Assembly (NCBI RefSeq): GCF_021952865.1
Contig: NZ_CP040792.1
Coordinates: 2,480,001 to 2,544,000 of the forward strand
Direction of reading: 5' to 3'
Length of the DNA stretch: 64,000 bases
Origin: Clavibacter californiensis
GTDB lineage: Bacteria > Actinomycetota > Actinomycetes > Actinomycetales > Microbacteriaceae
Notes under the pieces: model-generated
What the model was told of the DNA's origin: nothing
Database searches by the model: none
Seen by the model: the letters and a program-made list of their open reading frames with translations, nothing else
Translations under genes and position numbers: made by a program
Part shown: positions 1 through 64,000 of the stretch, in pieces
Layout: each line of letters starts with the position of its first letter
Position numbering within the stretch: position 1 is the stretch's first letter

Positions 1-87
1 CCGCTGGCCCTCGGGGCTCTCGACCCATGCGTCGCCGCTGTCGCGATGCGCCCCGCGCGGGAGCTCGGGCGGGCGGTCGGCGGTCAT
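1..87 (-). CDS. N-terminus of a probable Nudix hydrolase (partial)
   Basis: Only the first 29 codons lie in the window, read leftwards from ATG at 85-87. The visible residues include GDAWVESPEGQR, which resembles the segment just before the Nudix fold in many actinobacterial Nudix hydrolases (…GDAWVE.P.G.R.WGR.GAAG…). The Nudix box itself would lie outside the window, so the family call rests on this short stretch and on memory of related proteins. It is divergent from the LRV-repeat gene, with 40 bases between the two starts. Confidence 0.45.
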   Translation of the reverse strand, partial: MTADRPPELPRGAHRDSGDAWVESPEGQR

Positions 88-115
88 GGATCCACCATCT
101 CACGGGCACCTTCGA

Positions 116-121
116 TAACGT
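116..121 (+). promoter_or_regulatory. -10 element of a leaderless promoter
   Basis: TAACGT lies exactly six bases before the ATG at 128. With transcription starting about seven bases after the -10 box, the mRNA would begin at the start codon. The same spacing recurs at many genes here. Confidence 0.5.
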
Positions 122-127
122 CGGGGC

Positions 128-607
128 ATGTCGTGCATCAGGTTCACCACCGCCGCGCAGCTCGAGGCCCTGCACCGGACCGCGCCCGCCGTCCTCACCG
201 CGGAGCAGGCCGCCGCGCTGCATCCCGCGCCCGAGGTCACGCCCAGCAAGATCCGCCGGCTCCGCCTGCTCGCCGAGCACCGCGACCCCAAGGTGCGCGA
301 GAGCGTGGCGAGCAGCCTGCACGCTCCGCTCGACGTGCAGCAGGCGCTCGCCCGCGACGCCGACGAGGGCGTGCGCGCGTGCCTGGCGCGCAACCCGCAG
401 GCGCCGGCTGCCGTGCTCACGATGCTGGTGGGCGACACCTCCGAGCGCGTGCGCTCCTGGCTCGCCGTCAACGACGCGACGCCGCGCGCTGCGGTCGCGA
501 TGCTCGAGTGCGACGAGTCGCCCGCGGTGCGCGACCTGCTGCGGTGGCGCGAGGCGCACATCGAGACCCCTGCCGAGCCGGAGCCCGCCGAGGTCGTCGG
601 GCGCTGA
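128..607 (+). CDS. LRV-type helical-repeat protein
   Basis: A 159-residue soluble protein of unknown function. From about residue 50 to 145 it contains roughly three tandem repeats of about 24 residues with the pattern D..VR..LA.N..AP..VL..L, ending in SPAVRDLL. This matches leucine-rich-repeat-variant/HEAT-like helical repeats, which usually mediate protein binding. The N-terminal 45 residues are not part of the repeats. There is no signal peptide or membrane segment. The start at 128 is supported by a leaderless -10 box six bases upstream. It stands alone, and the next gene is convergent. Family call is from pattern only; the partner is unknown. Confidence 0.7.
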   Translation: MSCIRFTTAAQLEALHRTAPAVLTAEQAAALHPAPEVTPSKIRRLRLLAEHRDPKVRESVASSLHAPLDVQQALARDADEGVRACLARNPQAPAAVLTMLVGDTSERVRSWLAVNDATPRAAVAMLECDESPAVRDLLRWREAHIETPAEPEPAEVVGR

Positions 608-647
608 CCCCGGCGGACATCACCCGGCGCGCATCACGCGCGGCGCG

Positions 648-1655
648 TCAGTCCCGCCCCTCCGCCACGTCGCGCGCCTTCGCCGTGCTGCGCCGGTCGC
701 CCGGGTAGTGCACGGGCCGCATCCCGAGCACGATCTTGCCGCGCGCGTGCCGGCGCTCCAGGTCGTCGAACGCCTCCTGGACCTCGGCCAGCGGGTAGAA
801 GCCCGAGACGAGCACGTCGACCTCGCGCTTGGCCGCGAGCTCCGCGACCGTCGCGAGCGTGCGGGAGCGATGGACGTCGTCCTCGTCCACGGGCGGCAGG
901 ACGGCCTCGAGCTCGATCGCCCGACGGTCGTCGCTCGAGCTGAAGCGCTTGCCCGCCACGCCCAGCTCCTCGGCCACGTCCTCGCCGCCGCCGAAGTTGT
1001 CGACGAAGCCCTGCACGCCGTTCGGCGCCGCCGCGCGGATCCGGTCGGCCAGGCCGTCGCCGTAGACGACCGGGGTGACCCCGATCTGGCGCAGGTAGTC
1101 GAAGTTCCGCTCGCCGCACGTGCCGATGACACGGGCACCGCGCCTCATGGCGAGCTGCGCCTCGATGCTGCCGACGCCGCCGGCCGCCGCGGTGACGACG
1201 AGCGTGTCGCCCTCGGCGACCGTGACCGCGTGCAGCACGTCGTGCGCGACGAGCCCGGCGAGGAAGAGGCCGCCCGCGACCTCCCACGGGAGCTGCGCGG
1301 GCTTCAGGACGACGTTGCCCGCGGGCACGACCACGTGCGTCGCGTGCGCGGCCATGACGGTGTGGCCGAGGACGTCCTGCCCCTTCTTGAAGCGCGTGAC
1401 GCCCTCGCCGACCGCCGCGATGCATCCGGCGAAGTCGCTGCCCTGGCCGTTGGGGAACGCGGTCGGCACCTCGTCGGGGAAGCGGCCCTGGCGGATGTAC
1501 GCCTCGATGTGGTTGATGCCCGCCGCGAAGACCTCGACGAGCACCTCGCCGGGGCCGGGTGAGGGACGCGGGACGTCGACGACCTCGAGGACGTCGACGC
1601 CGCCGAAGGATCCGAACTGCACCTGCTGGCTGGTTGATCGCGATGAAGGGCTCAT
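648..1655 (-). CDS. MDR-family zinc-independent alcohol dehydrogenase / NADPH:quinone reductase-like oxidoreductase
   Basis: A cytosolic medium-chain reductase of 335 residues. The N-terminal GroES-like half contains PRPSPGPGEVLVEVFAAGINH and the quinone-reductase-like FPNGQGSDFAG. The nucleotide-binding half carries AAAGGVGSIEAQLA followed by RRGARVIGT, a Rossmann dinucleotide site. The structural and catalytic zinc cysteines of classical ADHs are absent, which fits the quinone-reductase/zeta-crystallin branch. The C-terminus has LAEVQEAFDDLERRHARGKIVL, typical of the family. ATG at 1655 has AGGA about nine bases upstream; ATG at 1664 is an alternative. Substrate unknown. It is divergent from the Pr6Pr membrane gene. 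Confidence 0.8.
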   Translation of the reverse strand: MSPSSRSTSQQVQFGSFGGVDVLEVVDVPRPSPGPGEVLVEVFAAGINHIEAYIRQGRFPDEVPTAFPNGQGSDFAGCIAAVGEGVTRFKKGQDVLGHTVMAAHATHVVVPAGNVVLKPAQLPWEVAGGLFLAGLVAHDVLHAVTVAEGDTLVVTAAAGGVGSIEAQLAMRRGARVIGTCGERNFDYLRQIGVTPVVYGDGLADRIRAAAPNGVQGFVDNFGGGEDVAEELGVAGKRFSSSDDRRAIELEAVLPPVDEDDVHRSRTLATVAELAAKREVDVLVSGFYPLAEVQEAFDDLERRHARGKIVLGMRPVHYPGDRRSTAKARDVAEGRD

Positions 1656-1722
1656 GGGCGTCATCCTGCCGCTCCCGCCCGCGACGCGCGAGGGCACGGA
1701 GCCGATCGTGAGACCTCGTTCG

Positions 1723-1728
1723 TAGACT
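1723..1728 (+). promoter_or_regulatory. -10 element (TAGACT)
   Basis: TAGACT matches the TAGnnT -10 boxes seen repeatedly in this window. Transcription would start near 1735, leaving a leader of about 7 bases to ATG 1742 or about 37 bases to GTG 1772. Confidence 0.4.
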
Positions 1729-1741
1729 GGACGCGGCCGGC

Positions 1742-2557
1742 ATGCCAGGAGTCGGCCGCGATCGGAGTCACGTGCAGAGGATCCTCGGTGGCGTGCGCCT
1801 GGTCGCCGCGATCGTCGTGGTCGTCGCGCTCGCGGGCGACTTCGACTACGTGCAGGGCTTCACGACCTTCGCGGCCGAGAACTGGTTCAGCTACTTCACG
1901 ACGCAGAGCGGGATGGCCGGTGTCGTCGTGCTCGCCGCCTCCGGGCTGCAGGCCCTCCGCGGCCGCGCCGAGCCGCCGCTCATGGCCGCGGTGCGCGCGG
2001 TCGTGCTGAGCTACGTCGTGGTGTCCGGCGTGGTCTTCGGCCTCATCGTGCTGGAGTCGAGCTCGCAGGCGTACTACGTCGAGGTGCCGTGGTCGAGCCG
2101 GCTGCTGCACTTCGTGATCCCCGCGTACGCGCTCCTCGACTGGACCCTCGCGCCGGGACGCCCGCGCGTCACGTGGAAGGCCGTCGGCTGGGCGATGCCC
2201 TTCCCGGTGGCCTGGTGCGCGTTCACGGAGGTCCGCGGTCCGCGCGTCGGCTGGTACCCGTACTTCTTCCTGGATCCCGCGCAGGTCGGCGTCCCGTTCG
2301 AGATCGCCGCGTGGCTGGCGCTCGTCGCGGGCGTGCTGGCGGGGGTGTCCGCGCTCGTCGTGGCGCTCAGTCGCGTCCGGCCGGCCGACGGCGGGCCCCG
2401 GAGGCGGACGCACGACGGCGACGCGCCGTGCGGGACGCCCTCCCGGGAGCCCGCGCCGTCGGGTGCCGATGGCGAGGCGGTCGCGGAGAGCGCGGGGGCA
2501 CCGGCGCCCCGGCAGGCGCGGGGATCCGCGGGCGACAGGGAGACCGTCCGCCGCTGA
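1742..2557 (+). CDS. Pr6Pr-type integral membrane protein
   Basis: A 271-residue membrane protein with about six hydrophobic segments between residues 10 and 215. They contain the family-typical phrases NWFSYFTTQSGMAG, LLHFVIPAYALLDW, KAVGWAMPFP and GWYPYFFLDP. These match the Pr6Pr family of bacterial membrane proteins, which has no assigned biochemical role. The last 60 residues are polar, charged and of low complexity, and are probably cytosolic. ATG 1742 gives the longest frame. GTG 1772 has GGAG five bases upstream and begins just before the first membrane helix, so it may be the real start. No obvious operon partner. Confidence 0.7.
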   Translation: MPGVGRDRSHVQRILGGVRLVAAIVVVVALAGDFDYVQGFTTFAAENWFSYFTTQSGMAGVVVLAASGLQALRGRAEPPLMAAVRAVVLSYVVVSGVVFGLIVLESSSQAYYVEVPWSSRLLHFVIPAYALLDWTLAPGRPRVTWKAVGWAMPFPVAWCAFTEVRGPRVGWYPYFFLDPAQVGVPFEIAAWLALVAGVLAGVSALVVALSRVRPADGGPRRRTHDGDAPCGTPSREPAPSGADGEAVAESAGAPAPRQARGSAGDRETVRR

Positions 2558-2608
2558 GGGACGGACCACGGCATCGGCCGGCTCCCGTGGCGCCCCGCGG
2601 TCGCGTGA

Positions 2609-2614
2609 CAGCAT
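2609..2614 (+). promoter_or_regulatory. Degenerate -10 element of a leaderless promoter
   Basis: CAGCAT sits exactly six bases before ATG 2621, the same geometry as the TAGCAT boxes at other genes in the window. This supports 2621 as the start of the frameshifted gene. Confidence 0.35.
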
Positions 2615-2620
2615 GGACGG

Positions 2621-3354
2621 ATGGTCACCGACGACGGAGGCGGCGCTGCCCGACCCGATGACGCGGCACGTGGGCCCGTGCTCGAGCTGCGCTGGCCGTC
2701 GGTGGTGCGGGACGACCCGGATCCGGAGGCCCTCGTGGTCAACGTCGGCGACGCACGCTGGGGCCCGTCGCGTCGTTCCACGTGGTCGGCGGCCTGACGC
2801 CGCGCGGCGGCGTCGTACGCGGCATCGACTTCGCGTCCGTCGACGGGTCGCACGGCGCCGTGCCGCTGGATCCGGGTGACAGCACGCGCGTGCCCGTCCA
2901 CGTGGCCACGTCGCAGTGGCGCGACCTGGAGCCCGGCGAGCACGAGGCACGCGCGACGATGCCCGCCTTGGGGATCCGCACGGCCGACCCGCTGCCGGTG
3001 CGGGTCACGGCCGCGATGATCGCGCGACACGTCCCGGGAGCTGTCACAGCTCTCGGAGCGGCCGCCGGCCGCAGCGCCGTCGAGACGCAGATCTCCGCCG
3101 ACAGGGCACGGCTCGCCGCCGGTGCCGACCTGGAGGCGCTCGGCGCGACGCTCGCGCGGGCGGAGTCCCACGAGGACGCGATCGCCCGCATCGTCGACCT
3201 CGTCGGCGTCGACCGCGACGGAGCCCAGCAGGTGCTCAGCAGCTTCGTCGGCTGGCTGCTGCCGTACGAGATGGCCGAGACCCGGCGCCGCCTGGCGCGC
3301 AGCGAGAGCAGGCGCGACGCGCTCCGGGACGGCCCGGCGGGTACCGCGGTCTAG
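2621..3354 (+). pseudogene. Unknown soluble protein gene split by a one-base frameshift
   Basis: Reading from ATG 2621 gives MVTDDGGGAARPDD…VLELRWPSVVRDDPDPEALVVNVGDARW and then terminates at 2801. A second frame starting near 2761 gives GPVASFHVVGGLTPRGG… and runs to TAG at 3352-3354. The two halves join into one coherent protein of about 244 residues if one base is missing, most likely a G in the run at 2760-2763. The N-terminal half looks like a beta-sandwich domain; the C-terminal half (from about residue 135) is helical and charged. I do not recognise the family. Reinitiation at GTG 2782 could produce the second part alone. The stop overlaps the convergent amine oxidase stop in CTAG. Confidence 0.65.
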
Positions 3355-4844
3355 GGGGTCGGCTCGGCGCTCGGGCCCGGGTCGGGGGTGGCCGTCCCCT
3401 CCGCCAGGAGCTCCGGATCCGCGAACGGCGCGAGCGAGCGCAGCGCCGCCGCCCGCAGCGCCTCGTCGTCCATCGCCGCGATCCGCTCCGCCGCCTCCGC
3501 GCCCACCTCGGCCATGAGGACGGGCTCACCCGAGATCGGCATGAGGTTGTACCAGCGGGTGAAGCGGCCGTCCTCGTCGTAGGAGGTCCAGACCGTGGCC
3601 GTCGTCGACCAGAACGGCTCGGCGAAGCGCAGCCAGATGCGGTCCGCACGGCCGGGGCCGAGGGCGCGGATGGCGACGTCATGCGACGAGGGGAGCGCGG
3701 GGTCGAAGGCGATCGCGCCCTCCTGCAGCACGCCGAGCGGCACGGTGACGACCACGCGGTCGACCGAGAGCGACTCGCCGGATCCGAGCCGCAGCCCCAC
3801 CCGGCCGTTGCCGTACGCGATCCGCGAGACGGTCGACTCCCGCAGCACGTCGATGTCTTGGTCGCGCAGCAGGTGCTGCACGAGGCCCGCGAAGCCGCCC
3901 GTGACGGCGACGTTGCCGACGGGCGCCGGCTCGTCGAGGCCGTGGGCGCCCGAGAGCTCGTCGGACGCGGCGCCGTGGGCGATCGCGACGTCGGTCGCCA
4001 GGAGCGCGGCGAGGCGGGCGGCGGGGGACGCGGCGCCACCCTCGGTGGAGAGGGCGTCGGCGCCGGTCTCGCGCAGGGCCGCGGCGAGGCTCACGGCTCC
4101 CGGCTGCGCGAGGGCCCAGGCGCGCGCGGCGGCGAGGGCGTCGGATCCCGCGCTCGAGGCTTCCAGCACCGCGCCGTCGGGTCCGCGGTCCTCCGCGACG
4201 AGCGCGAGGCCGTAGCGGGTGATGCCGGCGGCCTCGATGGCGTCGCGCAGCAGGTCGTCGCCGTCGGCGGCGATCCAGAGCGCGCCCAGCTCCGCGGGGT
4301 GCGGCCAGTCGGTGCCGCCGGCCGCGCGGATCCGGCCGCCGAGGTCCGCGCGCGCCTCCACGAGGACGACGTCGTGCCCCACGTCGCGGAGGGAGCGGGC
4401 GGCCGCGGTGCCCGCGATGCCGGCGCCGACGACCGCGACGCGCTCGGATCCGGCGCCCGCGCGATCCACCTCGCCCGCCGCGCGGAGCCCCGACGCGTAC
4501 GCGCCCGCGACCGTGCCGGGGCGGTCGGCGCTCGTGGCCTCGCCGGCGAAGAACACGCGGTCCTGGATGGGGCGGGCGAGCGCCTCGCGGTCGGCGGTCG
4601 TGGCGCCGGGTCGGAGGAAGCTGCCGGATCCGCGCGCGAACGGGTCGCCCGCCCAGTCGGAGCGCGCGAAGGCGACGGGTTCGGGGAGGCCGGCTGCTCC
4701 CGCGGTGGGCGTGGGGGTCGGCGTCGTGGAGGGGGTGGCCGTGGGTGTCGCGGGCGTCGGCGTCGTCCGCGTGCACGCCGCGAGCCCGAGGAGCGACAAC
4801 CCCGACACGGACGCGGCGAGGAGGGTGCGGCGGGAGATCGACAT
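3351..4844 (-). CDS. Secreted flavin-dependent amine oxidase with circularly permuted domain order
   Basis: A 497-residue FAD-dependent amine oxidase, predicted to oxidise amines with release of H2O2 outside the membrane. The N-terminus has a twin-arginine motif (RR at 5-6), a hydrophobic core and a lipobox LAAC with Cys24, so it is probably a Tat-exported lipoprotein. A Pro/Thr linker (26-48) follows. The Rossmann FAD site GAGIAG is at 140-145, with LVEAR at about 161 and GGRI at 169. The block normally found at the C-terminus of monoamine oxidases (DPFARGSGSF at 67-76, FFAGEAT at 98-104, GTVAGAY at 110-116) here precedes the FAD site, and the C-terminus ends where that block would normally begin. 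Substrate is unknown. TACGCT lies nine bases upstream of the ATG. Confidence 0.85.
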   Translation of the reverse strand: MSISRRTLLAASVSGLSLLGLAACTRTTPTPATPTATPSTTPTPTPTAGAAGLPEPVAFARSDWAGDPFARGSGSFLRPGATTADREALARPIQDRVFFAGEATSADRPGTVAGAYASGLRAAGEVDRAGAGSERVAVVGAGIAGTAAARSLRDVGHDVVLVEARADLGGRIRAAGGTDWPHPAELGALWIAADGDDLLRDAIEAAGITRYGLALVAEDRGPDGAVLEASSAGSDALAAARAWALAQPGAVSLAAALRETGADALSTEGGAASPAARLAALLATDVAIAHGAASDELSGAHGLDEPAPVGNVAVTGGFAGLVQHLLRDQDIDVLRESTVSRIAYGNGRVGLRLGSGESLSVDRVVVTVPLGVLQEGAIAFDPALPSSHDVAIRALGPGRADRIWLRFAEPFWSTTATVWTSYDEDGRFTRWYNLMPISGEPVLMAEVGAEAAERIAAMDDEALRAAALRSLAPFADPELLAEGTATPDPGPSAEPTP

Positions 4845-4875
4845 GCTCGGGCCAGCGTACCGGGGAGCCGTCGCC

Positions 4876-4881
4876 TAGGGT
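4876..4881 (+). promoter_or_regulatory. -10 element of a leaderless promoter
   Basis: TAGGGT is followed by exactly six bases (CGGAGG) and ATG 4888, so the Hsp15-like gene is probably transcribed from its start codon. Confidence 0.55.
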
Positions 4882-4887
4882 CGGAGG

Positions 4888-5316
4888 ATGCCCGCCGACG
4901 CCGCCCCGCCCCCCGCGCGGCCCGCGGACGCCGCGCAGGCCGCGGTCCGGGTCGACAGCTGGCTCTGGGCCGTGCGGATCTACAAGACCCGCTCGCAGGC
5001 GACGGCCGCCTGCCGGGCCGGGCACGTGAAGGTGGCCAACGAGCGGGCGAAGGCGTCCCAGTCCGTGCGGCCCGGCGACGAGGTGCGCGTGCGCGTCGCA
5101 GGTGCCGAGCGGATCCTCGTGGTGCGCCGCACGCTCGTGAAGCGCGTGGGACCCGCGATCGCCGCGGAGGCGATGACCGACCTCACTCCCCCGCCGCCGC
5201 CGCGCGACGCCGCGCCCGCGACGATCGTGCGGGACCGCGGCGCGGGACGCCCGACGAAGCGCGACCGGCGCGAGATCGAGCGGCTGCGCGACCCGGAGGG
5301 GATGCGCGGGCGCTAG
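4888..5316 (+). CDS. hslR: S4-domain RNA-binding protein, Hsp15-like
   Basis: A 142-residue protein with an S4 RNA-binding domain at about residues 20-80 (VRVDSWLWAVRIYKTRSQATAACRAGHVKV…RPGDEVRV). It is followed by a basic tail containing GRPTKRDRREIERL. That arrangement is the hallmark of Hsp15 (HslR), which in E. coli binds stalled 50S subunits carrying nascent chains and helps recycle them. Length and the tail motif agree with the family. The N-terminal 18 residues are a Pro/Ala-rich extension. It is divergent from the amine oxidase. Its TAG overlaps the stop of the next gene in the shared CTAG at 5313-5316. Family call is strong; the exact cellular role in actinobacteria is inferred. Confidence 0.88.
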   Translation: MPADAAPPPARPADAAQAAVRVDSWLWAVRIYKTRSQATAACRAGHVKVANERAKASQSVRPGDEVRVRVAGAERILVVRRTLVKRVGPAIAAEAMTDLTPPPPPRDAAPATIVRDRGAGRPTKRDRREIERLRDPEGMRGR

Positions 5317-6278
5317 AGCCCGGCGGCCGCCGCGCGACGCGCGTGCGCGAGCTCGACGAGGATCCGCGCCCGCAGATCGTTCGACCGCTCCGCGAACCCG
5401 CGCTGCTCGGCCGCGTAGCGGGCCTTGCCCGCGGGCTCCTCGATGCGCACCGCCTCGAGACCCAGGCCGGACACGTCGTACGGGCTCGCGCGCATGTCGA
5501 GCGAGCGGATGTCGCGGGCGAGCTCGAACGCGTCGAGCAGCAGCTCGCCGGACACGAGCGGGCCGAGCTTCGTGGCCCACTTGTAGACGTCCATGCCGGC
5601 GTGCAGGCAGCCGGGCTGCTCGAGGTCAGGCTGGGTCTCGCGGGTCGGCGCGAGCGCGTTCCGCGGCACGGCCTCGGGCGTGAAGAACCGGAACGCGTCG
5701 ATGTGCGTGCAGGCCAGCTTGTGCGTCTCGACGACCTCGTCGGTCGCGGCGGATCCGAGCCGCAGCGGCAGCCGCTCGTGCCGCTGCTCGCCAGGCCCGA
5801 CCCTGTAGACCATCGCCCACTCGTGCAGGCCGAAGCAGGAGAAGCGGCCGGGGCGCGCGGCGGTGCGGCCGAGGATCCGCTCGATGAAGGACGCGGTGGA
5901 TCCACGCGCCTCGAGATACCCGGACGCGTCGACCCGCACGCCGCCGGCCACCCGGTCGGCGTCCGCGACGTACCAGCGCCAGGCTGCGCGCTCGTCGCCC
6001 GCCGCGGCCGCGAGCACGACGCCCGCGCCCGGGTGCCAGCGGCGGAGGAGCGACGGCTTGTGCGGGTAGTAGGTGAAGAGGAAGTCGTCGACCTCGTGGG
6101 TGCGGCCGGCGAGGCGGCGCGCGCGGAACCCGGCGGAGAACGCGTCGGCGCGGTCGGCGTGGCGGGCGGCGCGGGCGCGCCAAGCGGCGGCATCCAGCAC
6201 CTCGGGCAGGTCGCGCGCCTCCGCGCCGGTCGCCGGGACCGTCGCCGCGGAGGGCGCGAGGTCGGCGGCGGGGGTCAT
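5313..6278 (-). CDS. Conserved actinobacterial protein commonly annotated as 3-methyladenine DNA glycosylase
   Basis: A 321-residue soluble protein. Conserved-looking blocks include DFLFTYYPHKPSLLRRWHPG (about 66-85), FGLHEWAMVYR, LPLRLG, THIDAFRFFT and QPGCLHAGMDVYKWATKL. From memory, proteins with this pattern are labelled 3-methyladenine DNA glycosylase in actinobacterial genomes. However, I see neither a helix-hairpin-helix GPD motif nor an Mpg-type fold signature, so the enzymatic label is doubtful. Many conserved His, Cys and Trp residues suggest a catalytic or metal-binding protein. A leaderless -10 box (TAGCCT) lies six bases before ATG. It is divergent from the acidic small gene at 6371. 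Confidence 0.6.
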   Translation of the reverse strand: MTPAADLAPSAATVPATGAEARDLPEVLDAAAWRARAARHADRADAFSAGFRARRLAGRTHEVDDFLFTYYPHKPSLLRRWHPGAGVVLAAAAGDERAAWRWYVADADRVAGGVRVDASGYLEARGSTASFIERILGRTAARPGRFSCFGLHEWAMVYRVGPGEQRHERLPLRLGSAATDEVVETHKLACTHIDAFRFFTPEAVPRNALAPTRETQPDLEQPGCLHAGMDVYKWATKLGPLVSGELLLDAFELARDIRSLDMRASPYDVSGLGLEAVRIEEPAGKARYAAEQRGFAERSNDLRARILVELAHARRAAAAGL

Positions 6279-6284
6279 CCGTCG

Positions 6285-6290
6285 AGGCTA
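6285..6290 (-). promoter_or_regulatory. -10 element of a leaderless promoter
   Basis: On the minus strand TAGCCT is followed by six bases and ATG at 6278. Confidence 0.5.
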
Positions 6291-6358
6291 CCCGCGGGAT
6301 CCGCCCGGATCCGCCGGATGGCGCGGGACTCCGGGCCCTCCGGACGCCCCGCCCCGGA

Positions 6359-6364
6359 TAGCAT
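6359..6364 (+). promoter_or_regulatory. -10 element of a leaderless promoter
   Basis: TAGCAT is followed by GAGCGC and ATG 6371. It lies back-to-back with the minus-strand promoter at 6285-6290. Confidence 0.55.
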
Positions 6365-6370
6365 GAGCGC

Positions 6371-6805
6371 ATGGATGATGACTCCCTTCTCACGCCTCCC
6401 GGCGTCGCCGGCTACACGATCACCGAGATCGTCGAGAGCGAGTCGGGCGGCGAGCCCCTCTTCATCTCCGCGATCCACCTCGACGGCGAGCACGTCGCCA
6501 ACTGGATCTCCACCGACCTCGACGAGGACGACGGCATCGTCGCCGACCTCGACCAGGCGTTCGGCGGCCCGGCCACCGACCGCATGTTCCGCCAGGCCGC
6601 GGCGATCTTCCCGGACGCCGTGCTGTCCGAGATCCTCCCCGAGCTCGTGAGCTTCCTCTGGGTCGTGGCCGACGTCGCGGGCGTCGCCGACGACCAGGAC
6701 CTCGACTTCGAGGCCGCCATCCGCGTCGTCGCCGCCGAGGGCGACCTCGACGCGCAGGACCGGGATCTGCTCGGCCGCCTCGAGAGCCTCACGCGCATCG
6801 ACTGA
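6371..6805 (+). CDS. Acidic protein of unknown function
   Basis: A 144-residue, strongly acidic cytosolic protein (many Asp/Glu, hardly any Lys). The sequence has an N-terminal beta-rich part (GYTITEIVESESGGEPLFIS) and a helical C-terminal half (SEILPELVSFLWVVADVAGV). There is no signal peptide or membrane helix. I do not recognise the family. Leaderless start at 6371 is supported by TAGCAT six bases upstream; a second ATG follows immediately (ATGGATGATG). A strong hairpin terminator follows at 6815-6853, so this is a monocistronic unit. Confidence 0.7.
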   Translation: MDDDSLLTPPGVAGYTITEIVESESGGEPLFISAIHLDGEHVANWISTDLDEDDGIVADLDQAFGGPATDRMFRQAAAIFPDAVLSEILPELVSFLWVVADVAGVADDQDLDFEAAIRVVAAEGDLDAQDRDLLGRLESLTRID

Positions 6806-6814
6806 GTCGCCGTC

Positions 6815-6853
6815 CACGAGCGCGCCGTCCGCATCGCGGGCGGCGCGCTCGTG
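6815..6853 (+). terminator. Hairpin terminator after the acidic protein gene
   Basis: Inverted repeat CGAGCGCGCCGTCCGC / GCGGGCGGCGCGCTCG (16 pairs with one G-U, plus two outer pairs) around the loop ATC. No U-tract follows, as is common in high-GC actinobacteria. Confidence 0.65.
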
Positions 6854-6902
6854 CGTGGGCCGCGGGTGTGGACGGGACGGGCGCCCGGCGGGACGTGCGG
6901 CC

Positions 6903-6908
6903 TAGCGT
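6903..6908 (+). promoter_or_regulatory. -10 element (TAGCGT)
   Basis: TAGCGT matches the local -10 consensus. Transcription would start near 6915, giving a leader of about 113 bases to the ATG at 7028. I see no riboswitch-like structure in that leader. Confidence 0.35.
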
Positions 6909-7027
6909 GGGCCTGGCGTCCCGATCCGGCCGGCGACCCCGCCCACGGCCGTCGGGACGCGGGGCGCCCGACGGCGCGACACGAGCGCCGGAACGCCGGC
7001 GCCCCACGGGAAGAGGCCTGCCACCGC

Positions 7028-8065
7028 ATGATCAACGAGACCCTCATCGACACGCCCCCGCAGCTGTGGCGCACCTCGGAGCTGGTCGACAACGCCCGGC
7101 GGTACGTCGCCGGCGGCGACGACCGCACGCCCGACCACCTGTTCCTCGCGCTGAACACGCTCACCCTCGTGCTGGCGCGCGCGGGCCAGGCGGAGCGGGC
7201 GTCCGCGCTGCTGGACCGCGGGATCGCCGCCGCCGACCGGCTCCTGCGCACGGACGCCGACGCGATCCGGTACGGCGTCGAATGCGTCATCAACCACGCC
7301 GACCTCCTCCGCTACGCCGGTCAGCCGCGCGCCGCCATCGCGCTCCTGCGGGAGGTCCACGAGCTGTCCAGCGGACGGCAGCCGGATCGCGACGAGATCC
7401 TGGGGGTCGACCTCGTGCGCGGCCGGGATGCGCGCCCGGCGGTGCTCGGGGGCGCCATGTTCATGCTGCGGCTGCGCAGCCGGATCTCGCTGCTCAAGAC
7501 GCTGGTCGCCGTGGGCGACGAGCGCGAGGCGCTCGAGCTCGCGCGGCGCTCGGCCGAGGACAGCCGCGACGGCGGGGGTCCGCTGCTCGACGCGGCGCTC
7601 GACTACGTCGCGGCGCTCGACGACGCCGTGCCGCCCGCCGTGGGCGGGCCGGACTCGCGGACGCCGACCACGGCCGTCGAGGTCTGCCAGCTCATCCGGG
7701 TCGGGTCCCGGAGCGGACGGGCGATCCTCGCCGTCGACGAGTTCGACGCGGCCGTCGACCGCGTCGTCGCGACGACGACGCTGCACAACCCGCGCACGCC
7801 GATCCTCTGGCGCGTGGCCCACGCCCGGGCGGCGGGCCTCGAGGCGCGGGTCGGTCACCACCTGGGCGTCATGGGGGACGCGTGCGTCGCCGCCGGGGAC
7901 AGGCGGCTGCACGAGCGTGCCCTGGTGTTCGCCGGTCGGGACGCCGGTGAGGCGCGGGGGCTCTTCCCGGATCCGCGCCCGGATGCCGGGGAGCTCGCGT
8001 CGCTCGCCGCCGACTTCGCCCGCTGCGTCGACGAGATCGGCTCCCCGCTCTCCCCCGCCGCCTGA
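7028..8065 (+). CDS. Helical-repeat (TPR-like) protein of unknown function
   Basis: A 345-residue soluble protein rich in Ala, Leu and Arg. Helical segments recur: LFLALNTLTLVLARAGQAERASALLDRGIAAADRLL, INHADLLRYAGQPRAAIALLREVHEL and RISLLKTLVAVGDEREALELARRSAED. These have the A..L...G....A..L pattern of tetratricopeptide repeats in the first 200 residues. No catalytic motif is seen. ATG 7028 is preferred because GGAAGAGG lies upstream and the earlier in-frame region reads as low-complexity non-coding sequence. It may be a scaffold or regulator, but nothing in the context fixes a role. Confidence 0.6.
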   Translation: MINETLIDTPPQLWRTSELVDNARRYVAGGDDRTPDHLFLALNTLTLVLARAGQAERASALLDRGIAAADRLLRTDADAIRYGVECVINHADLLRYAGQPRAAIALLREVHELSSGRQPDRDEILGVDLVRGRDARPAVLGGAMFMLRLRSRISLLKTLVAVGDEREALELARRSAEDSRDGGGPLLDAALDYVAALDDAVPPAVGGPDSRTPTTAVEVCQLIRVGSRSGRAILAVDEFDAAVDRVVATTTLHNPRTPILWRVAHARAAGLEARVGHHLGVMGDACVAAGDRRLHERALVFAGRDAGEARGLFPDPRPDAGELASLAADFARCVDEIGSPLSPAA

Positions 8066-8129
8066 GCCGCGCGTCGGCTGGGCGGCGGGTGCGCGTCTCG
8101 GCGGGCCGGACGTCCGCGGTGCTCCGGCG

Positions 8130-8135
8130 TACGGT
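8130..8135 (+). promoter_or_regulatory. -10 element of a leaderless promoter
   Basis: TACGGT is followed by six bases and ATG 8142. Confidence 0.45.
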
Positions 8136-8141
8136 CGGGTG

Positions 8142-8399
8142 ATGAGCGACTCCGACATCGATCCCCTGTCCACCGTCCAGGGCGCCCCCGGCGTCACGCA
8201 GGCCGTGCCCGGCGAGGGCGACTCCGACGCGAGCGTCGGCGGCACGGTCCCCGGCGGCGAGAGCATCCAGCACGTCGACGACGACGAGGCGCCCGGCGAC
8301 GGCGGACTCTCCAGCGGCGGCGACTCGCTCGGCACCGACGAGGACGCGGCCGACACGGGCGACGGCGCGGGCGACGCGCCCACCGACCTGCCCGCCTGA
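8142..8399 (+). CDS. Small acidic low-complexity protein
   Basis: An 85-residue protein made almost entirely of Asp, Gly, Ser, Ala, Glu and Pro (GDGGLSSGGDSLGTDEDAADTGDGAGD…). It is probably intrinsically disordered, with no Lys, Arg or Cys. Similar short acidic proteins without known function occur in Microbacteriaceae. ATG 8142 is supported by the leaderless -10 box TACGGT. It is convergent with the J-domain gene, whose stop is only 8 bases away. Confidence 0.6.
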   Translation: MSDSDIDPLSTVQGAPGVTQAVPGEGDSDASVGGTVPGGESIQHVDDDEAPGDGGLSSGGDSLGTDEDAADTGDGAGDAPTDLPA

Positions 8400-8406
8400 T
8401 CCGGCG

Positions 8407-9387
8407 TCAGCCCGCCGCAGGCCCGAGCAGCGTCAGCCGCTCGCGGAGCAGCGCGCGGACGGCGTAGGGATCCGCGACGCTGAGCCGCCCGTCTTCCGAG
8501 ACGCCGTCGCGCAGCACGAGCGGCAGGACGGATCGGCGGACGACGAGGGCGCCGCGGTTGCGCCCACGCTCGACCCGCTCGACGGGCTGCGCAAGCGCGT
8601 CGTCCGGGACGACGACCACCGCGGCCGCGAAGCGCACGCCCGCCGAGGCCGCGAGCGAGCGCGCGGCGCCGACCAGCCACGTGACGGGCGCGTCGCCCGG
8701 GGCGAAGGCGCCGTCGGGATCCGCCGCGACGGGCTGCAGCTCGCCGCGCACCAGCTGGACGGCCGTGCCCCAGTCCTCGGAGCTCAGCGCGAAGAGGCCG
8801 GCGGGCGCGAGCACGACGTGGTCGACCTTGCCCGCACTGGCGAGCGGGCGCACGTCGTGGAAGATCGTGGCGCCCATGCCGAGCGACGCCGCGGCCCGCG
8901 CGGTCGCCTCCTCGGCGAGGGCCTTCGCGAGCAGCCAGCGGACGTCGCGCGGGGCGCGGCGCACGAGCTCGGGCGACCAGGGATCCACGCCGAGGTCGCC
9001 GCCCGGCGCGACGCCCTGCCACTCGGCCACGCGGTCGAGGTAGTGGGCGCGGGCGAGCGCGCCCGCGACGCCGTGGACGGCCGCTCCGAGTCGCGTGCCG
9101 GATCCGGGCGCGGGCGCGTACCCGGCGTCGTCCGGGCCGAGCGGGTCGTCGTCCGCGGTCGTCGTGCGCCCCTGGCCCCGGTCGTACGCGGCGCGGTCGT
9201 CGGGATCCCCCACGAGCTCCCACGCGCGCTGCACCGCGTGGAACAGGTGCGCCTCGCCGCCCGTGTCCGGATGGGTGGCGCGCACGAGCCGCCGGTACGC
9301 GGCGCGGAGGGCGGCGACGTCAGCCGCGGGATCCACGCCGAGCACCTCGTACGGCGTGCGGTCGGCGGGGCTCCCCGCGCGGGTCAC
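8407..9387 (-). CDS. J-domain protein with a NERD-like domain
   Basis: A 326-residue protein. Residues about 11-69 are a J domain (TPYEVLGVDPAADVAALRAAYRRLVRATHPDTGG…DRAAYDRG) with the diagnostic HPD, so it should stimulate an Hsp70 (DnaK) ATPase. The middle part includes GMGATIFHDVRPLASAGKVDHVVLAPAGLFALSSEDWG, which resembles the NERD (nuclease-related) domain pattern of a conserved Asp/His-containing beta strand followed by a Lys/Asp position. The final 100 residues are unassigned. There is no zinc-finger or G/F region, so it is not a classical DnaJ. Its ATG overlaps the stop of the upstream Stealth gene (ATGA, 9384-9387), so the two are co-translated. Confidence 0.75.
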   Translation of the reverse strand: MTRAGSPADRTPYEVLGVDPAADVAALRAAYRRLVRATHPDTGGEAHLFHAVQRAWELVGDPDDRAAYDRGQGRTTTADDDPLGPDDAGYAPAPGSGTRLGAAVHGVAGALARAHYLDRVAEWQGVAPGGDLGVDPWSPELVRRAPRDVRWLLAKALAEEATARAAASLGMGATIFHDVRPLASAGKVDHVVLAPAGLFALSSEDWGTAVQLVRGELQPVAADPDGAFAPGDAPVTWLVGAARSLAASAGVRFAAAVVVVPDDALAQPVERVERGRNRGALVVRRSVLPLVLRDGVSEDGRLSVADPYAVRALLRERLTLLGPAAG

Positions 9388-11051
9388 TCGGCCGGAGCGG
9401 CGGGCGCGCCGGACGGGTCGGCGGCGTCAGCGACCTCCGCCTCCCAGGGCGCCGGGATGCCGTAGTAGCGCTCGAGGAACTCCTGCACGCGCGCCTGGCG
9501 CTCGTCGGCCGGCACCTCGGGGAACGATCCGTCGTTCAGGCAGAAGAAGTCCTGCGACCGGCGCTTGAGGAGCCCGGGCAGGAGGTCGAGCCCGGCCCGC
9601 GACGTCGTGTCGACGTAGAGGACCTTGGCGTTCTCCTGCTGCACCGCACGCGCGGTCATCTGGGCGTAGTAGTGGTACAGCGAGTTGGTGACAGAGATGT
9701 CGGTGCTGGAGCGGAAGCGGCTGAGCTGCGTGCGGTGGAAGTCCTCCGCGAACTCCTGCTCGAGCTCCAGCAGCACGCTCTTGCGCAGCGGCGTGGCCGC
9801 GTGCTCGAGGTGACGGGTGATGAGGCGGCCGAAGCGGTCCATGAGCAGGCGCCGGTTGACGCGCGCCGAGTTCTCGAAGCCGCTGCGGTCGGAGTCGTTG
9901 TCACCCAGGCCGATGCGGGTGGACGCCTCGATGAACTTGGTGATCCCGCCGGGCGAGAAGAACATGCCGGGCTGCACGGGGCGGCCGAAGAACATGTCGT
10001 CGTTCGAGTAGAGGAAGTGCTCGCTGAGCCCCGGGATGTGCTGGAGCTGCGACTCGACGGCCTGCGAGTTGTGCGTGGGGAGGGCGGCGGGATCCGTGAA
10101 GAACTCCTCGCTGCGCACGAACGTGACGGCGGGGTGGTCGGCCAGCCACGACGGCTTCGGGGAGTCGGTGACGATGAAGATCCGCCGCACCCACGGCGCG
10201 AACAGGTACACCGAGCGGAGCGCGTACTTGAGCTCGTCGATCTGACGGAAGCGGGCCTCCGAGTCGTCGCCCTCGCCGACCACGACGTCCTTCATGCGCT
10301 CGGCGCGCCGCTTCTGGAACTCGGGGTCGTTGCCGTCGACCCAGGAGAAGACCATGTCGATGTCGAAGGTGATGTCGGACGCCTGCGCGTCGAACATGCC
10401 GCGGAGCGTCTTCCACTCGTGGCCGTACATCTCGACCGTGGTGGGCACGACCTCGGCGGCGGGCAGGATCTCACGGGTGAGCGAGTTCTCGACCGGCCAG
10501 ACGATGGTCTCGCCCTCGAAGCGGAAGAACTGGAGCTCGACCGCGGTGGACGCGCCGTACGCCAGCAGGCCCACCGGCTCGATCCGCGGGCGGTAGAGGC
10601 GGAAGATCCCGGCGTCGGGGTTGTCGGTGAGGCGGCCGTCGGCGACGAGCAGCGGCGGGCGGCGGCGGCCGTCCACCGTCTTGGCGTACAGCGGCTCGTC
10701 GGCGCACGCGGCGACGAGGGCGCGGACGACCGTGTCGCGGTTCTGCACGTCGATGGCGATGACCGGGCGCTCGTCGTTGCCGCGGATCAGCCAGAAGTCG
10801 ATGCCGGTCGCGAGCAGCGCGTCCCGGATGAAGAGCAGGTCGGTCACGAGAGCCTGGTGCGGCGTGAGCGTGCGGTTGACGAGCGTGGCGAGGCCCTTGC
10901 GGACGACCACGTCGGGGCGGTGGTGCGTGGTGGGCCACGTGGCGGGGGCGGGCGCGACCGCGTCGTCCTGGCGGGAGAACTCCTCCTCGCTGGTGGCGGG
11001 ATCGACCGTCGGCTCGAGCGCTACGTTGAACTGCCGTGCGCTGCCCGCCAT
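9384..11051 (-). CDS. Stealth-family sugar-phosphate transferase
   Basis: A 555-residue protein of the Stealth family, which includes capsule hexosyl-phosphate transferases such as SacB. CR1 is at 231-243 (IDMVFSWVDGNDP) and CR2 at about 267-302 (RFRQIDELKYALRS…WVRRIFIVTD). CR3 is at about 328-358 (HNSQAVESQLQHIPGLSEHFLYSNDDMFFGRPV), and CR4 is around 415-450. About 220 residues precede CR1 and may hold a separate substrate- or acceptor-binding domain. Likely role: transfer of a sugar-1-phosphate in cell-surface polysaccharide synthesis. SD AAGGGG lies eight bases before ATG 11051. It is followed by the coupled J-domain/NERD gene. No other polysaccharide genes are adjacent. Confidence 0.88.
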   Translation of the reverse strand: MAGSARQFNVALEPTVDPATSEEEFSRQDDAVAPAPATWPTTHHRPDVVVRKGLATLVNRTLTPHQALVTDLLFIRDALLATGIDFWLIRGNDERPVIAIDVQNRDTVVRALVAACADEPLYAKTVDGRRRPPLLVADGRLTDNPDAGIFRLYRPRIEPVGLLAYGASTAVELQFFRFEGETIVWPVENSLTREILPAAEVVPTTVEMYGHEWKTLRGMFDAQASDITFDIDMVFSWVDGNDPEFQKRRAERMKDVVVGEGDDSEARFRQIDELKYALRSVYLFAPWVRRIFIVTDSPKPSWLADHPAVTFVRSEEFFTDPAALPTHNSQAVESQLQHIPGLSEHFLYSNDDMFFGRPVQPGMFFSPGGITKFIEASTRIGLGDNDSDRSGFENSARVNRRLLMDRFGRLITRHLEHAATPLRKSVLLELEQEFAEDFHRTQLSRFRSSTDISVTNSLYHYYAQMTARAVQQENAKVLYVDTTSRAGLDLLPGLLKRRSQDFFCLNDGSFPEVPADERQARVQEFLERYYGIPAPWEAEVADAADPSGAPAAPAE

Positions 11052-11118
11052 GGATCATCCCCTTGGTGCTTCTCGTGTGCCTGGTGCGGCCGCCCGACCC
11101 GACGGGTGGCGACGGATC

Positions 11119-11124
11119 ATTCTA
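11119..11124 (-). promoter_or_regulatory. -10 element of the Stealth gene
   Basis: Minus-strand TAGAAT preceded by GG is the best sigma70-like -10 box in this intergenic region. The expected leader to ATG 11051 is about 60 bases. Confidence 0.45.
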
Positions 11125-11140
11125 CCGAGCGCGGGTGCGC

Positions 11141-11156
11141 GCCCCCGGTCGGGGGC
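11141..11156 (-). terminator. Short GC hairpin after the lipoprotein gene
   Basis: GCCCCC-GGTC-GGGGGC, a perfect six-pair stem with a tetraloop, lies downstream of the minus-strand lipoprotein gene and upstream of the Stealth promoter. Confidence 0.45.
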
Positions 11157-11221
11157 TGCCCCCGATCAGGCGCGGTCGGTTCCCGGTCCTCGACTGTGTC
11201 GGCGCGCGCGGCGCGGCGGCG

Positions 11222-11953
11222 TCATCCCTCGGCCTCGGGCTCGGCGTCCGCCGGGAGGGCGGCGACCTCCCAGACGCCGGGCGCCGCGAGGAACGGGTGC
11301 GTCGCGGGATCCGGCGTCTCGGGGACGGTGCGCGGGACGTCGTGCCAGCGCAGCTCGGCGAGCTCCTGGCCGACGGGCACGGCGTAGACGACGCACTCCA
11401 GGTGCTCCTCGGCGGCGTGGCCGTCGTCCGGCCGGAGGACGGGCATCTCGTACGGGCACTCCGCGGACGCGCTGACGCCGCCGACCTGACGCTGGATGAT
11501 GTCGACCTCGGTGCCGTCGGCGAGGAAGGGGCGGAGCACCGGACCGTTCGCGGGGCCGCGCTCGCCCTCGAGCCAGCGCGTCTGGACGAACGCGAAGAAC
11601 GGGATCCGGTCGGCGAAGCGCGCGCCGTCCTCGTAGCCGGACCAGTAGGCGGGCCGGCCCTCGGCGACGCCCAGCACGGAGGTGGCGACGACGGGACCCG
11701 CGGCGCCGTCCGCATCCGCGCTCGCGAGGGCGACGACCTCGCCCGCCGCGACGCGCTGGTCCGGGACCGCGGTGGGCGCCTCGGCCGGCAGGGCGACGGC
11801 GTCGAACGGCGGTGCCGGAGGGCTGTCGGGGGCGGAGGCGCAGCCGGCGAGGAGCAGGGACGCGGCGAGCGCGGATCCGGTCGCCGTGAGCGCGCGGCGG
11901 CCGCGAGGTCGACGGCGGGGACGGGCGGCGCTGGCGGTGGTGCGGATGCTCAT
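11222..11953 (-). CDS. Putative lipoprotein of unknown function
   Basis: A 243-residue protein with an Arg-rich N-terminus (residues 11-20), a hydrophobic stretch and the lipobox LLAGC (Cys38). The mature part is probably anchored outside the membrane. It contains two Cys in the middle (ECPYEM, LECVVY) that could form a disulfide, and a Pro/Ala-rich linker after the lipobox. I recognise no enzymatic motif. ATG 11953 is chosen because GGGGAG sits about five bases upstream and the signal peptide starts there; the longer frame upstream is non-coding in character. It is divergent from the xanthine-dehydrogenase-like operon. Confidence 0.65.
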   Translation of the reverse strand: MSIRTTASAARPRRRPRGRRALTATGSALAASLLLAGCASAPDSPPAPPFDAVALPAEAPTAVPDQRVAAGEVVALASADADGAAGPVVATSVLGVAEGRPAYWSGYEDGARFADRIPFFAFVQTRWLEGERGPANGPVLRPFLADGTEVDIIQRQVGGVSASAECPYEMPVLRPDDGHAAEEHLECVVYAVPVGQELAELRWHDVPRTVPETPDPATHPFLAAPGVWEVAALPADAEPEAEG

Positions 11954-12126
11954 GGTCTCCCCGGGTCTCGACCCGAGAGTGGCAGCGCGTCCCGACGGCG
12001 GCAACTCGGGGGCGCGCGGGCGGGGGCGGGGCCGGGCGGATGCGAGGATCGCTGTCACACACCGTGCACGCCCGCGCTCCCCGGAGGACCCGCGGCCGTC
12101 GACCGGGACGCCCTCAGAGGAGACCC

Positions 12127-13038
12127 ATGGACCAGCCCACCGTCCGCTCCGTAGTGCCCGCCCGGACGCGCGACGACCTCGCCGCCCTGGGGCCGAGCGT
12201 GGCGGCGCTCGCGGGCGGATCCGGCATCTTCGCCGAGCCGCACCCGCATCTCACCGGTCTCGTCGACCTGCACGCGCTCGGCTGGGAGTCGCTCGCGGTC
12301 ACGGACGACGGGCTCGAGATCGCCGCGACGTGCACGATCGCGGAGGTCGCCGGGATCCCGCCGCGGGACGGCTGGGCGGCGCACCCGCTGTTCCTGCAGG
12401 CGTGCACGGCCCTGTTCGGGTCGACGAAGATCTGGCGGGTCGCGACCGTAGGGGGGAACATCTGCTCGGCGCTGCCCGCGGGGCCGATGACGGCGCTCGC
12501 GTCCGCCCTCGACGCCGAGGCGCTCATCTGGCGGGCCGCGACGCCCGACGACCCCGCCCGCGACGAGCGGATGCAGGTGGCGGAGCTCGTGACCGGCGAC
12601 CGGACCACCGCGCTCCGCCCGGGCGACGTGCTCCGCTCGATCCACGTGCCGGCGGCCTCGCTGCGCGCCCGGACGGCGTTCCGCAAGATCGCGCTGTCGC
12701 CCATCGGCCGGTCCGGGTCCGTGGTGATCGGCCGGCTCGACGAGGGCGGCGCGTTCACGCTCACCGTGACCGGCGCGACGCTCCGGCCCGAGCTGCTGCG
12801 CTACCCCGCGCTCCCCGCGTCCGACGCGCTCGCCGACGACGTGCGGGCGATCGGATCCTGGTTCACCGACGCGCACGGAGCCGCCGACTGGCGCCGGGCC
12901 GTGAGCGCGCTGCTGGCGGAGGAGATCCGCGCCGAGCTGGCGGGCGACGACACGGGCTCCGGCGACGGGCCGGCTTCCGGTGAGCGCGGCACGCCGCCCG
13001 GCGCCGCCGCCACGACGACGGCAGGAGCACGCTCGTGA
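12127..13038 (+). CDS. FAD-binding subunit of a xanthine-dehydrogenase-family enzyme
   Basis: A 303-residue CoxM/FAD-subunit-type protein. It carries the FAD-pyrophosphate motif LAGGSGIFAEP (about 27-38, variant of AGGTD) and the second motif ATVGGNICSALPAGPM (about 106-121). Both are diagnostic of molybdenum hydroxylase medium subunits. It passes electrons from the Fe-S clusters to NAD+ or another acceptor. SD GAGGAG lies directly upstream of ATG 12127. Its TGA overlaps the GTG start of the next gene (13035-13038), so the FAD subunit and the Fe-S/Mo subunit are coupled. The C-terminal 35 residues are low-complexity Gly/Ala/Thr. Confidence 0.85.
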   Translation: MDQPTVRSVVPARTRDDLAALGPSVAALAGGSGIFAEPHPHLTGLVDLHALGWESLAVTDDGLEIAATCTIAEVAGIPPRDGWAAHPLFLQACTALFGSTKIWRVATVGGNICSALPAGPMTALASALDAEALIWRAATPDDPARDERMQVAELVTGDRTTALRPGDVLRSIHVPAASLRARTAFRKIALSPIGRSGSVVIGRLDEGGAFTLTVTGATLRPELLRYPALPASDALADDVRAIGSWFTDAHGAADWRRAVSALLAEEIRAELAGDDTGSGDGPASGERGTPPGAAATTTAGARS

Positions 13039-15914
13039 GCATGACCGTGGACGGCCGCGAGATCCCCGGAGAGCCGGCGCCCGGCCAGAGCCTGCGCACG
13101 TGGCTGCGCGCGCACGAGGTGTTCAGCGTGAAGAAGGGCTGCGACTCCGGCGACTGCGGGGCGTGCTCCGTGCTCCTCGACGACGAGGCCGTGCACTCGT
13201 GCATCCTGCCGGCGTTCCGGGCCGAGGGCCGCGAGGTCACGACCGCGGCGGGGCTCGGGACCCCGGGCGACCTGCATCCGGTGCAGGAGCGGTTCGTGGA
13301 GGCGGCCGGGTTCCAGTGCGGGTTCTGCACGCCCGGCATGGTCGTGACGGCGGCGTCGCTCGGCGCTGGCGACCTCGACGACCTGCCGCGCCTGATGAAG
13401 AGCAGCCTCTGCCGGTGCACGGGGTACCGGGCGATCGACGAGGCGATCCGCGGGGAGCACGGCGGCGCGGACCACGCGCACGCCGAGGGCTGCGGCGGCG
13501 GGCGGCCGGAGGGGCTCGGGCCGGTGCGGGCGACGGGATCCGCTCCCGCCGCCGGGTCCGCCGCGACGGCCGACGACGCCCGCGCCGCCGAGCGCGCCCA
13601 GACCGGCCGCGTCGGCACGTCGCTGCACGCGCCCGCGAGCGAGCGCGTCGTCAGCGGCCTCGAGCCGTACACGCTCGACGTGGCGATCCCCGGCCTGCTG
13701 CACGCGAGCCTGGTGCGGAGCCCGCACCCGCACGCGCGCATCCGCTCCATCGACACGACGGAGGCGCTCGCGCTGCCGGGCGTGCACGCCGTGCTCACCC
13801 ACCACGACTCCCCCGCCACGCTCTACTCGTCCGCCCGGCACGAGGACCGCTTCGACGATCCCGACGACAGCCGCGTGTTCGACGACGTCGTGCGCTTCCG
13901 CGGGCAGCGCGTGGCCGCGGTGATCGCCGACGACATCGGGATCGCGGAGGCGGCCGTGCGCCTGGTGCGGGTCGACTACGAGGTGCTGCCCGCCGTCTTC
14001 GACCCCGAGGACGCGAGGCGGCCGGGCGCTCCCCTGGTGCACGGCGACAAGGATCCCGCCGTCTCGCGCCTCGCCGACCCGCAGCGCAACGTCGTCGCGG
14101 AGATGCACGGCGAGCACGGCGACGTGGCGGCCGGCCTCGCGCGCGCCGACGAGGTCGTGACGGGCACGTGGTCCACGCACCGCGTCGCGCACACGCACCT
14201 CGAGACGCACGCGACCGTCGGCTGGATGGAGGAGGGCCGCCTCGTCCTCCGCACCAGCTCGCAGGTGCCGTTCCTCGTGCAGCGCGAGATCTGCCGGCTG
14301 TTCGAGCTCTCGCCGGATCAGGTGCGCGTCTTCACGGCGCGCGTCGGCGGCGGGTTCGGCGGCAAGCAGGAGATCCTCACCGAGGACGTCGTCACGCTCG
14401 CCGTGCTCGCCACCGGCCGCCCGGTGCAGCTGGAGTTCACCCGGTCGGACGAGTTCACGCTCTCCCCCGCGCGGCATCCGATGCGCGTGGGCGTGACGGT
14501 CGGCGCGACGGCCGACGGCGTGCTCACGGCGCTCGCCGTCGACGTGCTCTCCGACACGGGCGCGTACGGCAACCACGGGCCCGGCGTCATGTTCCACGGC
14601 TGCAACGAGTCGGTCGCGCTGTACCGCTCGCCCGCCAAGCGAGTGGACGCGCAGAGCGTCTACACGAACAACCTGCCGTCGGGCGCGTTCCGCGGCTACG
14701 GCCTCGGGCAGGTGATCTTCGCGATCGAGTCCGCGCTCGACGAGCTGGCGCGGAAGCTCGGCATCTCGGGCTTCGAGATCCGGCGACGGAACGCGGTCGT
14801 GCCGGGCGACCCGCTGATCATCACGCACGCCGAAGGCCCCGACCTCGGCTTCGGCGGGAGCTACGGCCTCGACCAGTGCCTCGACCTCGCCGAGCAGGCG
14901 CTGCGCGACGGCGGCGGGGATCCGGTGCCGGAGGGCGACCGCTGGCTGGTGGGCGAGGGCATGGCCGCCGCGATGATCGCCACGATGCCGCCCCGCGGGC
15001 ACTTCGCCGACGTGACCGTGGCTATGGCCGCGGACGGGGTCGTGACGGTGTCCGTCGGCACGGCCGAGTTCGGCAACGGGACGACCACGGTGCACGCGCA
15101 GCTCGCCGCGACGGCGCTGGGGACGACGCCCGACCGGATCCGCATCCGCCAGTCCGACACCGACGTCACCCGCTACGACACGGGTGCGTTCGGCTCCGCG
15201 GGCACGGTCGTCGCGGGCAAGGCCGTGCACGGGGCCGCGACCGCGCTCGCCGGCATGCTGCGGGAGGCGGCCGCCGCGCGCGCGGGGATCGCCGCCGACG
15301 CGTTCGCGCTCACGCCGGACGCGCTGGTCGCCGACGGCGTCGCTGTGCCCATCGCCGAGCTGGTCGGGCCCGACGGCCTGTCCGCGGCGGCGCACGAGGA
15401 CGGCGCGCTGCGCTCGCTCGCGTTCAACGTGCACGCCTTCCGGGTGGCCGTGGATCCCGCGACGGGCGAGGTCCGCATCCTCCGCTCCGTGCAGGCCGTC
15501 GACGCCGGGACGGTCCTCAACCCGGCGCAGCTGCGGGGCCAGGTGGAGGGAGGGACCGCGCAGGCGATCGGCACGGCCATGTTCGAGGAGGTCGTGCACG
15601 ACGGCGAGGGGCGGATCCTCACGGACGTGCTGCGGAACTACCACATCCCCCAGCTGGCCGACCTGCCCGTCACCGAGGTGCTCTTCGCCGCCACGCACGA
15701 CGACAACGGGCCGCACGGCGCGAAGTCCATGAGCGAGGCGCCCTACAACCCGGTCGCGCCCGCGCTCGCCAACGCGGTGCGCGACGCGATCGGGATCCGC
15801 CCGCACGACCTGCCCATGTCGCGCGACCGCGTGTGGCGGCTCCTCCACGGCGGCGGCCCGCAGCCGCGGTTCGACAGCCCGACGACGCTCGGGGAGCGCG
15901 GGACGCGGGAGTAG
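13035..15914 (+). CDS. Fused [2Fe-2S]-molybdopterin subunit of a xanthine-dehydrogenase-family hydroxylase
   Basis: A 959-residue molybdenum hydroxylase. The plant-type [2Fe-2S] domain has Cys36, 41, 44 and 56; the second cluster domain has QCGFCTPG (Cys95, 98) and SLCRCTGY (Cys126, 128). A variable linker of about 60 residues follows. The molybdenum domain has GTSLHAP at the start, GGGFGGKQE for the cofactor, GAFRGYGLGQ, and a C-terminal GPHGAKSMSEAP holding the probable catalytic Glu region. Fusion of the Fe-S domain to the Mo domain, with FAD on a separate protein, differs from the usual bacterial XdhA/XdhB split. The likely substrate is a purine given guanine deaminase nearby, but an aldehyde or other heteroaromatic cannot be excluded. 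GTG start overlaps the previous stop. Confidence 0.88.
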   Translation: MSMTVDGREIPGEPAPGQSLRTWLRAHEVFSVKKGCDSGDCGACSVLLDDEAVHSCILPAFRAEGREVTTAAGLGTPGDLHPVQERFVEAAGFQCGFCTPGMVVTAASLGAGDLDDLPRLMKSSLCRCTGYRAIDEAIRGEHGGADHAHAEGCGGGRPEGLGPVRATGSAPAAGSAATADDARAAERAQTGRVGTSLHAPASERVVSGLEPYTLDVAIPGLLHASLVRSPHPHARIRSIDTTEALALPGVHAVLTHHDSPATLYSSARHEDRFDDPDDSRVFDDVVRFRGQRVAAVIADDIGIAEAAVRLVRVDYEVLPAVFDPEDARRPGAPLVHGDKDPAVSRLADPQRNVVAEMHGEHGDVAAGLARADEVVTGTWSTHRVAHTHLETHATVGWMEEGRLVLRTSSQVPFLVQREICRLFELSPDQVRVFTARVGGGFGGKQEILTEDVVTLAVLATGRPVQLEFTRSDEFTLSPARHPMRVGVTVGATADGVLTALAVDVLSDTGAYGNHGPGVMFHGCNESVALYRSPAKRVDAQSVYTNNLPSGAFRGYGLGQVIFAIESALDELARKLGISGFEIRRRNAVVPGDPLIITHAEGPDLGFGGSYGLDQCLDLAEQALRDGGGDPVPEGDRWLVGEGMAAAMIATMPPRGHFADVTVAMAADGVVTVSVGTAEFGNGTTTVHAQLAATALGTTPDRIRIRQSDTDVTRYDTGAFGSAGTVVAGKAVHGAATALAGMLREAAAARAGIAADAFALTPDALVADGVAVPIAELVGPDGLSAAAHEDGALRSLAFNVHAFRVAVDPATGEVRILRSVQAVDAGTVLNPAQLRGQVEGGTAQAIGTAMFEEVVHDGEGRILTDVLRNYHIPQLADLPVTEVLFAATHDDNGPHGAKSMSEAPYNPVAPALANAVRDAIGIRPHDLPMSRDRVWRLLHGGGPQPRFDSPTTLGERGTRE

Positions 15915-15936
15915 CCGGGGACGTCGGTCGCGGCGA

Positions 15937-17229
15937 TCAGCGCGTGGCGGCGGCCCGGCGCCGACGCGCGAGCACGACCGCGCGCCCGACGACCCCGACC
16001 AGCAGCACGCCGACCCCCACGGCGATGGACGCGCCCGGCAGCGTCGCCACGAGCACCAGGCAGCCCACGACGCCGAGCACCTGCAGCGCCCGCGGGTACC
16101 GGCGGTCGGCGCGCTCCTGCGTGAAGGCCGCCGCGTTCGCGACCACGTAGTACAGCAGCACGCCGAAGGACGAGAAGCCGACGACGCCACGGAGGTCCAC
16201 CGTGAGGACCAGCGCGACGACGACGACGGCCACCGCGATCTCGGCCCGCTGCGGCACCCGGTACCGCGGGTGCACGACGGCGAGCGCGCGCGGCAGGTCG
16301 CCCTCGCGCGCCATCGCGAGCGACGTGCGCCCGATGCCCGCGAGCAGCGCCAGCAGCGCGCCGAGGCACGCGGCCGCCGCGCCCACGCCCACCACCGGCA
16401 CCGCCCACGCCCAGCCCGCGTCGCGCATGACGTCGGCGAGCGGCGCGGTGGATCCGCCGAGCCGCGCCTCCCCGAGCACCCCGAGCAGCGTCACGGCCAC
16501 GAGCGCGTAGACGACGAGCGCGCCACCGAGCGCGAGGAGGATCGCGCGCGGGATGGTGCGGGCCGGATCCCGCACCTCCTCCCCCATGGTCGCGATGCGC
16601 GCGTAGCCCGCGAAGGCGAAGAACAGCAGCCCGGCCGACTGGAGGACGCCGTAGGGCGTCGTGTCGACGACTCCCGCGATCGGGCCGGCGGCCGCGGTCG
16701 GCCCGCCTGCGACGAGGCCCGCCACGAGCACGAGGGCGATCACCGCGAGGACCACCGTGATGATCACGCGGGCGAGCCGGGCCGTGCGGGTCACGCCGAG
16801 GCAGCCGACCACCGCGAGGGCGACGACGGCGAGCGCGGCGACGGGCCGCTGCCACGCCGCGGGCACCGCGTACGCGGCGAACGTGAGGGCCATGGCGGCG
16901 CAGCTCGCGGTCTTGCCGATGACGAACGACCAGCCCGCGAGGAAGCCCGGCCACTCCCCGAGCCGCTCGCGGCCGTAGAGGTAGGAGCCGCCGGACGACG
17001 GGTAGCGGGCCGCGAGCTGCGCGGACGCCGTCGCGTTGCAGAACGCGACGACCGCCGCGATCGCGAGGCCGACCAGGAGGCCGCCGCCGGCCGCGCGGGC
17101 GGCGGACGGCATGACCGCGAATATCCCGGCGCCGATCATCGCTCCGAGACCGAGGACGGTGGCGTCGAGCAGGCCCAGGCGGCGGGCGAGGCCGGGCTGG
17201 GCGGGGGCGGCGGACGCGGCGGCGGTCAT
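15937..17229 (-). CDS. APC-superfamily amino acid/amine permease
   Basis: A 430-residue integral membrane transporter with about 12 hydrophobic segments. The N-terminal motif GLLDATVLGLGAMIGAGIFAVMP (about 19-41) is the classic APC substrate-binding TM1 (GxGIF). Further blocks typical of the family are YPSSGGSYLYGRERLG and FFAFAGYARIATMGEEVRDPARTIPRAI. Substrate cannot be read from sequence. Its ATG overlaps the TGA of the XdhC-like gene (ATGA at 17226-17229), so the two are translated together. It is convergent with the fused Fe-S/Mo gene. Possible role in import of a nitrogenous substrate for the neighbouring enzymes. Confidence 0.85.
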   Translation of the reverse strand: MTAAASAAPAQPGLARRLGLLDATVLGLGAMIGAGIFAVMPSAARAAGGGLLVGLAIAAVVAFCNATASAQLAARYPSSGGSYLYGRERLGEWPGFLAGWSFVIGKTASCAAMALTFAAYAVPAAWQRPVAALAVVALAVVGCLGVTRTARLARVIITVVLAVIALVLVAGLVAGGPTAAAGPIAGVVDTTPYGVLQSAGLLFFAFAGYARIATMGEEVRDPARTIPRAILLALGGALVVYALVAVTLLGVLGEARLGGSTAPLADVMRDAGWAWAVPVVGVGAAAACLGALLALLAGIGRTSLAMAREGDLPRALAVVHPRYRVPQRAEIAVAVVVVALVLTVDLRGVVGFSSFGVLLYYVVANAAAFTQERADRRYPRALQVLGVVGCLVLVATLPGASIAVGVGVLLVGVVGRAVVLARRRRAAATR

Positions 17230-18332
17230 GCGCTCTCCTTGTGGATCGGTCCCGTGGTCGTCGTCAGCGGCGCGCCCGCGGTGCCGGCGCGCGCCGCGAG
17301 CACCTCCGCGAGGATCGACACCGCCGTCTCCTCGGGCGTCGACGCGCCGATGTCGAGGCCGATGGGTGAGCGCAGCCGCGCGAGCTCGGCCGCCGTCACG
17401 CCCTCCTCCACGAGCAGCGCCCTCCGGCGCGCGTCGGTGGCGCGGGATCCCATGGCGCCGACGAACGCGACCGGCAGACGCAGCGCGGCGACGAGCAGCG
17501 GCACGTCGAAGCGGTCGTCGTGGGTGAGCACGCAGATCACGGTGCGGCCGTCGACATCGGTGCGTGCGAGGTACTCGTCGGGCCACTCGGCGACGACCTC
17601 GTGCGCCGACGGGAAGCGCGCGCGGGTCGCGAAGGCCGGACGTGCGTCGCACACCGTGACCCGGTAGCCGAGGAGCGCGGCCGCGTCGGCGAGGGCCGCG
17701 GAGAAGTCGACGGCGCCGAAGACGATCAGGCGAGGTGGCGGCGCGGCCACGAGGTGCAGGACGCGCAGCGGCCCGTCGGCGCAGTCGACCTCCGTCGTGC
17801 CCGAGCGGCCGGCGGCGAGGCGGGCGGCGAGCTCGGCGCGGATCCGGCGGGCGGGGTCGGCGCCCACGGCCGCGTCCACCGCGGCGTCGGGGGCGCTCGT
17901 GATCCACGCGCCGACGGCCGGGCCGTCCAGCACGAGCGCGAGCGACGCGGCACGGCCGGCGCGCGCATCTTCCAGCGCGGCGCGCACCACGGCCGGGATC
18001 GGCGACCGCGCGTCGCCCGCCGGGGCGACCGCGACGACGACCACGCCGATCCGCCCGCCGCAGGTGAGCCCCACCTGGAACGCGTCATCGTCGCTGACCC
18101 CGAAGGACGTGAGCGCGGGCACCCCGTCGTCGAGCACGCCGTGGGCCACCTCGACGACGGCTCCCTCGACGCAGCCGCCGGAGACGGATCCGATGACGCG
18201 GCCCCGGTCGTCGACGGCCATCGCCGTGCCCGCCGTGCGCGGGGCGCTGCCGAGCACGTCCGTGACGCACGCGACGGCGAGGCGACGGCCGTCGGCGAGG
18301 GCGTCGAGCACCTCCGCGGCGATCTCGAGCAC
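17226..18332 (-). CDS. xdhC: XdhC-family molybdenum cofactor insertion factor
   Basis: A 368-residue XdhC/CoxI protein. The N-terminal XdhC part contains CVTDVLGSAPRTAGTAMAVDDRGRVIGSVSGGCVEGAVVE (about 24-63). The C-terminal Rossmann part contains LIVFGAVDFSAALADAAALLGYRVTVCDARPAFATRARFPSA, VICVLTHDDRFDVPLL and VGAMGSRATDARRR. The family binds molybdenum cofactor and delivers its sulfurated form to xanthine dehydrogenase. GTG 18332 is chosen because GGAGGTG lies just upstream and the XdhC domain begins at residue 1; earlier in-frame sequence is unlike the family. It is co-translated with the permease and faces the enzyme genes it presumably matures. Confidence 0.88.
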   Translation of the reverse strand: MLEIAAEVLDALADGRRLAVACVTDVLGSAPRTAGTAMAVDDRGRVIGSVSGGCVEGAVVEVAHGVLDDGVPALTSFGVSDDDAFQVGLTCGGRIGVVVVAVAPAGDARSPIPAVVRAALEDARAGRAASLALVLDGPAVGAWITSAPDAAVDAAVGADPARRIRAELAARLAAGRSGTTEVDCADGPLRVLHLVAAPPPRLIVFGAVDFSAALADAAALLGYRVTVCDARPAFATRARFPSAHEVVAEWPDEYLARTDVDGRTVICVLTHDDRFDVPLLVAALRLPVAFVGAMGSRATDARRRALLVEEGVTAAELARLRSPIGLDIGASTPEETAVSILAEVLAARAGTAGAPLTTTTGPIHKESA

Positions 18333-18444
18333 GGCACCTCCGGGACGGGAGCGCCGACGGGCGGGCGCTGAGCGGGACGGGGAGGGCGGCGACCGGATGG
18401 ATCGGGATGGTACCGCCCGCGTCAAGCCTCGCACGGCCCCTGCG

Positions 18445-18450
18445 TAGGGT
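18445..18450 (+). promoter_or_regulatory. -10 element (TAGGGT)
   Basis: TAGGGT upstream of the tandem membrane gene pair; transcription would start near 18457, about 63 bases before ATG 18520. Confidence 0.4.
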
Positions 18451-18519
18451 GGGACGCGGATGCCGGGGGGATCCTCCCTCAGGCGACGCGCGCGCATCCG
18501 CCGCGCTCGAGGAGGCCGC

Positions 18520-19149
18520 ATGACTCCGACCGCACCCGACAGCCCGCAGCCGCTGTTCCGGCGGATCCGCCGCGCGTGGGCCGACGCGCCCGCGGTCGTG
18601 CAGGTGCTCACCGTCGCGGTGATCTACTTCGGCTTCCTGACCCTCATCGACTTCGCCGGGTGGAACGATGTCGGCTTCGCGCTGCTCCTCCGTGCCGGCC
18701 TCGCGCTCGTGTTCGGCGTGCTGATGATCGGATCGCGGCGCATCCGGGGCCGACGCTGGGCCCGCACCCCCAGCTGGGTCGAGGTGTCTGAGGCCGCCGA
18801 GGACAGGGAGCTCCCGGCGGGCGCGGACCTCGGCGCCTGGGTCGCGGCGCTGGAGCGCCGCCGCTCGGAGATCCGGCAGGAGGCGTGGCTCGTGCCGATC
18901 GGGCTGGTCGTCGTCGTGGCCCTGACGTTCCTCAACGGGGCGAGCGGTGACCGGGCCGTCGCCGGACTGGTGTTCCTGGCGGTCTTCGTGACCTGGGGGA
19001 TGTCGAACATCGTCTCGCGCGGTCGCCGCCGTGACGGGGTGGACGCCCTCCTCATCTCGCTGCAAGAGCAGGTGCGCGCGGACGACGTCCGACGCACCGA
19101 GTGGGCGCCGCCCGCCCCCGACGACCGGATTCCCCCGGCTGCTGGATGA
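18520..19149 (+). CDS. Membrane protein of unknown function, copy 1 of a tandem pair
   Basis: A 209-residue protein with four predicted membrane helices in two pairs (about residues 27-75 and 122-165). They are separated by a soluble segment SWVEVSEAAEDRELPAGADLGAWVAALERRRSEIRQEA, and the tail is charged. SD GGAGG precedes ATG 18520; an ATG at 18460 in the same frame would add an unlikely Arg-rich leader. The next gene has the same layout and similar motifs, so the pair arose by duplication. I do not recognise a named family. Confidence 0.7.
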   Translation: MTPTAPDSPQPLFRRIRRAWADAPAVVQVLTVAVIYFGFLTLIDFAGWNDVGFALLLRAGLALVFGVLMIGSRRIRGRRWARTPSWVEVSEAAEDRELPAGADLGAWVAALERRRSEIRQEAWLVPIGLVVVVALTFLNGASGDRAVAGLVFLAVFVTWGMSNIVSRGRRRDGVDALLISLQEQVRADDVRRTEWAPPAPDDRIPPAAG

Positions 19150-19198
19150 TGTGCAGAGCGCGCGACGACCGGCCGTGCGACCGATCCGGGGAGCGAGC

Positions 19199-19864
19199 AT
19201 GACGCCGACGAACGGCACCGCGCCTTCGACGCACGGCCGATGGCGGCGCGCCCGCCGCTGGCTCGCCGAGGCGCCCGCGGCGGTCCCTGCGATGGGCGTC
19301 GCACTGGCGTGGTCAGGGATCCTGATCTACTCGCGGGTCGGGCTCGGCCATGAGGCGGACGTCGACCGGATCGTGGCGACGCTCACGGTCGGCGTGGTCG
19401 TCGGGCTGATCCTCACGTTCGCCATCTCCCGCCGGCGCCGCGGCACCCCGTCCCGGATGCGCTGGATCGACGTCTCCGAGGCGATCGACGACGGGCGGCT
19501 CCCCGCGGACGCCGACGCCGACTCGTGGCGGTTCTCGCTGCTCCGCCGCCGCGAGGTCCGCGAAGCGCTCGGAGGACCGTGGGCGGTGCTGATCGCGGCG
19601 GTCGCGCTCGTCGGCACGGTCGCCGTGGGCGTGCTCGGCGGGCCGCCCCTCGCCTGGACCCTGCCCGCGGTGGTCGCCGTCGCCGTGGCGGGCATGGCCG
19701 TCACCAGGCGCCGACGGATCGCGCAGATCGACGCGCTCCTGCAGCCGCTGCTCGACGCGGATGCGCCGGAGAGCATCGACCGGGCCGACAGCGTGGGGCG
19801 CACGGACGACGCCGGACCCGACCCGGCCCCCACCGCGGGACCGGCCGGGCGGCCCCCGACCTGA
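19199..19864 (+). CDS. Membrane protein of unknown function, copy 2 of a tandem pair
   Basis: A 221-residue paralogue of the preceding gene. It has the same MTPT start, the same two-plus-two membrane helix layout, and the matching central segment RWIDVSEAIDDGRLPADADADSWRFSLLRRREVREAL, followed by RRRRIAQIDALLQPLL against RGRRRDGVDALLISLQ in copy 1. SD GGGGAG is about five bases upstream of ATG 19199. The 49-base gap suggests one operon. The tail is Asp/Pro-rich. Function unknown. Confidence 0.7.
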   Translation: MTPTNGTAPSTHGRWRRARRWLAEAPAAVPAMGVALAWSGILIYSRVGLGHEADVDRIVATLTVGVVVGLILTFAISRRRRGTPSRMRWIDVSEAIDDGRLPADADADSWRFSLLRRREVREALGGPWAVLIAAVALVGTVAVGVLGGPPLAWTLPAVVAVAVAGMAVTRRRRIAQIDALLQPLLDADAPESIDRADSVGRTDDAGPDPAPTAGPAGRPPT

Positions 19865-19897
19865 CGACGCCGAGAAGGGTCACCGCTTCCTGAGCGC

Positions 19898-19914
19898 CGC
19901 CGCGCCTCGCGGCG
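19898..19914 (+). terminator. Short hairpin after the tandem membrane genes
   Basis: CGCCGCG-CCT-CGCGGCG, a perfect seven-pair stem with a three-base loop, lies 34 bases after the stop at 19864. The rest of the 212-base gap to the guanine deaminase gene shows no riboswitch or other recognisable element. Confidence 0.4.
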
Positions 19915-20076
19915 TGTCGGAGCGCGCGTCCCGTCCCGCGGTCGACGATCGACCGGGCTCCCGATCCCGCGCGATGCTACGGCGCGCCGTCGCAGGATCC
20001 GGCCCTCCGCGTGATGCCCTCGGGCTCCCGCCGTCCAGCACCGCCGCGCACCAGCCGAGCGAACGGATCCCCTCGC

Positions 20077-21531
20077 ATGAGCGAACCCCGGACCACCGAC
20101 CACCCCGCATCGCCCACGACGGACTCCCGCCGCGCCGTCCACCGCGGCCACGTCCTCCACATCACGGGGTCCCCGCGCGTCCAGGACGCCCGCCGCCACC
20201 TCGTCTCCGTGCCCGACGGCGCGCTCGCGGTCGACGACGACGGCCGCATCGCCTGGGTCGGCCCGTTCCGCGAGCTGCCCGCCGCCTTCGGGGACGCGCC
20301 CGTGCACGGCGACGCCTCCGACTTCCTGATCCCCGGCTTCGTCGACGCGCACGTGCACTTCCCCCAGACGTACACGACGAGCGCCCACGGCGGCGGCCAG
20401 CTCCTCGAGTGGCTCGACTCGTGCGTGTTCCCGTCCGAGGCGCGACTCGCGGACGAGGGCTTCGCGCGCATGATCGCCGCGGACTTCACGCGCCGCCGCA
20501 TCATGGCGGGTACGACGAGCGCGCTCGTGTTCGGATCCGCGTTCCCGCACGCCCAGGACGCCCTGTTCGAGGCCTCCCGCGACGCGGGGCTCCGGCTGGT
20601 GAGCGGCCGCGGGATCCAGACGGTCGGCTCCGGCCCCGCGACCCCGCTCCTCACCTCGGAGGAGGACGCGATCGCGCTCTCCTGCGCCGAGATCGACCGC
20701 TGGCACGCCGTCGACACGGGCGACGCGACGACGGCGACGCTCCAGGTCGCGATCGTGCCGCGGTTCAGCCTGTCGGTGACGCCCACGACGCTGCGCGGAC
20801 TCGGCGAGCTGTACGACGTGGCGCGCGGCGAGGGCGTCCACTTCCACTCGCACCTCAACGAGAACGACCGGCCGGGCACGGGCGAGATCGCCGCCGTCCG
20901 CGAGGTCTTCGGCACCGACACCTACCTCGACACCTACGACGGGCTCTTCCTGCCCGGATCGGAGCGCGGCGGATCCAGCCTCCTCGGCCGCCGCAGCGTG
21001 TTCGCCCACGCGGTGCACTGCCAGGACTCCGAGCTCGCGCGCCTCGCCGAGACGGGCAGCAGCATCGCGCACTGCCCGACGTCGCAGCAGTTCCTCGGGA
21101 GCGGCACCATGCCGTGGCGGCGCACGGTGGCGTCGGGCGTGAACGTGGCGATCGGATCCGACGTGGGCGCCGGCGACGAGTGGCTCATCTCCCGCGTGCT
21201 CAACGACGCGTTCAAGGTGCACCTCTCCGAGCCGGGTGAGGCGGGCGTGGAGATCGACGCCGCCGAGCTCCTCTTCACCGGCACGCTCGCCGGCGCCCGC
21301 GCCCTCGACATGGAGGAGCGCTACGGCAACCTCGACGTGGGCAAGGACGCCGACTTCCTGACGATCACACCGGACCGCTGGGAGCCTCTCGCCCTCACGC
21401 TCGCCCACGGGATCCGCGCGGACGACGACGCGCGCGCCACCGACCAGATCCTGTTCACCCTGCTGATGGGGCTGCGCGAGCCGGCCATCGCGGGCGTGCA
21501 CGTGCAGGGGCGGCGGGTGTCGGCGGGTTGA
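20077..21531 (+). CDS. guaD: Guanine deaminase
   Basis: A 484-residue amidohydrolase-superfamily enzyme that would convert guanine to xanthine and ammonia. Zinc ligands are visible as PGFVDAHVHFPQT (HxH, about residue 90), HSHLNEN, the His in FAHAVHC, and the Asp in GSDVGAGDE. The guanine-deaminase-specific phrase GFVDAHVHFPQTYTTSAHG and the later HCPTSQQFLGSG agree with the bacterial GuaD family. Length fits. ATG 20077 places the protein at MSEPRTTDHP; ribosome site is weak. Its product, xanthine, is a natural substrate for the xanthine-dehydrogenase-like enzyme at 12127-15914, which supports a purine catabolic role for the whole region. Confidence 0.87.
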   Translation: MSEPRTTDHPASPTTDSRRAVHRGHVLHITGSPRVQDARRHLVSVPDGALAVDDDGRIAWVGPFRELPAAFGDAPVHGDASDFLIPGFVDAHVHFPQTYTTSAHGGGQLLEWLDSCVFPSEARLADEGFARMIAADFTRRRIMAGTTSALVFGSAFPHAQDALFEASRDAGLRLVSGRGIQTVGSGPATPLLTSEEDAIALSCAEIDRWHAVDTGDATTATLQVAIVPRFSLSVTPTTLRGLGELYDVARGEGVHFHSHLNENDRPGTGEIAAVREVFGTDTYLDTYDGLFLPGSERGGSSLLGRRSVFAHAVHCQDSELARLAETGSSIAHCPTSQQFLGSGTMPWRRTVASGVNVAIGSDVGAGDEWLISRVLNDAFKVHLSEPGEAGVEIDAAELLFTGTLAGARALDMEERYGNLDVGKDADFLTITPDRWEPLALTLAHGIRADDDARATDQILFTLLMGLREPAIAGVHVQGRRVSAG

Positions 21532-21544
21532 CGTGGACGGCCCT

Positions 21545-22345
21545 TCAGTCGGTCCGGTGGTCCCGCTCGCGCCCCTCCAGCAGTCGCAGCCGCACGCGGT
21601 GCGCCACGACGACGAGGGCGAGCCACGCGAGCGCCAGCAGCCATCCGGCGATCACGTCGGTGAGCCAGTGGTGGCCGAGGTAGACGCGGCTGAGGCTCAC
21701 GGAGGCGGCGAACGCGATGGTGATCACGTAGGTGAGCACGCGCGTCGCCCGCCGCATCTGCCGGAGCACCAGCAGGTACGCGACGATCGCGGCGACGACG
21801 CTCGCGTTGAGGGTGTGGCCGGACGGGAACGACGGCGACGTCTCGTAGGGCGGCACGGCGTCGGCGCGCGGCGGGCGGTCGCGGCCGACGAGCTCCTTGC
21901 CGACCTCCGTCATGAGCAGGGATCCGGCGCCCGCGGTGAGCCCGAGGACGACCGGCACCCACTGGCGCCGATGGATCGCGATGGCGACGATCACCGCGAC
22001 GCCCACGATCGGCACGGCGTAGACGCCCGCGGCCTCGGTGAAGACGGTGACGGCGGTGTCGAGCGACGGCGAGCGGACGTCCATGGCCAGGTGCATCGCG
22101 GGCTCGTCGAGGAGCGCGACGCTGTCGTCGTCGACGACCGCGACGTAGAGGCGCGCGAACAGGCTCGACGCGGCGGTGATGACGAGGAGGCCCAGGATCA
22201 GGAACGCGGCGAAGGTCCCGGTCGGGCCGACGCGGGTGGCGACGCCCGTCGCCGCCCGGGCGGCGCGGCCGGGAGGGCGGGTGCGATCGGGGCGGCGGCG
22301 CGGCGGCAGGCGGTCGCGGGTGGAGGAGGCGATCCCGTCGGGCAT
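21545..22345 (-). CDS. PAP2-family membrane phosphatase
   Basis: A 266-residue integral membrane phosphatase. The three PAP2 signatures are intact and in order: KELVGRDRP (Kx6RP), SFPSGH (PSGH) and SRVYLGHHWLTD (SRx5HxxxD). About six membrane helices flank them. The family dephosphorylates lipid phosphates such as phosphatidate or undecaprenyl pyrophosphate, with the active site outside. ATG 22345 begins a 40-residue Arg/Pro-rich cytosolic leader; GTG 22405 in frame is an alternative. It lies 75 bases downstream of the small membrane gene on the same strand, probably one transcript. Confidence 0.85.
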   Translation of the reverse strand: MPDGIASSTRDRLPPRRRPDRTRPPGRAARAATGVATRVGPTGTFAAFLILGLLVITAASSLFARLYVAVVDDDSVALLDEPAMHLAMDVRSPSLDTAVTVFTEAAGVYAVPIVGVAVIVAIAIHRRQWVPVVLGLTAGAGSLLMTEVGKELVGRDRPPRADAVPPYETSPSFPSGHTLNASVVAAIVAYLLVLRQMRRATRVLTYVITIAFAASVSLSRVYLGHHWLTDVIAGWLLALAWLALVVVAHRVRLRLLEGRERDHRTD

Positions 22346-22419
22346 CGGGCGGTCGGACGCGGTCGCTGATCCGCCTGCGGGCGCGGCGGCGCGACGGTCG
22401 TGCACGGGGTCGCGCCGGG

Positions 22420-22788
22420 TCAGCCGTGGACCAGGGCGGAGGACGGCACGCGGTCGCGACGGCGGACGGCGGACGCGATGAGGCCGGCCGTGCCCGCGAT
22501 GAGCCCGATGACGAACGTCGCGACGGCGCCGATGACGCCCATGAGCACGATCCCGAAGGCGCCGGCGCCCACGTCGGGCTGCCCGACGACGTCCCGCGTC
22601 GCCCACGCGGCGAGCACGGCCAGACCCAGGGCGAGGACGAGCGCGACGATGGTGGTCCCGACGAGGTACCAGCCCCAGCCGGCGCCGCGGGCCTTCGCCA
22701 CGGCGAGGACGACGCCGGCGAGGATCACGAGCACCGGCACGCCGAGCGTCAGGGTGAGGGCGAGCGCGAACGCGGTGTCGGGATCCAT
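22420..22788 (-). CDS. Small four-helix membrane protein
   Basis: A 122-residue protein with three to four hydrophobic helices (about residues 8-30, 41-63 and 72-108) and a short polar C-terminus. No family recognised. The leaderless -10 box TACGCT lies exactly six bases before the ATG. It is divergent from the MocA-like gene, whose own leaderless promoter faces the other way within the 76-base gap. It is probably co-transcribed with the PAP2 phosphatase. Confidence 0.65.
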   Translation of the reverse strand: MDPDTAFALALTLTLGVPVLVILAGVVLAVAKARGAGWGWYLVGTTIVALVLALGLAVLAAWATRDVVGQPDVGAGAFGIVLMGVIGAVATFVIGLIAGTAGLIASAVRRRDRVPSSALVHG

Positions 22789-22794
22789 GGATCG

Positions 22795-22800
22795 AGCGTA
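22795..22800 (-). promoter_or_regulatory. -10 element of a leaderless promoter
   Basis: Minus-strand TACGCT followed by CGATCC and ATG 22788. Confidence 0.45.
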
Positions 22801-22852
22801 GGCCGCGCGGCCGGGCGCTGCGAGGGCGCGACGAGCGCGGAGGGCGCGCTCC

Positions 22853-22858
22853 TAGCAT
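22853..22858 (+). promoter_or_regulatory. -10 element of a leaderless promoter
   Basis: TAGCAT followed by GGGCGG and ATG 22865. Confidence 0.55.
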
Positions 22859-22864
22859 GGGCGG

Positions 22865-23488
22865 ATGGCGGGATCACGTGGCGCGGACGACGACGGGCGG
22901 GCGGCCCTCCGGATCGCGGGCGTCGTGCTGGCCGCCGGCGCGGGCACCCGGTTCGGCGGCCCCAAGGCGCTCGCGACGCATCCCGACGGCACGCCGTGGC
23001 TCGCGACCGCGGTCCGCGCGCTGGCCGACGCCGGCTGCTCCCCCGTGCTCGTGGTGCTCGGCGCATCCGCCGACGAGGCCGCGGCGCTGCTCGGCACGCT
23101 CCCCGAGGCCGACCACGCCGTCGTCGTCCGCGCCGACGACTGGGCCGACGGCATGTCCGCCTCCCTGCGCGCGGCTCTCCGGGCCGCCGCGGCCGTGGAT
23201 CCGCCGCCCGTCGCCCTGGCCGTCGTGCCGGTCGACGTGCCCGACCTCGACGCGGCCACGATGCGCCGCGTGGTCGACAGGGCACCGGTGGATCCGTCGA
23301 CCCTCCGCCAGGCCGTCTTCCGCGGCCGGCCCGGGCACCCGGCGCTGATCGGCCGCGACCATTGGGCGACGCTCGCCGCCGCCGTGCGGGGTGATGCGGG
23401 CGCGCGCGCCTACCTGGCCGCGCACGGCGCGCTCCCCGTGGAGGCCGCCGACGTGAGCTCGGGAGAGGACGTCGACCGGTGTCCCTGA
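22865..23488 (+). CDS. MobA/MocA-like molybdenum cofactor nucleotidyltransferase
   Basis: A 207-residue NTP transferase. The N-terminal signature GVVLAAGAGTRFGGPKAL (about 19-36) is the nucleotide-binding loop of the MobA/MocA family. PVDVPDLDAATMRR supplies the metal-binding Asp region, and GRPGHPALIGRDHW is typical of MocA-like proteins. MocA adds CMP to molybdopterin to give the cytosine form of the cofactor, used by many xanthine-oxidase-family enzymes. This makes it a natural helper for the molybdoenzyme at 13035. A GlmU- or IspD-like role is less likely given length and context. The leaderless start is well supported. Confidence 0.78.
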   Translation: MAGSRGADDDGRAALRIAGVVLAAGAGTRFGGPKALATHPDGTPWLATAVRALADAGCSPVLVVLGASADEAAALLGTLPEADHAVVVRADDWADGMSASLRAALRAAAAVDPPPVALAVVPVDVPDLDAATMRRVVDRAPVDPSTLRQAVFRGRPGHPALIGRDHWATLAAAVRGDAGARAYLAAHGALPVEAADVSSGEDVDRCP

Positions 23489-23507
23489 CGCGGCGACGGG
23501 ATGCGCC

Positions 23508-24041
23508 TCAGCGCGCGATCGCCTCCTCGAGCGCGTGCCAGGCGAGCAGCGCGCACGTGCCGCGGAGCGGGTAGCGGCCGGAGTCGGCGAGGGCGAGCGC
23601 GTCGCCGAGCCGGTCCTCCGCGCCGGGCCGGAGCTCGTGGGAGCGGATCAGCGCGCGCAGCTCGACGACGAGGGCCTGTGCCTCCGCGGCCGTCCGGCCC
23701 TCCACCAGCTCGGCGAGCATGGACGCCGACGCCTGGGAGACCGTGCAGCCGCGGCCGTGCCAGCGGACGGCGATGCGCTCGGCGGGATCCACGACCGCAG
23801 CCGCGTCGACGGCCGTGCGCGCGGGATCCCCCGCGAGCACGCGCAGGTCGACCACGTCGCCGCAGGTCGCGTTCCGCTGCTCGGAGGTCCCGAGCACGAC
23901 GCCGACCGCGGGCGTCGCCGCGTCGGGCTCCGCGACGAACCGCCCGGGCGCCGACGCGGCCCGCAGCGCAGCATCGCTGCCGACGCGCCGCCGGGCGTGG
24001 TCTGCGATGAGCGCCGACGCGATCTGCCGGTCCAGCGTCAT
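23508..24041 (-). CDS. SufU/IscU-like iron-sulfur cluster scaffold
   Basis: A 177-residue NifU-N/SufU-type protein. The three conserved cysteines and aspartate are present: NATCGD (Cys plus Asp, about residues 58-62), HGRGCTVSQASASM (Cys) and GTCALLAWHALE (Cys). This is the zinc or Fe-S ligand set of SufU. The spacing between the first two is longer than usual because of an AGDPARTAVDAAAVVDPAE insertion. No other suf gene is nearby, so this is probably a paralogue or divergent copy rather than part of the main operon. Its ATG overlaps the stop of the upstream ORF for gamma-glutamyltransferase (ATGA at 24038-24041) in a way that puts this gene first and the transferase second in translation order. 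Confidence 0.78.
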   Translation of the reverse strand: MTLDRQIASALIADHARRRVGSDAALRAASAPGRFVAEPDAATPAVGVVLGTSEQRNATCGDVVDLRVLAGDPARTAVDAAAVVDPAERIAVRWHGRGCTVSQASASMLAELVEGRTAAEAQALVVELRALIRSHELRPGAEDRLGDALALADSGRYPLRGTCALLAWHALEEAIAR

Positions 24042-25849
24042 CGCCCGACCGCGTACCCCTGCGCCCCGCGCGGGTTGGCCGCCGCTCCCAGCAGGCCGGT
24101 GGCGGGATCCCGCGTCACGGCCGAGAGCCGCCCCAGCGTCCAGTCGCCGACGACCTCCACCTCGTGCCCGCGGGCCCGCAGGTCGGCGATCACGTCGTCA
24201 CCGATGCGACCCTCGACCACGAGGCCGCCGGGCGTCCAGGTCCGCGGCCAGAAGGATCCGGGGACGCTCGTCGTGTGGAACGTCGGCGCATCGACCGCCT
24301 GCTGCGGCGAGAAGCCGCCGACGATCGTGCGCAGCAGGTACGGCAGCTGCCACTGGTCCTGCTGGTCGCCGCCGGGCGAGCCGAGCGCCTCCACGGGCTC
24401 GCCGTCGCGCGTGATCAGCGTCGGTGTCAGCGTCGTGCGCGGCCGGCGCCCGGGCACGAGCGACGACGGGCCGCCGGGCTCGAGCCACGTCATCTGCAGG
24501 CGCGTGCCGAGGCAGAAGCCGAGCGACGGGATGAACGGCGACGACTGGAGCCAGCCGCCGGAGGGCGTGGCGGAGATCATGTTGCCCCACCGGTCGACGA
24601 TGTCGAGGTGGCAGGTGTCGCCGCGGGTCTCGCCCGCGCGGGAGATCGTGGGCTCCCCCGTGCCGCCGGCGGACGCGGGCGCGTCGCCCTCGACCATGAG
24701 CGGCGGGTGGAAGGGTTCGACGCCGTCGACGCGCCCGGGGCGCAGCTCGTGCGACGCATCATCGGCGATGAGCGCGCGCCGCTCGGCCGCGTACTCCGCG
24801 CTGAGCAGCACGTCGAGGGGCGCGCCGCCCGGCACGGCGTCGCCGTAGTACGCCTCGCGGTCGGCCAGCGCGAGCTTCTGCGCCTCGATGATGCGGTGGA
24901 TCCCCGCGGGCGTCGCCGGGTCGATCTCGTCGTCCGTGAACCCGTCGAGGATCATCAGCGCCTGCAGCAGCGCCGGGCCCTGGCCCCACGCGTCGGTCTT
25001 CCAGATGCGCGAGCCGCGGAACCCGATCGACACCGCGTCCTCCCACGACGCGCGCGAGGAGGCGAGGTCCTCTGCGGTGATGAGGCCCGCGTGGTCGGCA
25101 CCCGTGGAGTGCCGGTGCGGATCCTGCACGCTCGCGACCATCTCCTCGGCCACGAAGCCCTCGGCCCAGACGGTGCGGGCGGCCTCGATGCGCTGCGACC
25201 GCGTCGCCTCGGATCCGGCTGCGGTCGACGCCTCGGCGAGGATCCGGTCCATCGCCGCCGCCCACGCCGGGTTCCGCACGAGCGACCCCGCACCAGGCGC
25301 CTCCCCGTCCGGCATCCAGAACGCGGCCGACGTGGACCAGTGGTCGCGGAACAGGTCGCCCACGCCCGCGATGGTGCGGCGCACGCTCTCGAGCACGGGA
25401 TGCCCGTCGCGCGCGTACCCGATCGCGAAGGCCCAGACGTCGGCCAGCTCCCACGTGCCGTGGTCGCGCAGCAGCAGCAGCCAGGCGTCGACGGCGGCGG
25501 GCACGGCCGCGGCGAGCGCGCCGGCGCCGGGCACGCGGTCGAGGCCCTCCGCCCGGAAGCGCTCCGGGGTCGCGGCGGCGGGAGCGGATCCCTGGCCCAT
25601 GAGCAGCTTCGGCGCGGGATCCCCCGCGACGTGCACGACGGCCGTCATGTCGCCGCCCGGCCCGTTGAGGTGCGGCTCGACCACGTGCAGCACGAACGCC
25701 GCGGCCACAGCTGCGTCGAACGCGTTCCCGCCGCGCTCCAGCACGGCCTGCCCGGTGCCGGACGCGAGCCAGTGGGTCGAGGCGCTCATGCCGAACGTGC
25801 CGCGGAGCGTGGGTCGGGTGGTGAATGCGTCGGGCGCGCGGAACGTCAC
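24038..25849 (-). CDS. Gamma-glutamyltransferase-family protein
   Basis: A 603-residue Ntn-hydrolase of the GGT family, with no obvious signal peptide. The autoprocessing nucleophile is visible in GDTCHLDIVDRWGNMISATPSGG (Thr about 412), followed by the small-subunit signatures LGSPGGDQQDQWQ and NPRG near the end. The large-subunit part has GGNAFDAAVAAAFVLHVVEPHLNGPGGD. These enzymes hydrolyse or transfer the gamma-glutamyl group of glutathione-like peptides. GTG 25849 is chosen because AAGGA lies seven bases upstream; GTG 25885 would add 12 residues. Its stop overlaps the start codon region of the SufU-like gene. It is divergent from the MFS exporter. Confidence 0.82.
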   Translation of the reverse strand: MTFRAPDAFTTRPTLRGTFGMSASTHWLASGTGQAVLERGGNAFDAAVAAAFVLHVVEPHLNGPGGDMTAVVHVAGDPAPKLLMGQGSAPAAATPERFRAEGLDRVPGAGALAAAVPAAVDAWLLLLRDHGTWELADVWAFAIGYARDGHPVLESVRRTIAGVGDLFRDHWSTSAAFWMPDGEAPGAGSLVRNPAWAAAMDRILAEASTAAGSEATRSQRIEAARTVWAEGFVAEEMVASVQDPHRHSTGADHAGLITAEDLASSRASWEDAVSIGFRGSRIWKTDAWGQGPALLQALMILDGFTDDEIDPATPAGIHRIIEAQKLALADREAYYGDAVPGGAPLDVLLSAEYAAERRALIADDASHELRPGRVDGVEPFHPPLMVEGDAPASAGGTGEPTISRAGETRGDTCHLDIVDRWGNMISATPSGGWLQSSPFIPSLGFCLGTRLQMTWLEPGGPSSLVPGRRPRTTLTPTLITRDGEPVEALGSPGGDQQDQWQLPYLLRTIVGGFSPQQAVDAPTFHTTSVPGSFWPRTWTPGGLVVEGRIGDDVIADLRARGHEVEVVGDWTLGRLSAVTRDPATGLLGAAANPRGAQGYAVGR

Positions 25850-25950
25850 GAAGGGGTCCTTCCGGTGGGGATACCAGTCGACCACACCGATCGCGTGTCG
25901 CGGGAATGCGCTCGACCTCCCGGCCGTTCACCGTTCGACCCGGGAGGCCC

Positions 25951-27390
25951 ATGACTGACACCACTGGCGTCGGATTCCGATCCGAGCGCGGACCCATCCT
26001 CATCGCCCTGATGCTGACGACGGGTCTCGTCGCCATCGACTCGACCATCCTCGCCACCGCCGTGCCGTCCATCGTGGACGACCTCGGCGGCTTCGCCTCG
26101 TTCCCCTGGCTGTTCTCCATCTACCTGCTCGCGCAGGCGGTCTCGGTGCCGCTCTACGCGAAGCTCAGCGACACCGTGGGGCGGAAGCCGATCATCCTCA
26201 TCGGCATCGGCCTCTTCCTCGTGGGATCCGTGCTGTGCGGGTTCGCGTGGAGCATGCCCGCGCTCATCGCGGCCCGCGCGATCCAGGGCCTCGGCGCGGG
26301 CGCGGTGGCGCCCATGGCGATCACGATCGCGGGCGACATCTACACGGTCGCCGAGCGCGCCAAGACGCAGGGGTACCTCGCGAGCGTGTGGGCCGTCTCC
26401 AGCGTCGTCGGCCCGACGCTCGGCGGCGTGTTCTCCGAGTTCACGACCTGGCGCTGGATCTTCTTCGTCAACGTGCCGCTGTGCCTCCTCGCCGGCTGGA
26501 TGGTCGTCCGCCGCTTCCACGAGTCCATCGAGCGCACGAGGCACCGCGTCGACTACGCCGGCGCCGCGCTCCTCACGGTGAGCCTCAGCCTCCTGATCCT
26601 CGCGGTGCTCGAGGGCGGCCAGGCGTGGGCGTGGGACTCGGTGCCGAGCATCGGCGCGTTCGCGGTCGGCGCCGTGCTGATCGTCGCGTTCCTGCTGGTC
26701 GAGCGTCGCGCCGCCGAGCCCGTGCTGCCGCTCTGGGTGTTCTCGCGGCGCCTGCTGCTCACGACCACGCTGGTCTCGCTCGGCGTCGGAGCGATCCTCA
26801 TCGGCCTCACCTCCTACGTGCCCACCTACCTCGAGGGGTCGCTGCGCGTGACTCCGCTCGTCTCCGGCCTCGCGCTCGCGGCGCTCACGATCGGCTGGCC
26901 GATCTCGGCGTCGCTCTCCGGCCGCCTGTACCTCCGCATCGGGTTCCGCCGCACGGTGCTCATCGGCATGGCGCTCACGATCGTCGGCACCGGATCCATC
27001 GCGGCGCTCGCCGGCACGCCCACGCTCGCCGGCATCGCGGCCGGCTGCTTCGTGGTGGGCCTCGGGCTGGGCCTCGTCGCGACGCCCAGCCTCATCGGCG
27101 CGCAGTCGAGCGTCGGCTGGGGCGAACGCGGCGTCGTCACGGGCGCGAACCTGTTCGCCCGCTCGATCGGCAGCGCCGTGGGCGTCGCCGTCTTCGGGGC
27201 GATCGCCAACGCGATCTTCGCGGCGTCGGCCGGAGGGCAGAAGGATCCGGACGCCGTGATCGCCGCGTCCGGCGCCGTCTTCCTGGCGGTCGGCGTGTGC
27301 GCCCTGGCCACCGTGGTCGCGGGCCTGCTCATGCCGGAGTCGCGCGTCGAGGACACGGAGATCGCCCGCGCGGAGCCCGTCGTCGACTGA
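25951..27390 (+). CDS. MFS drug exporter of the DHA2 (14-helix) type
   Basis: A 479-residue proton-coupled efflux transporter with about 14 membrane helices. Motif A is visible in AKLSDTVGRKPI (about residue 72), motif B in RAIQGLGAGAVAPMAI, and motif C in SSVVGPTLGGVFSEFTTWRWIFFVNVP. Together they are diagnostic of the EmrB/QacA family. SD GGGAGG is positioned at ATG 25951. The gene stands alone with no adjacent TetR/MarR regulator, so the substrate cannot be suggested. It is divergent from gamma-glutamyltransferase with about 100 bases between them. Confidence 0.9.
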   Translation: MTDTTGVGFRSERGPILIALMLTTGLVAIDSTILATAVPSIVDDLGGFASFPWLFSIYLLAQAVSVPLYAKLSDTVGRKPIILIGIGLFLVGSVLCGFAWSMPALIAARAIQGLGAGAVAPMAITIAGDIYTVAERAKTQGYLASVWAVSSVVGPTLGGVFSEFTTWRWIFFVNVPLCLLAGWMVVRRFHESIERTRHRVDYAGAALLTVSLSLLILAVLEGGQAWAWDSVPSIGAFAVGAVLIVAFLLVERRAAEPVLPLWVFSRRLLLTTTLVSLGVGAILIGLTSYVPTYLEGSLRVTPLVSGLALAALTIGWPISASLSGRLYLRIGFRRTVLIGMALTIVGTGSIAALAGTPTLAGIAAGCFVVGLGLGLVATPSLIGAQSSVGWGERGVVTGANLFARSIGSAVGVAVFGAIANAIFAASAGGQKDPDAVIAASGAVFLAVGVCALATVVAGLLMPESRVEDTEIARAEPVVD

Positions 27391-27487
27391 GCCGCCGCGC
27401 CGCGCGCGCGATTCGCGGGAATGCCGACCGCGCCCCTACAGTTGACCCGAATGCATACGTTCGCATGGATCAAGGAAGCAGGGCAGC

Positions 27488-28516
27488 ATGGCGCAGGAGA
27501 TCGAGCTCGGACTGGACACGTTCGGCGACGTCACGGTCGGACCGGACGGCCGTGAGCTGCCCTACGCCGAGGTGATCCGCAACGTCGTCGCCGAGGGCGT
27601 GCTGGCCGACCAGGTCGGCGTCGACTTCATCGGCCTCGGTGAGCACCACCGCGACGACTACGCGATCTCCTCCCCCGAGGTCGCGCTCGCCGCGATCGCC
27701 GCGAAGACGGACCGCATCCGCCTCGGATCCGCCGTCACGGTGTTGAGCTCCGACGACCCCGTGCGGGTCTTCCAGCGCTTCGCGACGCTCGACGCGATCT
27801 CGAACGGGCGCGCGGAGGTCATCCTCGGCCGCGGCTCGTTCACCGAGTCGTTCCCGCTGTTCGGCTACGAGCTGAGCGACTACGAGCGCCTCTTCGAGGA
27901 GAAGCTCGGCCTCTTCGCCGAGCTCGTCAAGGAGACGCCCGTCACCTGGAGCGGCTCGACGCGCGCCGGCCTCACCGAGCACGACGTGTTCCCGAAGACG
28001 GCGAACGGCATCACGACCTGGGTCGGCGTCGGCGGCAGCCCCGAGTCGGTCGTGCGCGCCGCGCGCCACGGGTTCCCGCTCATGCTCGCGATCATCGGCG
28101 GCGAGCCGCACCGCTTCGCGCCCTACGCCGACCTCTTCGCGCGCGCCCTCGACCAGCTCGAGCAGCCGCCGCTGCCCGTCGGGATCCACTCGCCCGGCTA
28201 CGTCGGCGAGACCGACGCCGAGGCCCGCGAGGCGTTCTTCCCCGACTACCAGGTGATGCACGCCCGCATCGGCAAGGACCGCGGCTGGCCGCCGCTCGCC
28301 CGCGCCTCCTACGAGCAGGAGATCGAGCACGGCTCGCTGTACGTCGGATCCCCGGAGACCGTCGCCCGCAAGATCGCCGCGACGCTGAAGGCCGTGGGCG
28401 CCACGCGCTTCGACCTGAAGTACAGCGCGGGCCCGTTCTCGCACGAGCGGATGATGGGCGGGATCGAACGCTACGGCACGATCGTGGCGCCCATGGTCCG
28501 CGACATCCTGGCCTGA
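27488..28516 (+). CDS. LLM-class flavin-dependent oxidoreductase
   Basis: A 342-residue TIM-barrel flavoprotein of the bacterial luciferase-like superfamily. Typical segments are VDFIGLGEHHRDDYA (about 40-54), TDRIRLGSAVTVLSSDDPVRVFQRFATLDAISNGRAEVILGRGSF (about 76-121) and VGVGGSPESVVRAARHG. The pattern agrees with the subfamily that starts with E.G..TFGD. It would use reduced FMN or F420; substrate unknown. SD AAGGAAGCAGGG lies upstream of ATG 27488. TTGACC at about 27443 may be a -35 box. Confidence 0.87.
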   Translation: MAQEIELGLDTFGDVTVGPDGRELPYAEVIRNVVAEGVLADQVGVDFIGLGEHHRDDYAISSPEVALAAIAAKTDRIRLGSAVTVLSSDDPVRVFQRFATLDAISNGRAEVILGRGSFTESFPLFGYELSDYERLFEEKLGLFAELVKETPVTWSGSTRAGLTEHDVFPKTANGITTWVGVGGSPESVVRAARHGFPLMLAIIGGEPHRFAPYADLFARALDQLEQPPLPVGIHSPGYVGETDAEAREAFFPDYQVMHARIGKDRGWPPLARASYEQEIEHGSLYVGSPETVARKIAATLKAVGATRFDLKYSAGPFSHERMMGGIERYGTIVAPMVRDILA

Positions 28517-28628
28517 TCCGCCCTCCCGGCACCCTCATCCGCCGTCACGGTGGAGGAGGTGCCCGTCGGCGGGATATCCTGCGATCGTCTCCACTCGGGG
28601 GGCGTCGCGACGGACAGGACGGGCTGCG

Positions 28629-29444
28629 ATGACCGGCGCACCGCCCTTCGATGCCGAACCGGGTCGCGATGACGCCGAGGACCCGTCCGACGCGTTGGCC
28701 GTCCAGCCTGCAGCGGGCGCGCGGGTGCTCTCCGCCGGGCCGCTGGCGTCGCTCCGCTCGGCCACGATCGGGCGGCTCCAGTACCGCGTGCTCTATCGCG
28801 AGATGCGTCGCGCCACCTTCCCCCGCGACTCCCCCACCGGCTCGCTGCCCGGCCCGGATCCCTTCGGCCTCGCCGTCGTGGGCGAGGGCACCGCGGTCGG
28901 CTACCAGACGGTGTCGCACGACCTCGGCGTCGCCGGGCAGGTCGCGCACAAGCTCGCCGCCCGCACCGGCCGCGGCGTCTTCTGGTCCGTGCAGGCGTTC
29001 CCCGACTTCACCGTGCGCTCCTGGCGCGCGGGCCTCGACGCGTTCCCCGCGTGGGCGAGCACCGACGTGGCCGTCCTCGCCCTGGGCATCGGCGACGCCA
29101 TCCGCTACACCCCGACGCCGCTCTGGGAGTCGCTGCTCGACGCCTGCATCACGGGCATGCAGGCGCGCATGCCCGAGGGCGCGCTGGTGCTCGTGACGGA
29201 GGTGCCGCCGCTCGAGATCTCGCCCGTCACGCCCCCGCTCATCGCCGGTCCCGTCGGACGCCACGTCGAGGCCCTGAACCGCAGCACGCGCCGGGTCGTC
29301 GCGCGGCACGACCGGGCCGACAGCGTTCCCTTCCCTGCCTGGCGGATCCCCGAGTTCATGGCGCCGAACCCGGAGGACACCCTCTACGGCCGGGTGTACC
29401 GGGCGTGGGCCGAGCTGCTGGTGGAGCGGATCGCGCCGTCGTGA
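28629..29444 (+). CDS. SGNH/GDSL-fold hydrolase lacking the catalytic serine motif
   Basis: A 271-residue protein with the layout of SGNH hydrolases. It has a strand FGLAVVGEGTAVGYQTVSHDLGVAGQVAHKLA (about 77-108) where the GDS block should be, ALGIGDAIRYT as a block III-like Gly-Asp region, and LVTEVPPLEI downstream. In block I the sequence is GEGTA instead of GDS(x), so the nucleophilic Ser is absent; a C-terminal DxxH is also not evident. The protein may be catalytically dead or use another mechanism. Its TGA overlaps the GTG start of NnrE (29441-29444), so the two are translated together. Confidence 0.68.
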   Translation: MTGAPPFDAEPGRDDAEDPSDALAVQPAAGARVLSAGPLASLRSATIGRLQYRVLYREMRRATFPRDSPTGSLPGPDPFGLAVVGEGTAVGYQTVSHDLGVAGQVAHKLAARTGRGVFWSVQAFPDFTVRSWRAGLDAFPAWASTDVAVLALGIGDAIRYTPTPLWESLLDACITGMQARMPEGALVLVTEVPPLEISPVTPPLIAGPVGRHVEALNRSTRRVVARHDRADSVPFPAWRIPEFMAPNPEDTLYGRVYRAWAELLVERIAPS

Positions 29445-30133
29445 GCGATCCCGCATCCCTCGCCGACGGCTACGCGGCCGCGGACATCCGCGCCGCCGAG
29501 GCGCCGCTGCTGGCGGCCGGGGCGCAGCTCATGCGCGTCGCGGCCGCCGGTCTCGCGCGCGCGTGCCGCGCTCTCGCGCCCGACGGTCCGGTGCTCGTGC
29601 TGGTCGGCGCCGGGAACAACGGCGGAGACGCGCTGATGGCCGCGGCCGAGCTCGCGCGCGAGGGTCGCGAGGTGGGCGTCATCCGGACAGCCGGGCGCAT
29701 CCACGAGGCTGGCGCCGCACAGGCCATCGCGGCCGGCGTGCCCATCACCTCCGCGGACGAGCTGGACGACGCGACCCTCGCGGACATCGCGCGCTCGTCG
29801 GCGCTCGTCGTGGACGGGATCCTCGGCATCGGCACCACCTACAGCCCTGCTCTCCGCGGCGAGGGCCGCCGGGTCGTCGCCGCGTTGCTGCCCGTCGTGA
29901 CCGCGGAGGGCGGTCCTGCCGTGATCGCGTGCGACATCCCCAGCGGCGTCGGCTGCGACGACGGCGCGGTGCCGGATCCGACCGTGCTGCCCGCCGACGT
30001 CACGGTCACGTTCGGAGCGGGAAAGGCCGGCCTGATGCAGGACCCCGGCCGTGCGCTCGCGGGCCGCGTGGAGCTGGTCGACGTCGGGCTCGACCTCTCG
30101 GATGCGACGCCGCTGGTGCGCGCCGCGCGCTGA
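29441..30133 (+). CDS. nnrE: NAD(P)H-hydrate epimerase (YjeF N-terminal domain only)
   Basis: A 230-residue protein matching the YjeF_N domain. VLVLVGAGNNGGDALMAAAELAREG (about 45-69) carries the diagnostic GxNNGGDG-like motif. DGILGIGTTY and CDIPSGVGCDDG complete the active-site region. It converts R-NAD(P)HX to the S epimer for repair by the dehydratase NnrD. In many bacteria the two activities are fused; here only the epimerase half is present, so the dehydratase must be elsewhere. GTG start overlaps the previous TGA. Confidence 0.82.
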   Translation: MSDPASLADGYAAADIRAAEAPLLAAGAQLMRVAAAGLARACRALAPDGPVLVLVGAGNNGGDALMAAAELAREGREVGVIRTAGRIHEAGAAQAIAAGVPITSADELDDATLADIARSSALVVDGILGIGTTYSPALRGEGRRVVAALLPVVTAEGGPAVIACDIPSGVGCDDGAVPDPTVLPADVTVTFGAGKAGLMQDPGRALAGRVELVDVGLDLSDATPLVRAAR

Positions 30134-30288
30134 CGGCGCGCCCGGGCGGGCTCTTGTCCCCGATAGCGCCGACTTCACTCGACGCTCCCCCTGCGGAAGA
30201 GTCGAGGCAGGCCATCCGGCCCGTCGAAGGGGGACGACAACATGCACGGTCACGCCAGGGAGCACGGCACCAGGGGCGGAGGGGCCGC

Positions 30289-30585
30289 ATGACCGGCCCG
30301 CTCGCCCTCGCCATCGCCAACGCCGCCGTCATGGCGGTCGTCGCCCTCGCCGGGGCACGCACCCCGCGGTGGCTGCGCGGATCGTCGTGGTTGCTGCTCG
30401 CGGTCTCGCTCGGGGTGCTCGCGCTGCACCTCCTCGGTGACGCATGGGACATCCCGACGAACCTGCTCGCCATCACGTTCCTGATCTCCACCTGCCTCAA
30501 CGCGAGCGCCCTCGCGCCGCTCGTGATGCAGCGTCTGCTCAGCCGGCCGCCGCGCACGAGGCGCCGGGTGGCGGGCACCGAGTAG
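30289..30585 (+). CDS. Small membrane protein
   Basis: A 98-residue protein with three predicted helices (about residues 4-24, 30-50 and 58-80) and a basic C-terminal tail RPPRTRRRVAG. It resembles SPW-repeat/DUF-type short membrane proteins of actinobacteria but I cannot assign a family. SD GGAGGGG precedes ATG 30289. A strong bidirectional terminator follows. Confidence 0.6.
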   Translation: MTGPLALAIANAAVMAVVALAGARTPRWLRGSSWLLLAVSLGVLALHLLGDAWDIPTNLLAITFLISTCLNASALAPLVMQRLLSRPPRTRRRVAGTE

Positions 30586-30618
30586 CCCGCGACCGCCGCA
30601 GCCGGGCTGCGGCGGGCA

Positions 30619-30660
30619 GACGGATGGCCGCATCGCCCGAGGGCGGTGCGGCCATCCGTC
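30619..30660. terminator. Bidirectional hairpin terminator
   Basis: A 19-pair stem (30619-30637 with 30642-30660, one G-U) with loop CGAG, between the convergent stops at 30585 and 30678. Confidence 0.7.
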
Positions 30661-30677
30661 GTCCGGGGCCCGTCGGA

Positions 30678-31706
30678 TCAGGCGGGCGTCACGTCGATCA
30701 GCACCTTGCCGGTCACGCCGTCCTCGACGGCCCGGTGGGCGTCGGCCGTGCGGTCCAGCGGGAAGCGCGTGATGGGGAGGCCCGCCTCCTGGCCGACGGG
30801 CAGCGCGCCGTCGATGAGCGCCAGGTGGATGTCCGCGCGGGCAGCGTCGAGCGCCTCCTGGCCCACCGTGTAGAGCAGCAGGAACTGGTAGCGCAGGTTC
30901 TTCACGAAGCTGTCGACCACGGGCAGCGTGACGGTGTCGCCGCCGTTGTTCGCGTAGACCGCGACCGAGGCGCGGTTCTTCGCGACCGCCTGGTTGAGCT
31001 CGGCGTTCTGGGCGGGGGCGACCTCGACGATCAGGTCGACGCCGTCGGGCGCGAGCGCAGAGATCTCCGCGGCCGCGTCGCCCGCCTTGTAGTCCACGAC
31101 GTGGTGCGCGCCGGCGGCCGTCGCGAGGGCGGCCTTCTCGGGCGAGCTGACCGTGGTGATCACGGTGGCGCCGGCCCAGTGCGCGAGCTGGATGGCCGCG
31201 TGGCCGACCGCTCCCGCGCCGCCCGCGACGAGCACGTGCTTCCCGGCGAGGGCGCCGGGGGCGAGGCGCGAGGGGCCGTCCTCGGAGACGGTGAGGGCGC
31301 GGTGGGCGGTGACCGCGGGGACGCCGAGGCTCGCGCCGAGGTCGAAGGACAGGCCGTCGGGCAGCGGCGCGACGCGGTCGACGGGCAGGACCGTCTTCTC
31401 CTGCGCGGTGCCGGTGGGGCGGCCGTGGGCGGCCAGCATGATCCAGACGCGGTCGCCGACGGCGAGGTCGGTCACGCCGGGGCCGACGGCGTCGATGACG
31501 CCCGCGCCGTCCTGGTTGGGGACGACCTCGGGGAACGGCAGCTCCTGGCCGGGCGCTCCGCCGTCGCGGGACTTCCAGTCGGTGGGGTTCACGCCCGAGA
31601 CGACGATGCGCACGCGCACCTCGCCGGGGCCGGGCGCGGCCTCGTCGCGGTCGACGGGCTGCAGGACGTCGGGGGCACCCGTGCGGGTGTAGGCGATGGC
31701 TCTCAT
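30678..31706 (-). CDS. NADPH:quinone oxidoreductase-like MDR enzyme
   Basis: A 342-residue zinc-independent medium-chain reductase. It has an N-terminal GroES-like domain (PGPGEVRVRIVVSGVNPTDWKSRDG), the dinucleotide loop LVAGGAGAVGHAAIQLA (about residue 155), and the C-terminal TADAHRAVEDGVTGKVLIDV. It belongs to the zeta-crystallin/QOR family, reducing quinones or alpha,beta-unsaturated carbonyls. The start at ATG 31706 gives MRAIAYTRTGAPDVL, the canonical QOR N-terminus. It is a distant relative of the gene at 648-1655. It follows the YtcJ/PaiB genes on the same strand but is separated by 41 bases. Confidence 0.87.
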   Translation of the reverse strand: MRAIAYTRTGAPDVLQPVDRDEAAPGPGEVRVRIVVSGVNPTDWKSRDGGAPGQELPFPEVVPNQDGAGVIDAVGPGVTDLAVGDRVWIMLAAHGRPTGTAQEKTVLPVDRVAPLPDGLSFDLGASLGVPAVTAHRALTVSEDGPSRLAPGALAGKHVLVAGGAGAVGHAAIQLAHWAGATVITTVSSPEKAALATAAGAHHVVDYKAGDAAAEISALAPDGVDLIVEVAPAQNAELNQAVAKNRASVAVYANNGGDTVTLPVVDSFVKNLRYQFLLLYTVGQEALDAARADIHLALIDGALPVGQEAGLPITRFPLDRTADAHRAVEDGVTGKVLIDVTPA

Positions 31707-31747
31707 GACGATTCCAACGCCCGGCACCCGCGCGGTGTTCCTGCGGC

Positions 31748-33313
31748 TCAGACCCCGAGCGTGTCGTGCGTGAACCGGCCGCCGAGCAGGGTGGCGGACA
31801 CGCGCATCGCGCGGAGGTCGTCGGCGGCGGTGGAGGCGGCGAGCGGATCCCGCTCCACGACGGCGAGGTCGGCCCGCTCTCCCACAGCCACGCGCGTACG
31901 CACGGAGGCGTCCAGCGCGGCCGCCCGGTCGATGGCCTGCTCGGGGTGCCAGGGATCCCGGCCATCGCGGGACCGGCCGACGGCGGCGCTCATGGTGGCC
32001 CACGGATCCAGCGGAGCGACGGGCGCGTCGGACCCGAGGGCCAGGCGCGTGCCCGCGGCGCGGAGGTCGGCGAGCGCGAAGGCGCGGGCCGTGCGCCCGG
32101 CCCAGTAGACGTCGGCGACGTCGCGGTCGTCCATCGCGTGCTCGGGCTGGACGCTCGCGACCACGCCGAGCGCCGCGAACCGGGCGACGTCCTCGTGCGT
32201 CAGCAGCTGGGCGTGCTCGATGGATCCGGCGAGCCCCTCGACGTCGCGGTGCGCGCCCCCGAGCACCCGGTCGAGGTGCGCGAACGCGTCGAGGGCGAGC
32301 CGGTTCGCGTGGTCGCCGATGGCGTGGATCGCGGGCCGGAGCCCCTGCCGCGCGGCCCGCACCATGAGCTCCCGCAGCTCATCGGGCGGGACGGAGAGCT
32401 GGCCGCACGCGCCGCCGTGCGCGTCGCCGCCCTGGCCGTCGAGGTCGGGGTACGGGTCGAAGCAGTACGCGGTGCGGGTGTTGAGGGATCCGTCGGTGAC
32501 GACCTTCGCGGGTCCCACGCGCACGAGCCCGCCGGTGCCCGCGAGCACGTCGCCCGTGCGGAGCCCCTCGTCGCGCGCCCGGTCGAGGTCCTGCGGCCAG
32601 ATGCCGGCCTCCACGCGGAGCGCGTCGTGGCCGAGGGCGGCGAGGCGGCGCCAGCGAGCCGCGTTCCAGTCGATCTCGAGGTCGACGACGCCGACCACGC
32701 CGCGGCGCGCGGCCTCGCGGGCGACCTGCACGGCCTGCGCGTCGAGCGAGGACGCGTCGCCCTCCTCCACGCGGTACATGAAGTCGAAGCAGTCGTCCTC
32801 GCGCAGGAGGCCGGTGGGGTGATCCCCGTAGCCGTGCGGCGCGAGCGCGGCCGAGCTCGCCCAGCAGCAGTGCAGGTCGCCGCTGACGAGCAGCACGGGG
32901 GTGTCGCCCGCGACGGCGTCGAGCAGGTCCTTGGTGGGGAGGTCGGGCCAGAGGCCGTCGCGGAACCCGTAGCCGACGAGCGCCTCGGGGGCGCCCGCGC
33001 GCGTGACCGGCCCGGATCCGGTGGATGCGGCGCGGGCCGCGAGCGCGTCGCGGACGAGGCCGACGGCCTCCGCCGCGGACGAGGCCCGGGAGAGGTCGAG
33101 GCGGCGCGACACCTTGGTCCACTGCGTGAAGTGCACGTGGTTGTCCCAGAGGCCGGGGATGACGAACCGGCCGTCGAGCGCGCGGGTCTCGACGTCGGTC
33201 GCGTCCGCGGATCCGGCCGGCCCTACGGACGCGATGACGCCGTCGCGGACGAGCACGTCGACGGGCGCGTCGGCTCCGGGCAGGCGTCCGCCCGCGAGGA
33301 GCAGCGCGCTCAC
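31748..33313 (-). CDS. YtcJ-like metal-dependent amidohydrolase
   Basis: A 521-residue amidohydrolase-3 family protein. The metal site begins with IPGLWDNHVHF (HxH, about residue 62). It continues with VGVVDLEIDWN, a PAIHAIGDHANRLALDAF His, an IEHAQLL His, and the C-terminal GSDAPVAPLDPWATM Asp. This matches the YtcJ/NfdA family, which hydrolyses N-substituted amides; natural substrates are mostly unknown. GTG 33313 overlaps the stop of the PaiB-like gene (GTGA, 33310-33313), so they are translated as a pair. Confidence 0.85.
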   Translation of the reverse strand: MSALLLAGGRLPGADAPVDVLVRDGVIASVGPAGSADATDVETRALDGRFVIPGLWDNHVHFTQWTKVSRRLDLSRASSAAEAVGLVRDALAARAASTGSGPVTRAGAPEALVGYGFRDGLWPDLPTKDLLDAVAGDTPVLLVSGDLHCCWASSAALAPHGYGDHPTGLLREDDCFDFMYRVEEGDASSLDAQAVQVAREAARRGVVGVVDLEIDWNAARWRRLAALGHDALRVEAGIWPQDLDRARDEGLRTGDVLAGTGGLVRVGPAKVVTDGSLNTRTAYCFDPYPDLDGQGGDAHGGACGQLSVPPDELRELMVRAARQGLRPAIHAIGDHANRLALDAFAHLDRVLGGAHRDVEGLAGSIEHAQLLTHEDVARFAALGVVASVQPEHAMDDRDVADVYWAGRTARAFALADLRAAGTRLALGSDAPVAPLDPWATMSAAVGRSRDGRDPWHPEQAIDRAAALDASVRTRVAVGERADLAVVERDPLAASTAADDLRAMRVSATLLGGRFTHDTLGV

Positions 33314-33978
33314 GCGTCGATCCCGGCGGATCCGCCCGCGGTCAGGTCCCTGGCGCGGCGCATCTCCGCGGCGAGCGCCGGGTTCGGGTACTCCGTGCCG
33401 TGCTCGAGCTCGTGCAGCACGCGCTCGACCACGTGCGCCGGCTTGTTCTGGCTCAGCTTCGCCTTCGCGACGAACCGCGTGGTCACGAGGCGGAGGCCCA
33501 CGGTGCCGGCGCTGATGCGGGCCGCGTAGGCCGCGTCCTCGAGCGTGCCGTCCATGCGGCGCGGCTCGGGCATGCGGTCCTCGAAGCGATCGACCAGCTG
33601 GCCGAGCACCCGCAGGTTCTCCTCGGCCGAGAGGATCTCGACGCGGCAGGTGAGGTGCGCGGACACGTGGTTCCAGGTGGGGACGGCGGGGTCGGCGTCG
33701 TACCAGCCGGGCGACACGTAGCCGTGCGGGCCCTGGACGATGACGAGCACCTCGCCGTCTGCGCCGTCGCGCTGGCCGAGCTCGTGGATCCGCTCGTCGG
33801 GGCGGCCGAAGTGGGTGAGGAGCGTGAGGTCGTCGCGCTCGGGATCCAGCAGCACCGGGTAGTGCGAGGCGACGAGGCCGGCGCCCGTGCCGCTGACGAT
33901 CGCGGCCCACGGGTTCTCGTCCACGAGGCGCCGGATCTCGGCGACGTCCTCGAGCGCGAAGGACGGGTTCTCCCTCAC
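33310..33978 (-). CDS. PaiB-like FMN-binding protein
   Basis: A 222-residue protein of the FMN_bind_2/PaiB family. Signatures are GLVASHYPVLLD, LTHFGRPDERI, VQGPHGYVSPGWYD, VPTWNHVSAHLTC and KLSQNKPAHVVERVLHELE. In Bacillus PaiB is a negative regulator; most family members bind FMN and may be enzymes. GTG 33978 gives the family N-terminus …RENPSFALED. The ribosome site is weak, but a 16-codon reading frame from ATG 34025 ends on TGA overlapping this GTG and could couple translation. It is coupled downstream to the YtcJ-like gene. Confidence 0.82.
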   Translation of the reverse strand: MRENPSFALEDVAEIRRLVDENPWAAIVSGTGAGLVASHYPVLLDPERDDLTLLTHFGRPDERIHELGQRDGADGEVLVIVQGPHGYVSPGWYDADPAVPTWNHVSAHLTCRVEILSAEENLRVLGQLVDRFEDRMPEPRRMDGTLEDAAYAARISAGTVGLRLVTTRFVAKAKLSQNKPAHVVERVLHELEHGTEYPNPALAAEMRRARDLTAGGSAGIDA

Positions 33979-34025
33979 CGGGCGGCCCGCCGCGGCTCGA
34001 GGGCGGACGGGGAGGCGAGGGGCAT
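33976..34025 (-). CDS. Possible leaderless leader peptide upstream of the PaiB-like gene
   Basis: ATG 34025 opens a 16-residue frame (MPLASPSALEPRRAAR) whose TGA overlaps the GTG of the PaiB-like gene. A TAGCAT -10 box lies exactly six bases before this ATG, so the transcript should begin here. It may only serve to deliver ribosomes to the weak downstream start. Chance occurrence is possible. Confidence 0.35.
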
Positions 34026-34031
34026 GACGGG

Positions 34032-34037
34032 ATGCTA
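34032..34037 (-). promoter_or_regulatory. -10 element of a leaderless promoter
   Basis: Minus-strand TAGCAT followed by CCCGTC and ATG 34025, driving the PaiB-like/YtcJ-like pair. Confidence 0.5.
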
Positions 34038-34092
34038 CCGGCCGACGGACGCCGCTCCCGTCACCGCGCGGACGCCCCGCGCCGACCGTCGG

Positions 34093-35808
34093 TCAGCGCG
34101 CCCGCAGCGCCGGGAACTGGTCGTCGCGCCACTCCCCGTCGAGCCGCTCGCCGGCGTCGGATGCGGCCACCTCGCGCTGCCGGAGCTCGACCCGGCGGAT
34201 CTTCCCCGACGCGGTCTTCGGCAGCTCGCCGAACTCCACGCGGCGCACGCGCATGAAGGCCGGGCACCGCTCGCGCGCGTGCTTCAGCACGGCGAGCGCC
34301 GTCTCCTCATCCGGCTCCCATCCGGCCGCGAGGTGCACGTAGGCCTTCGCGACGTTGAGCCGCACGGCGTCCGGCGCGCCCACGACGGCGGCCTCCGCGA
34401 CCGCCGGGTGCTCGATGAGCACGCTCTCGACCTCGAACGGCGAGATCTTGTAGTCGGAGGATTTGAAGATGTCGTCGGTGCGGCCGATGAAGGTGATGGT
34501 GCCGTCGGCGTCGCGGCGGGCGACGTCGCCCGTGTGGAAGAACCCGTCGCGCATCGACTCGGCGGTGCGGGCGTCGTCGCCGAGGTAGCCGGCCATGAGG
34601 TTCACGGGCCGCGTGGTGAGGTCGAGGCAGATCTCGCCCTCGTCGGCGGGCTGCCCGGTCACGGGATCCACCAGCACGAGGTCGACGCCGGGCAGCGCCG
34701 TGCCCATGGAGCCGGGGACCACGGCGTCGCCGGGTGCGTTGGCGACGATGGCGGTGGTCTCGGTCTGGCCGTAGCCGTCGCGGATCGTGAGCCCCCACCA
34801 CTCCTCGATGCGCGCGATGACCTCGGGGTTGAGCGGCTCGCCCGCCGACATGATCTCCCGCAGCCTGCCCGGCCGCTCCCGGATCCCGGCCTGGATGAGC
34901 ATGCGCCACACGGTCGGCGGCGCGCAGAACGTCGTGACCTCGGCGCGGTCCAGCTGCTCCACGAGCGCGTGCGCGTCGAAGCGCGCGTAGTCGTGCACGA
35001 AGACGGTGGCCTCCGCGATCCACGGCGCGAAGAAGCAGCTCCACGCGTGCTTGCCCCAGCCCGGCGAGCTGATGGCGAGGTGCACGTCGCCCGGCTGCAG
35101 CCCGAGCCAGTACGCGGTCGTCAGGTGCCCGACCGGGTACGAGACGTGCGTGTGGACGACCATCTTCGGCTTGCTCGTGGTGCCGGACGTGAAGTAGACG
35201 AGCGCGGGATCCGTGGACGCGACCGCGACCCCCACCCGGTCGGCGGGCGCGTCGTCGGCGTCGCGGTAGTCGGTCCACCCGGCGGGCACGGGCACGTCAC
35301 CGGTGGCGCCGATCGCGATGCGCGCGTACTCCCCCGGCACGTCCTCGAAGACGGCCGTGTGCGCGAGGTCGGCGATGACGTGGCGCACGCCCGCGCGCTC
35401 GACGCGGTCCGCGAGGTCGGCGGATCCGAGCACGGTCGAGGTAGGCAGGATCACGGCGCCCGCCTTCATGATCGCGAGCATCGTCTCCCACAGCTCCACC
35501 CGGTTGCCGAGCATGAGCATGACGTGGTCGCCCTTCCGCACCCCGAGCCCCACGAGCCACGTCGCGACGCGGTCGGAGCGGGCCGCCATCTCGTCGAACG
35601 TGATCTGGCGCTCGGATCCGTCGCCCGCGACCACGCGCAGCGCCATCCGGTCGTTCCCGCGCGCGATCACGTCGAACCAGTCGACCGCCCAGTTGAAGGC
35701 GTCCCCGACGTCGGGCCACTCGAACCGCGCGACGGCTGCTGTCCGCTCGGTGCGCATCTCCTGGAGGAGGTCGCGTGCGGCGCGGTAGGAGGAGTTGGCT
35801 CGGGTCAT
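34093..35808 (-). CDS. AMP-forming acyl-CoA synthetase
   Basis: A 571-residue member of the adenylate-forming superfamily. The P-loop is VYFTSGTTSKPKMVVHTH (about 205-222). Later motifs are DGYGQTETT (A5), FFHTGDVARRD (A7), FIGRTDDIFKSSDYKISPFEVES (A8) and LPKTASGKIRR with the catalytic Lys near the C-terminus. It resembles medium-chain acyl-CoA/acetyl-CoA synthetase-like enzymes (MACS type), activating carboxylic acids as CoA thioesters. CAGGAT lies six bases before ATG 35808, in the same geometry as leaderless promoters. It is divergent from the alpha/beta hydrolase. Confidence 0.88.
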   Translation of the reverse strand: MTRANSSYRAARDLLQEMRTERTAAVARFEWPDVGDAFNWAVDWFDVIARGNDRMALRVVAGDGSERQITFDEMAARSDRVATWLVGLGVRKGDHVMLMLGNRVELWETMLAIMKAGAVILPTSTVLGSADLADRVERAGVRHVIADLAHTAVFEDVPGEYARIAIGATGDVPVPAGWTDYRDADDAPADRVGVAVASTDPALVYFTSGTTSKPKMVVHTHVSYPVGHLTTAYWLGLQPGDVHLAISSPGWGKHAWSCFFAPWIAEATVFVHDYARFDAHALVEQLDRAEVTTFCAPPTVWRMLIQAGIRERPGRLREIMSAGEPLNPEVIARIEEWWGLTIRDGYGQTETTAIVANAPGDAVVPGSMGTALPGVDLVLVDPVTGQPADEGEICLDLTTRPVNLMAGYLGDDARTAESMRDGFFHTGDVARRDADGTITFIGRTDDIFKSSDYKISPFEVESVLIEHPAVAEAAVVGAPDAVRLNVAKAYVHLAAGWEPDEETALAVLKHARERCPAFMRVRRVEFGELPKTASGKIRRVELRQREVAASDAGERLDGEWRDDQFPALRAR

Positions 35809-35932
35809 GGGTCCATCCTGCCGCCCGCGCCCGGTGTCGGCGGCCGGGGATCCGCACGACCGCTCCGGATCGCCGACGACTCCGAAGCATTCCAGCAGTG
35901 CACGAATCCATGCAAGACGGAAGGACCGCAGC

Positions 35933-36769
35933 ATGACCGAGATCACCGCCCACCACGGGCTCCTCAAGGATACGAACCTCCACGTCGACGACACCGGCGG
36001 CACGGGCCGCCCCGTCGTCCTGATCCACGGCTGGCCGCTGTCCGGCGAGTCCTGGAGCAAGCAGGTCCCCGCGTTCGAGGCCGCCGGCTTCCGCGTCATC
36101 ACGTACGACCGCCGCGGCTTCGGCCGCAGCGACAAGCCGCTCACGGGCTACGACTACGACACCTTCGCCTCCGACCTCGACGCCGTGCTCACCGCGCTCG
36201 ACCTCGTCGACGTCACGCTCGTCGGCTTCTCGATGGGCGGCGGCGAGATCGCCCGCTACATCGGTACCCGCGGCGAGGCGCGCCTGCACAGCGTCGTCTT
36301 CGCCTCGGCCGTGCCGCCGTACCTGGAGAAGACCGACGACAACCCGGACGGTCCCCTCACGAAGGACGCCGCCGCCGAGATGACGGCCGGCCTCACCAAG
36401 GACGAGGACTCGTTCTACGACGAGTTCACGACCGGCTTCTACTCCGCGGACGGCGTGCTCAAGGTGACCGAGGCCGAGCGCCAGGAGGCCATCGCGCTCT
36501 CGCACCAGTCGAAGAAGCACGCGGCGCTCGCGTCGATGGCCGCGTTCGCGACCACGGACTTCCGCGACGACCTGACCAAGGTCACGGTGCCGACTCTCGT
36601 CATCCACGGCGACAGCGACGCGACCGTGCCGTTCGAGGGATCCGGCGAGCGCACCCACCGCGCCATCGCCGGCTCGGAGCTGCACGTCGTGAAGGGCGCC
36701 CCGCATGGCGTCACGGTCAGCCACCCCGAGGAGTGGAACCAGGCCGTGCTGGAGTTCCTGAAGAAGTAG
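35933..36769 (+). CDS. Alpha/beta hydrolase of the chloroperoxidase/perhydrolase type
   Basis: A 278-residue alpha/beta hydrolase. LIHGWPLSGESW supplies the HGxP oxyanion loop, YDRRGFGRSDKP follows, and the nucleophile elbow is GFSMGGGE (Ser about 100). The acid is in IHGDSDATVPFEGS and the His in KGAPHGVTVSHPEEW. This motif set is that of cofactor-free haloperoxidases/arylesterases, which hydrolyse esters and can form peracids. SD AAGGA is placed at ATG 35933. No signal peptide, so cytosolic. It ends at a strong bidirectional terminator. Confidence 0.9.
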   Translation: MTEITAHHGLLKDTNLHVDDTGGTGRPVVLIHGWPLSGESWSKQVPAFEAAGFRVITYDRRGFGRSDKPLTGYDYDTFASDLDAVLTALDLVDVTLVGFSMGGGEIARYIGTRGEARLHSVVFASAVPPYLEKTDDNPDGPLTKDAAAEMTAGLTKDEDSFYDEFTTGFYSADGVLKVTEAERQEAIALSHQSKKHAALASMAAFATTDFRDDLTKVTVPTLVIHGDSDATVPFEGSGERTHRAIAGSELHVVKGAPHGVTVSHPEEWNQAVLEFLKK

Positions 36770-36783
36770 CTCGCACCGCACGC

Positions 36784-36822
36784 CGCAGGGGCGCTGATCC
36801 GATCCGGGTCAGCGCCCCTGCG
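36784..36822. terminator. Bidirectional hairpin terminator
   Basis: Perfect 14-pair stem CGCAGGGGCGCTGA / TCAGCGCCCCTGCG with an 11-base loop, between convergent stops at 36769 and 36829. Confidence 0.7.
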
Positions 36823-36847
36823 TGCGCGTCAGCGCCCCTGCGTGCGC
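36809..36847. repeat. 19-bp tandem direct repeat
   Basis: TCAGCGCCCCTGCGTGCGC occurs at 36809-36827 and again at 36829-36847. The second copy encodes the C-terminus and stop of the HTH protein; the first copy forms one arm of the terminator. It looks as if a copy of the gene end was reused as terminator sequence. Confidence 0.7.
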
Positions 36848-37176
36848 TTGTAGGGCTTCGGCTGGCCCTTGACCACGGGCGCGCGGCCCTGGCCCTTGGA
36901 GGCCTTCGCCTTCCCGCCGGCCGGCGGCTTCGGCGCCTCGGGCGGGGTGGACGGCTTCGCGAGCTCCTCGATGGCCTCCTCGTAGGCGAGGCGGCCGGTC
37001 TTCGTCAGGCGCGTCTCGGTGCTCTGCGGGTCGAAGACGGCCTTCCCGTAGTGGTCCTCGATGGCGCGGATGGACGAGGCGAGCTTCGCGCGCGAGATGC
37101 CCAGCTGATCCGCCGCCTTCGGATGGTGCAGCACCTCGGCCGCGACCACGAAGTGACGCTGGTGGCTGATCTTCAC
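36829..37176 (-). CDS. LysR-type DNA-binding domain protein without effector domain
   Basis: A 115-residue protein. Residues 1-65 resemble the winged helix-turn-helix of LysR-type regulators (HFVVAAEVLHHPKAADQLGISRAKLASSIRAIEDHYGKAVFD…TRLTKTGRLAYEEA). In place of the usual 200-residue effector-binding domain there is a Pro/Lys-rich basic tail (PPAGGKAKASKGQGRAPVVKGQPK…). It could be a DNA-binding protein that is not ligand-controlled. GTG 37176 is used; AGAGG is upstream. It is divergent from the Nudix gene. Not obviously truncated, because the tail is in frame and ends cleanly. Confidence 0.7.
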   Translation of the reverse strand: MKISHQRHFVVAAEVLHHPKAADQLGISRAKLASSIRAIEDHYGKAVFDPQSTETRLTKTGRLAYEEAIEELAKPSTPPEAPKPPAGGKAKASKGQGRAPVVKGQPKPYKRTQGR

Positions 37177-37262
37177 GGGTGGTGCCTCTCGTCGCGGCGG
37201 ATGCCGGATGTCCCACGGTACAGCCCGGGTCGGTGCCGCCCGGGCGCGCCCGCGTGGGCCGG

Positions 37263-37268
37263 TAGCGT
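37263..37268 (+). promoter_or_regulatory. -10 element (TAGCGT)
   Basis: TAGCGT upstream of the Nudix gene; expected leader of about 29 bases containing the SD GGGGAGG. Confidence 0.4.
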
Positions 37269-37303
37269 CGAGGCGACGGACGGCGCCGACGGGGAGGCAC
37301 GGG

Positions 37304-37924
37304 ATGGCGGGACTCGAGGTCGTGGCGGCGGTGCTCGTCCGCGACGGGCGCGCGCTCGCCTGCCGCCGCGCGGCGCACAAGCCGGGCGCGGGCACGTGGG
37401 AGTTCCCGGGCGGCAAGGTCGAGCCGGGCGAGACGCCGGAGGCGGCGCTGGCGCGGGAGATCCGCGAGGAGCTCGGCGTCGACGTGACCGTCGGCGCGCT
37501 CCTCGACCGCTCCGAGGTGCCCGTCGGCGAGCGCGTGATCGACCTCGCCTGCTACCTCGCGGATCCGGTCGGGCCGCTGCCGACGACGAGCACCGACCAC
37601 GACGAGCTGCGCTGGGTGCCGCTCGCCGACCTCGGCGACCTCGCCTGGTCGGCGCCCGACCTGCCGGCCGTGCGGCGTCTCGTGCTCGAGGCGCGGCACC
37701 CGGGGGCGGACTGGGTGATCGACGTCGGGGCGATGCCGCCGGCCCTCGGCTCGTCCCGCGAGGCCCACGCCGCGCGCCTGGCGGAGCTGTCGGACGGGTG
37801 CGCGCGCGCCGTCGCCGACCTCCGAGCGGGCGTGCGCGCCGCGCACGCGGCGGGGCTCGACGAGCACCGCATCGCGGCGTCCGCGCGGCTGGCCCTCGCG
37901 GACGTGCGCGCGATGCTCGGCTGA
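37304..37924 (+). CDS. MutT-type Nudix hydrolase
   Basis: A 206-residue protein. The Nudix box GGKVEPGETPEAALAREIREELG (about 40-62) is intact, with the catalytic REIREEL. The preceding AAVLVRDGRALACRRAAHKPGAGTWEFPGG is typical of MutT-like 8-oxo-dGTP diphosphatases. The C-terminal 70 residues (from about 135) are an unusual extension, Ala/Arg-rich and helical, beyond the 130-residue MutT core. Likely role: sanitising oxidised nucleotides. SD GGGGAGG precedes ATG 37304. Confidence 0.87.
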   Translation: MAGLEVVAAVLVRDGRALACRRAAHKPGAGTWEFPGGKVEPGETPEAALAREIREELGVDVTVGALLDRSEVPVGERVIDLACYLADPVGPLPTTSTDHDELRWVPLADLGDLAWSAPDLPAVRRLVLEARHPGADWVIDVGAMPPALGSSREAHAARLAELSDGCARAVADLRAGVRAAHAAGLDEHRIAASARLALADVRAMLG

Positions 37925-38031
37925 GCCCCACCGCGGCCCGTGACCCCGAGGGCGCTCCGGGCCGTCTGAGGCGATGACGCCACATCGGCGACGGGATGCC
38001 CGAGCCCCGCCTACGGGCAGGATCGCGCCGC

Positions 38032-38047
38032 GCCCCCGCGCGGGGGC
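38032..38047 (+). terminator. GC palindrome, probable terminator
   Basis: GCCCCC-GCGC-GGGGGC, a perfect palindrome of 16 bases, lies between the Nudix gene and the secreted hydrolase gene. The remainder of this 224-base gap shows no clear element. Confidence 0.45.
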
Positions 38048-38148
38048 TGGGGACGTCGGGGTCCGGGGAGGGCCTCGACCGCCGTAGCGTCCTCCGACGT
38101 CCGGCGGCCGTCGCCGCGGACGTCCCCCACCTGATCCGAGAGACGCCC

Positions 38149-39075
38149 ATGCCCGCGACACCCCTCGCCTTCCGTTCCCGCTACGCGGCCGTCGCCGCCC
38201 TGGCGCTCGTCGCCTCCCTCGCCGTGCCCACGGCCGCCCAGGCCGCGACGCCCGTGCATCACGCCGTGCACCGCCCCGCACCCCGCCCTGCAGCGGCCGC
38301 CCACCACGCCCAGCCGGGCGCCGCCGACGGGATCGACCGGATCGTCGTCCCCGCCACGGCGGATGCGCGCTTCGGCGGCGGCACGATCTTCGCTCCGCGG
38401 GACGCCGGGCGGAAGGTCCTCGGATCGGTCGTCGTCACGCCCGGATTCCACGGCCGGGAGTCGGACATGGCGGTCTACGGCTCCGAGCTCGCCGCGGAGG
38501 GCTTCGTCGTCTTCACCATCGACACGCTCGCCCGCGCCGACCTCCCCGACCGCCGTGCCACCGAGATGCTCGCGGCCGCCGACTACCTCACGGGCCGGAG
38601 CGCCGTGAAGGCCGAGGTCTCCCCGGACCGCGTCGCCCTCCTCGGCTACTCCATGGGCGGCGGCGGGACGCTCCAGGCCGCGCAGGAGCGCCCGTCGATC
38701 GCGGCCGCGCTGACCCTCATGCCGTACGACTACCCGCCCGCCGGCGACCCGAAGGCGGTCCACCCCGCGTACCCGGAGCTGACGGTGCCGACGCTCATCA
38801 TCACCGGGCAGAAGGACGCGACCGCGATCCCGGCGAGGTTCGGCAGGCCCGCCTACGACTCCATCCCCGCCGGCACCCCGAAGCAGTACCTCCAGCTGAC
38901 GGGACTCGGCCACGCGGCCGGCATGGGGAAGCCGACCGCCACGATCCGGGCCGCCATCACCGCGTTCCTCGAGCGCTACCTCGACGGCGACACCGCCTAC
39001 GCGAAGGAGATCTGCCCGGCCCCGGCGGTCGGCGGGCCCATCAGCGCGTCGACCAGCTCCTGCCCCACGAGCTGA
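38149..39075 (+). CDS. Secreted cutinase/PET-hydrolase-like polyester hydrolase
   Basis: A 308-residue secreted alpha/beta hydrolase. The signal peptide ends near AQA at 31-33 and is followed by a His/Pro/Ala-rich linker to about residue 58. The mature domain follows the bacterial cutinase plan: FGGGTIFAPRD (75-85), VVVTPGFHGRE (94-104, oxyanion loop), FVVFTIDTLARADLPDRRATEM (119-140) and GYSMGGGGTL (166-175, Ser168). It continues with VPTLIITGQKDATAIP (Asp223), GLGHAAG (His255) and a C-terminal Cys289…Cys305 pair. This pattern matches thermobifidal cutinases and PET hydrolases. The position usually holding Trp after the third strand reads MPYDY (Tyr193). Likely target: plant cutin or other polyesters, triglycerides. 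Confidence 0.85.
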   Translation: MPATPLAFRSRYAAVAALALVASLAVPTAAQAATPVHHAVHRPAPRPAAAAHHAQPGAADGIDRIVVPATADARFGGGTIFAPRDAGRKVLGSVVVTPGFHGRESDMAVYGSELAAEGFVVFTIDTLARADLPDRRATEMLAAADYLTGRSAVKAEVSPDRVALLGYSMGGGGTLQAAQERPSIAAALTLMPYDYPPAGDPKAVHPAYPELTVPTLIITGQKDATAIPARFGRPAYDSIPAGTPKQYLQLTGLGHAAGMGKPTATIRAAITAFLERYLDGDTAYAKEICPAPAVGGPISASTSSCPTS

Positions 39076-39088
39076 CACGTCCGCTCGT

Positions 39089-39128
39089 CCCGCGCGGCGT
39101 CCGACCATCCGGTCGGGCGCCGCGCGGG
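39089..39128 (+). terminator. Strong hairpin terminator after the cutinase-like gene
   Basis: Eighteen-pair stem (39089-39106 with 39111-39128, one G-U) closed by the tetraloop ATCC. Confidence 0.7.
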
Positions 39129-39148
39129 CGTGTCCCCTGGTCGCCGCC

Positions 39149-39154
39149 TAGGGT
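39149..39154 (+). promoter_or_regulatory. -10 element (TAGGGT)
   Basis: TAGGGT upstream of the ThrE-like gene. It overlaps the in-frame GTG at 39153, which argues that translation starts further downstream. Confidence 0.45.
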
Positions 39155-40757
39155 GGGGACGAACCACCATCCGCCCCCGCTCGACGCGGGCCGGCCACCG
39201 AACGGAGCGCTGATCGCGCTGAGCACCACCCCGCCGCCCGGCGACCCGCGGCGCCCCCGCCGGGATCCCGGAGCCGCGCGTCCGCCGCGCCAGCGCCGCC
39301 GCCGCGTCAACCCGCAGGAGATGCGCGACGTCCGCGCGCGCCTCCGCGGCACCATCTACGAGGGCACGGAGCCCGCGCACGGCCGTCTCGGCGACCTGTA
39401 CTCCCCGCGCCAGATCGTCGACTTCTGCCTCGACCTCGGCGAGGTGATGCTCGCCTCGGGCGCCGACGTGCGCGCCGTCGAGATCGCCATCGTCGCCGTG
39501 AGCACCAAGTGGAACCTCGCGCCGCTGGAGCTCGACATCACGGGCACGGCCATCACCATCCAGTACGCGCCGCTCGAGGGCCCGCCGCTCGTCAAGCTGC
39601 GCGTGGTCACGGCGGAGGGCAGCGACCTGCACCGGCTCTCGCTCGTGTACCAGATCGTCGACGAGCTGCTCCACGACGACCGCGACATGACGAGCGCCGT
39701 CGACGGCCTCGTCGAGGTGCTCAAGTCGCCGCCGCGCTGGCCGTCGTGGATCACCGACGCCGCCATGGGCCTGTTCGGCGTCTCCGTGTCGCTGCAGGCG
39801 GGCGGATCGCTTCCGGGCGCCGCCGGGGCGTTCCTGCTGATGATCGGCGCGATGGTCCTCGGCCGGCAGCTGTCGCGCCGCGGCATCCCGCCGTTCTTCG
39901 TGGTCGCCGTGCAGTCCGCGATCGTCGCCGCCGTCGGCACGCTCGCCATCTGGTCGGGCGTCATGCCCGCCGGGAGCGCCGCCGCGATGGTCGCGGCCGT
40001 GGTGGTGCTGATCCTCCCCCACGTCACCATCGTCACCTGGGCGCAGGACGCCATCTCCGGGTTCCGGGCCATGGCGCTTTCGCGGGCGATGATCATCGTG
40101 CTCATCGTCGCGGGCATCGCCGTCGGGATCCCGGGCGGCCTCGCGCTCACGGCCGGGGTCGACATCGAGGTGGATCCCACCGACATCACGCTGCGCGCGC
40201 TCCCCCTCTGGATGCTGCTGATCACCACGTTCTTCGCGGCCGGCGCCACGGGGATCACGCAGGGCGCCAACGCGCGCGTGATGCCCGTCGCGATCGGCGT
40301 GGCGCTCGTCGGCACGGTCTCGCTCTGGATCCTCAAGACGGCTGGAGTGCCGCTGCTCGCGGCGACCTTCCTCGTGGCGACGCTGCTCGGTGCGCTCGGG
40401 ACGGTGGTCTCGGCGCGCGTCCGGGTGTCGGCCACGGCGATCGCGGTGCCCGCCTTCTGCGGATCCCTCCTTCCCTCGCTCGCGGTGGCCTCGGCGCTCC
40501 TCAACTCCATGGCCGGCACGTCGGGAGCCACGGGCGCGTTCGTCGGCGCGATGGCGACGACCCTCGCGATCGGCGCGGGCCTCGTGCTCGGCAGCCTGCT
40601 CGCGACGCCGCAGGCGCGCCGGCACCTCCGCCGCCGGGCGAAGCGCGTCGTGGTGCAGTCGGTGCGCCTCGACACGACCCCGATCGGCATCATCCGCGAC
40701 CCGTCGCTCCTGGATCCGCCCTCGCGTCCGGCGGGCGGTGGCGTCGACCTCGGATGA
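39153..40757 (+). CDS. Threonine/serine exporter family membrane protein
   Basis: A protein of up to 534 residues in the ThrE (ThrE_1 plus ThrE_2) family. A cytosolic N-terminal domain precedes the membrane part: LGDLYSPRQIVDFCLDLGEVMLASGADVRAVE…. About ten hydrophobic segments follow, including MGLFGVSVSLQAGGSLPGAAGAFLLMIGAMVLGRQLSR and FCGSLLPSLAVASALLNSMAG. ThrE exports threonine and serine in Corynebacterium. The start is uncertain: GTG 39153 lies inside the likely -10 box. CTG 39210 or 39219 lies after GGAG at 39204-39207; the first internal ATG is 39321, and the conserved domain begins just beyond it. Confidence 0.8.
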   Translation: MGTNHHPPPLDAGRPPNGALIALSTTPPPGDPRRPRRDPGAARPPRQRRRRVNPQEMRDVRARLRGTIYEGTEPAHGRLGDLYSPRQIVDFCLDLGEVMLASGADVRAVEIAIVAVSTKWNLAPLELDITGTAITIQYAPLEGPPLVKLRVVTAEGSDLHRLSLVYQIVDELLHDDRDMTSAVDGLVEVLKSPPRWPSWITDAAMGLFGVSVSLQAGGSLPGAAGAFLLMIGAMVLGRQLSRRGIPPFFVVAVQSAIVAAVGTLAIWSGVMPAGSAAAMVAAVVVLILPHVTIVTWAQDAISGFRAMALSRAMIIVLIVAGIAVGIPGGLALTAGVDIEVDPTDITLRALPLWMLLITTFFAAGATGITQGANARVMPVAIGVALVGTVSLWILKTAGVPLLAATFLVATLLGALGTVVSARVRVSATAIAVPAFCGSLLPSLAVASALLNSMAGTSGATGAFVGAMATTLAIGAGLVLGSLLATPQARRHLRRRAKRVVVQSVRLDTTPIGIIRDPSLLDPPSRPAGGGVDLG

Positions 40758-40792
40758 CCGGGCGCGTCGCCTGTGCGACGGAGGCCCGGGCC

Positions 40793-40798
40793 TAGCCT
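40793..40798 (+). promoter_or_regulatory. -10 element (TAGCCT)
   Basis: TAGCCT about 52 bases before ATG 40850 of the M20 amidohydrolase gene. Confidence 0.4.
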
Positions 40799-40849
40799 GG
40801 GAGGACCTGTCCCCACGAGGGACGCCACCCACTCGCGAGGAGGATCCCC

Positions 40850-42085
40850 ATGGACGTGCACCCCGGCGTCAGCCTGCTGGACGACGACGTGCGGGACGCG
40901 CACGAGCTGTTCCGCTCGCTGCACGCGCACCCCGAGCTCTCGATGCAGGAGCACGCGACCGCGGCCGCGATCGAGGCGTACCTGGAGGCGATCGGCGCCG
41001 AGACGAGCCGCTGCGGCGGTACCGGCGTGGTCGGGATCCTCCGGAACGGCGACGGGCCCGTGGTCGCGTTCCGCGCCGACACCGACGGCCTTCCCATCCT
41101 CGAGGAGACGGGCCTCGCGCATGCCAGCCGCGACACGGGCATCGACCCGTCGGGGAAGGAGGTGCCCACGATGCACGGCTGCGGGCACGACTTCCACGTC
41201 GCCGCCGCGCTCACCACGGCGCAGGCGCTCGCCGCGAACCGCGACGCGTGGGCCGGCACGATCGTCTTCGTGTTCCAGCCGGGCGAGGAGACCGGCGAGG
41301 GCGCCCGCGCGATGCTCGCCGACGGCCTCTGGGACCGCGCGCCCCGCCCCGAGGTGATCCTCGGCCAGCACGTCTTCCCGCTCCCCGTCGGCGTGGTCGC
41401 CACGCGCGAGGGCGCGTTCATGAGCATGAGCGACTCGTGGCGGGTCACCGTGAAGGGCCGCGGCGCCCACGGCTCGCAGCCGCAGAACTCCATCGACCCG
41501 ATCGTCGCGTCCAGCGCCATCGTGCTGCGCCTCCAGACGGTGGTCGCGCGCGAGGTGGATCCGCAGGCCGCCGCGGTCGTCACGGTCGGCACGTTCCAGG
41601 CGGGCACGAAGGAGAACATCATCCCGGAGCACGCGGTGCTCGGCCTGAGCATCCGGACCTTCGACCCGGCCGTGCGCGAGCGCGTGCTGGCGTCCGTGCG
41701 GCGGATCATCCTGGCCGAGGCCGCCGCGAGCGGGGCGCCGGAGCCCGAGATCGAGGAGATCGTCTCGTTCCCGCTGAACCGCAACGACCCCGAGGCGACG
41801 CGCGGGATCGTCGCGGCGCTCACCGCGCAGCTCGGGACGGACAAGGTCGTCGAGTCGCCGCCCATCATGGGCAGCGAGGACTTCGGCATCCTCGGGGAGG
41901 CCATCGGCGTGCCCACCGTCTACTGGGCGTTCGGCGGCGTGGAGGCGTCGGCGTTCGGCGGCGCGACCCCGCCGCCCGGCAACCACACGCCGCAGTTCGC
42001 GCCGACCATGGAGGGCACGATCGAGACGGGCGTGAAGGCCGCGACGGCCGCGCTGCTCTCGCGTGTCGGCACAGGACGGGCATAG
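40850..42085 (+). CDS. M20-family amidohydrolase
   Basis: A 411-residue metallo-amidohydrolase of the M20D (hippurate/IAA-amino-acid hydrolase) group. Metal ligands are visible in MHGCGHDFH (about 107-115, CGHD), FVFQPGEETGEGA (Glu pair) and GQHVFPLPVG. The dimerisation domain has GRGAHGSQPQNSIDPI, and the C-terminus ends with GSEDFG and NHTPQFAP. The family releases amino acids from N-acyl or indole-3-acetyl conjugates. In a plant-associated bacterium, auxin-conjugate or N-acyl-amino-acid hydrolysis is a reasonable guess but cannot be read from sequence. SD GAGGAGGA upstream. Cytosolic. Confidence 0.9.
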   Translation: MDVHPGVSLLDDDVRDAHELFRSLHAHPELSMQEHATAAAIEAYLEAIGAETSRCGGTGVVGILRNGDGPVVAFRADTDGLPILEETGLAHASRDTGIDPSGKEVPTMHGCGHDFHVAAALTTAQALAANRDAWAGTIVFVFQPGEETGEGARAMLADGLWDRAPRPEVILGQHVFPLPVGVVATREGAFMSMSDSWRVTVKGRGAHGSQPQNSIDPIVASSAIVLRLQTVVAREVDPQAAAVVTVGTFQAGTKENIIPEHAVLGLSIRTFDPAVRERVLASVRRIILAEAAASGAPEPEIEEIVSFPLNRNDPEATRGIVAALTAQLGTDKVVESPPIMGSEDFGILGEAIGVPTVYWAFGGVEASAFGGATPPPGNHTPQFAPTMEGTIETGVKAATAALLSRVGTGRA

Positions 42086-42088
42086 GGT
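42083..42088 (+). promoter_or_regulatory. -10 element overlapping the preceding stop codon
   Basis: TAGGGT uses the TAG stop codon of the M20 gene as its first three bases. It could drive the small membrane gene at 42119 with a leader of about 24 bases. Confidence 0.35.
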
Positions 42089-42118
42089 CGAGGACACCCA
42101 CCAGGAGGAGGCACCATC

Positions 42119-42364
42119 ATGTCGGATGCACTGATCGGCGGCGTCGTCGTCGCTCCTCTCGCCCTCGCCTACGTCGCGCTCATCGTCACGGCGCTCGTCC
42201 AGGTCGTCCGCGACCGCACCCTGGCCGGGCTGTCCCGCGACCTCTGGATCGCCGCACTGGTGCTCATGACCGTCGTCGGCGCGATCGCCTGGTACGGCGT
42301 GGGGCACCGCACGACCGACGCGCAGCGCGCCGTCCAGCGTCTGCGCCTCGGGCTCAGCCTCTAG
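42119..42364 (+). CDS. Small PLDc_N-like membrane protein
   Basis: An 81-residue protein with two membrane helices (about residues 5-28 and 43-62) joined by a short basic loop RDRTLAGLSRDLW. The layout resembles the PLDc_N-terminal domain proteins that are common as stand-alone short membrane proteins in actinobacteria. Function unknown. SD AGGAGGAG is well positioned at ATG 42119. It follows the M20 gene by 33 bases and may be read both from that transcript and from its own promoter. Confidence 0.65.
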   Translation: MSDALIGGVVVAPLALAYVALIVTALVQVVRDRTLAGLSRDLWIAALVLMTVVGAIAWYGVGHRTTDAQRAVQRLRLGLSL

Positions 42365-42416
42365 CCGCCGCCCGTCCGCTCCGCCCGGAGCCCCCGCGCC
42401 CGCCGCTCGACCCCGG

Positions 42417-42890
42417 TCAGCGGCGGGCGCGCCTGTTCCGCCACGCGGACCACGCGCCCGTCGCCCACAGCGCCCAGAGCACCAGGAGCGGCTGGAAGAC
42501 CAGTCGGATCGCCCGCGCGGCGTCGGTCTCGAGGCCGAACGCGGGCGTGCGCGTGACGAGCTGCGAGATGTTGCCGGGGAAGATCGCGACGAAGAACGCC
42601 GCGACCACGAGGCCGACCCACACGCGCCAGCGGCCGAGGAGCACGAGCGACAGGCCGAGCAGGATCTCCACGACGCCCGACGCGAGCACCACGAAATCCG
42701 GATCCATCGGCAGCCACGTCGGCACCTGCGCCTGGAACGACTCCCGCGCGACCGTGAGGTGCCCGGTGCCGGCCGTGATCAGCACGAGGCCGAGCAGGAT
42801 CCGGCCGAGCGTGCGCGGGATCGAACGGCGGCCGCCGTCCGGGGCGATCCGCTTGTCGGCCGTGGGGCGGGTCGCGGAGCTCGGGGTCAT
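42417..42890 (-). CDS. DoxX-family membrane protein
   Basis: A 157-residue membrane protein with four helices. The N-terminal block RTLGRILLGLVLITAGTGHLTVARESFQAQVPTWLP and the following GVVEILLGLSLVLLG match the DoxX/DoxD-like family, in which the helix with L…G..H and the GxxE in helix 2 are conserved. Members have been linked to redox and integral membrane electron-transfer complexes, but a specific role is not known here. CAGACT lies six bases before ATG 42890. It is divergent from the DinB-like gene. Confidence 0.78.
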   Translation of the reverse strand: MTPSSATRPTADKRIAPDGGRRSIPRTLGRILLGLVLITAGTGHLTVARESFQAQVPTWLPMDPDFVVLASGVVEILLGLSLVLLGRWRVWVGLVVAAFFVAIFPGNISQLVTRTPAFGLETDAARAIRLVFQPLLVLWALWATGAWSAWRNRRARR

Positions 42891-42896
42891 GCGCCC

Positions 42897-42902
42897 AGTC
42901 TG
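42897..42902 (-). promoter_or_regulatory. Degenerate -10 element of a leaderless promoter
   Basis: Minus-strand CAGACT followed by GGGCGC and ATG 42890. Confidence 0.35.
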
Positions 42903-42977
42903 GCGCGGGCCGGATGCGCGGCCCCTCCACGCGGATCCCCGTGGCAGCCCCTCTTCCCCGGGTGCCGGAACCGGTCC

Positions 42978-42983
42978 TAGCAT
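42978..42983 (+). promoter_or_regulatory. -10 element of a leaderless promoter
   Basis: TAGCAT followed by CCCGCC and ATG 42990. Confidence 0.55.
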
Positions 42984-42989
42984 CCCGCC

Positions 42990-43538
42990 ATGACCGATCT
43001 CCCCGACATCGCGACCGGCGCGGACACCGACGTGCTCGGCCCCGACGACCGCCCCCGCCCGCCGCGCGCCGACGAGCGCGCCTGCCTCACCGGCTTCCTC
43101 GCCCTCAACCGCGCCACCGTGATCCGCAAGGCCCGCGGCCTCTCCGACGCCGACGCCGCGCGCCGCGTCCTCCCCAGCCTCACCTCCGTCGCGGGCGCGC
43201 TCCGGCACCTCGCCGACGTCGAGCGTTCGTGGACGGTCGAGCTGATGGAGGCCGGCGACTACGACCGGCGCTTCGGCGGGGACGACGACCCGGACGGCGA
43301 GTGGCGGGTGAGCCCGACCGATCCGCTCGCCGAGATCGTCGCCGACTACGAGCGCGCCTGCGCGGAGAGCGACGCCGTGATCGCCCGGCACGACCTCGAC
43401 GACATCGCGGCCGCCGGGCCGCCCGACGAGATGCCGTCGCTGCGCTGGATCCTCGTGCACCTCATCGAGGAGACCGCGCGCCATGCCGGCCACGTCGACG
43501 TGGTCCGGGAGCTGGTCGACGGCGTCACCGGCGAGTGA
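42990..43538 (+). CDS. DinB-like (DUF664) protein
   Basis: A 182-residue four-helix-bundle protein of the DinB/DUF664 type. The metal-binding histidines are placed as expected: SVAGALRHLADVERSW (first His), a middle Glu/Asp-rich helix, and WILVHLIEETARHAGHVDVVREL (two His three helical turns apart). Many family members in actinobacteria are mycothiol-dependent thiol transferases. The N-terminal 25 residues are acidic and disordered. The leaderless start at 42990 is well supported. It is convergent with the membrane-protein pair to the right. Confidence 0.8.
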   Translation: MTDLPDIATGADTDVLGPDDRPRPPRADERACLTGFLALNRATVIRKARGLSDADAARRVLPSLTSVAGALRHLADVERSWTVELMEAGDYDRRFGGDDDPDGEWRVSPTDPLAEIVADYERACAESDAVIARHDLDDIAAAGPPDEMPSLRWILVHLIEETARHAGHVDVVRELVDGVTGE

Positions 43539-43544
43539 TCCGCG

Positions 43545-44678
43545 TCAGCGCTGCACCAGCACGGCGATCCAGCCCGCGACGAACAGCAGGAGCGGCACGC
43601 CCACCGCGATGACGCCGCCGAGCGTCGGCGTCATGCGCAGGCGGCGCACCGGCCGAGGACGGGACGCGCGGCCGGGGTCAGGCAGGCCGACGGCGCGCAG
43701 GACCGCATCGAGCGCGGAGGGATCCTCCGGTCGCTCGATCGGGTCGGCGCGCCACCGCTCCCACCGATCGACCTTCGCGACGAGCGCCGTCGTCGCCTCG
43801 ACGACGTCGCGCCACCGCTCGGGGTCGCGCGTGACGACGTCGTCGTACGAGGTGAGCAGCAGCCGGTCGCCCACGACCTCGACGTCGAGGCCCCGCACCC
43901 GGTCGATGAGCAGGGCGAGGATGTCCGGCGTGAAGAGGTAGAGCGCGTCGCGCTCGCTGCCGGCCGGGCAGTAGAGCGCGTAGTGGCGGTCGACGTCGCC
44001 CTCGAGCGAGAGCCGCTGCTCCCGCTCCGGACGGGACATCATCGTCAGCGCGCGCCGGAGGACGCCCCGCCGGGCGATCACCCGGATGTGCGGCATCTCG
44101 TGCGCGAGCCGGATCATCGCGTACCCGCCGAAGCGCGCCGCCCCCTCGCGACGGCCGGCCGTCACGATCTCGTGGTTGCCGAACTCGACGCCGGGCGCCG
44201 CGGTCGGGCGCATCACGCGCGTGAGGTCGAAGTAGCGACGCGCGGAACCGAAGTGCCCGTCCGACATCGGCCCCGGGAGGTACTCCATGCCGTTGGCCTC
44301 GGCGAAGCGCACGAGCCGGGGGTGCGCGCGGTAGCCGCCGCGGCGCTCGCGGGAGCGGATCACCCAGCTGCCGAAGACGACGAGCAGGATCGCGGGCAGC
44401 GTGCCGACGAATGCCTGCCAGGCGGCCTGCTCGACGGCATCGGGGGCGCCCTCCTGGAGGGTGTCGGCCATGATCCAGGCGAGCATCACGACCATCAGGG
44501 CGCTCGCCCCGGCGAGGGACACCATGAGCGCGGTGCGCGCCTTCACGCCGATCCCCTCCGCCTCGGGGTGCGCGCGGCGGAACTCCCGACGGAAGGCGCG
44601 CACATCACGTCACCGGATCCGGTCGGTGAGCGGATCCGTGTCGAGCCGCGCCCGCGTGAGCGCCCGCTCGCCCGTCAC
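43545..44678 (-). pseudogene. Membrane protein gene interrupted by an in-frame TGA near its start
   Basis: GTG 44678 opens a frame (MTGERALTRARLDTDPLTDRIR) that meets TGA at 44610-44612 and then continues in frame RDVRAFRREFRRAHPEAEG… to the stop at 43545. The intact neighbour aligns across this point: LDTTPLTGRIDRDDLRRFRREF. The stop therefore replaces an Arg codon (CGA to TGA would do). GTG 44603, six bases after the stop, could restart translation and still give a nearly full-length protein of 352 residues. That protein has two membrane helices near the N-terminus, a soluble middle (EFGNHEIVTAGRREGAARFGGYAMIRL…) and a C-terminal helix. GTG 44678 overlaps the neighbour's stop. Confidence 0.7.
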
Positions 44679-45835
44679 GGCAGCGTCGTGATCACGAAGG
44701 CGAGCCCGAAGAAGACCACGCCGAGGGCAATGAGCAGGAGGAGCCCGAGCGTCGGCCGCATCCGCAGCCGACGCCCGGCCGCCGCGACGCCGCGTGACCG
44801 ACGGGCGCGACGGCGGGTGCGCCCCGGCTCCGGCACCGCGAGCGCGTCGTCGGACGCGGTGAGCACCGAGGCCTCCTCGCCCTCGAGCGACCGCAGCCGG
44901 TCGTCGCGCCAGCGCTCCCAGCGGTCGACCTTCGCCGTGAGGGCGGCGGTCGCGTCGACCACGTCGTGCCAGCGGTCGGGATCCAGCGTGACCATGTCGG
45001 CGGGCGAGCGCAGCAGCAGGCGGTCGCCGCGGATCTCCACGTCGAAGCCGCGCACCCGGTCGACGAGCACGGCCATGACGTCCGGCGTGAAGAGGTAGAG
45101 GGCGTCGCGCTCGTACCCCTCTGGGCAGTAGAGCGCCGCATGCCGATCGAAGTCGCCCTCGAGCTCCAGGCGCTGGTCGCGCGCGACGTCGATGGTCGGC
45201 GTCATCTCGCGGCGGAGGCGCGTGCGGTTCGAGATCACCTGGATGTGCGGCAGCTCGCGGCGGAGTCCGATCATCGCGTAGCCGCCGTACTGGGTGATGC
45301 CGTCGAACCGCGACCCCTGGTTGAGCTCGTGGTTGCCGAACTCGACGGGGCGCGCGGTCCGCGGCCGCATGACGCGGGTCACGAACATGCCGCGCGATGC
45401 GGATCCCATGTGCCCGTCGGAGACCGGCCCCGGTGTGTAGCTCAGGCCGTTGATCCGCCCGAAGCGCGTGAGGCGGTAGTGGGAGCGGATCGTGCTGCGG
45501 CGGCGGCGCGTGCGGATGAGGCGCCAGGCGAAGAAGACGCCGGTGCCGAACATGGGGATCGCGAACACGGTCATGCCGAGGGCGTCGCCGCGGGCCTCGG
45601 GGTCGTCGGTGACGATCGCGCCCACACCGCCGGCGAGGAGGAGGACGCCGCCGAGCGGGATCGCGAGCAGGGCGAGGATCCCCATCGCGATGCGGCCGAG
45701 CACGAACAGCGGCGACACGATGACGGGGTGCCGCGCCGTGAACTCGCGGCGGAACCGGCGGAGGTCGTCGCGGTCGATGCGGCCGGTCAACGGCGTCGTG
45801 TCCAGCTGCGGTCGGCTGGGCGCGTGCGTCGTCAT
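44675..45835 (-). CDS. Membrane protein of unknown function (intact paralogue)
   Basis: A 386-residue protein. Two membrane helices lie at about 43-70 and 78-104. A soluble central domain carries YTPGPVSDGHMGSASRGMFVTRVMRP, FGNHELNQGSRFDGITQYGGYAMIGL and YLFTPDVMAVLVDRVRGFDVEIRGDRLLLRSPADMVTLDPDRW, and a single hydrophobic helix sits at the C-terminus. The arrangement resembles DUF3137-like membrane proteins but I am not certain. SD GAGGGG is placed before ATG 45835. The downstream paralogue starts within this gene's stop codon, so both are one operon from a tandem duplication. Confidence 0.75.
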   Translation of the reverse strand: MTTHAPSRPQLDTTPLTGRIDRDDLRRFRREFTARHPVIVSPLFVLGRIAMGILALLAIPLGGVLLLAGGVGAIVTDDPEARGDALGMTVFAIPMFGTGVFFAWRLIRTRRRRSTIRSHYRLTRFGRINGLSYTPGPVSDGHMGSASRGMFVTRVMRPRTARPVEFGNHELNQGSRFDGITQYGGYAMIGLRRELPHIQVISNRTRLRREMTPTIDVARDQRLELEGDFDRHAALYCPEGYERDALYLFTPDVMAVLVDRVRGFDVEIRGDRLLLRSPADMVTLDPDRWHDVVDATAALTAKVDRWERWRDDRLRSLEGEEASVLTASDDALAVPEPGRTRRRARRSRGVAAAGRRLRMRPTLGLLLLIALGVVFFGLAFVITTLP

Positions 45836-45975
45836 GGATCCCCTCGTCCCGCGGCATCCCGGCCGCCCGTCCACCGTAGCGACGCGATGCGGCGCCGCCC
45901 GGCGCGCGGACGCCCCCAGGTCGGGCGGCACGAGGGCGTCACCTCCGGTCGGGCGCATGACGGATGCCGCGCCCG

Positions 45976-45981
45976 TAACCT
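45976..45981 (+). promoter_or_regulatory. -10 element of a leaderless promoter
   Basis: TAACCT followed by GACCCG and ATG 45988. Confidence 0.5.
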
Positions 45982-45987
45982 GACCCG

Positions 45988-46752
45988 ATGGATCTGCAGC
46001 AGCTCTTCGGACTCGATGGACGCACGGCGCTGGTGACCGGCGGCAGCTCCGGGATCGGGCGCGCCATCGCCGAGGCGCTCGCCGCGGCGGGGGCCCACTT
46101 GCTCGTCGCCGCGCGCACGGCGGCCACGATCGACGACACGGTGGCCGGGATCCGGGCCGAGGGCGGTTCGGCGGACGGAATCGTCGCCGACCTCTCGACC
46201 CGGGCAGGCGCGCACCTGCTCGCCGATCGGGCACTCGCGGCCGGTGACGTGGACGTGCTGGTGTGCTGCGCGGGCATCAACCTCCGCCCGCCGATGGCCG
46301 AGCTCGGCGAGGACGTCTGGGACGCCACCATGGCCGTCAACCTCGACGCGCCGTTCATCCTCGGCCAGCGTCTCCTGCCCCCTATGGCGGAGCGCGGCAA
46401 CGGCCGCGTCATCCACGTCAGCAGCCAGCAGGCGCAGCGCGCGTTCGCGGCGAGCGGTGCGTACGGGGTGTCGAAGGCCGCGGTGGAGGCGCTCGCCCGC
46501 TCCCAGGCGGAGGCGTGGTCGGCCCAGGGGGTGACGGCCAACGTGCTGGTCCCCGGCTTCGTGCTCACGGCCCTGAACGAGCGGCTGGGCTCCGATCCGG
46601 TGGCGGTCGCCGCGCTGGCGGCGCGCACCTTCGTCGGCCGCAACGGCTCCCCCGGCGACTTCGCGGCACCCGCCGTCTTCCTGGCGGGCAGGGGATCCGC
46701 GTACGTCACCGGTCAGACCATCGCGGTCGACGGCGGCTTCTCCGTGCACTGA
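45988..46752 (+). CDS. Short-chain dehydrogenase/reductase
   Basis: A 254-residue SDR. The cofactor loop TGGSSGIG (about 18-25), the CCAGIN strand (NNAG variant with CCAG), the catalytic Ser in VIHVSSQQAQR and the YGVSK motif (YxxxK) are all present. The C-terminus FLAGRGSAYVTGQTIAVDGGFSVH is classical. The phrase SSGIGRAIAEALAAAGAHLLVAART suggests NAD(P) dependence typical of gluconate-5-dehydrogenase- or FabG-like enzymes. Substrate unknown. Leaderless start. It is convergent with the monooxygenase pair, leaving 38 bases between the stops. Confidence 0.9.
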   Translation: MDLQQLFGLDGRTALVTGGSSGIGRAIAEALAAAGAHLLVAARTAATIDDTVAGIRAEGGSADGIVADLSTRAGAHLLADRALAAGDVDVLVCCAGINLRPPMAELGEDVWDATMAVNLDAPFILGQRLLPPMAERGNGRVIHVSSQQAQRAFAASGAYGVSKAAVEALARSQAEAWSAQGVTANVLVPGFVLTALNERLGSDPVAVAALAARTFVGRNGSPGDFAAPAVFLAGRGSAYVTGQTIAVDGGFSVH

Positions 46753-46790
46753 CGGCTGGCTCGGGCGCCGTGGACGCGGCCGCGGACCCG

Positions 46791-48041
46791 TCAGCGCGGG
46801 AACGCCGTCGCGCCCACCTTCTCGTACGCGGCCCACGCGTCGACCGGCCCGCGCCCCGCGACCGCGAAGTCGCCGATCGCCCGCGCCTTGTAGATCGCCG
46901 GGTTGTGGCTCGCGACGACGCGGGCGTTCCGCCAGTGCCGGTCGAGCGCGCGTTCGCGGAACGTGGCCGACGCTCCCCCGACCTCGAACAGCAGGCTCGC
47001 GGCGGCGGGCGCCTGGTCGACCGCGTGCACCTGCGCCTGGTAGACGGCGTTCTCGGCGGCGTCGAGCGTCGGCTTGTCGAGGGCGTCGCCTGGCTCCGCG
47101 GTCGCGACCGCGTCGTCCAGGCGGGCCGCGGCCGCGAGGGTCGTGGCGCGCACGGCGAAGGCGGCCGTGGAGATCCGGCCGACGACGTCGAGCACCTGCG
47201 GGTCGTCCTGGGGCAGTGCGGCGTTCGCGTGGATGTAGGTGCGCGTGCGGCTCCGCACGTACGCGACCGCGTCGTGCTCCACCTCCTGCGCGATCCCTGC
47301 CAGCACCGCCACGAGGTGGAGCTGGTAGAAGGCCTGGATGTGCGAGAGCGGCGCCTCGCGGTAAGCGGTGACGGTCGCCGGATCCACCTCCACGCCCGCG
47401 AAGGTCGTGGTGCCGCTCGCGGTGAGGGTCTGGCCGAAGGCGTCCCAGTCGTCGACCGCGGTGACGCCCGGAGCGTCGGTGGGGATCGCGAGGGTCACGC
47501 GCTCGACGCCGTCGGCGGCCTCCCGACCGGCGGCGAGGTAGATCCAGTCGGAGTAGAGCGTGCCCGTGGAGTAGTACTTGGTGCCGTCGAGGATCCAGCG
47601 CCCGTCGCGCTCGGTGAGCGTCGTGGAGATGTCGGCGAGCGTGTTGCCGGTCTGCTCGCTCGTGGCGTTGCCGACGATGGCGCCGGACGCGATGCGGCGG
47701 ATCCACTCCTCGCGCGCGGGCCCGGGAGGCCGGCGCAGCACGAGCTCGACGTAGCCGAAGTGGCCGCGGAGGAGGTGCCCGACGTTCGCGTCGGCGGCCG
47801 ACAGCTCGATCACGAGCTCGGCGAGCTGGGCGATCGTCGCGCCGCTCCCGCCGTCCGCGACCGGCAGCCGCAGGGCCCCAAAGCGCGCCTCGCGGAGGAG
47901 CGCGACGGCGTCGTGCGCGAGCTCCCGGTCGCGCTCTCGGGCGACGGCGCCCGCGCGGATCCGGTCGAACAGCGGCAGGAACTCGGCCCGCAGGTCGGCG
48001 GTGGAGGTCCCCGTCGCGGCCGCCGTCACCGTCACCGTCAC
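46791..48041 (-). CDS. Acyl-CoA-dehydrogenase-fold flavin monooxygenase (DszC/SfnB-like)
   Basis: A 416-residue protein with the acyl-CoA dehydrogenase fold. It has the N-terminal helical domain, the middle segment SEQTGNTLADISTTLTERDGRWILDGTKYYSTGTLYSDWI and the C-terminal FEVGGASATFRERALDRHWRNARVVASHNPAIYKARAIGDF. This pattern is that of FMNH2-dependent monooxygenases such as DszC and of SfnB, which act on organosulfur compounds, rather than of true acyl-CoA dehydrogenases. Its ATG overlaps the TGA of the NtaA-like gene (ATGA at 48038-48041), so the two are made together. Probable role: scavenging sulfur or degrading an aromatic or sulfone substrate. Confidence 0.82.
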   Translation of the reverse strand: MTVTVTAAATGTSTADLRAEFLPLFDRIRAGAVARERDRELAHDAVALLREARFGALRLPVADGGSGATIAQLAELVIELSAADANVGHLLRGHFGYVELVLRRPPGPAREEWIRRIASGAIVGNATSEQTGNTLADISTTLTERDGRWILDGTKYYSTGTLYSDWIYLAAGREAADGVERVTLAIPTDAPGVTAVDDWDAFGQTLTASGTTTFAGVEVDPATVTAYREAPLSHIQAFYQLHLVAVLAGIAQEVEHDAVAYVRSRTRTYIHANAALPQDDPQVLDVVGRISTAAFAVRATTLAAAARLDDAVATAEPGDALDKPTLDAAENAVYQAQVHAVDQAPAAASLLFEVGGASATFRERALDRHWRNARVVASHNPAIYKARAIGDFAVAGRGPVDAWAAYEKVGATAFPR

Positions 48042-49408
48042 GAGAACGCGCCCCGGTACGCCGCCGCCGGGTGCGACTCCGGCAGCCGGTCGCGCCCGGT
48101 CAGCTTGTGCCGCAGCGTCCCCGGCTCGTACTCCCGCTGCTGCAGGCCGCGCTCCTGCAGCACGGGCGTGACGTGGTCGACGAAGTCCTCGTAGCTGCCG
48201 GGCAGGGTCCAGTTGATGACGTTGATCCCGTCGACGCCCGCCTCCTGCCAGCCCGCGAGCACGTCCGCGATCTGCTCGGGCGTGCCCACGACGCGGCCGC
48301 GCAGCTTCGCGGAGAGCCGGGCGAGGTCGGCGATGGTCGGCTCGCGGTCGGGTGACGCCTCGCGCAGCCAGTTCAGGTGGCTCTGCCCGGCCTGCGTCTC
48401 CACCTGCGAGAGCGGCGTCGCCGGATCCAGCTGCTCGCCCGTCTTCGGGTCGAAGCCGAGGTTGGAGTGCAGGAGGAACCCGTCGGCGGAGAGGTACTCG
48501 TCGATCTCGGCCTCGTTGCGCTTGGCCTCCTCCTCCGTGCTGCCGGTGATGAAGGAGAGCCCGAGCCAGAAGGAGAGGTCGTCCGCCCGCCGGCCCGCGT
48601 CCACGGCGAGCGCCCGGGTGTCATCGATGAGGGCGCGGGTCTTCTCGGGCGTCGACGACAGGATGAACTGCGCCTCCGCGTTCCGGGCGGCGAACCGACG
48701 GCCGACGGGCGAGGATCCGGCCTGGAACAGCACGGGCGTGCGCTGCGGCGACGGCGATGACAGGTGCGGGCCCGCGACCTTGTAGCGCGGCCCCTCGTGG
48801 TCGATGCGGTGGATGCGCGACGCGTCCGAGAACACCCCGCGCGCCTTGTCGCGCTGGAGCGCGTCGTCGTCCCACGAGCCCTCCCACAGCTTGTAGACCA
48901 CCTCGAGGTACTCGTCGGCCCAGGCGTAGCGGGCGTCGTGGTCCTCGAGGCCGTCGTGCCCGAAGTTGCGGGCGGCGCCGTCGAGCGCGCTCGTCACCAC
49001 GTTCCAGGCGATGCGGCCCTTCGTGATGTGGTCGAGCGTCGACACCTTCCGCGCGAAGTCGAACGGGTGCGCCTGCAGCACGGAGCTCGTGAACGCGAAG
49101 CCGAGGTGCTCGGTGCTCACGGCGAGCGCGGAGATCAGCACGGAGGGGTCGTTGCTCGGGAACTGGAGGCCCTCGCGCGCGTTCACGTCATAGGCGCCGT
49201 CGCCCGGACCGTAGAGGCCGACGACATCGGCGAAGAACATGGCGTCGAACCGGCCGCGCTCCAGCGTCCTCGCGAGATCCACCCACAGCTCGACGTCGTC
49301 GAACTCGTGCTGGCGGGCGTCCGGGTGTCGCCACAGGCCGTGCTGGATGTGGCTGGCGGTGTTCATCACGAAGGCGGCGAAACGGAGCGGGGGCCGGGCG
49401 TCGGGCAT
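48038..49408 (-). CDS. NtaA/DmoA-type FMN-dependent monooxygenase
   Basis: A 456-residue LLM-superfamily monooxygenase of the NtaA/SnaA/DszA group. Signatures are FAAFVMNTASHIQHGLWRHP (about 12-31), MFFADVVGLYG, STLDHITKGRIAWNVVTS, YEVVYKLWEGSWDDDA-like YLEVVYKLWEGSW, HLSSPSPQRTPVLFQAGSSPVGR and GTPEQIADVLAGW. These enzymes oxidise nitrilotriacetate, dimethyl sulfide, dibenzothiophene sulfone and similar compounds with FMNH2. SD AGAGGA is placed before ATG 49408. First gene of a two-gene operon with the DszC-like enzyme. The flavin reductase that must supply FMNH2 is not in the window. Confidence 0.88.
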   Translation of the reverse strand: MPDARPPLRFAAFVMNTASHIQHGLWRHPDARQHEFDDVELWVDLARTLERGRFDAMFFADVVGLYGPGDGAYDVNAREGLQFPSNDPSVLISALAVSTEHLGFAFTSSVLQAHPFDFARKVSTLDHITKGRIAWNVVTSALDGAARNFGHDGLEDHDARYAWADEYLEVVYKLWEGSWDDDALQRDKARGVFSDASRIHRIDHEGPRYKVAGPHLSSPSPQRTPVLFQAGSSPVGRRFAARNAEAQFILSSTPEKTRALIDDTRALAVDAGRRADDLSFWLGLSFITGSTEEEAKRNEAEIDEYLSADGFLLHSNLGFDPKTGEQLDPATPLSQVETQAGQSHLNWLREASPDREPTIADLARLSAKLRGRVVGTPEQIADVLAGWQEAGVDGINVINWTLPGSYEDFVDHVTPVLQERGLQQREYEPGTLRHKLTGRDRLPESHPAAAYRGAFS

Positions 49409-49640
49409 GGGGATCCTCTCGTCGGACCTCCAGCGTCGCACGGGTGAGGAGATGCGGATGTGGACGGGCGTAGCCGGCCGTCACACGCGCGCTGTGCAGC
49501 GCGCACGCAGGAGCGCACGGCCAGCCGCTACCGTCGGCGCACACGGACGCGGACCTCGATCAGGTGCCGGTCCGCGATCCACTCCTCTCCCTCCCCGGCG
49601 CCGACGCACGTCCGCGCCGCCCCTCTCCGGAAGGTCCCGC

Positions 49641-50594
49641 ATGCCCCGTCGCCCCACGATCACGCACCGTTCCACCATCGCCGCCGCTGCCGCCGTCTGC
49701 CTCGGCGCCGCCCTGCTCGGCTCGGCGGCCCCCGCGTCCGCCGCCGACGCGGACGCGCCCGCGTCCGCTCCCGCCTCGTTCGTCCCCGTCGCCGCGCCCG
49801 CCGCTCCGGCCTCCGACGAGGTCTCCTACTGGACGCCCGAGCGTCGCGCGGCCGCGACGGAGGACGACGGCCCGGGCGACGCGACGGCCGCGTCCGGATC
49901 CGAGGTCGCGACCTCCGACGCGGCCCGCACCGTGGACCACGCCGAGCAGATCGAGCCCGTGTCGCACATCGGCCGCATCTACTACGTGCAGGAGGGCTAC
50001 GGCCACTGGTGCTCGGCGAACGTCGTCGCCTCCGCGAACGGATCGACCATCGCCACGGCGGGGCACTGCGTGACCATGGACCAGACCTTCTCGAGCCAGA
50101 TGGTCTTCTACCCCGCCTACGAGTCGGGCGGCTCGCCCTACGGCGGGTGGCCCGTCGTGGGCGGCAACGTCACGTCCGGCTGGTACGAGGGCAACAACGC
50201 CGACCAGGCGGAGGACACCGCGTTCATGGCCGTCGCCCGCGACGGCGAAGGGGCGACCGTCCAGAGCGTCGTCGGCGCCTCCCCCGTGCTCTTCGACCAG
50301 CCGGCGACGCAGGTCTTCTCCGCCTTCGGCTACCCCGCGGTCGGGCGCTTCGACGGCGAGCACCTCGACCGCTGCACCGGCTCGGGCACGGCGCAGGGCA
50401 CCGCGCAGATCCTCATCGCGTGCGACATGACGGGCGGCGTCTCGGGCGGCCCGATCCTCGCCGGCGACGGCAGCGGCGGCGCGCAGTTCGCGAACGTGGC
50501 CGAACGCGACGACACGGGCACCCACAACCTCGGCCCGCTCTGGCAGGCATCCGCGCACTCCGCGTACGACCTCACGGCGGCCATCGCGACCTGA
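49641..50594 (+). CDS. Secreted trypsin-like serine protease, copy 1
   Basis: A 317-residue secreted S1-like peptidase. The signal peptide spans about residues 1-34 (APASA before ADADAP) and is followed by an Ala/Pro/Asp-rich propeptide to about residue 105. Catalytic His142 is in IATAGHC, Asp192 in AEDTAFMAV and Ser268 in GGVSGGPI. Two disulfides are likely (Cys124-Cys143, Cys245-Cys261). The fold resembles V8/glutamyl-endopeptidase-like proteases. Secreted serine proteases are known virulence factors (Pat-1/Chp, Ppa, Sbt families) in Clavibacter; membership in one of those families is not shown here. SD GGAAGG precedes ATG 49641. A paralogue of the same length follows. Confidence 0.88.
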   Translation: MPRRPTITHRSTIAAAAAVCLGAALLGSAAPASAADADAPASAPASFVPVAAPAAPASDEVSYWTPERRAAATEDDGPGDATAASGSEVATSDAARTVDHAEQIEPVSHIGRIYYVQEGYGHWCSANVVASANGSTIATAGHCVTMDQTFSSQMVFYPAYESGGSPYGGWPVVGGNVTSGWYEGNNADQAEDTAFMAVARDGEGATVQSVVGASPVLFDQPATQVFSAFGYPAVGRFDGEHLDRCTGSGTAQGTAQILIACDMTGGVSGGPILAGDGSGGAQFANVAERDDTGTHNLGPLWQASAHSAYDLTAAIAT

Positions 50595-50660
50595 TCCACG
50601 CAGCGTCCCCCGGGTCGCATCCGCGGACCCGCCCGTTCCATCCTCCTGAAGGAATCGCCC

Positions 50661-51614
50661 ATGATCAGATCACCGCACCCGTCCCGCCATCCGCTCCGGA
50701 TCGCCGTCGCGGGGGCACTCCTCACCGGTGGCGTCCTCGTGTCGCTGGCCGCCGCCCCGGCTGATGCGGCACCGGCGCACCCGTCGGCGGACGCGTCGGG
50801 CGTCAGCGCACCGACCGTCGTCTCCGTGCCGTCCGCGCAGGCGGCCGCTGCGCTGGCGTACTGGACGCCGGCGCGCAAGGCCGCCGCGAACGCCGCATCG
50901 GACGGCACCGTCCCCGGCTCCGCTCCGGAGGCCGCGTCGGCCGCCGCCGCGCCCATCTCGGTCGCCGAGCACGTGGCCCCCGTCCCGCACATCGGCCGCT
51001 TCTTCTACGACCGCGACGGGCACAGCTACGCCTGCAGCGCGAACGTCGTCCAGTCGGGGAACCGCTCCACCGTCGCGACGGCGGCGCACTGCCTGACCGG
51101 CGGCGGCGCCTTCTCGACGAACGCCGTGTTCACCCCCGACTACGACGACGGGACCTCGCCGTACGGCGACTGGCCCATGGAGACCGGCGTGATCGCGGGC
51201 GGCTACTTCGCCGACAACGGCGACATAGCGGATGACTCCGCGTTCCTGGTGGTCGCGCACGACGCCGCGGGACGTGACATCCAGAGCGTGGTGGGCGGCT
51301 CACCCGTGCTCTTCGACCAGCCGCTCGTGCAGCCGGGGACCGTGTACGGCTACCCCGCGCAGGGCCGCTTCGACGGCCTCACCCTGCAGCGGTGCCGGGG
51401 TGCCTTCCACGCCTTCAGCACGCAGCAGATCGTGCTCGACTGCGACATGCGCGAGGGCGTCTCCGGCGGTCCGATCTTCGAGGGCGACGACGCGAGCGGT
51501 CCGCAGTACGCGGACGAGAACGCGCGGGTCACCGCGGAGCCGAAGGTGCTGGGCCCGATCTGGCTGGCCGACGAGCACGCGGCCTACGACACCGCGGCGG
51601 CGTACACGGGCTGA
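50661..51614 (+). CDS. Secreted trypsin-like serine protease, copy 2
   Basis: A 317-residue paralogue of the preceding protease, of exactly the same length. The signal peptide ends near residue 36 (AAPADA). Catalytic His143 is in VATAAHC, Asp192 in ADDSAFLVV and Ser268 in EGVSGGPIF, with matching cysteines (125/144, 245/261). The segment SVVG.SPVLFDQP…YGYPA.GRFDG is nearly the same in both copies, while the N-terminal propeptides differ. SD AAGGAA is placed before ATG 50661. The 66-base gap and common orientation suggest one operon from a tandem duplication. Two hairpins follow at 51620-51690. Confidence 0.88.
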   Translation: MIRSPHPSRHPLRIAVAGALLTGGVLVSLAAAPADAAPAHPSADASGVSAPTVVSVPSAQAAAALAYWTPARKAAANAASDGTVPGSAPEAASAAAAPISVAEHVAPVPHIGRFFYDRDGHSYACSANVVQSGNRSTVATAAHCLTGGGAFSTNAVFTPDYDDGTSPYGDWPMETGVIAGGYFADNGDIADDSAFLVVAHDAAGRDIQSVVGGSPVLFDQPLVQPGTVYGYPAQGRFDGLTLQRCRGAFHAFSTQQIVLDCDMREGVSGGPIFEGDDASGPQYADENARVTAEPKVLGPIWLADEHAAYDTAAAYTG

Positions 51615-51619
51615 GCCGC

Positions 51620-51636
51620 GGCAGCCGGCGGCTGCC
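51620..51636 (+). terminator. Short hairpin after the protease pair
   Basis: GGCAGCC-GGC-GGCTGCC, a perfect seven-pair stem immediately after the stop codon at 51614. Confidence 0.4.
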
Positions 51637-51645
51637 GATCGGATG

Positions 51646-51690
51646 AGGGGCCGCGGTCACGGTGCGTTACGCGCCGTGACCGCGGCCCTT
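51646..51690 (+). terminator. Strong hairpin terminator
   Basis: Nineteen-pair stem (51648-51666 with 51670-51688, one G-U) with a TTA loop, followed by TTCCCC. Confidence 0.7.
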
Positions 51691-51786
51691 CCCCGGTCGG
51701 GGGAACACGGGCACGGTAGGCGTCACCCGAGCGGATCCCCGCTCGCGACCGCTCCCCTGCACCGCAGCCGCACCGCTGGAGACCCC

Positions 51787-53274
51787 ATGACCACCGCCCC
51801 GCCCACCGCATCCGCCGCCCCGCGCGCCCCGCTGCCCGACGGACCCGCGTCGGACTCCGACGCCGAGGCCCCCGCGGACGTCGCGCGCCGCCGTCGCCGC
51901 GTGCTCACCGCATCGTTCATCGGCACCACCGTCGAGTACTACGACTTCTACCTCTACGCCACGGCATCCGCGCTCGTGTTCGGCAGCCAGTTCTTCCCGA
52001 ACCAGACACCCGCGCTGGGCCTGCTCGCATCGTTCGCCACGTACGGCGTCGGCTTCCTCGCGCGGCCCATCGGCGGGATCGTCGCCGGGCACCTCGGCGA
52101 CCGCATCGGCCGCAAGCGCATGCTCGTCTACTCGCTCGTGCTGATGGGGATCGCGTCGACCCTCATCGGCGCGCTCCCGACGTACGCGACCATCGGCATC
52201 GCGAGCGTCGTCGGCCTGGTGCTCCTGCGGCTCGTGCAGGGCATCGCGGCGGGCGCCGAGTGGGGCGGATCCGCGCTGCTGTCGGTCGAGCACGCCCCCG
52301 CCCACCGCCGCGGACTGTTCGGCGCGTTCACGCAGATGGGATCCGCGGGCGGCATGCTGCTCGCCACCGGCGTCTTCGCGGCCACGCGCTTCGGCCTCGG
52401 CGAGGAGCAGTTCCTCGCCTGGGGCTGGCGCCTGCCGTTCCTCCTCAGCGCCGTGCTCGTCGCGGTCGGCCTCGTGATCCGCCTCCGCGTGGAGGACGCC
52501 GCCGAGTTCCGCGACATCAAGGCCGCCGGGGAGGTCGAGCGCTTCCCGCTCGGAGTCGTGCTGCGGAAGCACCCGCGCGCTGTGCTCATCACCGCCGGCC
52601 TCCGCCTCGTGCAGCCCGCGCTCTACTCGATACTCACCGTCTACACGCTCTCCTACCTCGCCCAGAAGCGCGGCGACTCGGGCGTCGCGCTCACGTCGGT
52701 GCTCATCGTCTCGGCGCTCAGCGTGCTCACCACTCCCCTGTGGGGCTGGATCTCCGACCGCGTCGGCCGTCGCCGCCTCACCATCGGGAGCGCCGCCGGC
52801 ATCGGGATCCTCATCTGGCCGTTCTTCGCGTTCCTCGACTCCGGCCCGCTGCTGCTCCTGCCCCTCGTCTTCGCGCTCGGCATGAACGTGTTCCACGACT
52901 CGATCTACGGACCGCAGGCCGCCTGGTTCGCCGAGCAGTTCCCCACGGGCGTCCGCTACAGCGGCGTCTCGCTCGGCTACCAGGTCGGCAGCATCTTCTC
53001 CGTCGGCCTCACGCCGCTGCTCGCCGTGCTGTTCCTGCAGTGGGGCGGCGGATCCCCGTGGATCCTCTGCGCGTACATCGGGCTGTACGCGGTGCTCACC
53101 ATCGCGGCGGCGCTCGCGGCGAAGGACCCGGCGCGGGACGCGGTCGCGGCCCGGCGATCGGAGGCGGAGGCGGCGTCGTCGTCGGACGCGGACGGGGCCG
53201 TGCACCCGGCGGTGGCCGTGGCGGGATCCGCTCCGGCGGGCGGCAGGGAGCGCGAGCGCGCGACGACCCGCTAG
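51787..53274 (+). CDS. MFS transporter, metabolite:H+ symporter (MHS) family
   Basis: A 495-residue transporter with 12 helices. The start of the first helix, ASFIGTTVEYYDFYLYATASALVF (about 42-65), is the MHS-family signature. GHLGDRIGRKRMLVYSL is motif A, and RLVQGIAAGAEWGGSALLSVEHAP and FFAFLDSGPLL follow. The family includes ShiA, ProP and KgtP, which import shikimate, betaine or dicarboxylates. N-terminal 40 and C-terminal 40 residues are disordered. SD GGAG is placed before ATG 51787. It ends at a bidirectional terminator. Substrate unknown. Confidence 0.88.
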   Translation: MTTAPPTASAAPRAPLPDGPASDSDAEAPADVARRRRRVLTASFIGTTVEYYDFYLYATASALVFGSQFFPNQTPALGLLASFATYGVGFLARPIGGIVAGHLGDRIGRKRMLVYSLVLMGIASTLIGALPTYATIGIASVVGLVLLRLVQGIAAGAEWGGSALLSVEHAPAHRRGLFGAFTQMGSAGGMLLATGVFAATRFGLGEEQFLAWGWRLPFLLSAVLVAVGLVIRLRVEDAAEFRDIKAAGEVERFPLGVVLRKHPRAVLITAGLRLVQPALYSILTVYTLSYLAQKRGDSGVALTSVLIVSALSVLTTPLWGWISDRVGRRRLTIGSAAGIGILIWPFFAFLDSGPLLLLPLVFALGMNVFHDSIYGPQAAWFAEQFPTGVRYSGVSLGYQVGSIFSVGLTPLLAVLFLQWGGGSPWILCAYIGLYAVLTIAAALAAKDPARDAVAARRSEAEAASSSDADGAVHPAVAVAGSAPAGGRERERATTR

Positions 53275-53286
53275 GGCCATGCGACG

Positions 53287-53324
53287 CGAGGCGGTGGCCG
53301 GGAGGGATCCCGGCCACCGCCTCG
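53287..53324. terminator. Bidirectional hairpin terminator
   Basis: Perfect 16-pair stem (53288-53303 with 53308-53323, plus one outer pair) with the loop GGGA, between convergent stops at 53274 and 53354. Confidence 0.75.
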
Positions 53325-53353
53325 TCGTGCGTCGCGTCGCGACGGTGCGCCGG

Positions 53354-54022
53354 TCAGAGGTCGACGGGCGTCCCGTCCGCCGCGCGCACGCGCAGCGCGT
53401 AGCCGTCGCGCGGACCGGCCTCGAGGTCCGCGAGGGATCCCGCCGGCAGGTCGAGCGCGGCGCGCGCGGCCTCCGTGGGCGCCGGATCCACGGCGGTCTG
53501 CGTGAAGGCGAGCAGCTCGACGGCCGGGCCGATCGTGGTGCCCGGGTTCGGCGTGGATCCCCAGTCGATGAGGAACGGCACGTCGGGCCGGGCGCCGCGC
53601 GGGTGCGTGAGCCGCCACTCGAGGAGCGCGCCGCCGGGTGTGCGGCGGGACAGGTCGGCGACCGGGCCCGGGTCCTCGCCGGCGTCGCGCGCCCGAGCCG
53701 CGACCTCCGCGATGCCGGCCGGGTGGACCGCGTACGTGACGACGCGCGGGCGGGTCAGCTCGGCGATGCCGAAGCGCGTCGGCACGGCGCGGTCGACGCG
53801 CGCCGGATCCGGCCCGATGAGCTCGAGGTACCGCGGGCCGCGCACGCCGTCGACCGTGAACGCGACGAGCGCGTTCGCCGTGCCGGTGGGGTGGACGCCA
53901 CCGGGCTCGGCCTCGACGCCCGTGCGACCGGCGAACCACGCGACGAGCGCCGCGAGGTCCGGCCCCGCGATGACGACGTGGTCGAGGAGCGTCGGGACGG
54001 CGGACCCGCCGACCCCGGTCAC
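53354..54022 (-). CDS. VOC/glyoxalase-like domain protein, last gene of the operon
   Basis: A 222-residue protein of the Glyoxalase_3/VOC type. It has TLLDHVVIAGPDLAALVAWFAGRTGVEAEPGGVHPTGTANALVAF (about 11-55), YLELIGPDP, and FLIDWGSTPNPGTT near the middle. A His and a Glu (HVV, LELIG, LLEW) could be metal ligands. VOC enzymes include lyases, dioxygenases and epimerases; no substrate can be read. GTG 54022 overlaps the stop of the CMD-domain gene upstream (GTGA). It is the eighth and most distal gene of the 61502-53354 operon, which suggests an accessory enzymatic step. Confidence 0.78.
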   Translation of the reverse strand: MTGVGGSAVPTLLDHVVIAGPDLAALVAWFAGRTGVEAEPGGVHPTGTANALVAFTVDGVRGPRYLELIGPDPARVDRAVPTRFGIAELTRPRVVTYAVHPAGIAEVAARARDAGEDPGPVADLSRRTPGGALLEWRLTHPRGARPDVPFLIDWGSTPNPGTTIGPAVELLAFTQTAVDPAPTEAARAALDLPAGSLADLEAGPRDGYALRVRAADGTPVDL

Positions 54023-54651
54023 GCGCCCGCTCCGCGCCGGGAGGCGGGCACCTCGGGTTCGCCGAGGGACAGCATCAGCCGGTTCGCCCAGTTGAAGAAC
54101 GCGGCGCCGTTGATCACGTCGACCACGGCCGCGTCGTCGAGGCCGGCCGCGCGGAGACGGGCGACGTCGGCGGATCCGAACGCGAGCGGCGTCGCGGCGA
54201 GGGCCACCGAGGCGGCGACCACGGCGTCCCACCGCTCGTCGGCGAGCGGCGCGCCCGTGCCCTGGTCGAGGAGGCGCTGCACGTCGTCGCCGCGGCCGGA
54301 GAAGCGCGTGGCGGCGGCCGCGTGCACGGACGCGCAGAAGACGCAGCCGTTGGCGCGGGAGGTCGCGGCCGCGGCGAGCTCGCGCTCGGCCCGGCCGATC
54401 CCGCCGTCCGGGTTGTGGAAGATGTCGAGGTCGGTGAGCGTGCGGGCCTCGAGCGCGGCGGGATCCCGGGCCAGCAGCCGGAAGTACGGCATGCGCGCGC
54501 GGGCGGGCTCCACGAGGGCGGCGCGCTGCACGTCGTCGAGGTCGGCCTCGTCGACGGGCGCGAGCCACGGCACCCAGCCGAGGCCCTCCTGCGTGAAGGC
54601 GTCGGGCCGCCCGAGGTCGACGGGGTCGGTGACGGGATCGGCGGCGGTCAT
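54019..54651 (-). CDS. AhpD/CMD-domain peroxidase-related protein (Avi_7169-like)
   Basis: A 210-residue protein with the alkylhydroperoxidase D-like core. RANGCVFCASVHAAAATRFSG (about 102-122) holds the CxxC plus His (CVFCASVH), the thiol redox centre of AhpD. The N-terminal QEGLGWVPWLAPVDEADLDDVQRAAL and the C-terminal INGAAFFNWANRLMLSLGEP match the family I recall as the alkylhydroperoxidase domain protein of the Avi_7169 type. It is coupled to its neighbours by ATGA/GTGA overlaps on both sides. Presumed role: reducing or transferring a product formed by the operon's monooxygenase. Confidence 0.82.
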   Translation of the reverse strand: MTAADPVTDPVDLGRPDAFTQEGLGWVPWLAPVDEADLDDVQRAALVEPARARMPYFRLLARDPAALEARTLTDLDIFHNPDGGIGRAERELAAAATSRANGCVFCASVHAAAATRFSGRGDDVQRLLDQGTGAPLADERWDAVVAASVALAATPLAFGSADVARLRAAGLDDAAVVDVINGAAFFNWANRLMLSLGEPEVPASRRGAGA

Positions 54652-55304
54652 CGGGCGGCTCCTGCCGGGTCGGGGGTGGATGCGGTGCGGGCGGGATCCG
54701 CGGGCGCGGCGACGGGCTCCGCGGCCAGGACGGCCAGCCCCCACGCGACCCGCAGCTGGAACGCGAGGAACGCGATCAGCTGCGAGAGGCTCACGATCTC
54801 GTCGGGCGTCCACCCGGCGGCGCCGAGCGCGCGCAGGGCGTCCGGGCTCGACTCGCGCGGCCGGATCACCAGCAGGTGCGCGTGGGCGAGGGCGGCGGCG
54901 AGGCGGGGGCCGACGGCGTCGCGCGTGGCGGCGTCCGGGGTCCACGGATCCGTCGCGACGCTCTCGGCGGCGAGGCCCGGCTCGCGGTACGCGCCGGTCG
55001 GTCCCGCGGTGGCGCCGTCGCGCGCGGCCCGGTCGACGACCGGCGCGAGCGACGCGTCGGCGTCGCCGAGGAGGTCGGCGTAGAAGGCGGCGGCGCGGTC
55101 GGATCCGTGCAGCCGCGCCACGAAGGCCGCGACCGCGTACCGCTCGGCGTACGAGAACGCGCCCGGATCCGCGGGCTCGAGCAGCGCCTCGAAGCTGCGC
55201 TGGGCGTTCGCGCGGGCGTCGGGACGGAGGTCGCGGATCCGGCTCAGGGGGTGGTCGGGGGCGAGGCCGGCCAGGAGGTCGACGACGTCGGCGGGGTGGG
55301 TCAT
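54648..55304 (-). CDS. CMD-domain protein (Avi_7170-like), without obvious redox cysteines
   Basis: A 218-residue protein with a carboxymuconolactone-decarboxylase-like helical core. DVVDLLAGLAPDHPLSRIRDLRPDARANAQRSFEALLEP (about 6-44), YAERYAVAAFVARLHG and GWTPDEIVSLSQLIAFLAFQLRVAWGLAVL fit the CMD_Avi_7170 type. The CxxC of AhpD is absent; the protein contains no Cys at all. It therefore probably pairs with the 54019 protein, which does have CxxC, or is structural. ATGA overlaps on both sides. The C-terminal 20 residues are Pro/Ala-rich. Confidence 0.8.
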   Translation of the reverse strand: MTHPADVVDLLAGLAPDHPLSRIRDLRPDARANAQRSFEALLEPADPGAFSYAERYAVAAFVARLHGSDRAAAFYADLLGDADASLAPVVDRAARDGATAGPTGAYREPGLAAESVATDPWTPDAATRDAVGPRLAAALAHAHLLVIRPRESSPDALRALGAAGWTPDEIVSLSQLIAFLAFQLRVAWGLAVLAAEPVAAPADPARTASTPDPAGAAR

Positions 55305-56374
55305 GCGGCTCCTCCAGCGGGGTTCGGGGTGGATGCGGGCAGGTGGGCGGCGCGCAGCGCGTCGGCCGCGGCGGCCCCGGTCGCGAGCCCGAGGCGGGGC
55401 GCGACCTCCGCGCCCAGCAGCTCGAGGCTCCGCAGCGTGAGCGCGTGCGTGGCGGGGATGGAGTGCACCTGGAACGAGACGTCGGTCGCGGCGTCGAGGG
55501 TGCGGTCGGCGGCGAGGCCGTCGGCGACCTGGTCGACCGTGCCGAGGTGCGTGTCGGTCACGCGCAGCACGGCGTCGAGGTCGAGCGCGTCCGCCGCGTC
55601 GCCCACGATCGTCCGGGCGAAGCGCCGGAGGGCGGGCTCGGCGAGGGCGCGGGCCGCGGCGACCTCGCCGGGATCCACCACGAGCGCCGTCCGCGACGCG
55701 AGCACCCGCTCGGGAGCGCCGGCCGGCAGCGCCTCCCGGTACGCGTCGATGATGGGAAGCTGCAGCTCGTGCAGCGGCGCGTCGGGCGCGGTGTCGGGGC
55801 GCGGCTGGGTGCGGGAGAGCATGAGGCCGTCGCCGCGGGATCCGATGCGCGCGCCGCCCTGGACGGAGAACGTGCCTTGCCAGATGCGCGCCGCGAGCCC
55901 GTCGGCGGGCGGGTAGATGCGCGACCCCGTGCCGCGCACCCCGCGGCCCTCGAGCGCGTCGAGCAGCACCTGCAGGTGGTCCTGGAACAGCGCGTGGCGG
56001 TCGCCGGAGTCGTGCCCGAACGCCGGGAACGACGCGGGCGTGCCGCCGGACGCGACCCCGAGCTGCACGCGCCCGCCGCTGAGGAGGTCGAGCACGGAGG
56101 CGTCCTCGGCGGCGCGCAGCGGATCCTCGAGCGGCAGCGTGAGCACGGCCGTGCCCAGCCCGATGCGGGTGGTGCGGGCCGCGGCCGCCGCGAGGAACAC
56201 GAACGGCGACGGCAGCCCGCCGCCCTCCTCGCCGAAGTGGTGCTGCGCGAGCCACACGGCCGCGAAGCCGTGCCGTTCGGCGTGCTGGATCTGCTCCAGG
56301 GCCGCCTCGTAGCGCTCCGCGGGCGTGCCGGCGTCGAGCACGCGGCCGAAGAAGCCGAGCCGGGCGCCGGTCAT
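55301..56374 (-). CDS. LLM-class FMN-dependent monooxygenase (KPN_01858-like)
   Basis: A 357-residue luciferase-like flavoprotein. RLGFFGRVLDAGTPAERYEAALEQIQHAERHGFAAVWLAQHHFGEEGGGLPSP (about 5-57), TRIGLGTAVLTLPLEDPLRAAEDASVLDLLSGGRVQLGVASGG and FQVHSIPATHALTLRSLELLGAEVAPRL are typical. I recall this subfamily as the putative FMN-dependent luciferase-like monooxygenase of the KPN_01858 type, found beside the same ABC transporter and CMD proteins. It probably oxidises the compound imported by the operon's transporter. ATGA overlaps with both neighbours. Confidence 0.84.
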   Translation of the reverse strand: MTGARLGFFGRVLDAGTPAERYEAALEQIQHAERHGFAAVWLAQHHFGEEGGGLPSPFVFLAAAAARTTRIGLGTAVLTLPLEDPLRAAEDASVLDLLSGGRVQLGVASGGTPASFPAFGHDSGDRHALFQDHLQVLLDALEGRGVRGTGSRIYPPADGLAARIWQGTFSVQGGARIGSRGDGLMLSRTQPRPDTAPDAPLHELQLPIIDAYREALPAGAPERVLASRTALVVDPGEVAAARALAEPALRRFARTIVGDAADALDLDAVLRVTDTHLGTVDQVADGLAADRTLDAATDVSFQVHSIPATHALTLRSLELLGAEVAPRLGLATGAAAADALRAAHLPASTPNPAGGAA

Positions 56375-58014
56375 GCGCGCGCCCCCTCGTCCGCGGGGGC
56401 CGGGCGGGCGGTGCCGGGGATCGCCCGGATCAGCTCCTGCGTGTACTCGTGCTGCGGGTCGTGGAACACGTCGTCCACCCGTCCTCCCTCGACCTGCCGG
56501 CCGCGCCGCAGCACGGAGACCGTGTCGGCGATCTGCCGCACGACCGCGAGGTCGTGCGAGATGAACACGTACGTGAGCCCGAGCTCGGACTGCAGGCGCG
56601 CGAGCAGCCGCAGCACCTGCGCCTGCACGGTCACGTCGAGCGCCGAGACGGCCTCGTCGAGCACCACCAGCTCGGGCCGGAGGATGAGCGCGCGGGCGAT
56701 GGCGACGCGCTGCCGCTGTCCGCCGGAGAGCTCGCGCGGGTGCCGGTCGGCGGTCTCGGGCGGGAGGTCGACGAGCCGCAGGTGCTCGGCGACGGCCTCC
56801 CGGCGCGACGCGGCGTCGCCGCCGTCGCGCAAGTTGAGCAGCGGCTCGCGGACGATCTGCGCGACGGTCTGCCGCGGATCCAGCGACCCGAACGGGTTCT
56901 GGTGCACGAGCTGCACGGTGCGCCGCGACTCCCGCAGCGCCCGACCGCGGAGAGCCGTGACGTCGACGCCGCCGATGCGGACGGTGCCGGCGGTCGGCCG
57001 GTCGAAGCCCGCGATGGCGCGCCCGGTGGTGGTCTTGCCGGAGCCCGACTCCCCCACGATCGCGTGCGTCGTGCCGCGCGGCACCGCGAAGGAGACGCCG
57101 TCGACGGCCACGAGCGGCGCGGATCCGCGGCGGCGGAACACGCGCCGGAGCCCCGCGACCTCCACGAGCGGCGGCGCGTCCCGTTCGACGACCGCGGGCC
57201 GTCGTTCCACGACCTGGCGGAACGACGGCGCGTCCGCGAGGAGCGCCCGCGTGTACGGCGTGGCGGGCGCGGCGAGCACGCGGGCGGCGGGTCCCTGCTC
57301 CTGCACGCGGCCGCGCTGCAGCACGACCACGTCGTCGGCGCGCTCGGCCGCGACCGCGAGGTCGTGCGTGATCATCAGCACGCCCACCCCGGTCTCCGCG
57401 CGGAGGCGGTCGAGCAGGTCGAGCACGCGCCGCTGCACGGTCACGTCGAGGGCGCTGGTGGGCTCGTCGGCGATGATCAGCTCGGGCTCCAGCGCGATCG
57501 CCGCGGCGATGAGCACGCGCTGGCGCATGCCGCCGGAGAGCTCGTGCGGGTACTGCCGGGCGCGGGTCTCGGGGTCGTCGATGCCGACGCGCTCGAGGAG
57601 GTCGAGCACGCGGGCGCGGTTCCGCCGGCGGTCGCGGGAGCCGTGGATGCGCAAGCCCTCGGCGACGCTCTGCCCGATGGTGCCGACGGGGTCGAGCGAG
57701 CTGCCCGGATCCTGCGGCACGAGCCCGATGCGGCGCCCGCGGATGCCGCGGAGCCGGGACTCCCCGATGCCCACGAGCTCCGTGCCGCGGAGCGCGACGG
57801 CGCCGCCCGCGATGGTCCCGTTCTGCGCGAGCAGGCCGACGACGGCCTGCGCGATGGACGACTTGCCGGATCCGGACTCGCCCACGAGCGCGGTCACGCG
57901 ACCCGCGGCGACCTCGAAGGAGACGCCGTCGACGGCCGTGCGCGTGCCCGCCGCCGTGCGGTAGTCGACCCGGAGGTCGCGCACGGCGAGGAGCGGGGAC
58001 GTGGGATCGGTCAT
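56371..58014 (-). CDS. Peptide/nickel-type ABC transporter ATPase, two fused nucleotide-binding domains
   Basis: A 547-residue protein holding two complete ABC ATPase domains. Domain 1 (about 1-265) has Walker A GESGSGKSS, signature LSGGMRQR and Walker B LIIADEPTSALD. Domain 2 (about 280-547) has Walker A GESGSGKTT, signature LSGGQRQR and Walker B LVVLDEAVSALD. This is the DppD-DppF fusion seen in GsiA-like transporters. It energises import through the two permeases encoded just upstream in transcription order. All catalytic residues look intact. ATGA overlaps on both sides. Confidence 0.93.
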   Translation of the reverse strand: MTDPTSPLLAVRDLRVDYRTAAGTRTAVDGVSFEVAAGRVTALVGESGSGKSSIAQAVVGLLAQNGTIAGGAVALRGTELVGIGESRLRGIRGRRIGLVPQDPGSSLDPVGTIGQSVAEGLRIHGSRDRRRNRARVLDLLERVGIDDPETRARQYPHELSGGMRQRVLIAAAIALEPELIIADEPTSALDVTVQRRVLDLLDRLRAETGVGVLMITHDLAVAAERADDVVVLQRGRVQEQGPAARVLAAPATPYTRALLADAPSFRQVVERRPAVVERDAPPLVEVAGLRRVFRRRGSAPLVAVDGVSFAVPRGTTHAIVGESGSGKTTTGRAIAGFDRPTAGTVRIGGVDVTALRGRALRESRRTVQLVHQNPFGSLDPRQTVAQIVREPLLNLRDGGDAASRREAVAEHLRLVDLPPETADRHPRELSGGQRQRVAIARALILRPELVVLDEAVSALDVTVQAQVLRLLARLQSELGLTYVFISHDLAVVRQIADTVSVLRRGRQVEGGRVDDVFHDPQHEYTQELIRAIPGTARPAPADEGARA

Positions 58015-58862
58015 GCGAGCTGCCCTCCTCGGATGGACTGGCTGATGCGGTTGGTGGCGAGCACGACGGCGACCACCACAGCGCCCGGCAGCACGGTGAG
58101 CCACCACGCGGTGGCCACGTAGTCGCGGCCCTCGGCGACGAGGAGGCCCCACTCGGGCGTGGGCGGCGGGGCGCCGTAGCCGAGGAAGCCGAGGGTGGAG
58201 ATCTGCAGGATCGCGGACCCGAACTGGAGCGCCGCGAGCGCGATCACGGGCGTGAGGGAGTTGGGCAGCACGTGCCGGCGGAGCACCTGCGCGAGCGTGC
58301 CGCCGGATCCGTACGCCGCCTCCACGTACTCGCTCACGCGCACCCGCACGACCTCCGCGCGGGAGAGCCGGGCGAACACGGCGATCGAGGTGACGCCCAC
58401 CGCGATCGCGGCGTTCGTGGTGCCGAAGCCCAGCAGGATCACGATGCTGAGGGAGAGCAGCAGCCCGGGGATCGCGAGCAGCACGTCGACGAGCCGCATG
58501 AGGACGTCGTCGACGATGCCGCCGACCGCCCCCGCGACGACGCCGAGCAGCGTCCCGACCACGAGGCCGACGAGCACCGCGACGACCGCGCCCACCACGG
58601 ACTGCGACGCCCCGAACACGACGCGCGTGTAGAGGTCGCGGCCGGTGGAGTCGGTGCCGAACCAGTGCGCGGCGCTCGGCGCCTGCAGGGACGGCGCGAC
58701 GGACGCGGTCGGGCTGCCGGAGGCGAAGAGGCCGGGGACGAGCGCCCACAGCAGCATCACGAGCACGACGAGCACGGGGACGACGAGCCCCCACGCGAGG
58801 CGGGCCCGGCTGGTGGGACGCGCGCGGGGCGCGTCGAGGGTGGCGAGCGTGGTGGCGCTCAT
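58011..58862 (-). CDS. ABC transporter permease (DppC-like)
   Basis: A 283-residue membrane permease with about six helices. APSAAHWFGTDSTGRDLYTRVVFGASQSVVGAVVAV is the classic DppC N-terminal block. The EAA loop is EAAYGSGGTLAQVLRRHVLPNSLTPVIALAALQ, which contacts the ATPase. It forms the translocation pore with the DppB-like subunit. Start ATG 58862 overlaps the upstream gene's stop; its own stop overlaps the ATPase start. Confidence 0.92.
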   Translation of the reverse strand: MSATTLATLDAPRARPTSRARLAWGLVVPVLVVLVMLLWALVPGLFASGSPTASVAPSLQAPSAAHWFGTDSTGRDLYTRVVFGASQSVVGAVVAVLVGLVVGTLLGVVAGAVGGIVDDVLMRLVDVLLAIPGLLLSLSIVILLGFGTTNAAIAVGVTSIAVFARLSRAEVVRVRVSEYVEAAYGSGGTLAQVLRRHVLPNSLTPVIALAALQFGSAILQISTLGFLGYGAPPPTPEWGLLVAEGRDYVATAWWLTVLPGAVVVAVVLATNRISQSIRGGQLA

Positions 58863-59794
58863 CGCGCACCTCCTCTGCGCAGTCGCGCGTCGAGGACCGG
58901 ATAGAGGAGGTCGACCACGAGGTTGATGACGACATAGGCGACGGTGGAGAGCACGACGACGGCGAGCAGCACCGGGCTGTCGCGGCTGGCGACGGCCTGC
59001 ACGGTCAGCTGGCCGACGCCCGCGCGGCCGAACACGGCCTCGGTGACGACGGCCCCGCCGACGAGCTCGCCGAACAGGAGCCCGGCCATGGTGAGCGTCG
59101 GCAGAAGCGCGTTCCGGCCGACCCCGTGGAGGAGCAGCCAGGGCGTGCCGGCGCCGCGGGAGCGCACCACCTGCACGAACGGCATCGCGGAGACGTCGTC
59201 GATGCTGCGGATGAGCACCTGCGCGAGCGGCGCCGCGATCGGCACCGCGATGGTGAGCACCGGGAGGATCAGCGCCTCGCCGGGGCTCGCGCCGATCAGC
59301 GGCACGAGCCCCAGGCGGAACGACAGCACCTGGATGAGGATGATCCCGACCCAGAAGACGGGCAGCGAGACGAGCAGCGGCGGCAGGTCGCGGAAGACGC
59401 GGCGGATCCAGCGGGCGCCGCCGTAGGTCGCGAGGAACGCGATCGGCACGGCCAGCACCACGGCGACCAGGAGGCCGAGCACCGCGAGCACGAGCGTCGA
59501 CGGGATCGCCGTGGCGAGCAGCGTCGACACGGCCGCGCCGCTCTGCACCGAGTACCCGAGCTGCCCCTGCGCGAACGCGGCGGCGGACTCGCCGAGCCGC
59601 ACGATCAGCGGCCGATCGGCCCCGTACGACTCGCGGATCGCGGCGAGCTGGTCCGGCGAGAGGCCGAGCTCGGGGCTGCCGTAGCGGGCGAGCACCGCGT
59701 CGCCGGGGAGCGCCGCGAGCAGCACGTAGGCGACGACGTAGGCGAGCACGAGCACGACGACGGCCTGGCCGGCACGGCGGAGGACGTAGCTCAT
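58859..59794 (-). CDS. ABC transporter permease (DppB-like)
   Basis: A 311-residue permease with six helices. MSYVLRRAGQAVVVLVLAYVVAYVLLAALPGD is the standard DppB start. LSPDQLAAIRESYGADRPLIVR and the EAA region FVQVVRSRGAGTPWLLLHGVGRNALLPTLTMAGLLFGELVGGAVVTEAVF follow. Partner of the DppC-like subunit. It starts 55 bases after the binding-protein gene, behind a palindromic hairpin at 59825-59842, with SD AGGGGGAG before ATG 59794. Confidence 0.92.
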   Translation of the reverse strand: MSYVLRRAGQAVVVLVLAYVVAYVLLAALPGDAVLARYGSPELGLSPDQLAAIRESYGADRPLIVRLGESAAAFAQGQLGYSVQSGAAVSTLLATAIPSTLVLAVLGLLVAVVLAVPIAFLATYGGARWIRRVFRDLPPLLVSLPVFWVGIILIQVLSFRLGLVPLIGASPGEALILPVLTIAVPIAAPLAQVLIRSIDDVSAMPFVQVVRSRGAGTPWLLLHGVGRNALLPTLTMAGLLFGELVGGAVVTEAVFGRAGVGQLTVQAVASRDSPVLLAVVVLSTVAYVVINLVVDLLYPVLDARLRRGGAR

Positions 59795-59824
59795 CGCGCT
59801 CCCCCTCGCCGTGCCGCCCGCCGC

Positions 59825-59842
59825 GCCGTCGCGCGCGACGGC
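59825..59842 (-). terminator. Intra-operon hairpin after the binding-protein gene
   Basis: GCCGTCGCGCGCGACGGC is a perfect 18-base palindrome between the solute-binding-protein stop and the permease start. Such hairpins often stabilise the upstream message, allowing more binding protein than permease. Confidence 0.55.
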
Positions 59843-59849
59843 CGGCGCA

Positions 59850-61502
59850 TCAGCGGTCCAGCCAGACGCCCGCGAAGGTCGGTCGGCCGACCGACTCGGT
59901 GGCGAAGCCCTGCACGTCGCCGCGGAGGCCGTAGACCTGCGGCTCCTCGAACAGCGGCAGCACGTAGGCCTGGTCGGCGATGTGCTGCTGCGCCGCGGCG
60001 GACGCGGCCTGGCGCCCCTCCGTGGTGGGGGCCGACGCGATGGCCGTGAGGAGCGCGTCGAGCTCCGGGTCGGCGATGCTGCCGTCGGACGGGTCGCGGT
60101 TGAGGAGCACGTTCCGGTTGGTCGAGAAGTACTGCGACTTGAGCACGTCGTAGTCGGCGCGGCCGACCATCGAGTGGTAGACCTCGAGCGCGTCCGGGTC
60201 CTGCGAGGCCTTGGTCTGCGCGGCCTGGTCTCCCGAGAACAGCTCGACCTTCACGCCGAGCTCCGCGAGCTGCGACTGGATGAGGGTCACGACCTCCTTG
60301 GAGCGCGGCTGCGGGAGCGCCTCGTTGAAGACGAGCTCCAGGTCCTGCCCGTCCTTCTGGCGCACGCCGCCGGATCCGAGGGTCCAGCCGGCCTCGTCGA
60401 GGAGGGCGGCGGCCTTGTCGGCGTCGTGCTCGTAGGAGGCGGAGGTGTCGACGTAGCCGAGCGCGCTCTTCGCGAGCACGCCCGTCGCGAGCGGGTAGCT
60501 GTCGCTGAAGAGGGTGTCGAGGATCGCCTGGCGGTCGACGCCCGCGATGATCGCCTGCCGCACCCGCACGTCCTCGAGCTGCGGGGTGCGGAAGCGGAGG
60601 TTGAGGCCGTTGTCGACTCCGTTGGTCGCCGCGGCGACGAGCTGCAGGTCGCCGGTGCGGAACTGCGCCTCGTCGGGCGCCTCGATCTGCCGGGCGACGT
60701 CGGCCTGCCCGGAGACGACGGTGCCGACGCGCACGCTGTCCTCGGCGGCGACGATGAGGTCGACCCCGTCGACGAGCGCGCGGCCCTGGCGCTCGGCCTC
60801 GGGCGGCGCCCAGTCGTAGTCCTCGCGGGCTGTGAGGGAGATCTGCGTGCCGACGGCCTCGTCGCCGACCACGAAGGGGCCGCTGCCGATGACCGTCTTC
60901 GCCTGGCCGGGCCCGAAGCCGTCGTCCGCCTTCGCGAGCGTGGAGTCGGAGACGAGCCCCGAGTTGATGGTCGAGGTGGCCTGCGCGAAGCCCGGCGCCG
61001 GTGCCGTGAAGTGAAACTTCACCGTGTCCGCGTCGACGACCTCGCCGCGGTCGTAGTTGTTGATCGCCTCGCTGACGGTGAGCGCGCGGTCGACGTCGCC
61101 CTTGCCGTAGAGGTCGAAGTTCGCGACGACGTTCTCCGCGGTGAGCGGCGTGCCGTCGGAGTAGGTGACGTCGGTGCGGATGTCGAAGGTGTACTCGGTC
61201 GCGTCGGCATTGACCTCGGGCAGCGCCGCCGCGATCCACGGCTCGAGCTCGAGCGTCTCCGGGTCCTGCCAGAGCAGCCGGTCCGTGATGTTGTTGACGA
61301 CGGCGCCGTTCGGGTAGAAGCCGGCGGCCGGCGGGTAGAGCGTCGTCCAGGTCTGCGGCTCGAGGTAGGTGAGCGTGCCGCCGGCCTTCGGTTCGCCGCT
61401 CGCGCCCTGTTCCCCTCCGCCGCCCGCCGAGCACCCGGCCATCAGACCGGTCGCCGCGACGAGGGCGGTGAGGGCGATGACGGGGCGGGGAGGACGAGGC
61501 AT
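59850..61502 (-). CDS. ABC transporter substrate-binding lipoprotein (KPN_01854-like), first gene of the operon
   Basis: A 550-residue family-5 extracellular solute-binding protein. The N-terminus is a lipoprotein signal with lipobox LMAGC (Cys24) and a Gly/Ser/Ala-rich linker. The mature protein contains GGTLTYLEPQTWTTLYPPAAGFYPNGAVVNNITDRLLWQDPETLELEPWIAAALPEVN, DGTPLTAENVVANFDLY and TPQLEDVRVRQAIIAGVDRQAILDTLFSD, all typical of OppA/DppA-type proteins. From memory it resembles the KPN_01854-type binding proteins found with Avi_7169/7170 CMD proteins. The ligand is unknown; such proteins bind peptides, nickel complexes or opines. SD AGGAG precedes ATG 61502. Confidence 0.88.
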   Translation of the reverse strand: MPRPPRPVIALTALVAATGLMAGCSAGGGGEQGASGEPKAGGTLTYLEPQTWTTLYPPAAGFYPNGAVVNNITDRLLWQDPETLELEPWIAAALPEVNADATEYTFDIRTDVTYSDGTPLTAENVVANFDLYGKGDVDRALTVSEAINNYDRGEVVDADTVKFHFTAPAPGFAQATSTINSGLVSDSTLAKADDGFGPGQAKTVIGSGPFVVGDEAVGTQISLTAREDYDWAPPEAERQGRALVDGVDLIVAAEDSVRVGTVVSGQADVARQIEAPDEAQFRTGDLQLVAAATNGVDNGLNLRFRTPQLEDVRVRQAIIAGVDRQAILDTLFSDSYPLATGVLAKSALGYVDTSASYEHDADKAAALLDEAGWTLGSGGVRQKDGQDLELVFNEALPQPRSKEVVTLIQSQLAELGVKVELFSGDQAAQTKASQDPDALEVYHSMVGRADYDVLKSQYFSTNRNVLLNRDPSDGSIADPELDALLTAIASAPTTEGRQAASAAAQQHIADQAYVLPLFEEPQVYGLRGDVQGFATESVGRPTFAGVWLDR

Positions 61503-61584
61503 GGTTCTGCTCCTGCGTGTGCTGTGCGTGGATGGGGTGACACGACTCCAACACGCATGCAGGGTCTTCGCGGGCCCGCGGAAC

Positions 61585-61613
61585 ACGCGGCGTAACGGGG
61601 TGCAACGCGGCGT
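61585..61613. repeat. Two 9-bp direct repeats 20 bp apart upstream of the ABC operon
   Basis: ACGCGGCGT at 61585-61593 and 61605-61613, two helical turns apart, lie 83-111 bases before the binding-protein start in the 214-base divergent region. They are a candidate operator for the operon; no regulator gene is adjacent. Confidence 0.35.
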
Positions 61614-61704
61614 CATGCGGGGAATACCACCCGCGTGCTCGCCGTTGCAGCGCCGGCGTGACGCCTCGCCGCCGTCGGCTCCGCTGCCGGTCGCCCGCTC
61701 CGCC

Positions 61705-61710
61705 TAGGGT
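61705..61710 (+). promoter_or_regulatory. -10 element of a leaderless promoter
   Basis: TAGGGT followed by CTCAGG and ATG 61717. Confidence 0.55.
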
Positions 61711-61716
61711 CTCAGG

Positions 61717-62208
61717 ATGACCGCGCACCCCACCGTCCGTCCCGCCGTGCCCGACGACGCCGACGGGATCGCCGAGGTCCACATCCGCACCTGGCAGGAG
61801 ACGTACGCGCACCTGCTGCCGGCCTCCTACCTCGACGGGCTCGACGTCGTGACGCGCGCGCAGCAGTGGCGCGGCACGCTGACCTCCGCGTCCACGGCGC
61901 CGCCGTTCGTCGCGCTCGACACCGATCGCATCGTCGGCTTCGCGCTCGCGGGACCCGCGCGCGACGAGGATCCGCCACGCCCCTTCCAGCTCTACGCGAT
62001 CAACGTGATCGCCTCCGCCCATGGCACCGGCGCAGGCCAGGCCCTGTTCGACGCGGCCGTCGGCGACTCCCCCGCCTACCTCTGGGCCGCCGACGACAAC
62101 CCGCGCGCGGAGGCGTTCTACCGCCGGAACGGGTTCGCGCGGGACGGCGGGGTGGAGTCGCAGACGTTCCAGGGAGCCGAGATGGTCACGGTGCGGATGG
62201 TGCGGTGA
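61717..62208 (+). CDS. GNAT-family N-acetyltransferase
   Basis: A 163-residue GNAT enzyme. The N-terminal VRPAVPDDADGIAEVHIRTWQETYAHLLPASYLDGL is the typical first part. Motif A is INVIASAHGTGAGQALFDAA (about 93-112), with HGTGAG replacing the usual R/QGxGxG/A pyrophosphate loop, and motif B is NPRAEAFYRRNGF. It transfers an acetyl group from acetyl-CoA to an amine; small molecule or protein target is unknown. Leaderless start at ATG 61717. It ends at a bidirectional hairpin. Confidence 0.88.
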   Translation: MTAHPTVRPAVPDDADGIAEVHIRTWQETYAHLLPASYLDGLDVVTRAQQWRGTLTSASTAPPFVALDTDRIVGFALAGPARDEDPPRPFQLYAINVIASAHGTGAGQALFDAAVGDSPAYLWAADDNPRAEAFYRRNGFARDGGVESQTFQGAEMVTVRMVR

Positions 62209-62213
62209 GGGTG

Positions 62214-62242
62214 CCCGGGCGGCCGTCGTGGGACCGCCCGGG
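62214..62242. terminator. Bidirectional hairpin terminator
   Basis: Nine-pair stem CCCGGGCGG / CCGCCCGGG (62214-62222 with 62234-62242) between convergent stops at 62208 and 62249. Confidence 0.55.
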
Positions 62243-62248
62243 AGTCGG

Positions 62249-63562
62249 TCACATCGTGTTCCAGTGGAAGTCGCCGTTGCGGTCGGCGCCCTTGCCACCG
62301 CACTTGTAGCTCCGGCCGTTGGCAGCCTGTGCCACCTGCCCGACCTGCGACGGAGAGCAGTATGTCCCGGGGCCGATCAGCCCGGTCTGCTGCGCCGGCT
62401 CGGGAGCCGGGGCGGCCGGAGCCGGGGCGGGAGCAGGAGCGACGGGCGCCGGAGCGGGAGCAGCCGGCTGCTGGACGGGCGCGGGCGCGACCGTCGGCGC
62501 GACCGTGGGCTCGGGCGTCGGGGTCGGGGCGGGCGCCAGCAGCGTGAGCGTCACGGTGGATCCGGCATCGGTGCGCGATCCCGCGACCGGGCTCTGCGAC
62601 TTCACCGTCATGCCGTCGGTGGCGCTCGGCACTCAACCCGACTCGAGCACGAACTGGACGACGTAGCCGGCCTCGCGCAGGAGCGCGCGGGCGTCCGTCG
62701 CGGTCTTCGCGTTGACGTCCTCGACGATGTGGACCACGGGTGTCGGCGACGCGGTGGGCGTCGGGGTGGGCGACGGCGTCGGGCTCGCGCTGGCGGAGAT
62801 CGCCTCGGCCTGGCGCGGAGCGGGAGCGGACGCCGCCACCGGTACCGTGGCCCCGATGACGATGAGCACGGCCGCGCCCAGGGCGGCGACGCCGTTGCGC
62901 GAACGGGTCGTCAGGACGGGGATCCAGCTGCGATGGCCCGTGGCGTACGGGTAGAGAGCAGTGGCGATCCCGACGAGGCCGAGCGAGACGAACATGCCGC
63001 CGAAGCCGCCGAGGGCAGTGATGATCAGCACGGCCAGCGCCACGACGGACGCGACGACCCACGTGGTCGCCGGGTGGCGGCTCGGCCGGGTGTCGGTGAT
63101 CACGGAGGCAGGAGCCGCAGGAGCGACCGGCGCCGTGACGGCAGCCTGTCGCGGGGGTACCGGCATCGCGACGGTCGCCGCAGCCGCGCGGGCGCTCTTC
63201 TCCCGAGCTGCCGCCTCACGCTCCGTCGCCTTCGCCTGCATGGCCGCCTCGCGCTGCGCGACCTTCGCGGCGCGCTGCTGCTCGGCCTCCGCGGCACGCA
63301 CGGCCTTCGCCTGCGCGGCCTCGGCGGCCCGCATCGCCTTGTGGTGCGCGGCCTCGGCGGCCCGCGCGTTCCGCGCGGCCTCGACCTGCTGCGACGCGGC
63401 GACGGCCGCCGTCGCGGCTGCGCTCGAGGCCGGCGCCTGCGTCGCGGTGGGCTGCACCATCGGCGCGACGTGGTGCGTCCACACAGATCCGTCCCAGTAG
63501 CGGAGCTGCCCGGATCCGTCGGGGAACCAGCCGGCAGAAGCGGCAGAGGGGACGTCGGGCAT
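62249..63562 (-). pseudogene. DUF2510/PASTA membrane protein gene interrupted by an in-frame TGA
   Basis: From ATG 63562 the frame encodes a DUF2510 domain (AGWFPDGSGQLRYWDGSVWTHH, about 10-31) and a long Ala/Glu/Lys coiled-coil-like segment (about 50-125). Three membrane helices and a proline/threonine spacer follow. The start of a PASTA domain (VVHIVEDVNAKTATDARALLREAGYVVQFVLESG) is reached before TGA at 62633-62635. The same frame then continues VPSATDGMTVKSQSPVAGSRTDAGSTVTLTL, which completes the PASTA domain. A Pro/Ala repeat and a short C-terminal module with two Cys (TYCSPSQVG…RSYKCGG…HW) close the gene. The stop thus cuts a PASTA domain in the middle; CGA to TGA is the simplest cause. 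Truncated product: 309 residues. Confidence 0.75.
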
Positions 63563-63770
63563 GGAGCTCCTCGGGTGCGTGCCGCGGCGAAGGGGTAAGC
63601 GGCAGGTGGTGCCGTCGAGTGACGACGCCTGAGGCTATGAGCGCGCTCTCGAGGACGTAAGCCCTCTCTTGGGGGGAAAGGGCGCGACAGTCGGCCGACA
63701 CCCGCCCTAACGCCGACTCGACGGCTTCGACCAGACGCCGCTTGCAACTCCTAGCCGTTGCGCACGCCAC

Positions 63771-64000
63771 TTACGCCAGATCGCTAAAAGTAATCGACTT
63801 AAAAATACTATCGTCATTGGACAACCAGCGGCCAATAAAATCTTTTACATTGGCCGAAAGGTCCATGTCCGCAATCGTGTTCTCAACCGGGGCCTCAAGC
63901 CTTTGAAAGGTTTCTAGGTAGGAACGCCGTAGGCCATCATCTGCGACCGCCCGCATCCTCCTGCGGCCCCCACCCGCCAATATTGTCTCCACTGGAGCGA
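63771..64000 (-). CDS. C-terminal part of an unknown protein in an AT-rich stretch (partial)
   Basis: The frame is open to the right edge and ends at TAA 63771-63773, giving at least 76 residues (…TIADMDLSANVKDFIGRWLSNDDSIFKSITFSDLA). Bases 63781-63900 are about 45% GC (54 of 120 counted), against about 73% elsewhere. AT-ending codons are frequent, so this gene is probably of foreign origin. GTG 63990-63992 is a possible start, but the open frame upstream makes a longer protein more likely. I do not recognise the family. The 208 bases before it show no clear tRNA or att site. Confidence 0.5.
   Translation of the reverse strand, partial: APVETILAGGGRRRMRAVADDGLRRSYLETFQRLEAPVENTIADMDLSANVKDFIGRWLSNDDSIFKSITFSDLA

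What the first reader, a model, noticed from the sequence alone, without database searches (positions are those of the whole stretch)
3351..4844. Circularly permuted, Tat-exported flavin amine oxidase
In ordinary monoamine oxidases the order is FAD Rossmann motif first, then at the C-terminus DPFARGS.S, FFAGEAT and GTVHGAY. Here the C-terminal block sits at residues 67-116, directly after the lipoprotein signal and linker, and the Rossmann motif GAGIAG begins only at 140. The protein ends where the moved block would normally start. All core motifs are kept, so the enzyme could still fold, with the new termini on the surface. I know of no described circular permutation in this family.
Basis: seen in the sequence. 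Interest (0 to 1): 0.8.

Follow-up and report, generated by a model that had tools for sequence, protein, structure and literature searches.

The report
Circularly permuted flavin amine oxidase relative
A bacterial protein related to monoamine oxidase has its last segment moved to the front, and the same rearranged layout turns up in many other bacteria, so it is a real and apparently undescribed form of a well-studied enzyme family, although what it does is still unknown.

Summary
The minus-strand ORF at 3351-4844 (497 aa) carries the C-terminal block of the flavin amine oxidase fold (residues 53-128) before the FAD Rossmann motif, and stops where that block normally begins. No second copy was found. 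It is not misassembly: 17 of 18 genomes of the genus (Clavibacter, inferred) and 61 of 199 family genomes carry it. Purifying selection is strongest in the moved block. Permuted relatives also occur in other actinobacterial families, outside the class, and in Pseudomonadota. A Tat-plus-lipobox pattern precedes the block in 84 of 89 permuted rows. 'All core motifs kept' is only partly right: the flavin-N5 lysine, present in 26 of 26 canonical rows, is Arg in 17 of 17 Clavibacter rows and kept in 23 of 89 permuted rows. In MAO A, Lys-to-Arg abolishes activity (PMC8009472). An H2O2-making amine oxidase is therefore not the best guess; a lipid-anchored FAD dehydrogenase using another acceptor is my first choice, inferred. 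One origin or several is unresolved. No structure could be predicted: the machine was busy at all 34 attempts.

The parts
3351..4844 (-). whole ORF, 497 aa, circularly permuted flavin amine oxidase relative
4776..4844 (-). residues 1-23: twin-arginine signal (SRRTLL) with hydrophobic stretch
   Evidence: sequence; 87 of 89 permuted rows have RR.[FLIVM] in the 100 residues before the block, at least one of them (L106) probably by chance
4773..4775 (-). Cys24 of the lipobox LAAC, predicted lipidation site
   Evidence: sequence; 84 of 89 permuted rows fit the Tat-plus-lipobox pattern
4689..4772 (-). residues 25-52: Pro/Thr-rich linker
   Evidence: linker median 23 aa (13-37), Pro+Thr+Ser about 66% over the 84 fitting rows
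4461..4688 (-). residues 53-128: moved C-terminal block (W..DPFARGS, FFAGEAT, GTVAGAY)
   Evidence: lowest dN/dS of the five regions, 0.12
4446..4460 (-). residues 129-133: short joint between the moved block and the first Rossmann strand
   Evidence: joint 3-14 aa, median 5, in 89 permuted rows
4260..4445 (-). residues 134-195: FAD Rossmann motif (GAGIAG, EAR...GGR)
3411..4259 (-). residues 196-478: remainder of the FAD and substrate domains, ending where canonical proteins continue into the C-terminal block
3639..3641 (-). Arg402, at the position of the flavin-N5 lysine of amine oxidases
3354..3410 (-). residues 479-497: unconserved Pro/Thr-rich C-terminal tail
1742..2557 (+). Pr6Pr family membrane protein, recurrent convergent neighbour of the permuted gene in Microbacteriaceae
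   Evidence: NF038065, 211 bits against cut-off 30; convergent neighbour of at least 50 of 61 permuted genes

Best explanation
The gene encodes a flavoprotein amine oxidoreductase fold whose chain is circularly permuted: the C-terminal FAD/substrate block is joined by a few residues to the first Rossmann strand, and the chain is opened in the stretch before that block. SHOWN at sequence level: block order, no second block found, conservation across many genomes, purifying selection, Tat-plus-lipobox pattern, loss of the flavin-N5 lysine in Clavibacter and most Microbacteriaceae copies. INFERRED: it folds with FAD in the cytoplasm, is exported by Tat, is lipidated on Cys24 and hangs on the outer face of the membrane by a Pro/Thr linker that now enters at the moved block. 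INFERRED, about 50%: in Clavibacter the Arg in place of Lys makes it a poor user of O2, so it passes electrons from an amine or another small substrate to a different acceptor (a dehydrogenase).
For: Rotated match to LSD2 and to Pfam; profile match of the rest of the fold ending at the conserved permuted C-terminus. 17 of 18 genus genomes and 61 of 199 family genomes, all 61 re-read as block order C-R-M. In the 132 loci held: 100 ORFs C-R-M, 26 R-M-C, 3 partial, none with two C blocks. Genus dN/dS 0.25 overall, 0.12 in the moved block, 136 pairs. Identities in the moved block track those in the rest (Mantel r 0.73, 0 of 1000 shuffles as high, 80 rows; 0.71 in 73 rows without the genus). Tat-plus-lipobox pattern in 84 of 89. 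Lys in 26 of 26 canonical and 23 of 89 permuted rows. MAO A K305R is inactive; K305M and K305S have 200- and 100-fold lower kcat and K305M is impaired in reoxidation by O2 (PMC8009472, passages). In PMC12224317 some bacterial members are exported dehydrogenases, and one with Glu in place of the lysine has the slowest O2 reaction measured there (abstract and passages).
Against: No predicted or solved structure of a permuted member. No permuted chain seen in the Protein Data Bank, but only 60 of 110 hits were listed, with their best stretch only. No cytochrome or other electron acceptor emerged as a conserved neighbour; only a Pr6Pr membrane protein did. Known dehydrogenases such as NicA2 keep the lysine, so loss of Lys is not how those became dehydrogenases. 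K305Q MAO A is nearly as active as wild type, so not every substitution disables. K305R was fully inactive, which fits a non-catalytic protein as well as a dehydrogenase.
Confidence: 0.65

Rival explanations
1. Ordinary amine oxidase: permuted but catalytically normal, making aldehyde, ammonia and H2O2 at the cell surface.
For: FAD motifs are intact. Some permuted relatives keep Lys: 14 of 79 Microbacteriaceae rows and 9 of 10 other rows. Most Tat-exported members tested without a neighbouring cytochrome c react fast with O2 (PMC12224317, passage).
Against: The flavin-N5 lysine is Arg in 17 of 17 Clavibacter rows, and K305R of MAO A is inactive (PMC8009472).
Confidence: 0.2
2. FAD-binding protein that no longer catalyses amine oxidation (a sensor, scaffold or redox-silent surface lipoprotein).
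For: The flavin-N5 position varies widely in Microbacteriaceae (K, T, R, V, S, Q, A, L), as a relaxed site would; residues 196-300 are the least constrained of the five regions (dN/dS 0.33).
Against: The moved block and the Rossmann region are strongly constrained (0.12 and 0.16) and substrate-domain motifs such as PLGVL and PFW are largely conserved.
Confidence: 0.2
3. The N-terminal block is an added or captured segment, with a normal C-terminal block elsewhere (duplication or split gene).
For: None found.
Against: No significant second block in any open stretch of 25 aa or more in the window or in 20 other loci; block and remainder diverge in step.
Confidence: 0.01
4. Assembly artefact.
For: None found.
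Against: Same order in 17 of 18 genus genomes and 61 of 199 family genomes, and in a second phylum.
Confidence: 0.005

Closest known systems
Flavoprotein amine oxidoreductases, LSD/spermine-oxidase branch (PDB hits LSD2 4gu0, LSD1, spermine oxidase 7oxl; Pfam PF01593)
   Same: The FAD and substrate domains are recognisable throughout; best solved relative LSD2, E 4.3e-91 with a profile of 21 permuted proteins.
   Different: Block order rotated; Tat-lipoprotein leader by pattern; flavin-N5 lysine replaced by Arg in Clavibacter.
Monoamine oxidases A and B
   Same: Same superfamily and the same C-terminal motifs (MAO-B among the hits).
   Different: MAO is anchored by a C-terminal helix (recalled, no call); here the predicted anchor is N-terminal and joins directly to the block that is C-terminal in MAO.
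Tat-exported cytochrome c-using dehydrogenases NicA2 and Pnao (PMC12224317, abstract and passages)
   Same: Members of the same superfamily, predicted to be exported, that avoid O2.
   Different: By the passages nearly all of them keep the lysine; the main text has no word beginning 'permut'; here no cytochrome neighbour was found.

Membership tests
Flavoprotein amine oxidoreductase superfamily (PF01593), by homology | significant match of the parts of the domain model | tested here: met
   161.6 bits against cut-off 19.8, two stretches; LSD2 in three pieces
Flavoprotein amine oxidoreductase superfamily (PF01593), by homology | GxGxxG ... GGR FAD motif and FAGE.T / GTV.GA block | tested here: met
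Flavoprotein amine oxidoreductase superfamily, canonical architecture | order Rossmann - substrate domain - C-terminal block | tested here: not met
   C-R-M in the window and in 100 ORFs; 26 relatives there are R-M-C
Functional amine oxidase (O2-using) | lysine hydrogen-bonded through water to flavin N5 | tested here: not met
   Arg402; Arg in 17 of 17 genus rows, Lys in 26 of 26 canonical rows; one canonical row seen later (L159) has Gly, read by eye
Functional amine oxidase (O2-using) | amine-dependent O2 use | not testable with these tools
   needs purified protein
Tat-dependent lipoprotein | twin-arginine motif and lipobox cysteine at the N-terminus | tested here: met
   SRRTLL and LAAC with Cys24; pattern in 84 of 89 permuted rows; a pattern match, no localisation data
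Circular permutation of the fold | same three-dimensional fold with joined old termini and new termini in a surface loop | tested here: inconclusive
   sequence order and joints support it; no structure could be predicted

The most novel reading that the evidence does not exclude
Circularly permuted flavin amine oxidoreductases are a broad, undescribed bacterial architecture that arose more than once at the same loop. One branch became Tat-exported surface lipoproteins that, in Microbacteriaceae, lost the O2-activating lysine and moved to another electron acceptor or substrate.
Probability: 0.3. Interest if true: 0.8.

Novelty: new variant of a known kind. Interest (0 to 1): 0.66.

Why it matters
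Monoamine oxidase, LSD1 and the polyamine oxidases form one of the most studied flavoenzyme families, and no circular permutation of it turned up in the open papers searched. A natural permutation kept in two phyla shows which stretch of this fold can be opened and which ends can be joined. It gives a natural set for testing how chain order affects FAD loading and Tat export. Loss of the lysine in one permuted branch, beside relatives that keep it, offers a natural test of what controls O2 use. Annotation by domain model alone would call such genes amine oxidases and hide both points.

Tried and rejected
Misassembly and duplicated block: not borne out. Captured foreign block: disfavoured, since block and remainder diverge in step. 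An apparent two-block intermediate in a Rhodothermota genome proved on reading to be an ordinary R-M-C protein with a Tat-lipoprotein-like leader. Plasmid hits (14 records, 8 of them spanning both ends of the query): the two that I fetched (H1 Haloarcula, H3 Nostoc) are canonical; the other twelve were not read. NCBIfam: none of the 25 families shown of 52 reached its cut-off for the window protein.

Single or multiple origin: trees need 4 to 6 changes of layout (5, 4, 5, 6). In one search (quick tree with very long branches) well-supported branches force 3; in the careful trees they force only 1, although 0% of 200 bootstrap trees there have one clade. The AU tests do not reject one clade (all permuted rows p 0.15, 0.079, 0.18; without the group that looks cytoplasmic 0.19 and 0.21). 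Left open. Rows were thinned for the trees (67, 47, 39 and 39 used); after some canonical rows that were long-branched, near copies or odd in make-up (L051, L053, L123, L126; also L124, L127) were left out, and many permuted rows.

Bacteroidota sample (198 genomes, centre inferred from a record title): 15 genomes matched at 1e-45; all 16 listed places start at model position 66 or later, as in canonical order, and the four read are canonical. The whole-genome searches score only some candidates per genome and used strict thresholds, so counts of permuted genes are lower bounds. Neighbour search outside Microbacteriaceae found no shared gene that looked informative. Fold search was never run, since there was no model.

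Full report
OBSERVATION. It reads Tat signal (SRRTLL), lipobox LAAC with Cys24, a Pro/Thr linker to residue 52, then W..DPFARGS (DPF at 67), FFAGEAT (98 on), GTVAGAY (to 116), then GAGIAG at 140. Pfam's Amino_oxidase model matches in two stretches, 161.6 bits, the best being protein 143-474 = model 1-364 of 443. Against human LSD2 the three matching pieces come in rotated order, two of them with E 4.5e-14 and 2.7e-9, so this is not chance.

NOT AN ARTEFACT. The own genome holds one match at E <= 0.001. The 18 held genomes of the genus were searched: 17 have a near full-length match at 81-100% identity; the eighteenth, a 620-contig assembly, has only a short Rossmann match, and why was not followed up. 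The genus is inferred as Clavibacter from record titles of relatives 81-94% identical. In a sample of 199 family genomes, 78 matched at 1e-20, and 61 of the matches (one per genome) span both ends of the query. All 61 loci read C-R-M: moved block, Rossmann, remainder. One more genome (G029) shows the two halves on two contigs. Over the 132 loci held, 100 ORFs were C-R-M, 26 R-M-C and three partial; none had two C blocks. A scan of every open stretch of 25 aa or more in the window and 20 neighbourhoods found no significant second C block. Eleven of the 100 C-R-M loci repeat a genome reached by another route and were dropped, leaving 89 permuted rows for the counts.

SELECTION AND UNITY. Among 17 genus orthologues (136 pairs) median dN/dS is 0.25 overall, 0.28 in signal and linker, 0.12 in the moved block, 0.16 in the Rossmann region, 0.33 in residues 196-300 and 0.22 in 301-478. 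Identities in the moved block and in the rest correlate across 80 permuted rows (r 0.73; 0 of 1000 shuffles as high) and across 73 without the genus (r 0.71, 0 of 1000), as expected if the block has been part of the protein throughout.

WHERE IT OCCURS. Outside Microbacteriaceae, permuted genes were confirmed by reading in two families of the same order (L105; L106, L107), four families of the same class (L115, L116, L117, L119) and two families of the phylum outside the class (L102, L103; L104, L160, L161). In the last of these families 3 of 42 genomes had a permuted match and one a canonical one. In 200 genomes of the phylum of an alphaproteobacterial MAG (Pseudomonadota, inferred from its title), 13 matched at 1e-45; three are permuted (L167-L169), the other ten have canonical-type ranges, two of them read. 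In 198 Bacteroidota genomes the 15 matching genomes gave only places starting at model position 66 or later. The family names behind the codes are not given by the tool. One family member, L084, groups with L115 from another family rather than with its own family, which hints at transfer. The cut lies between the last helix of the substrate domain and a Pro-containing stretch before W..DP: 83 of 89 rows have a Pro motif there, the joint to the Rossmann strand is 3-14 aa (median 5), and the tail after the last modelled residue is 10 aa at the median, 46 at most. Profile comparison of 51 permuted with 7 canonical family proteins gives one alignment, of the rest of the fold, ending where the conserved part of the permuted proteins ends.

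HOW OFTEN DID IT ARISE. Trees on blocks set in canonical order scatter the permuted rows over several groups (5, 4, 5 and 6 changes of layout; no bootstrap tree has one clade). The AU test does not reject a single clade (p 0.15, 0.079, 0.18). Deep branches are weak. I leave this open.

EXPORT. In 89 permuted rows, 87 show RR.[FLIVM] and 84 the Tat-plus-lipobox pattern before the block; the five without it are L105-L107 (which look cytoplasmic; the RR before L106 is probably chance upstream of its start) and L116, L117. These are pattern matches in up to 100 residues before the block, with start codons not fixed one by one.

CATALYTIC SITE. In the superfamily a lysine bonded through water to flavin N5 promotes O2 use; PMC12224317 calls it nearly universally conserved (passage). 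Aligned to LSD2, it is Lys in 26 of 26 canonical rows. In 89 permuted rows it is K 23, T 22, R 21, V 9, S 6, Q 3, A 3, L 2; in Clavibacter R in 17 of 17; Lys in 14 of 79 Microbacteriaceae rows and 9 of 10 others. Rows found later and read by eye: L160, L161, L167-L169 have Lys; the canonical L159 has Gly, so the canonical rule has exceptions. In MAO A, K305R is inactive, K305M and K305S have 200- and 100-fold lower kcat, and K305Q is nearly normal; K305M still oxidises amine but is impaired in reoxidation by O2 (PMC8009472, abstract and passages).

NEIGHBOURHOOD. In 21 neighbourhoods, of the ORF groups shared by three or more, the one plausible neighbour is a membrane protein convergent with the permuted gene, in 13 (the window and 12 of the 13 other family loci; none of the 7 from outside the family). 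The other shared groups overlap one of these two genes in other frames. NCBIfam names the window copy and one relative Pr6Pr (NF038065). At least 50 of 61 permuted family genes have it convergent within 2.5 kb among the listed rows, a list that was cut; two of the other eleven have it. But Pr6Pr is found in 168 of 199 family genomes, and a convergent pair is not an operon, so a joint function is only a lead. In the window another ORF (2782-3354) lies between them.

READING. The permutation is as good as certain at sequence level. A Tat-exported, lipid-anchored FAD protein is likely. The chemistry is inferred: in Clavibacter probably not a normal O2-using oxidase; a dehydrogenase with another acceptor is my first choice, a non-catalytic FAD protein or an ordinary oxidase are rivals.

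KNOWN OR NOT. Searches of the open-paper library for circular permutation with amine oxidase, monoamine oxidase, amino acid oxidase, polyamine oxidase, flavoprotein plus Rossmann, for permuted plus amine oxidase plus FAD, and for Clavibacter plus amine oxidase returned nothing describing this, judged from the listings. PMC4432964 (passages) counts 54 circular permutations among set-aside Pfam domain cases without naming them in the passages seen, so an unnamed earlier sighting is possible. Subscription papers are not covered. None of the 60 listed of 110 solved chains matching a profile of permuted proteins has a best stretch starting before model position 82, that is, in the front block.

Noticed in passing
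window 1742-2557 (+): Pr6Pr family membrane protein of no role known to me, convergent neighbour of the permuted gene in at least 50 of 61 family genomes; no paper in the library holds the word Pr6Pr.
   Followed up: partly
L105, L106, L107, L168, L169: A second kind of permuted relative without an export signal pattern in L105-L107, with WLQQ after the Rossmann region and Lys kept, from Actinomycetota and Pseudomonadota (phyla inferred); L105, L107, L168 and L169 join with 100/99 support (L106 was not in that tree).
   Followed up: partly
L159 (genome of a Rhodothermota MAG, minus strand): Canonical-order relative that itself looks like a Tat-lipoprotein and has Gly in place of the flavin-N5 lysine (read by eye).
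   Followed up: partly
L084 (family genome G054): Permuted copy that groups with L115 from another family in all four trees and lacks the Pr6Pr neighbour; may be a transfer.
   Followed up: no
window 4845-4887: The permuted gene and an S4-domain protein gene (4888-5316, +) start back to back, 43 bases apart.
   Followed up: no
window 2782-3354 (+): 190-aa GTG-start ORF with no Pfam match at 0.01, overlapping the last 4 bases of the permuted gene.
   Followed up: no
window 9384-11051 (-): ORF that resembles Stealth-type sugar-phosphate transferases (recalled from its FSWVDGNDPEFQ stretch, no call made).
   Followed up: no
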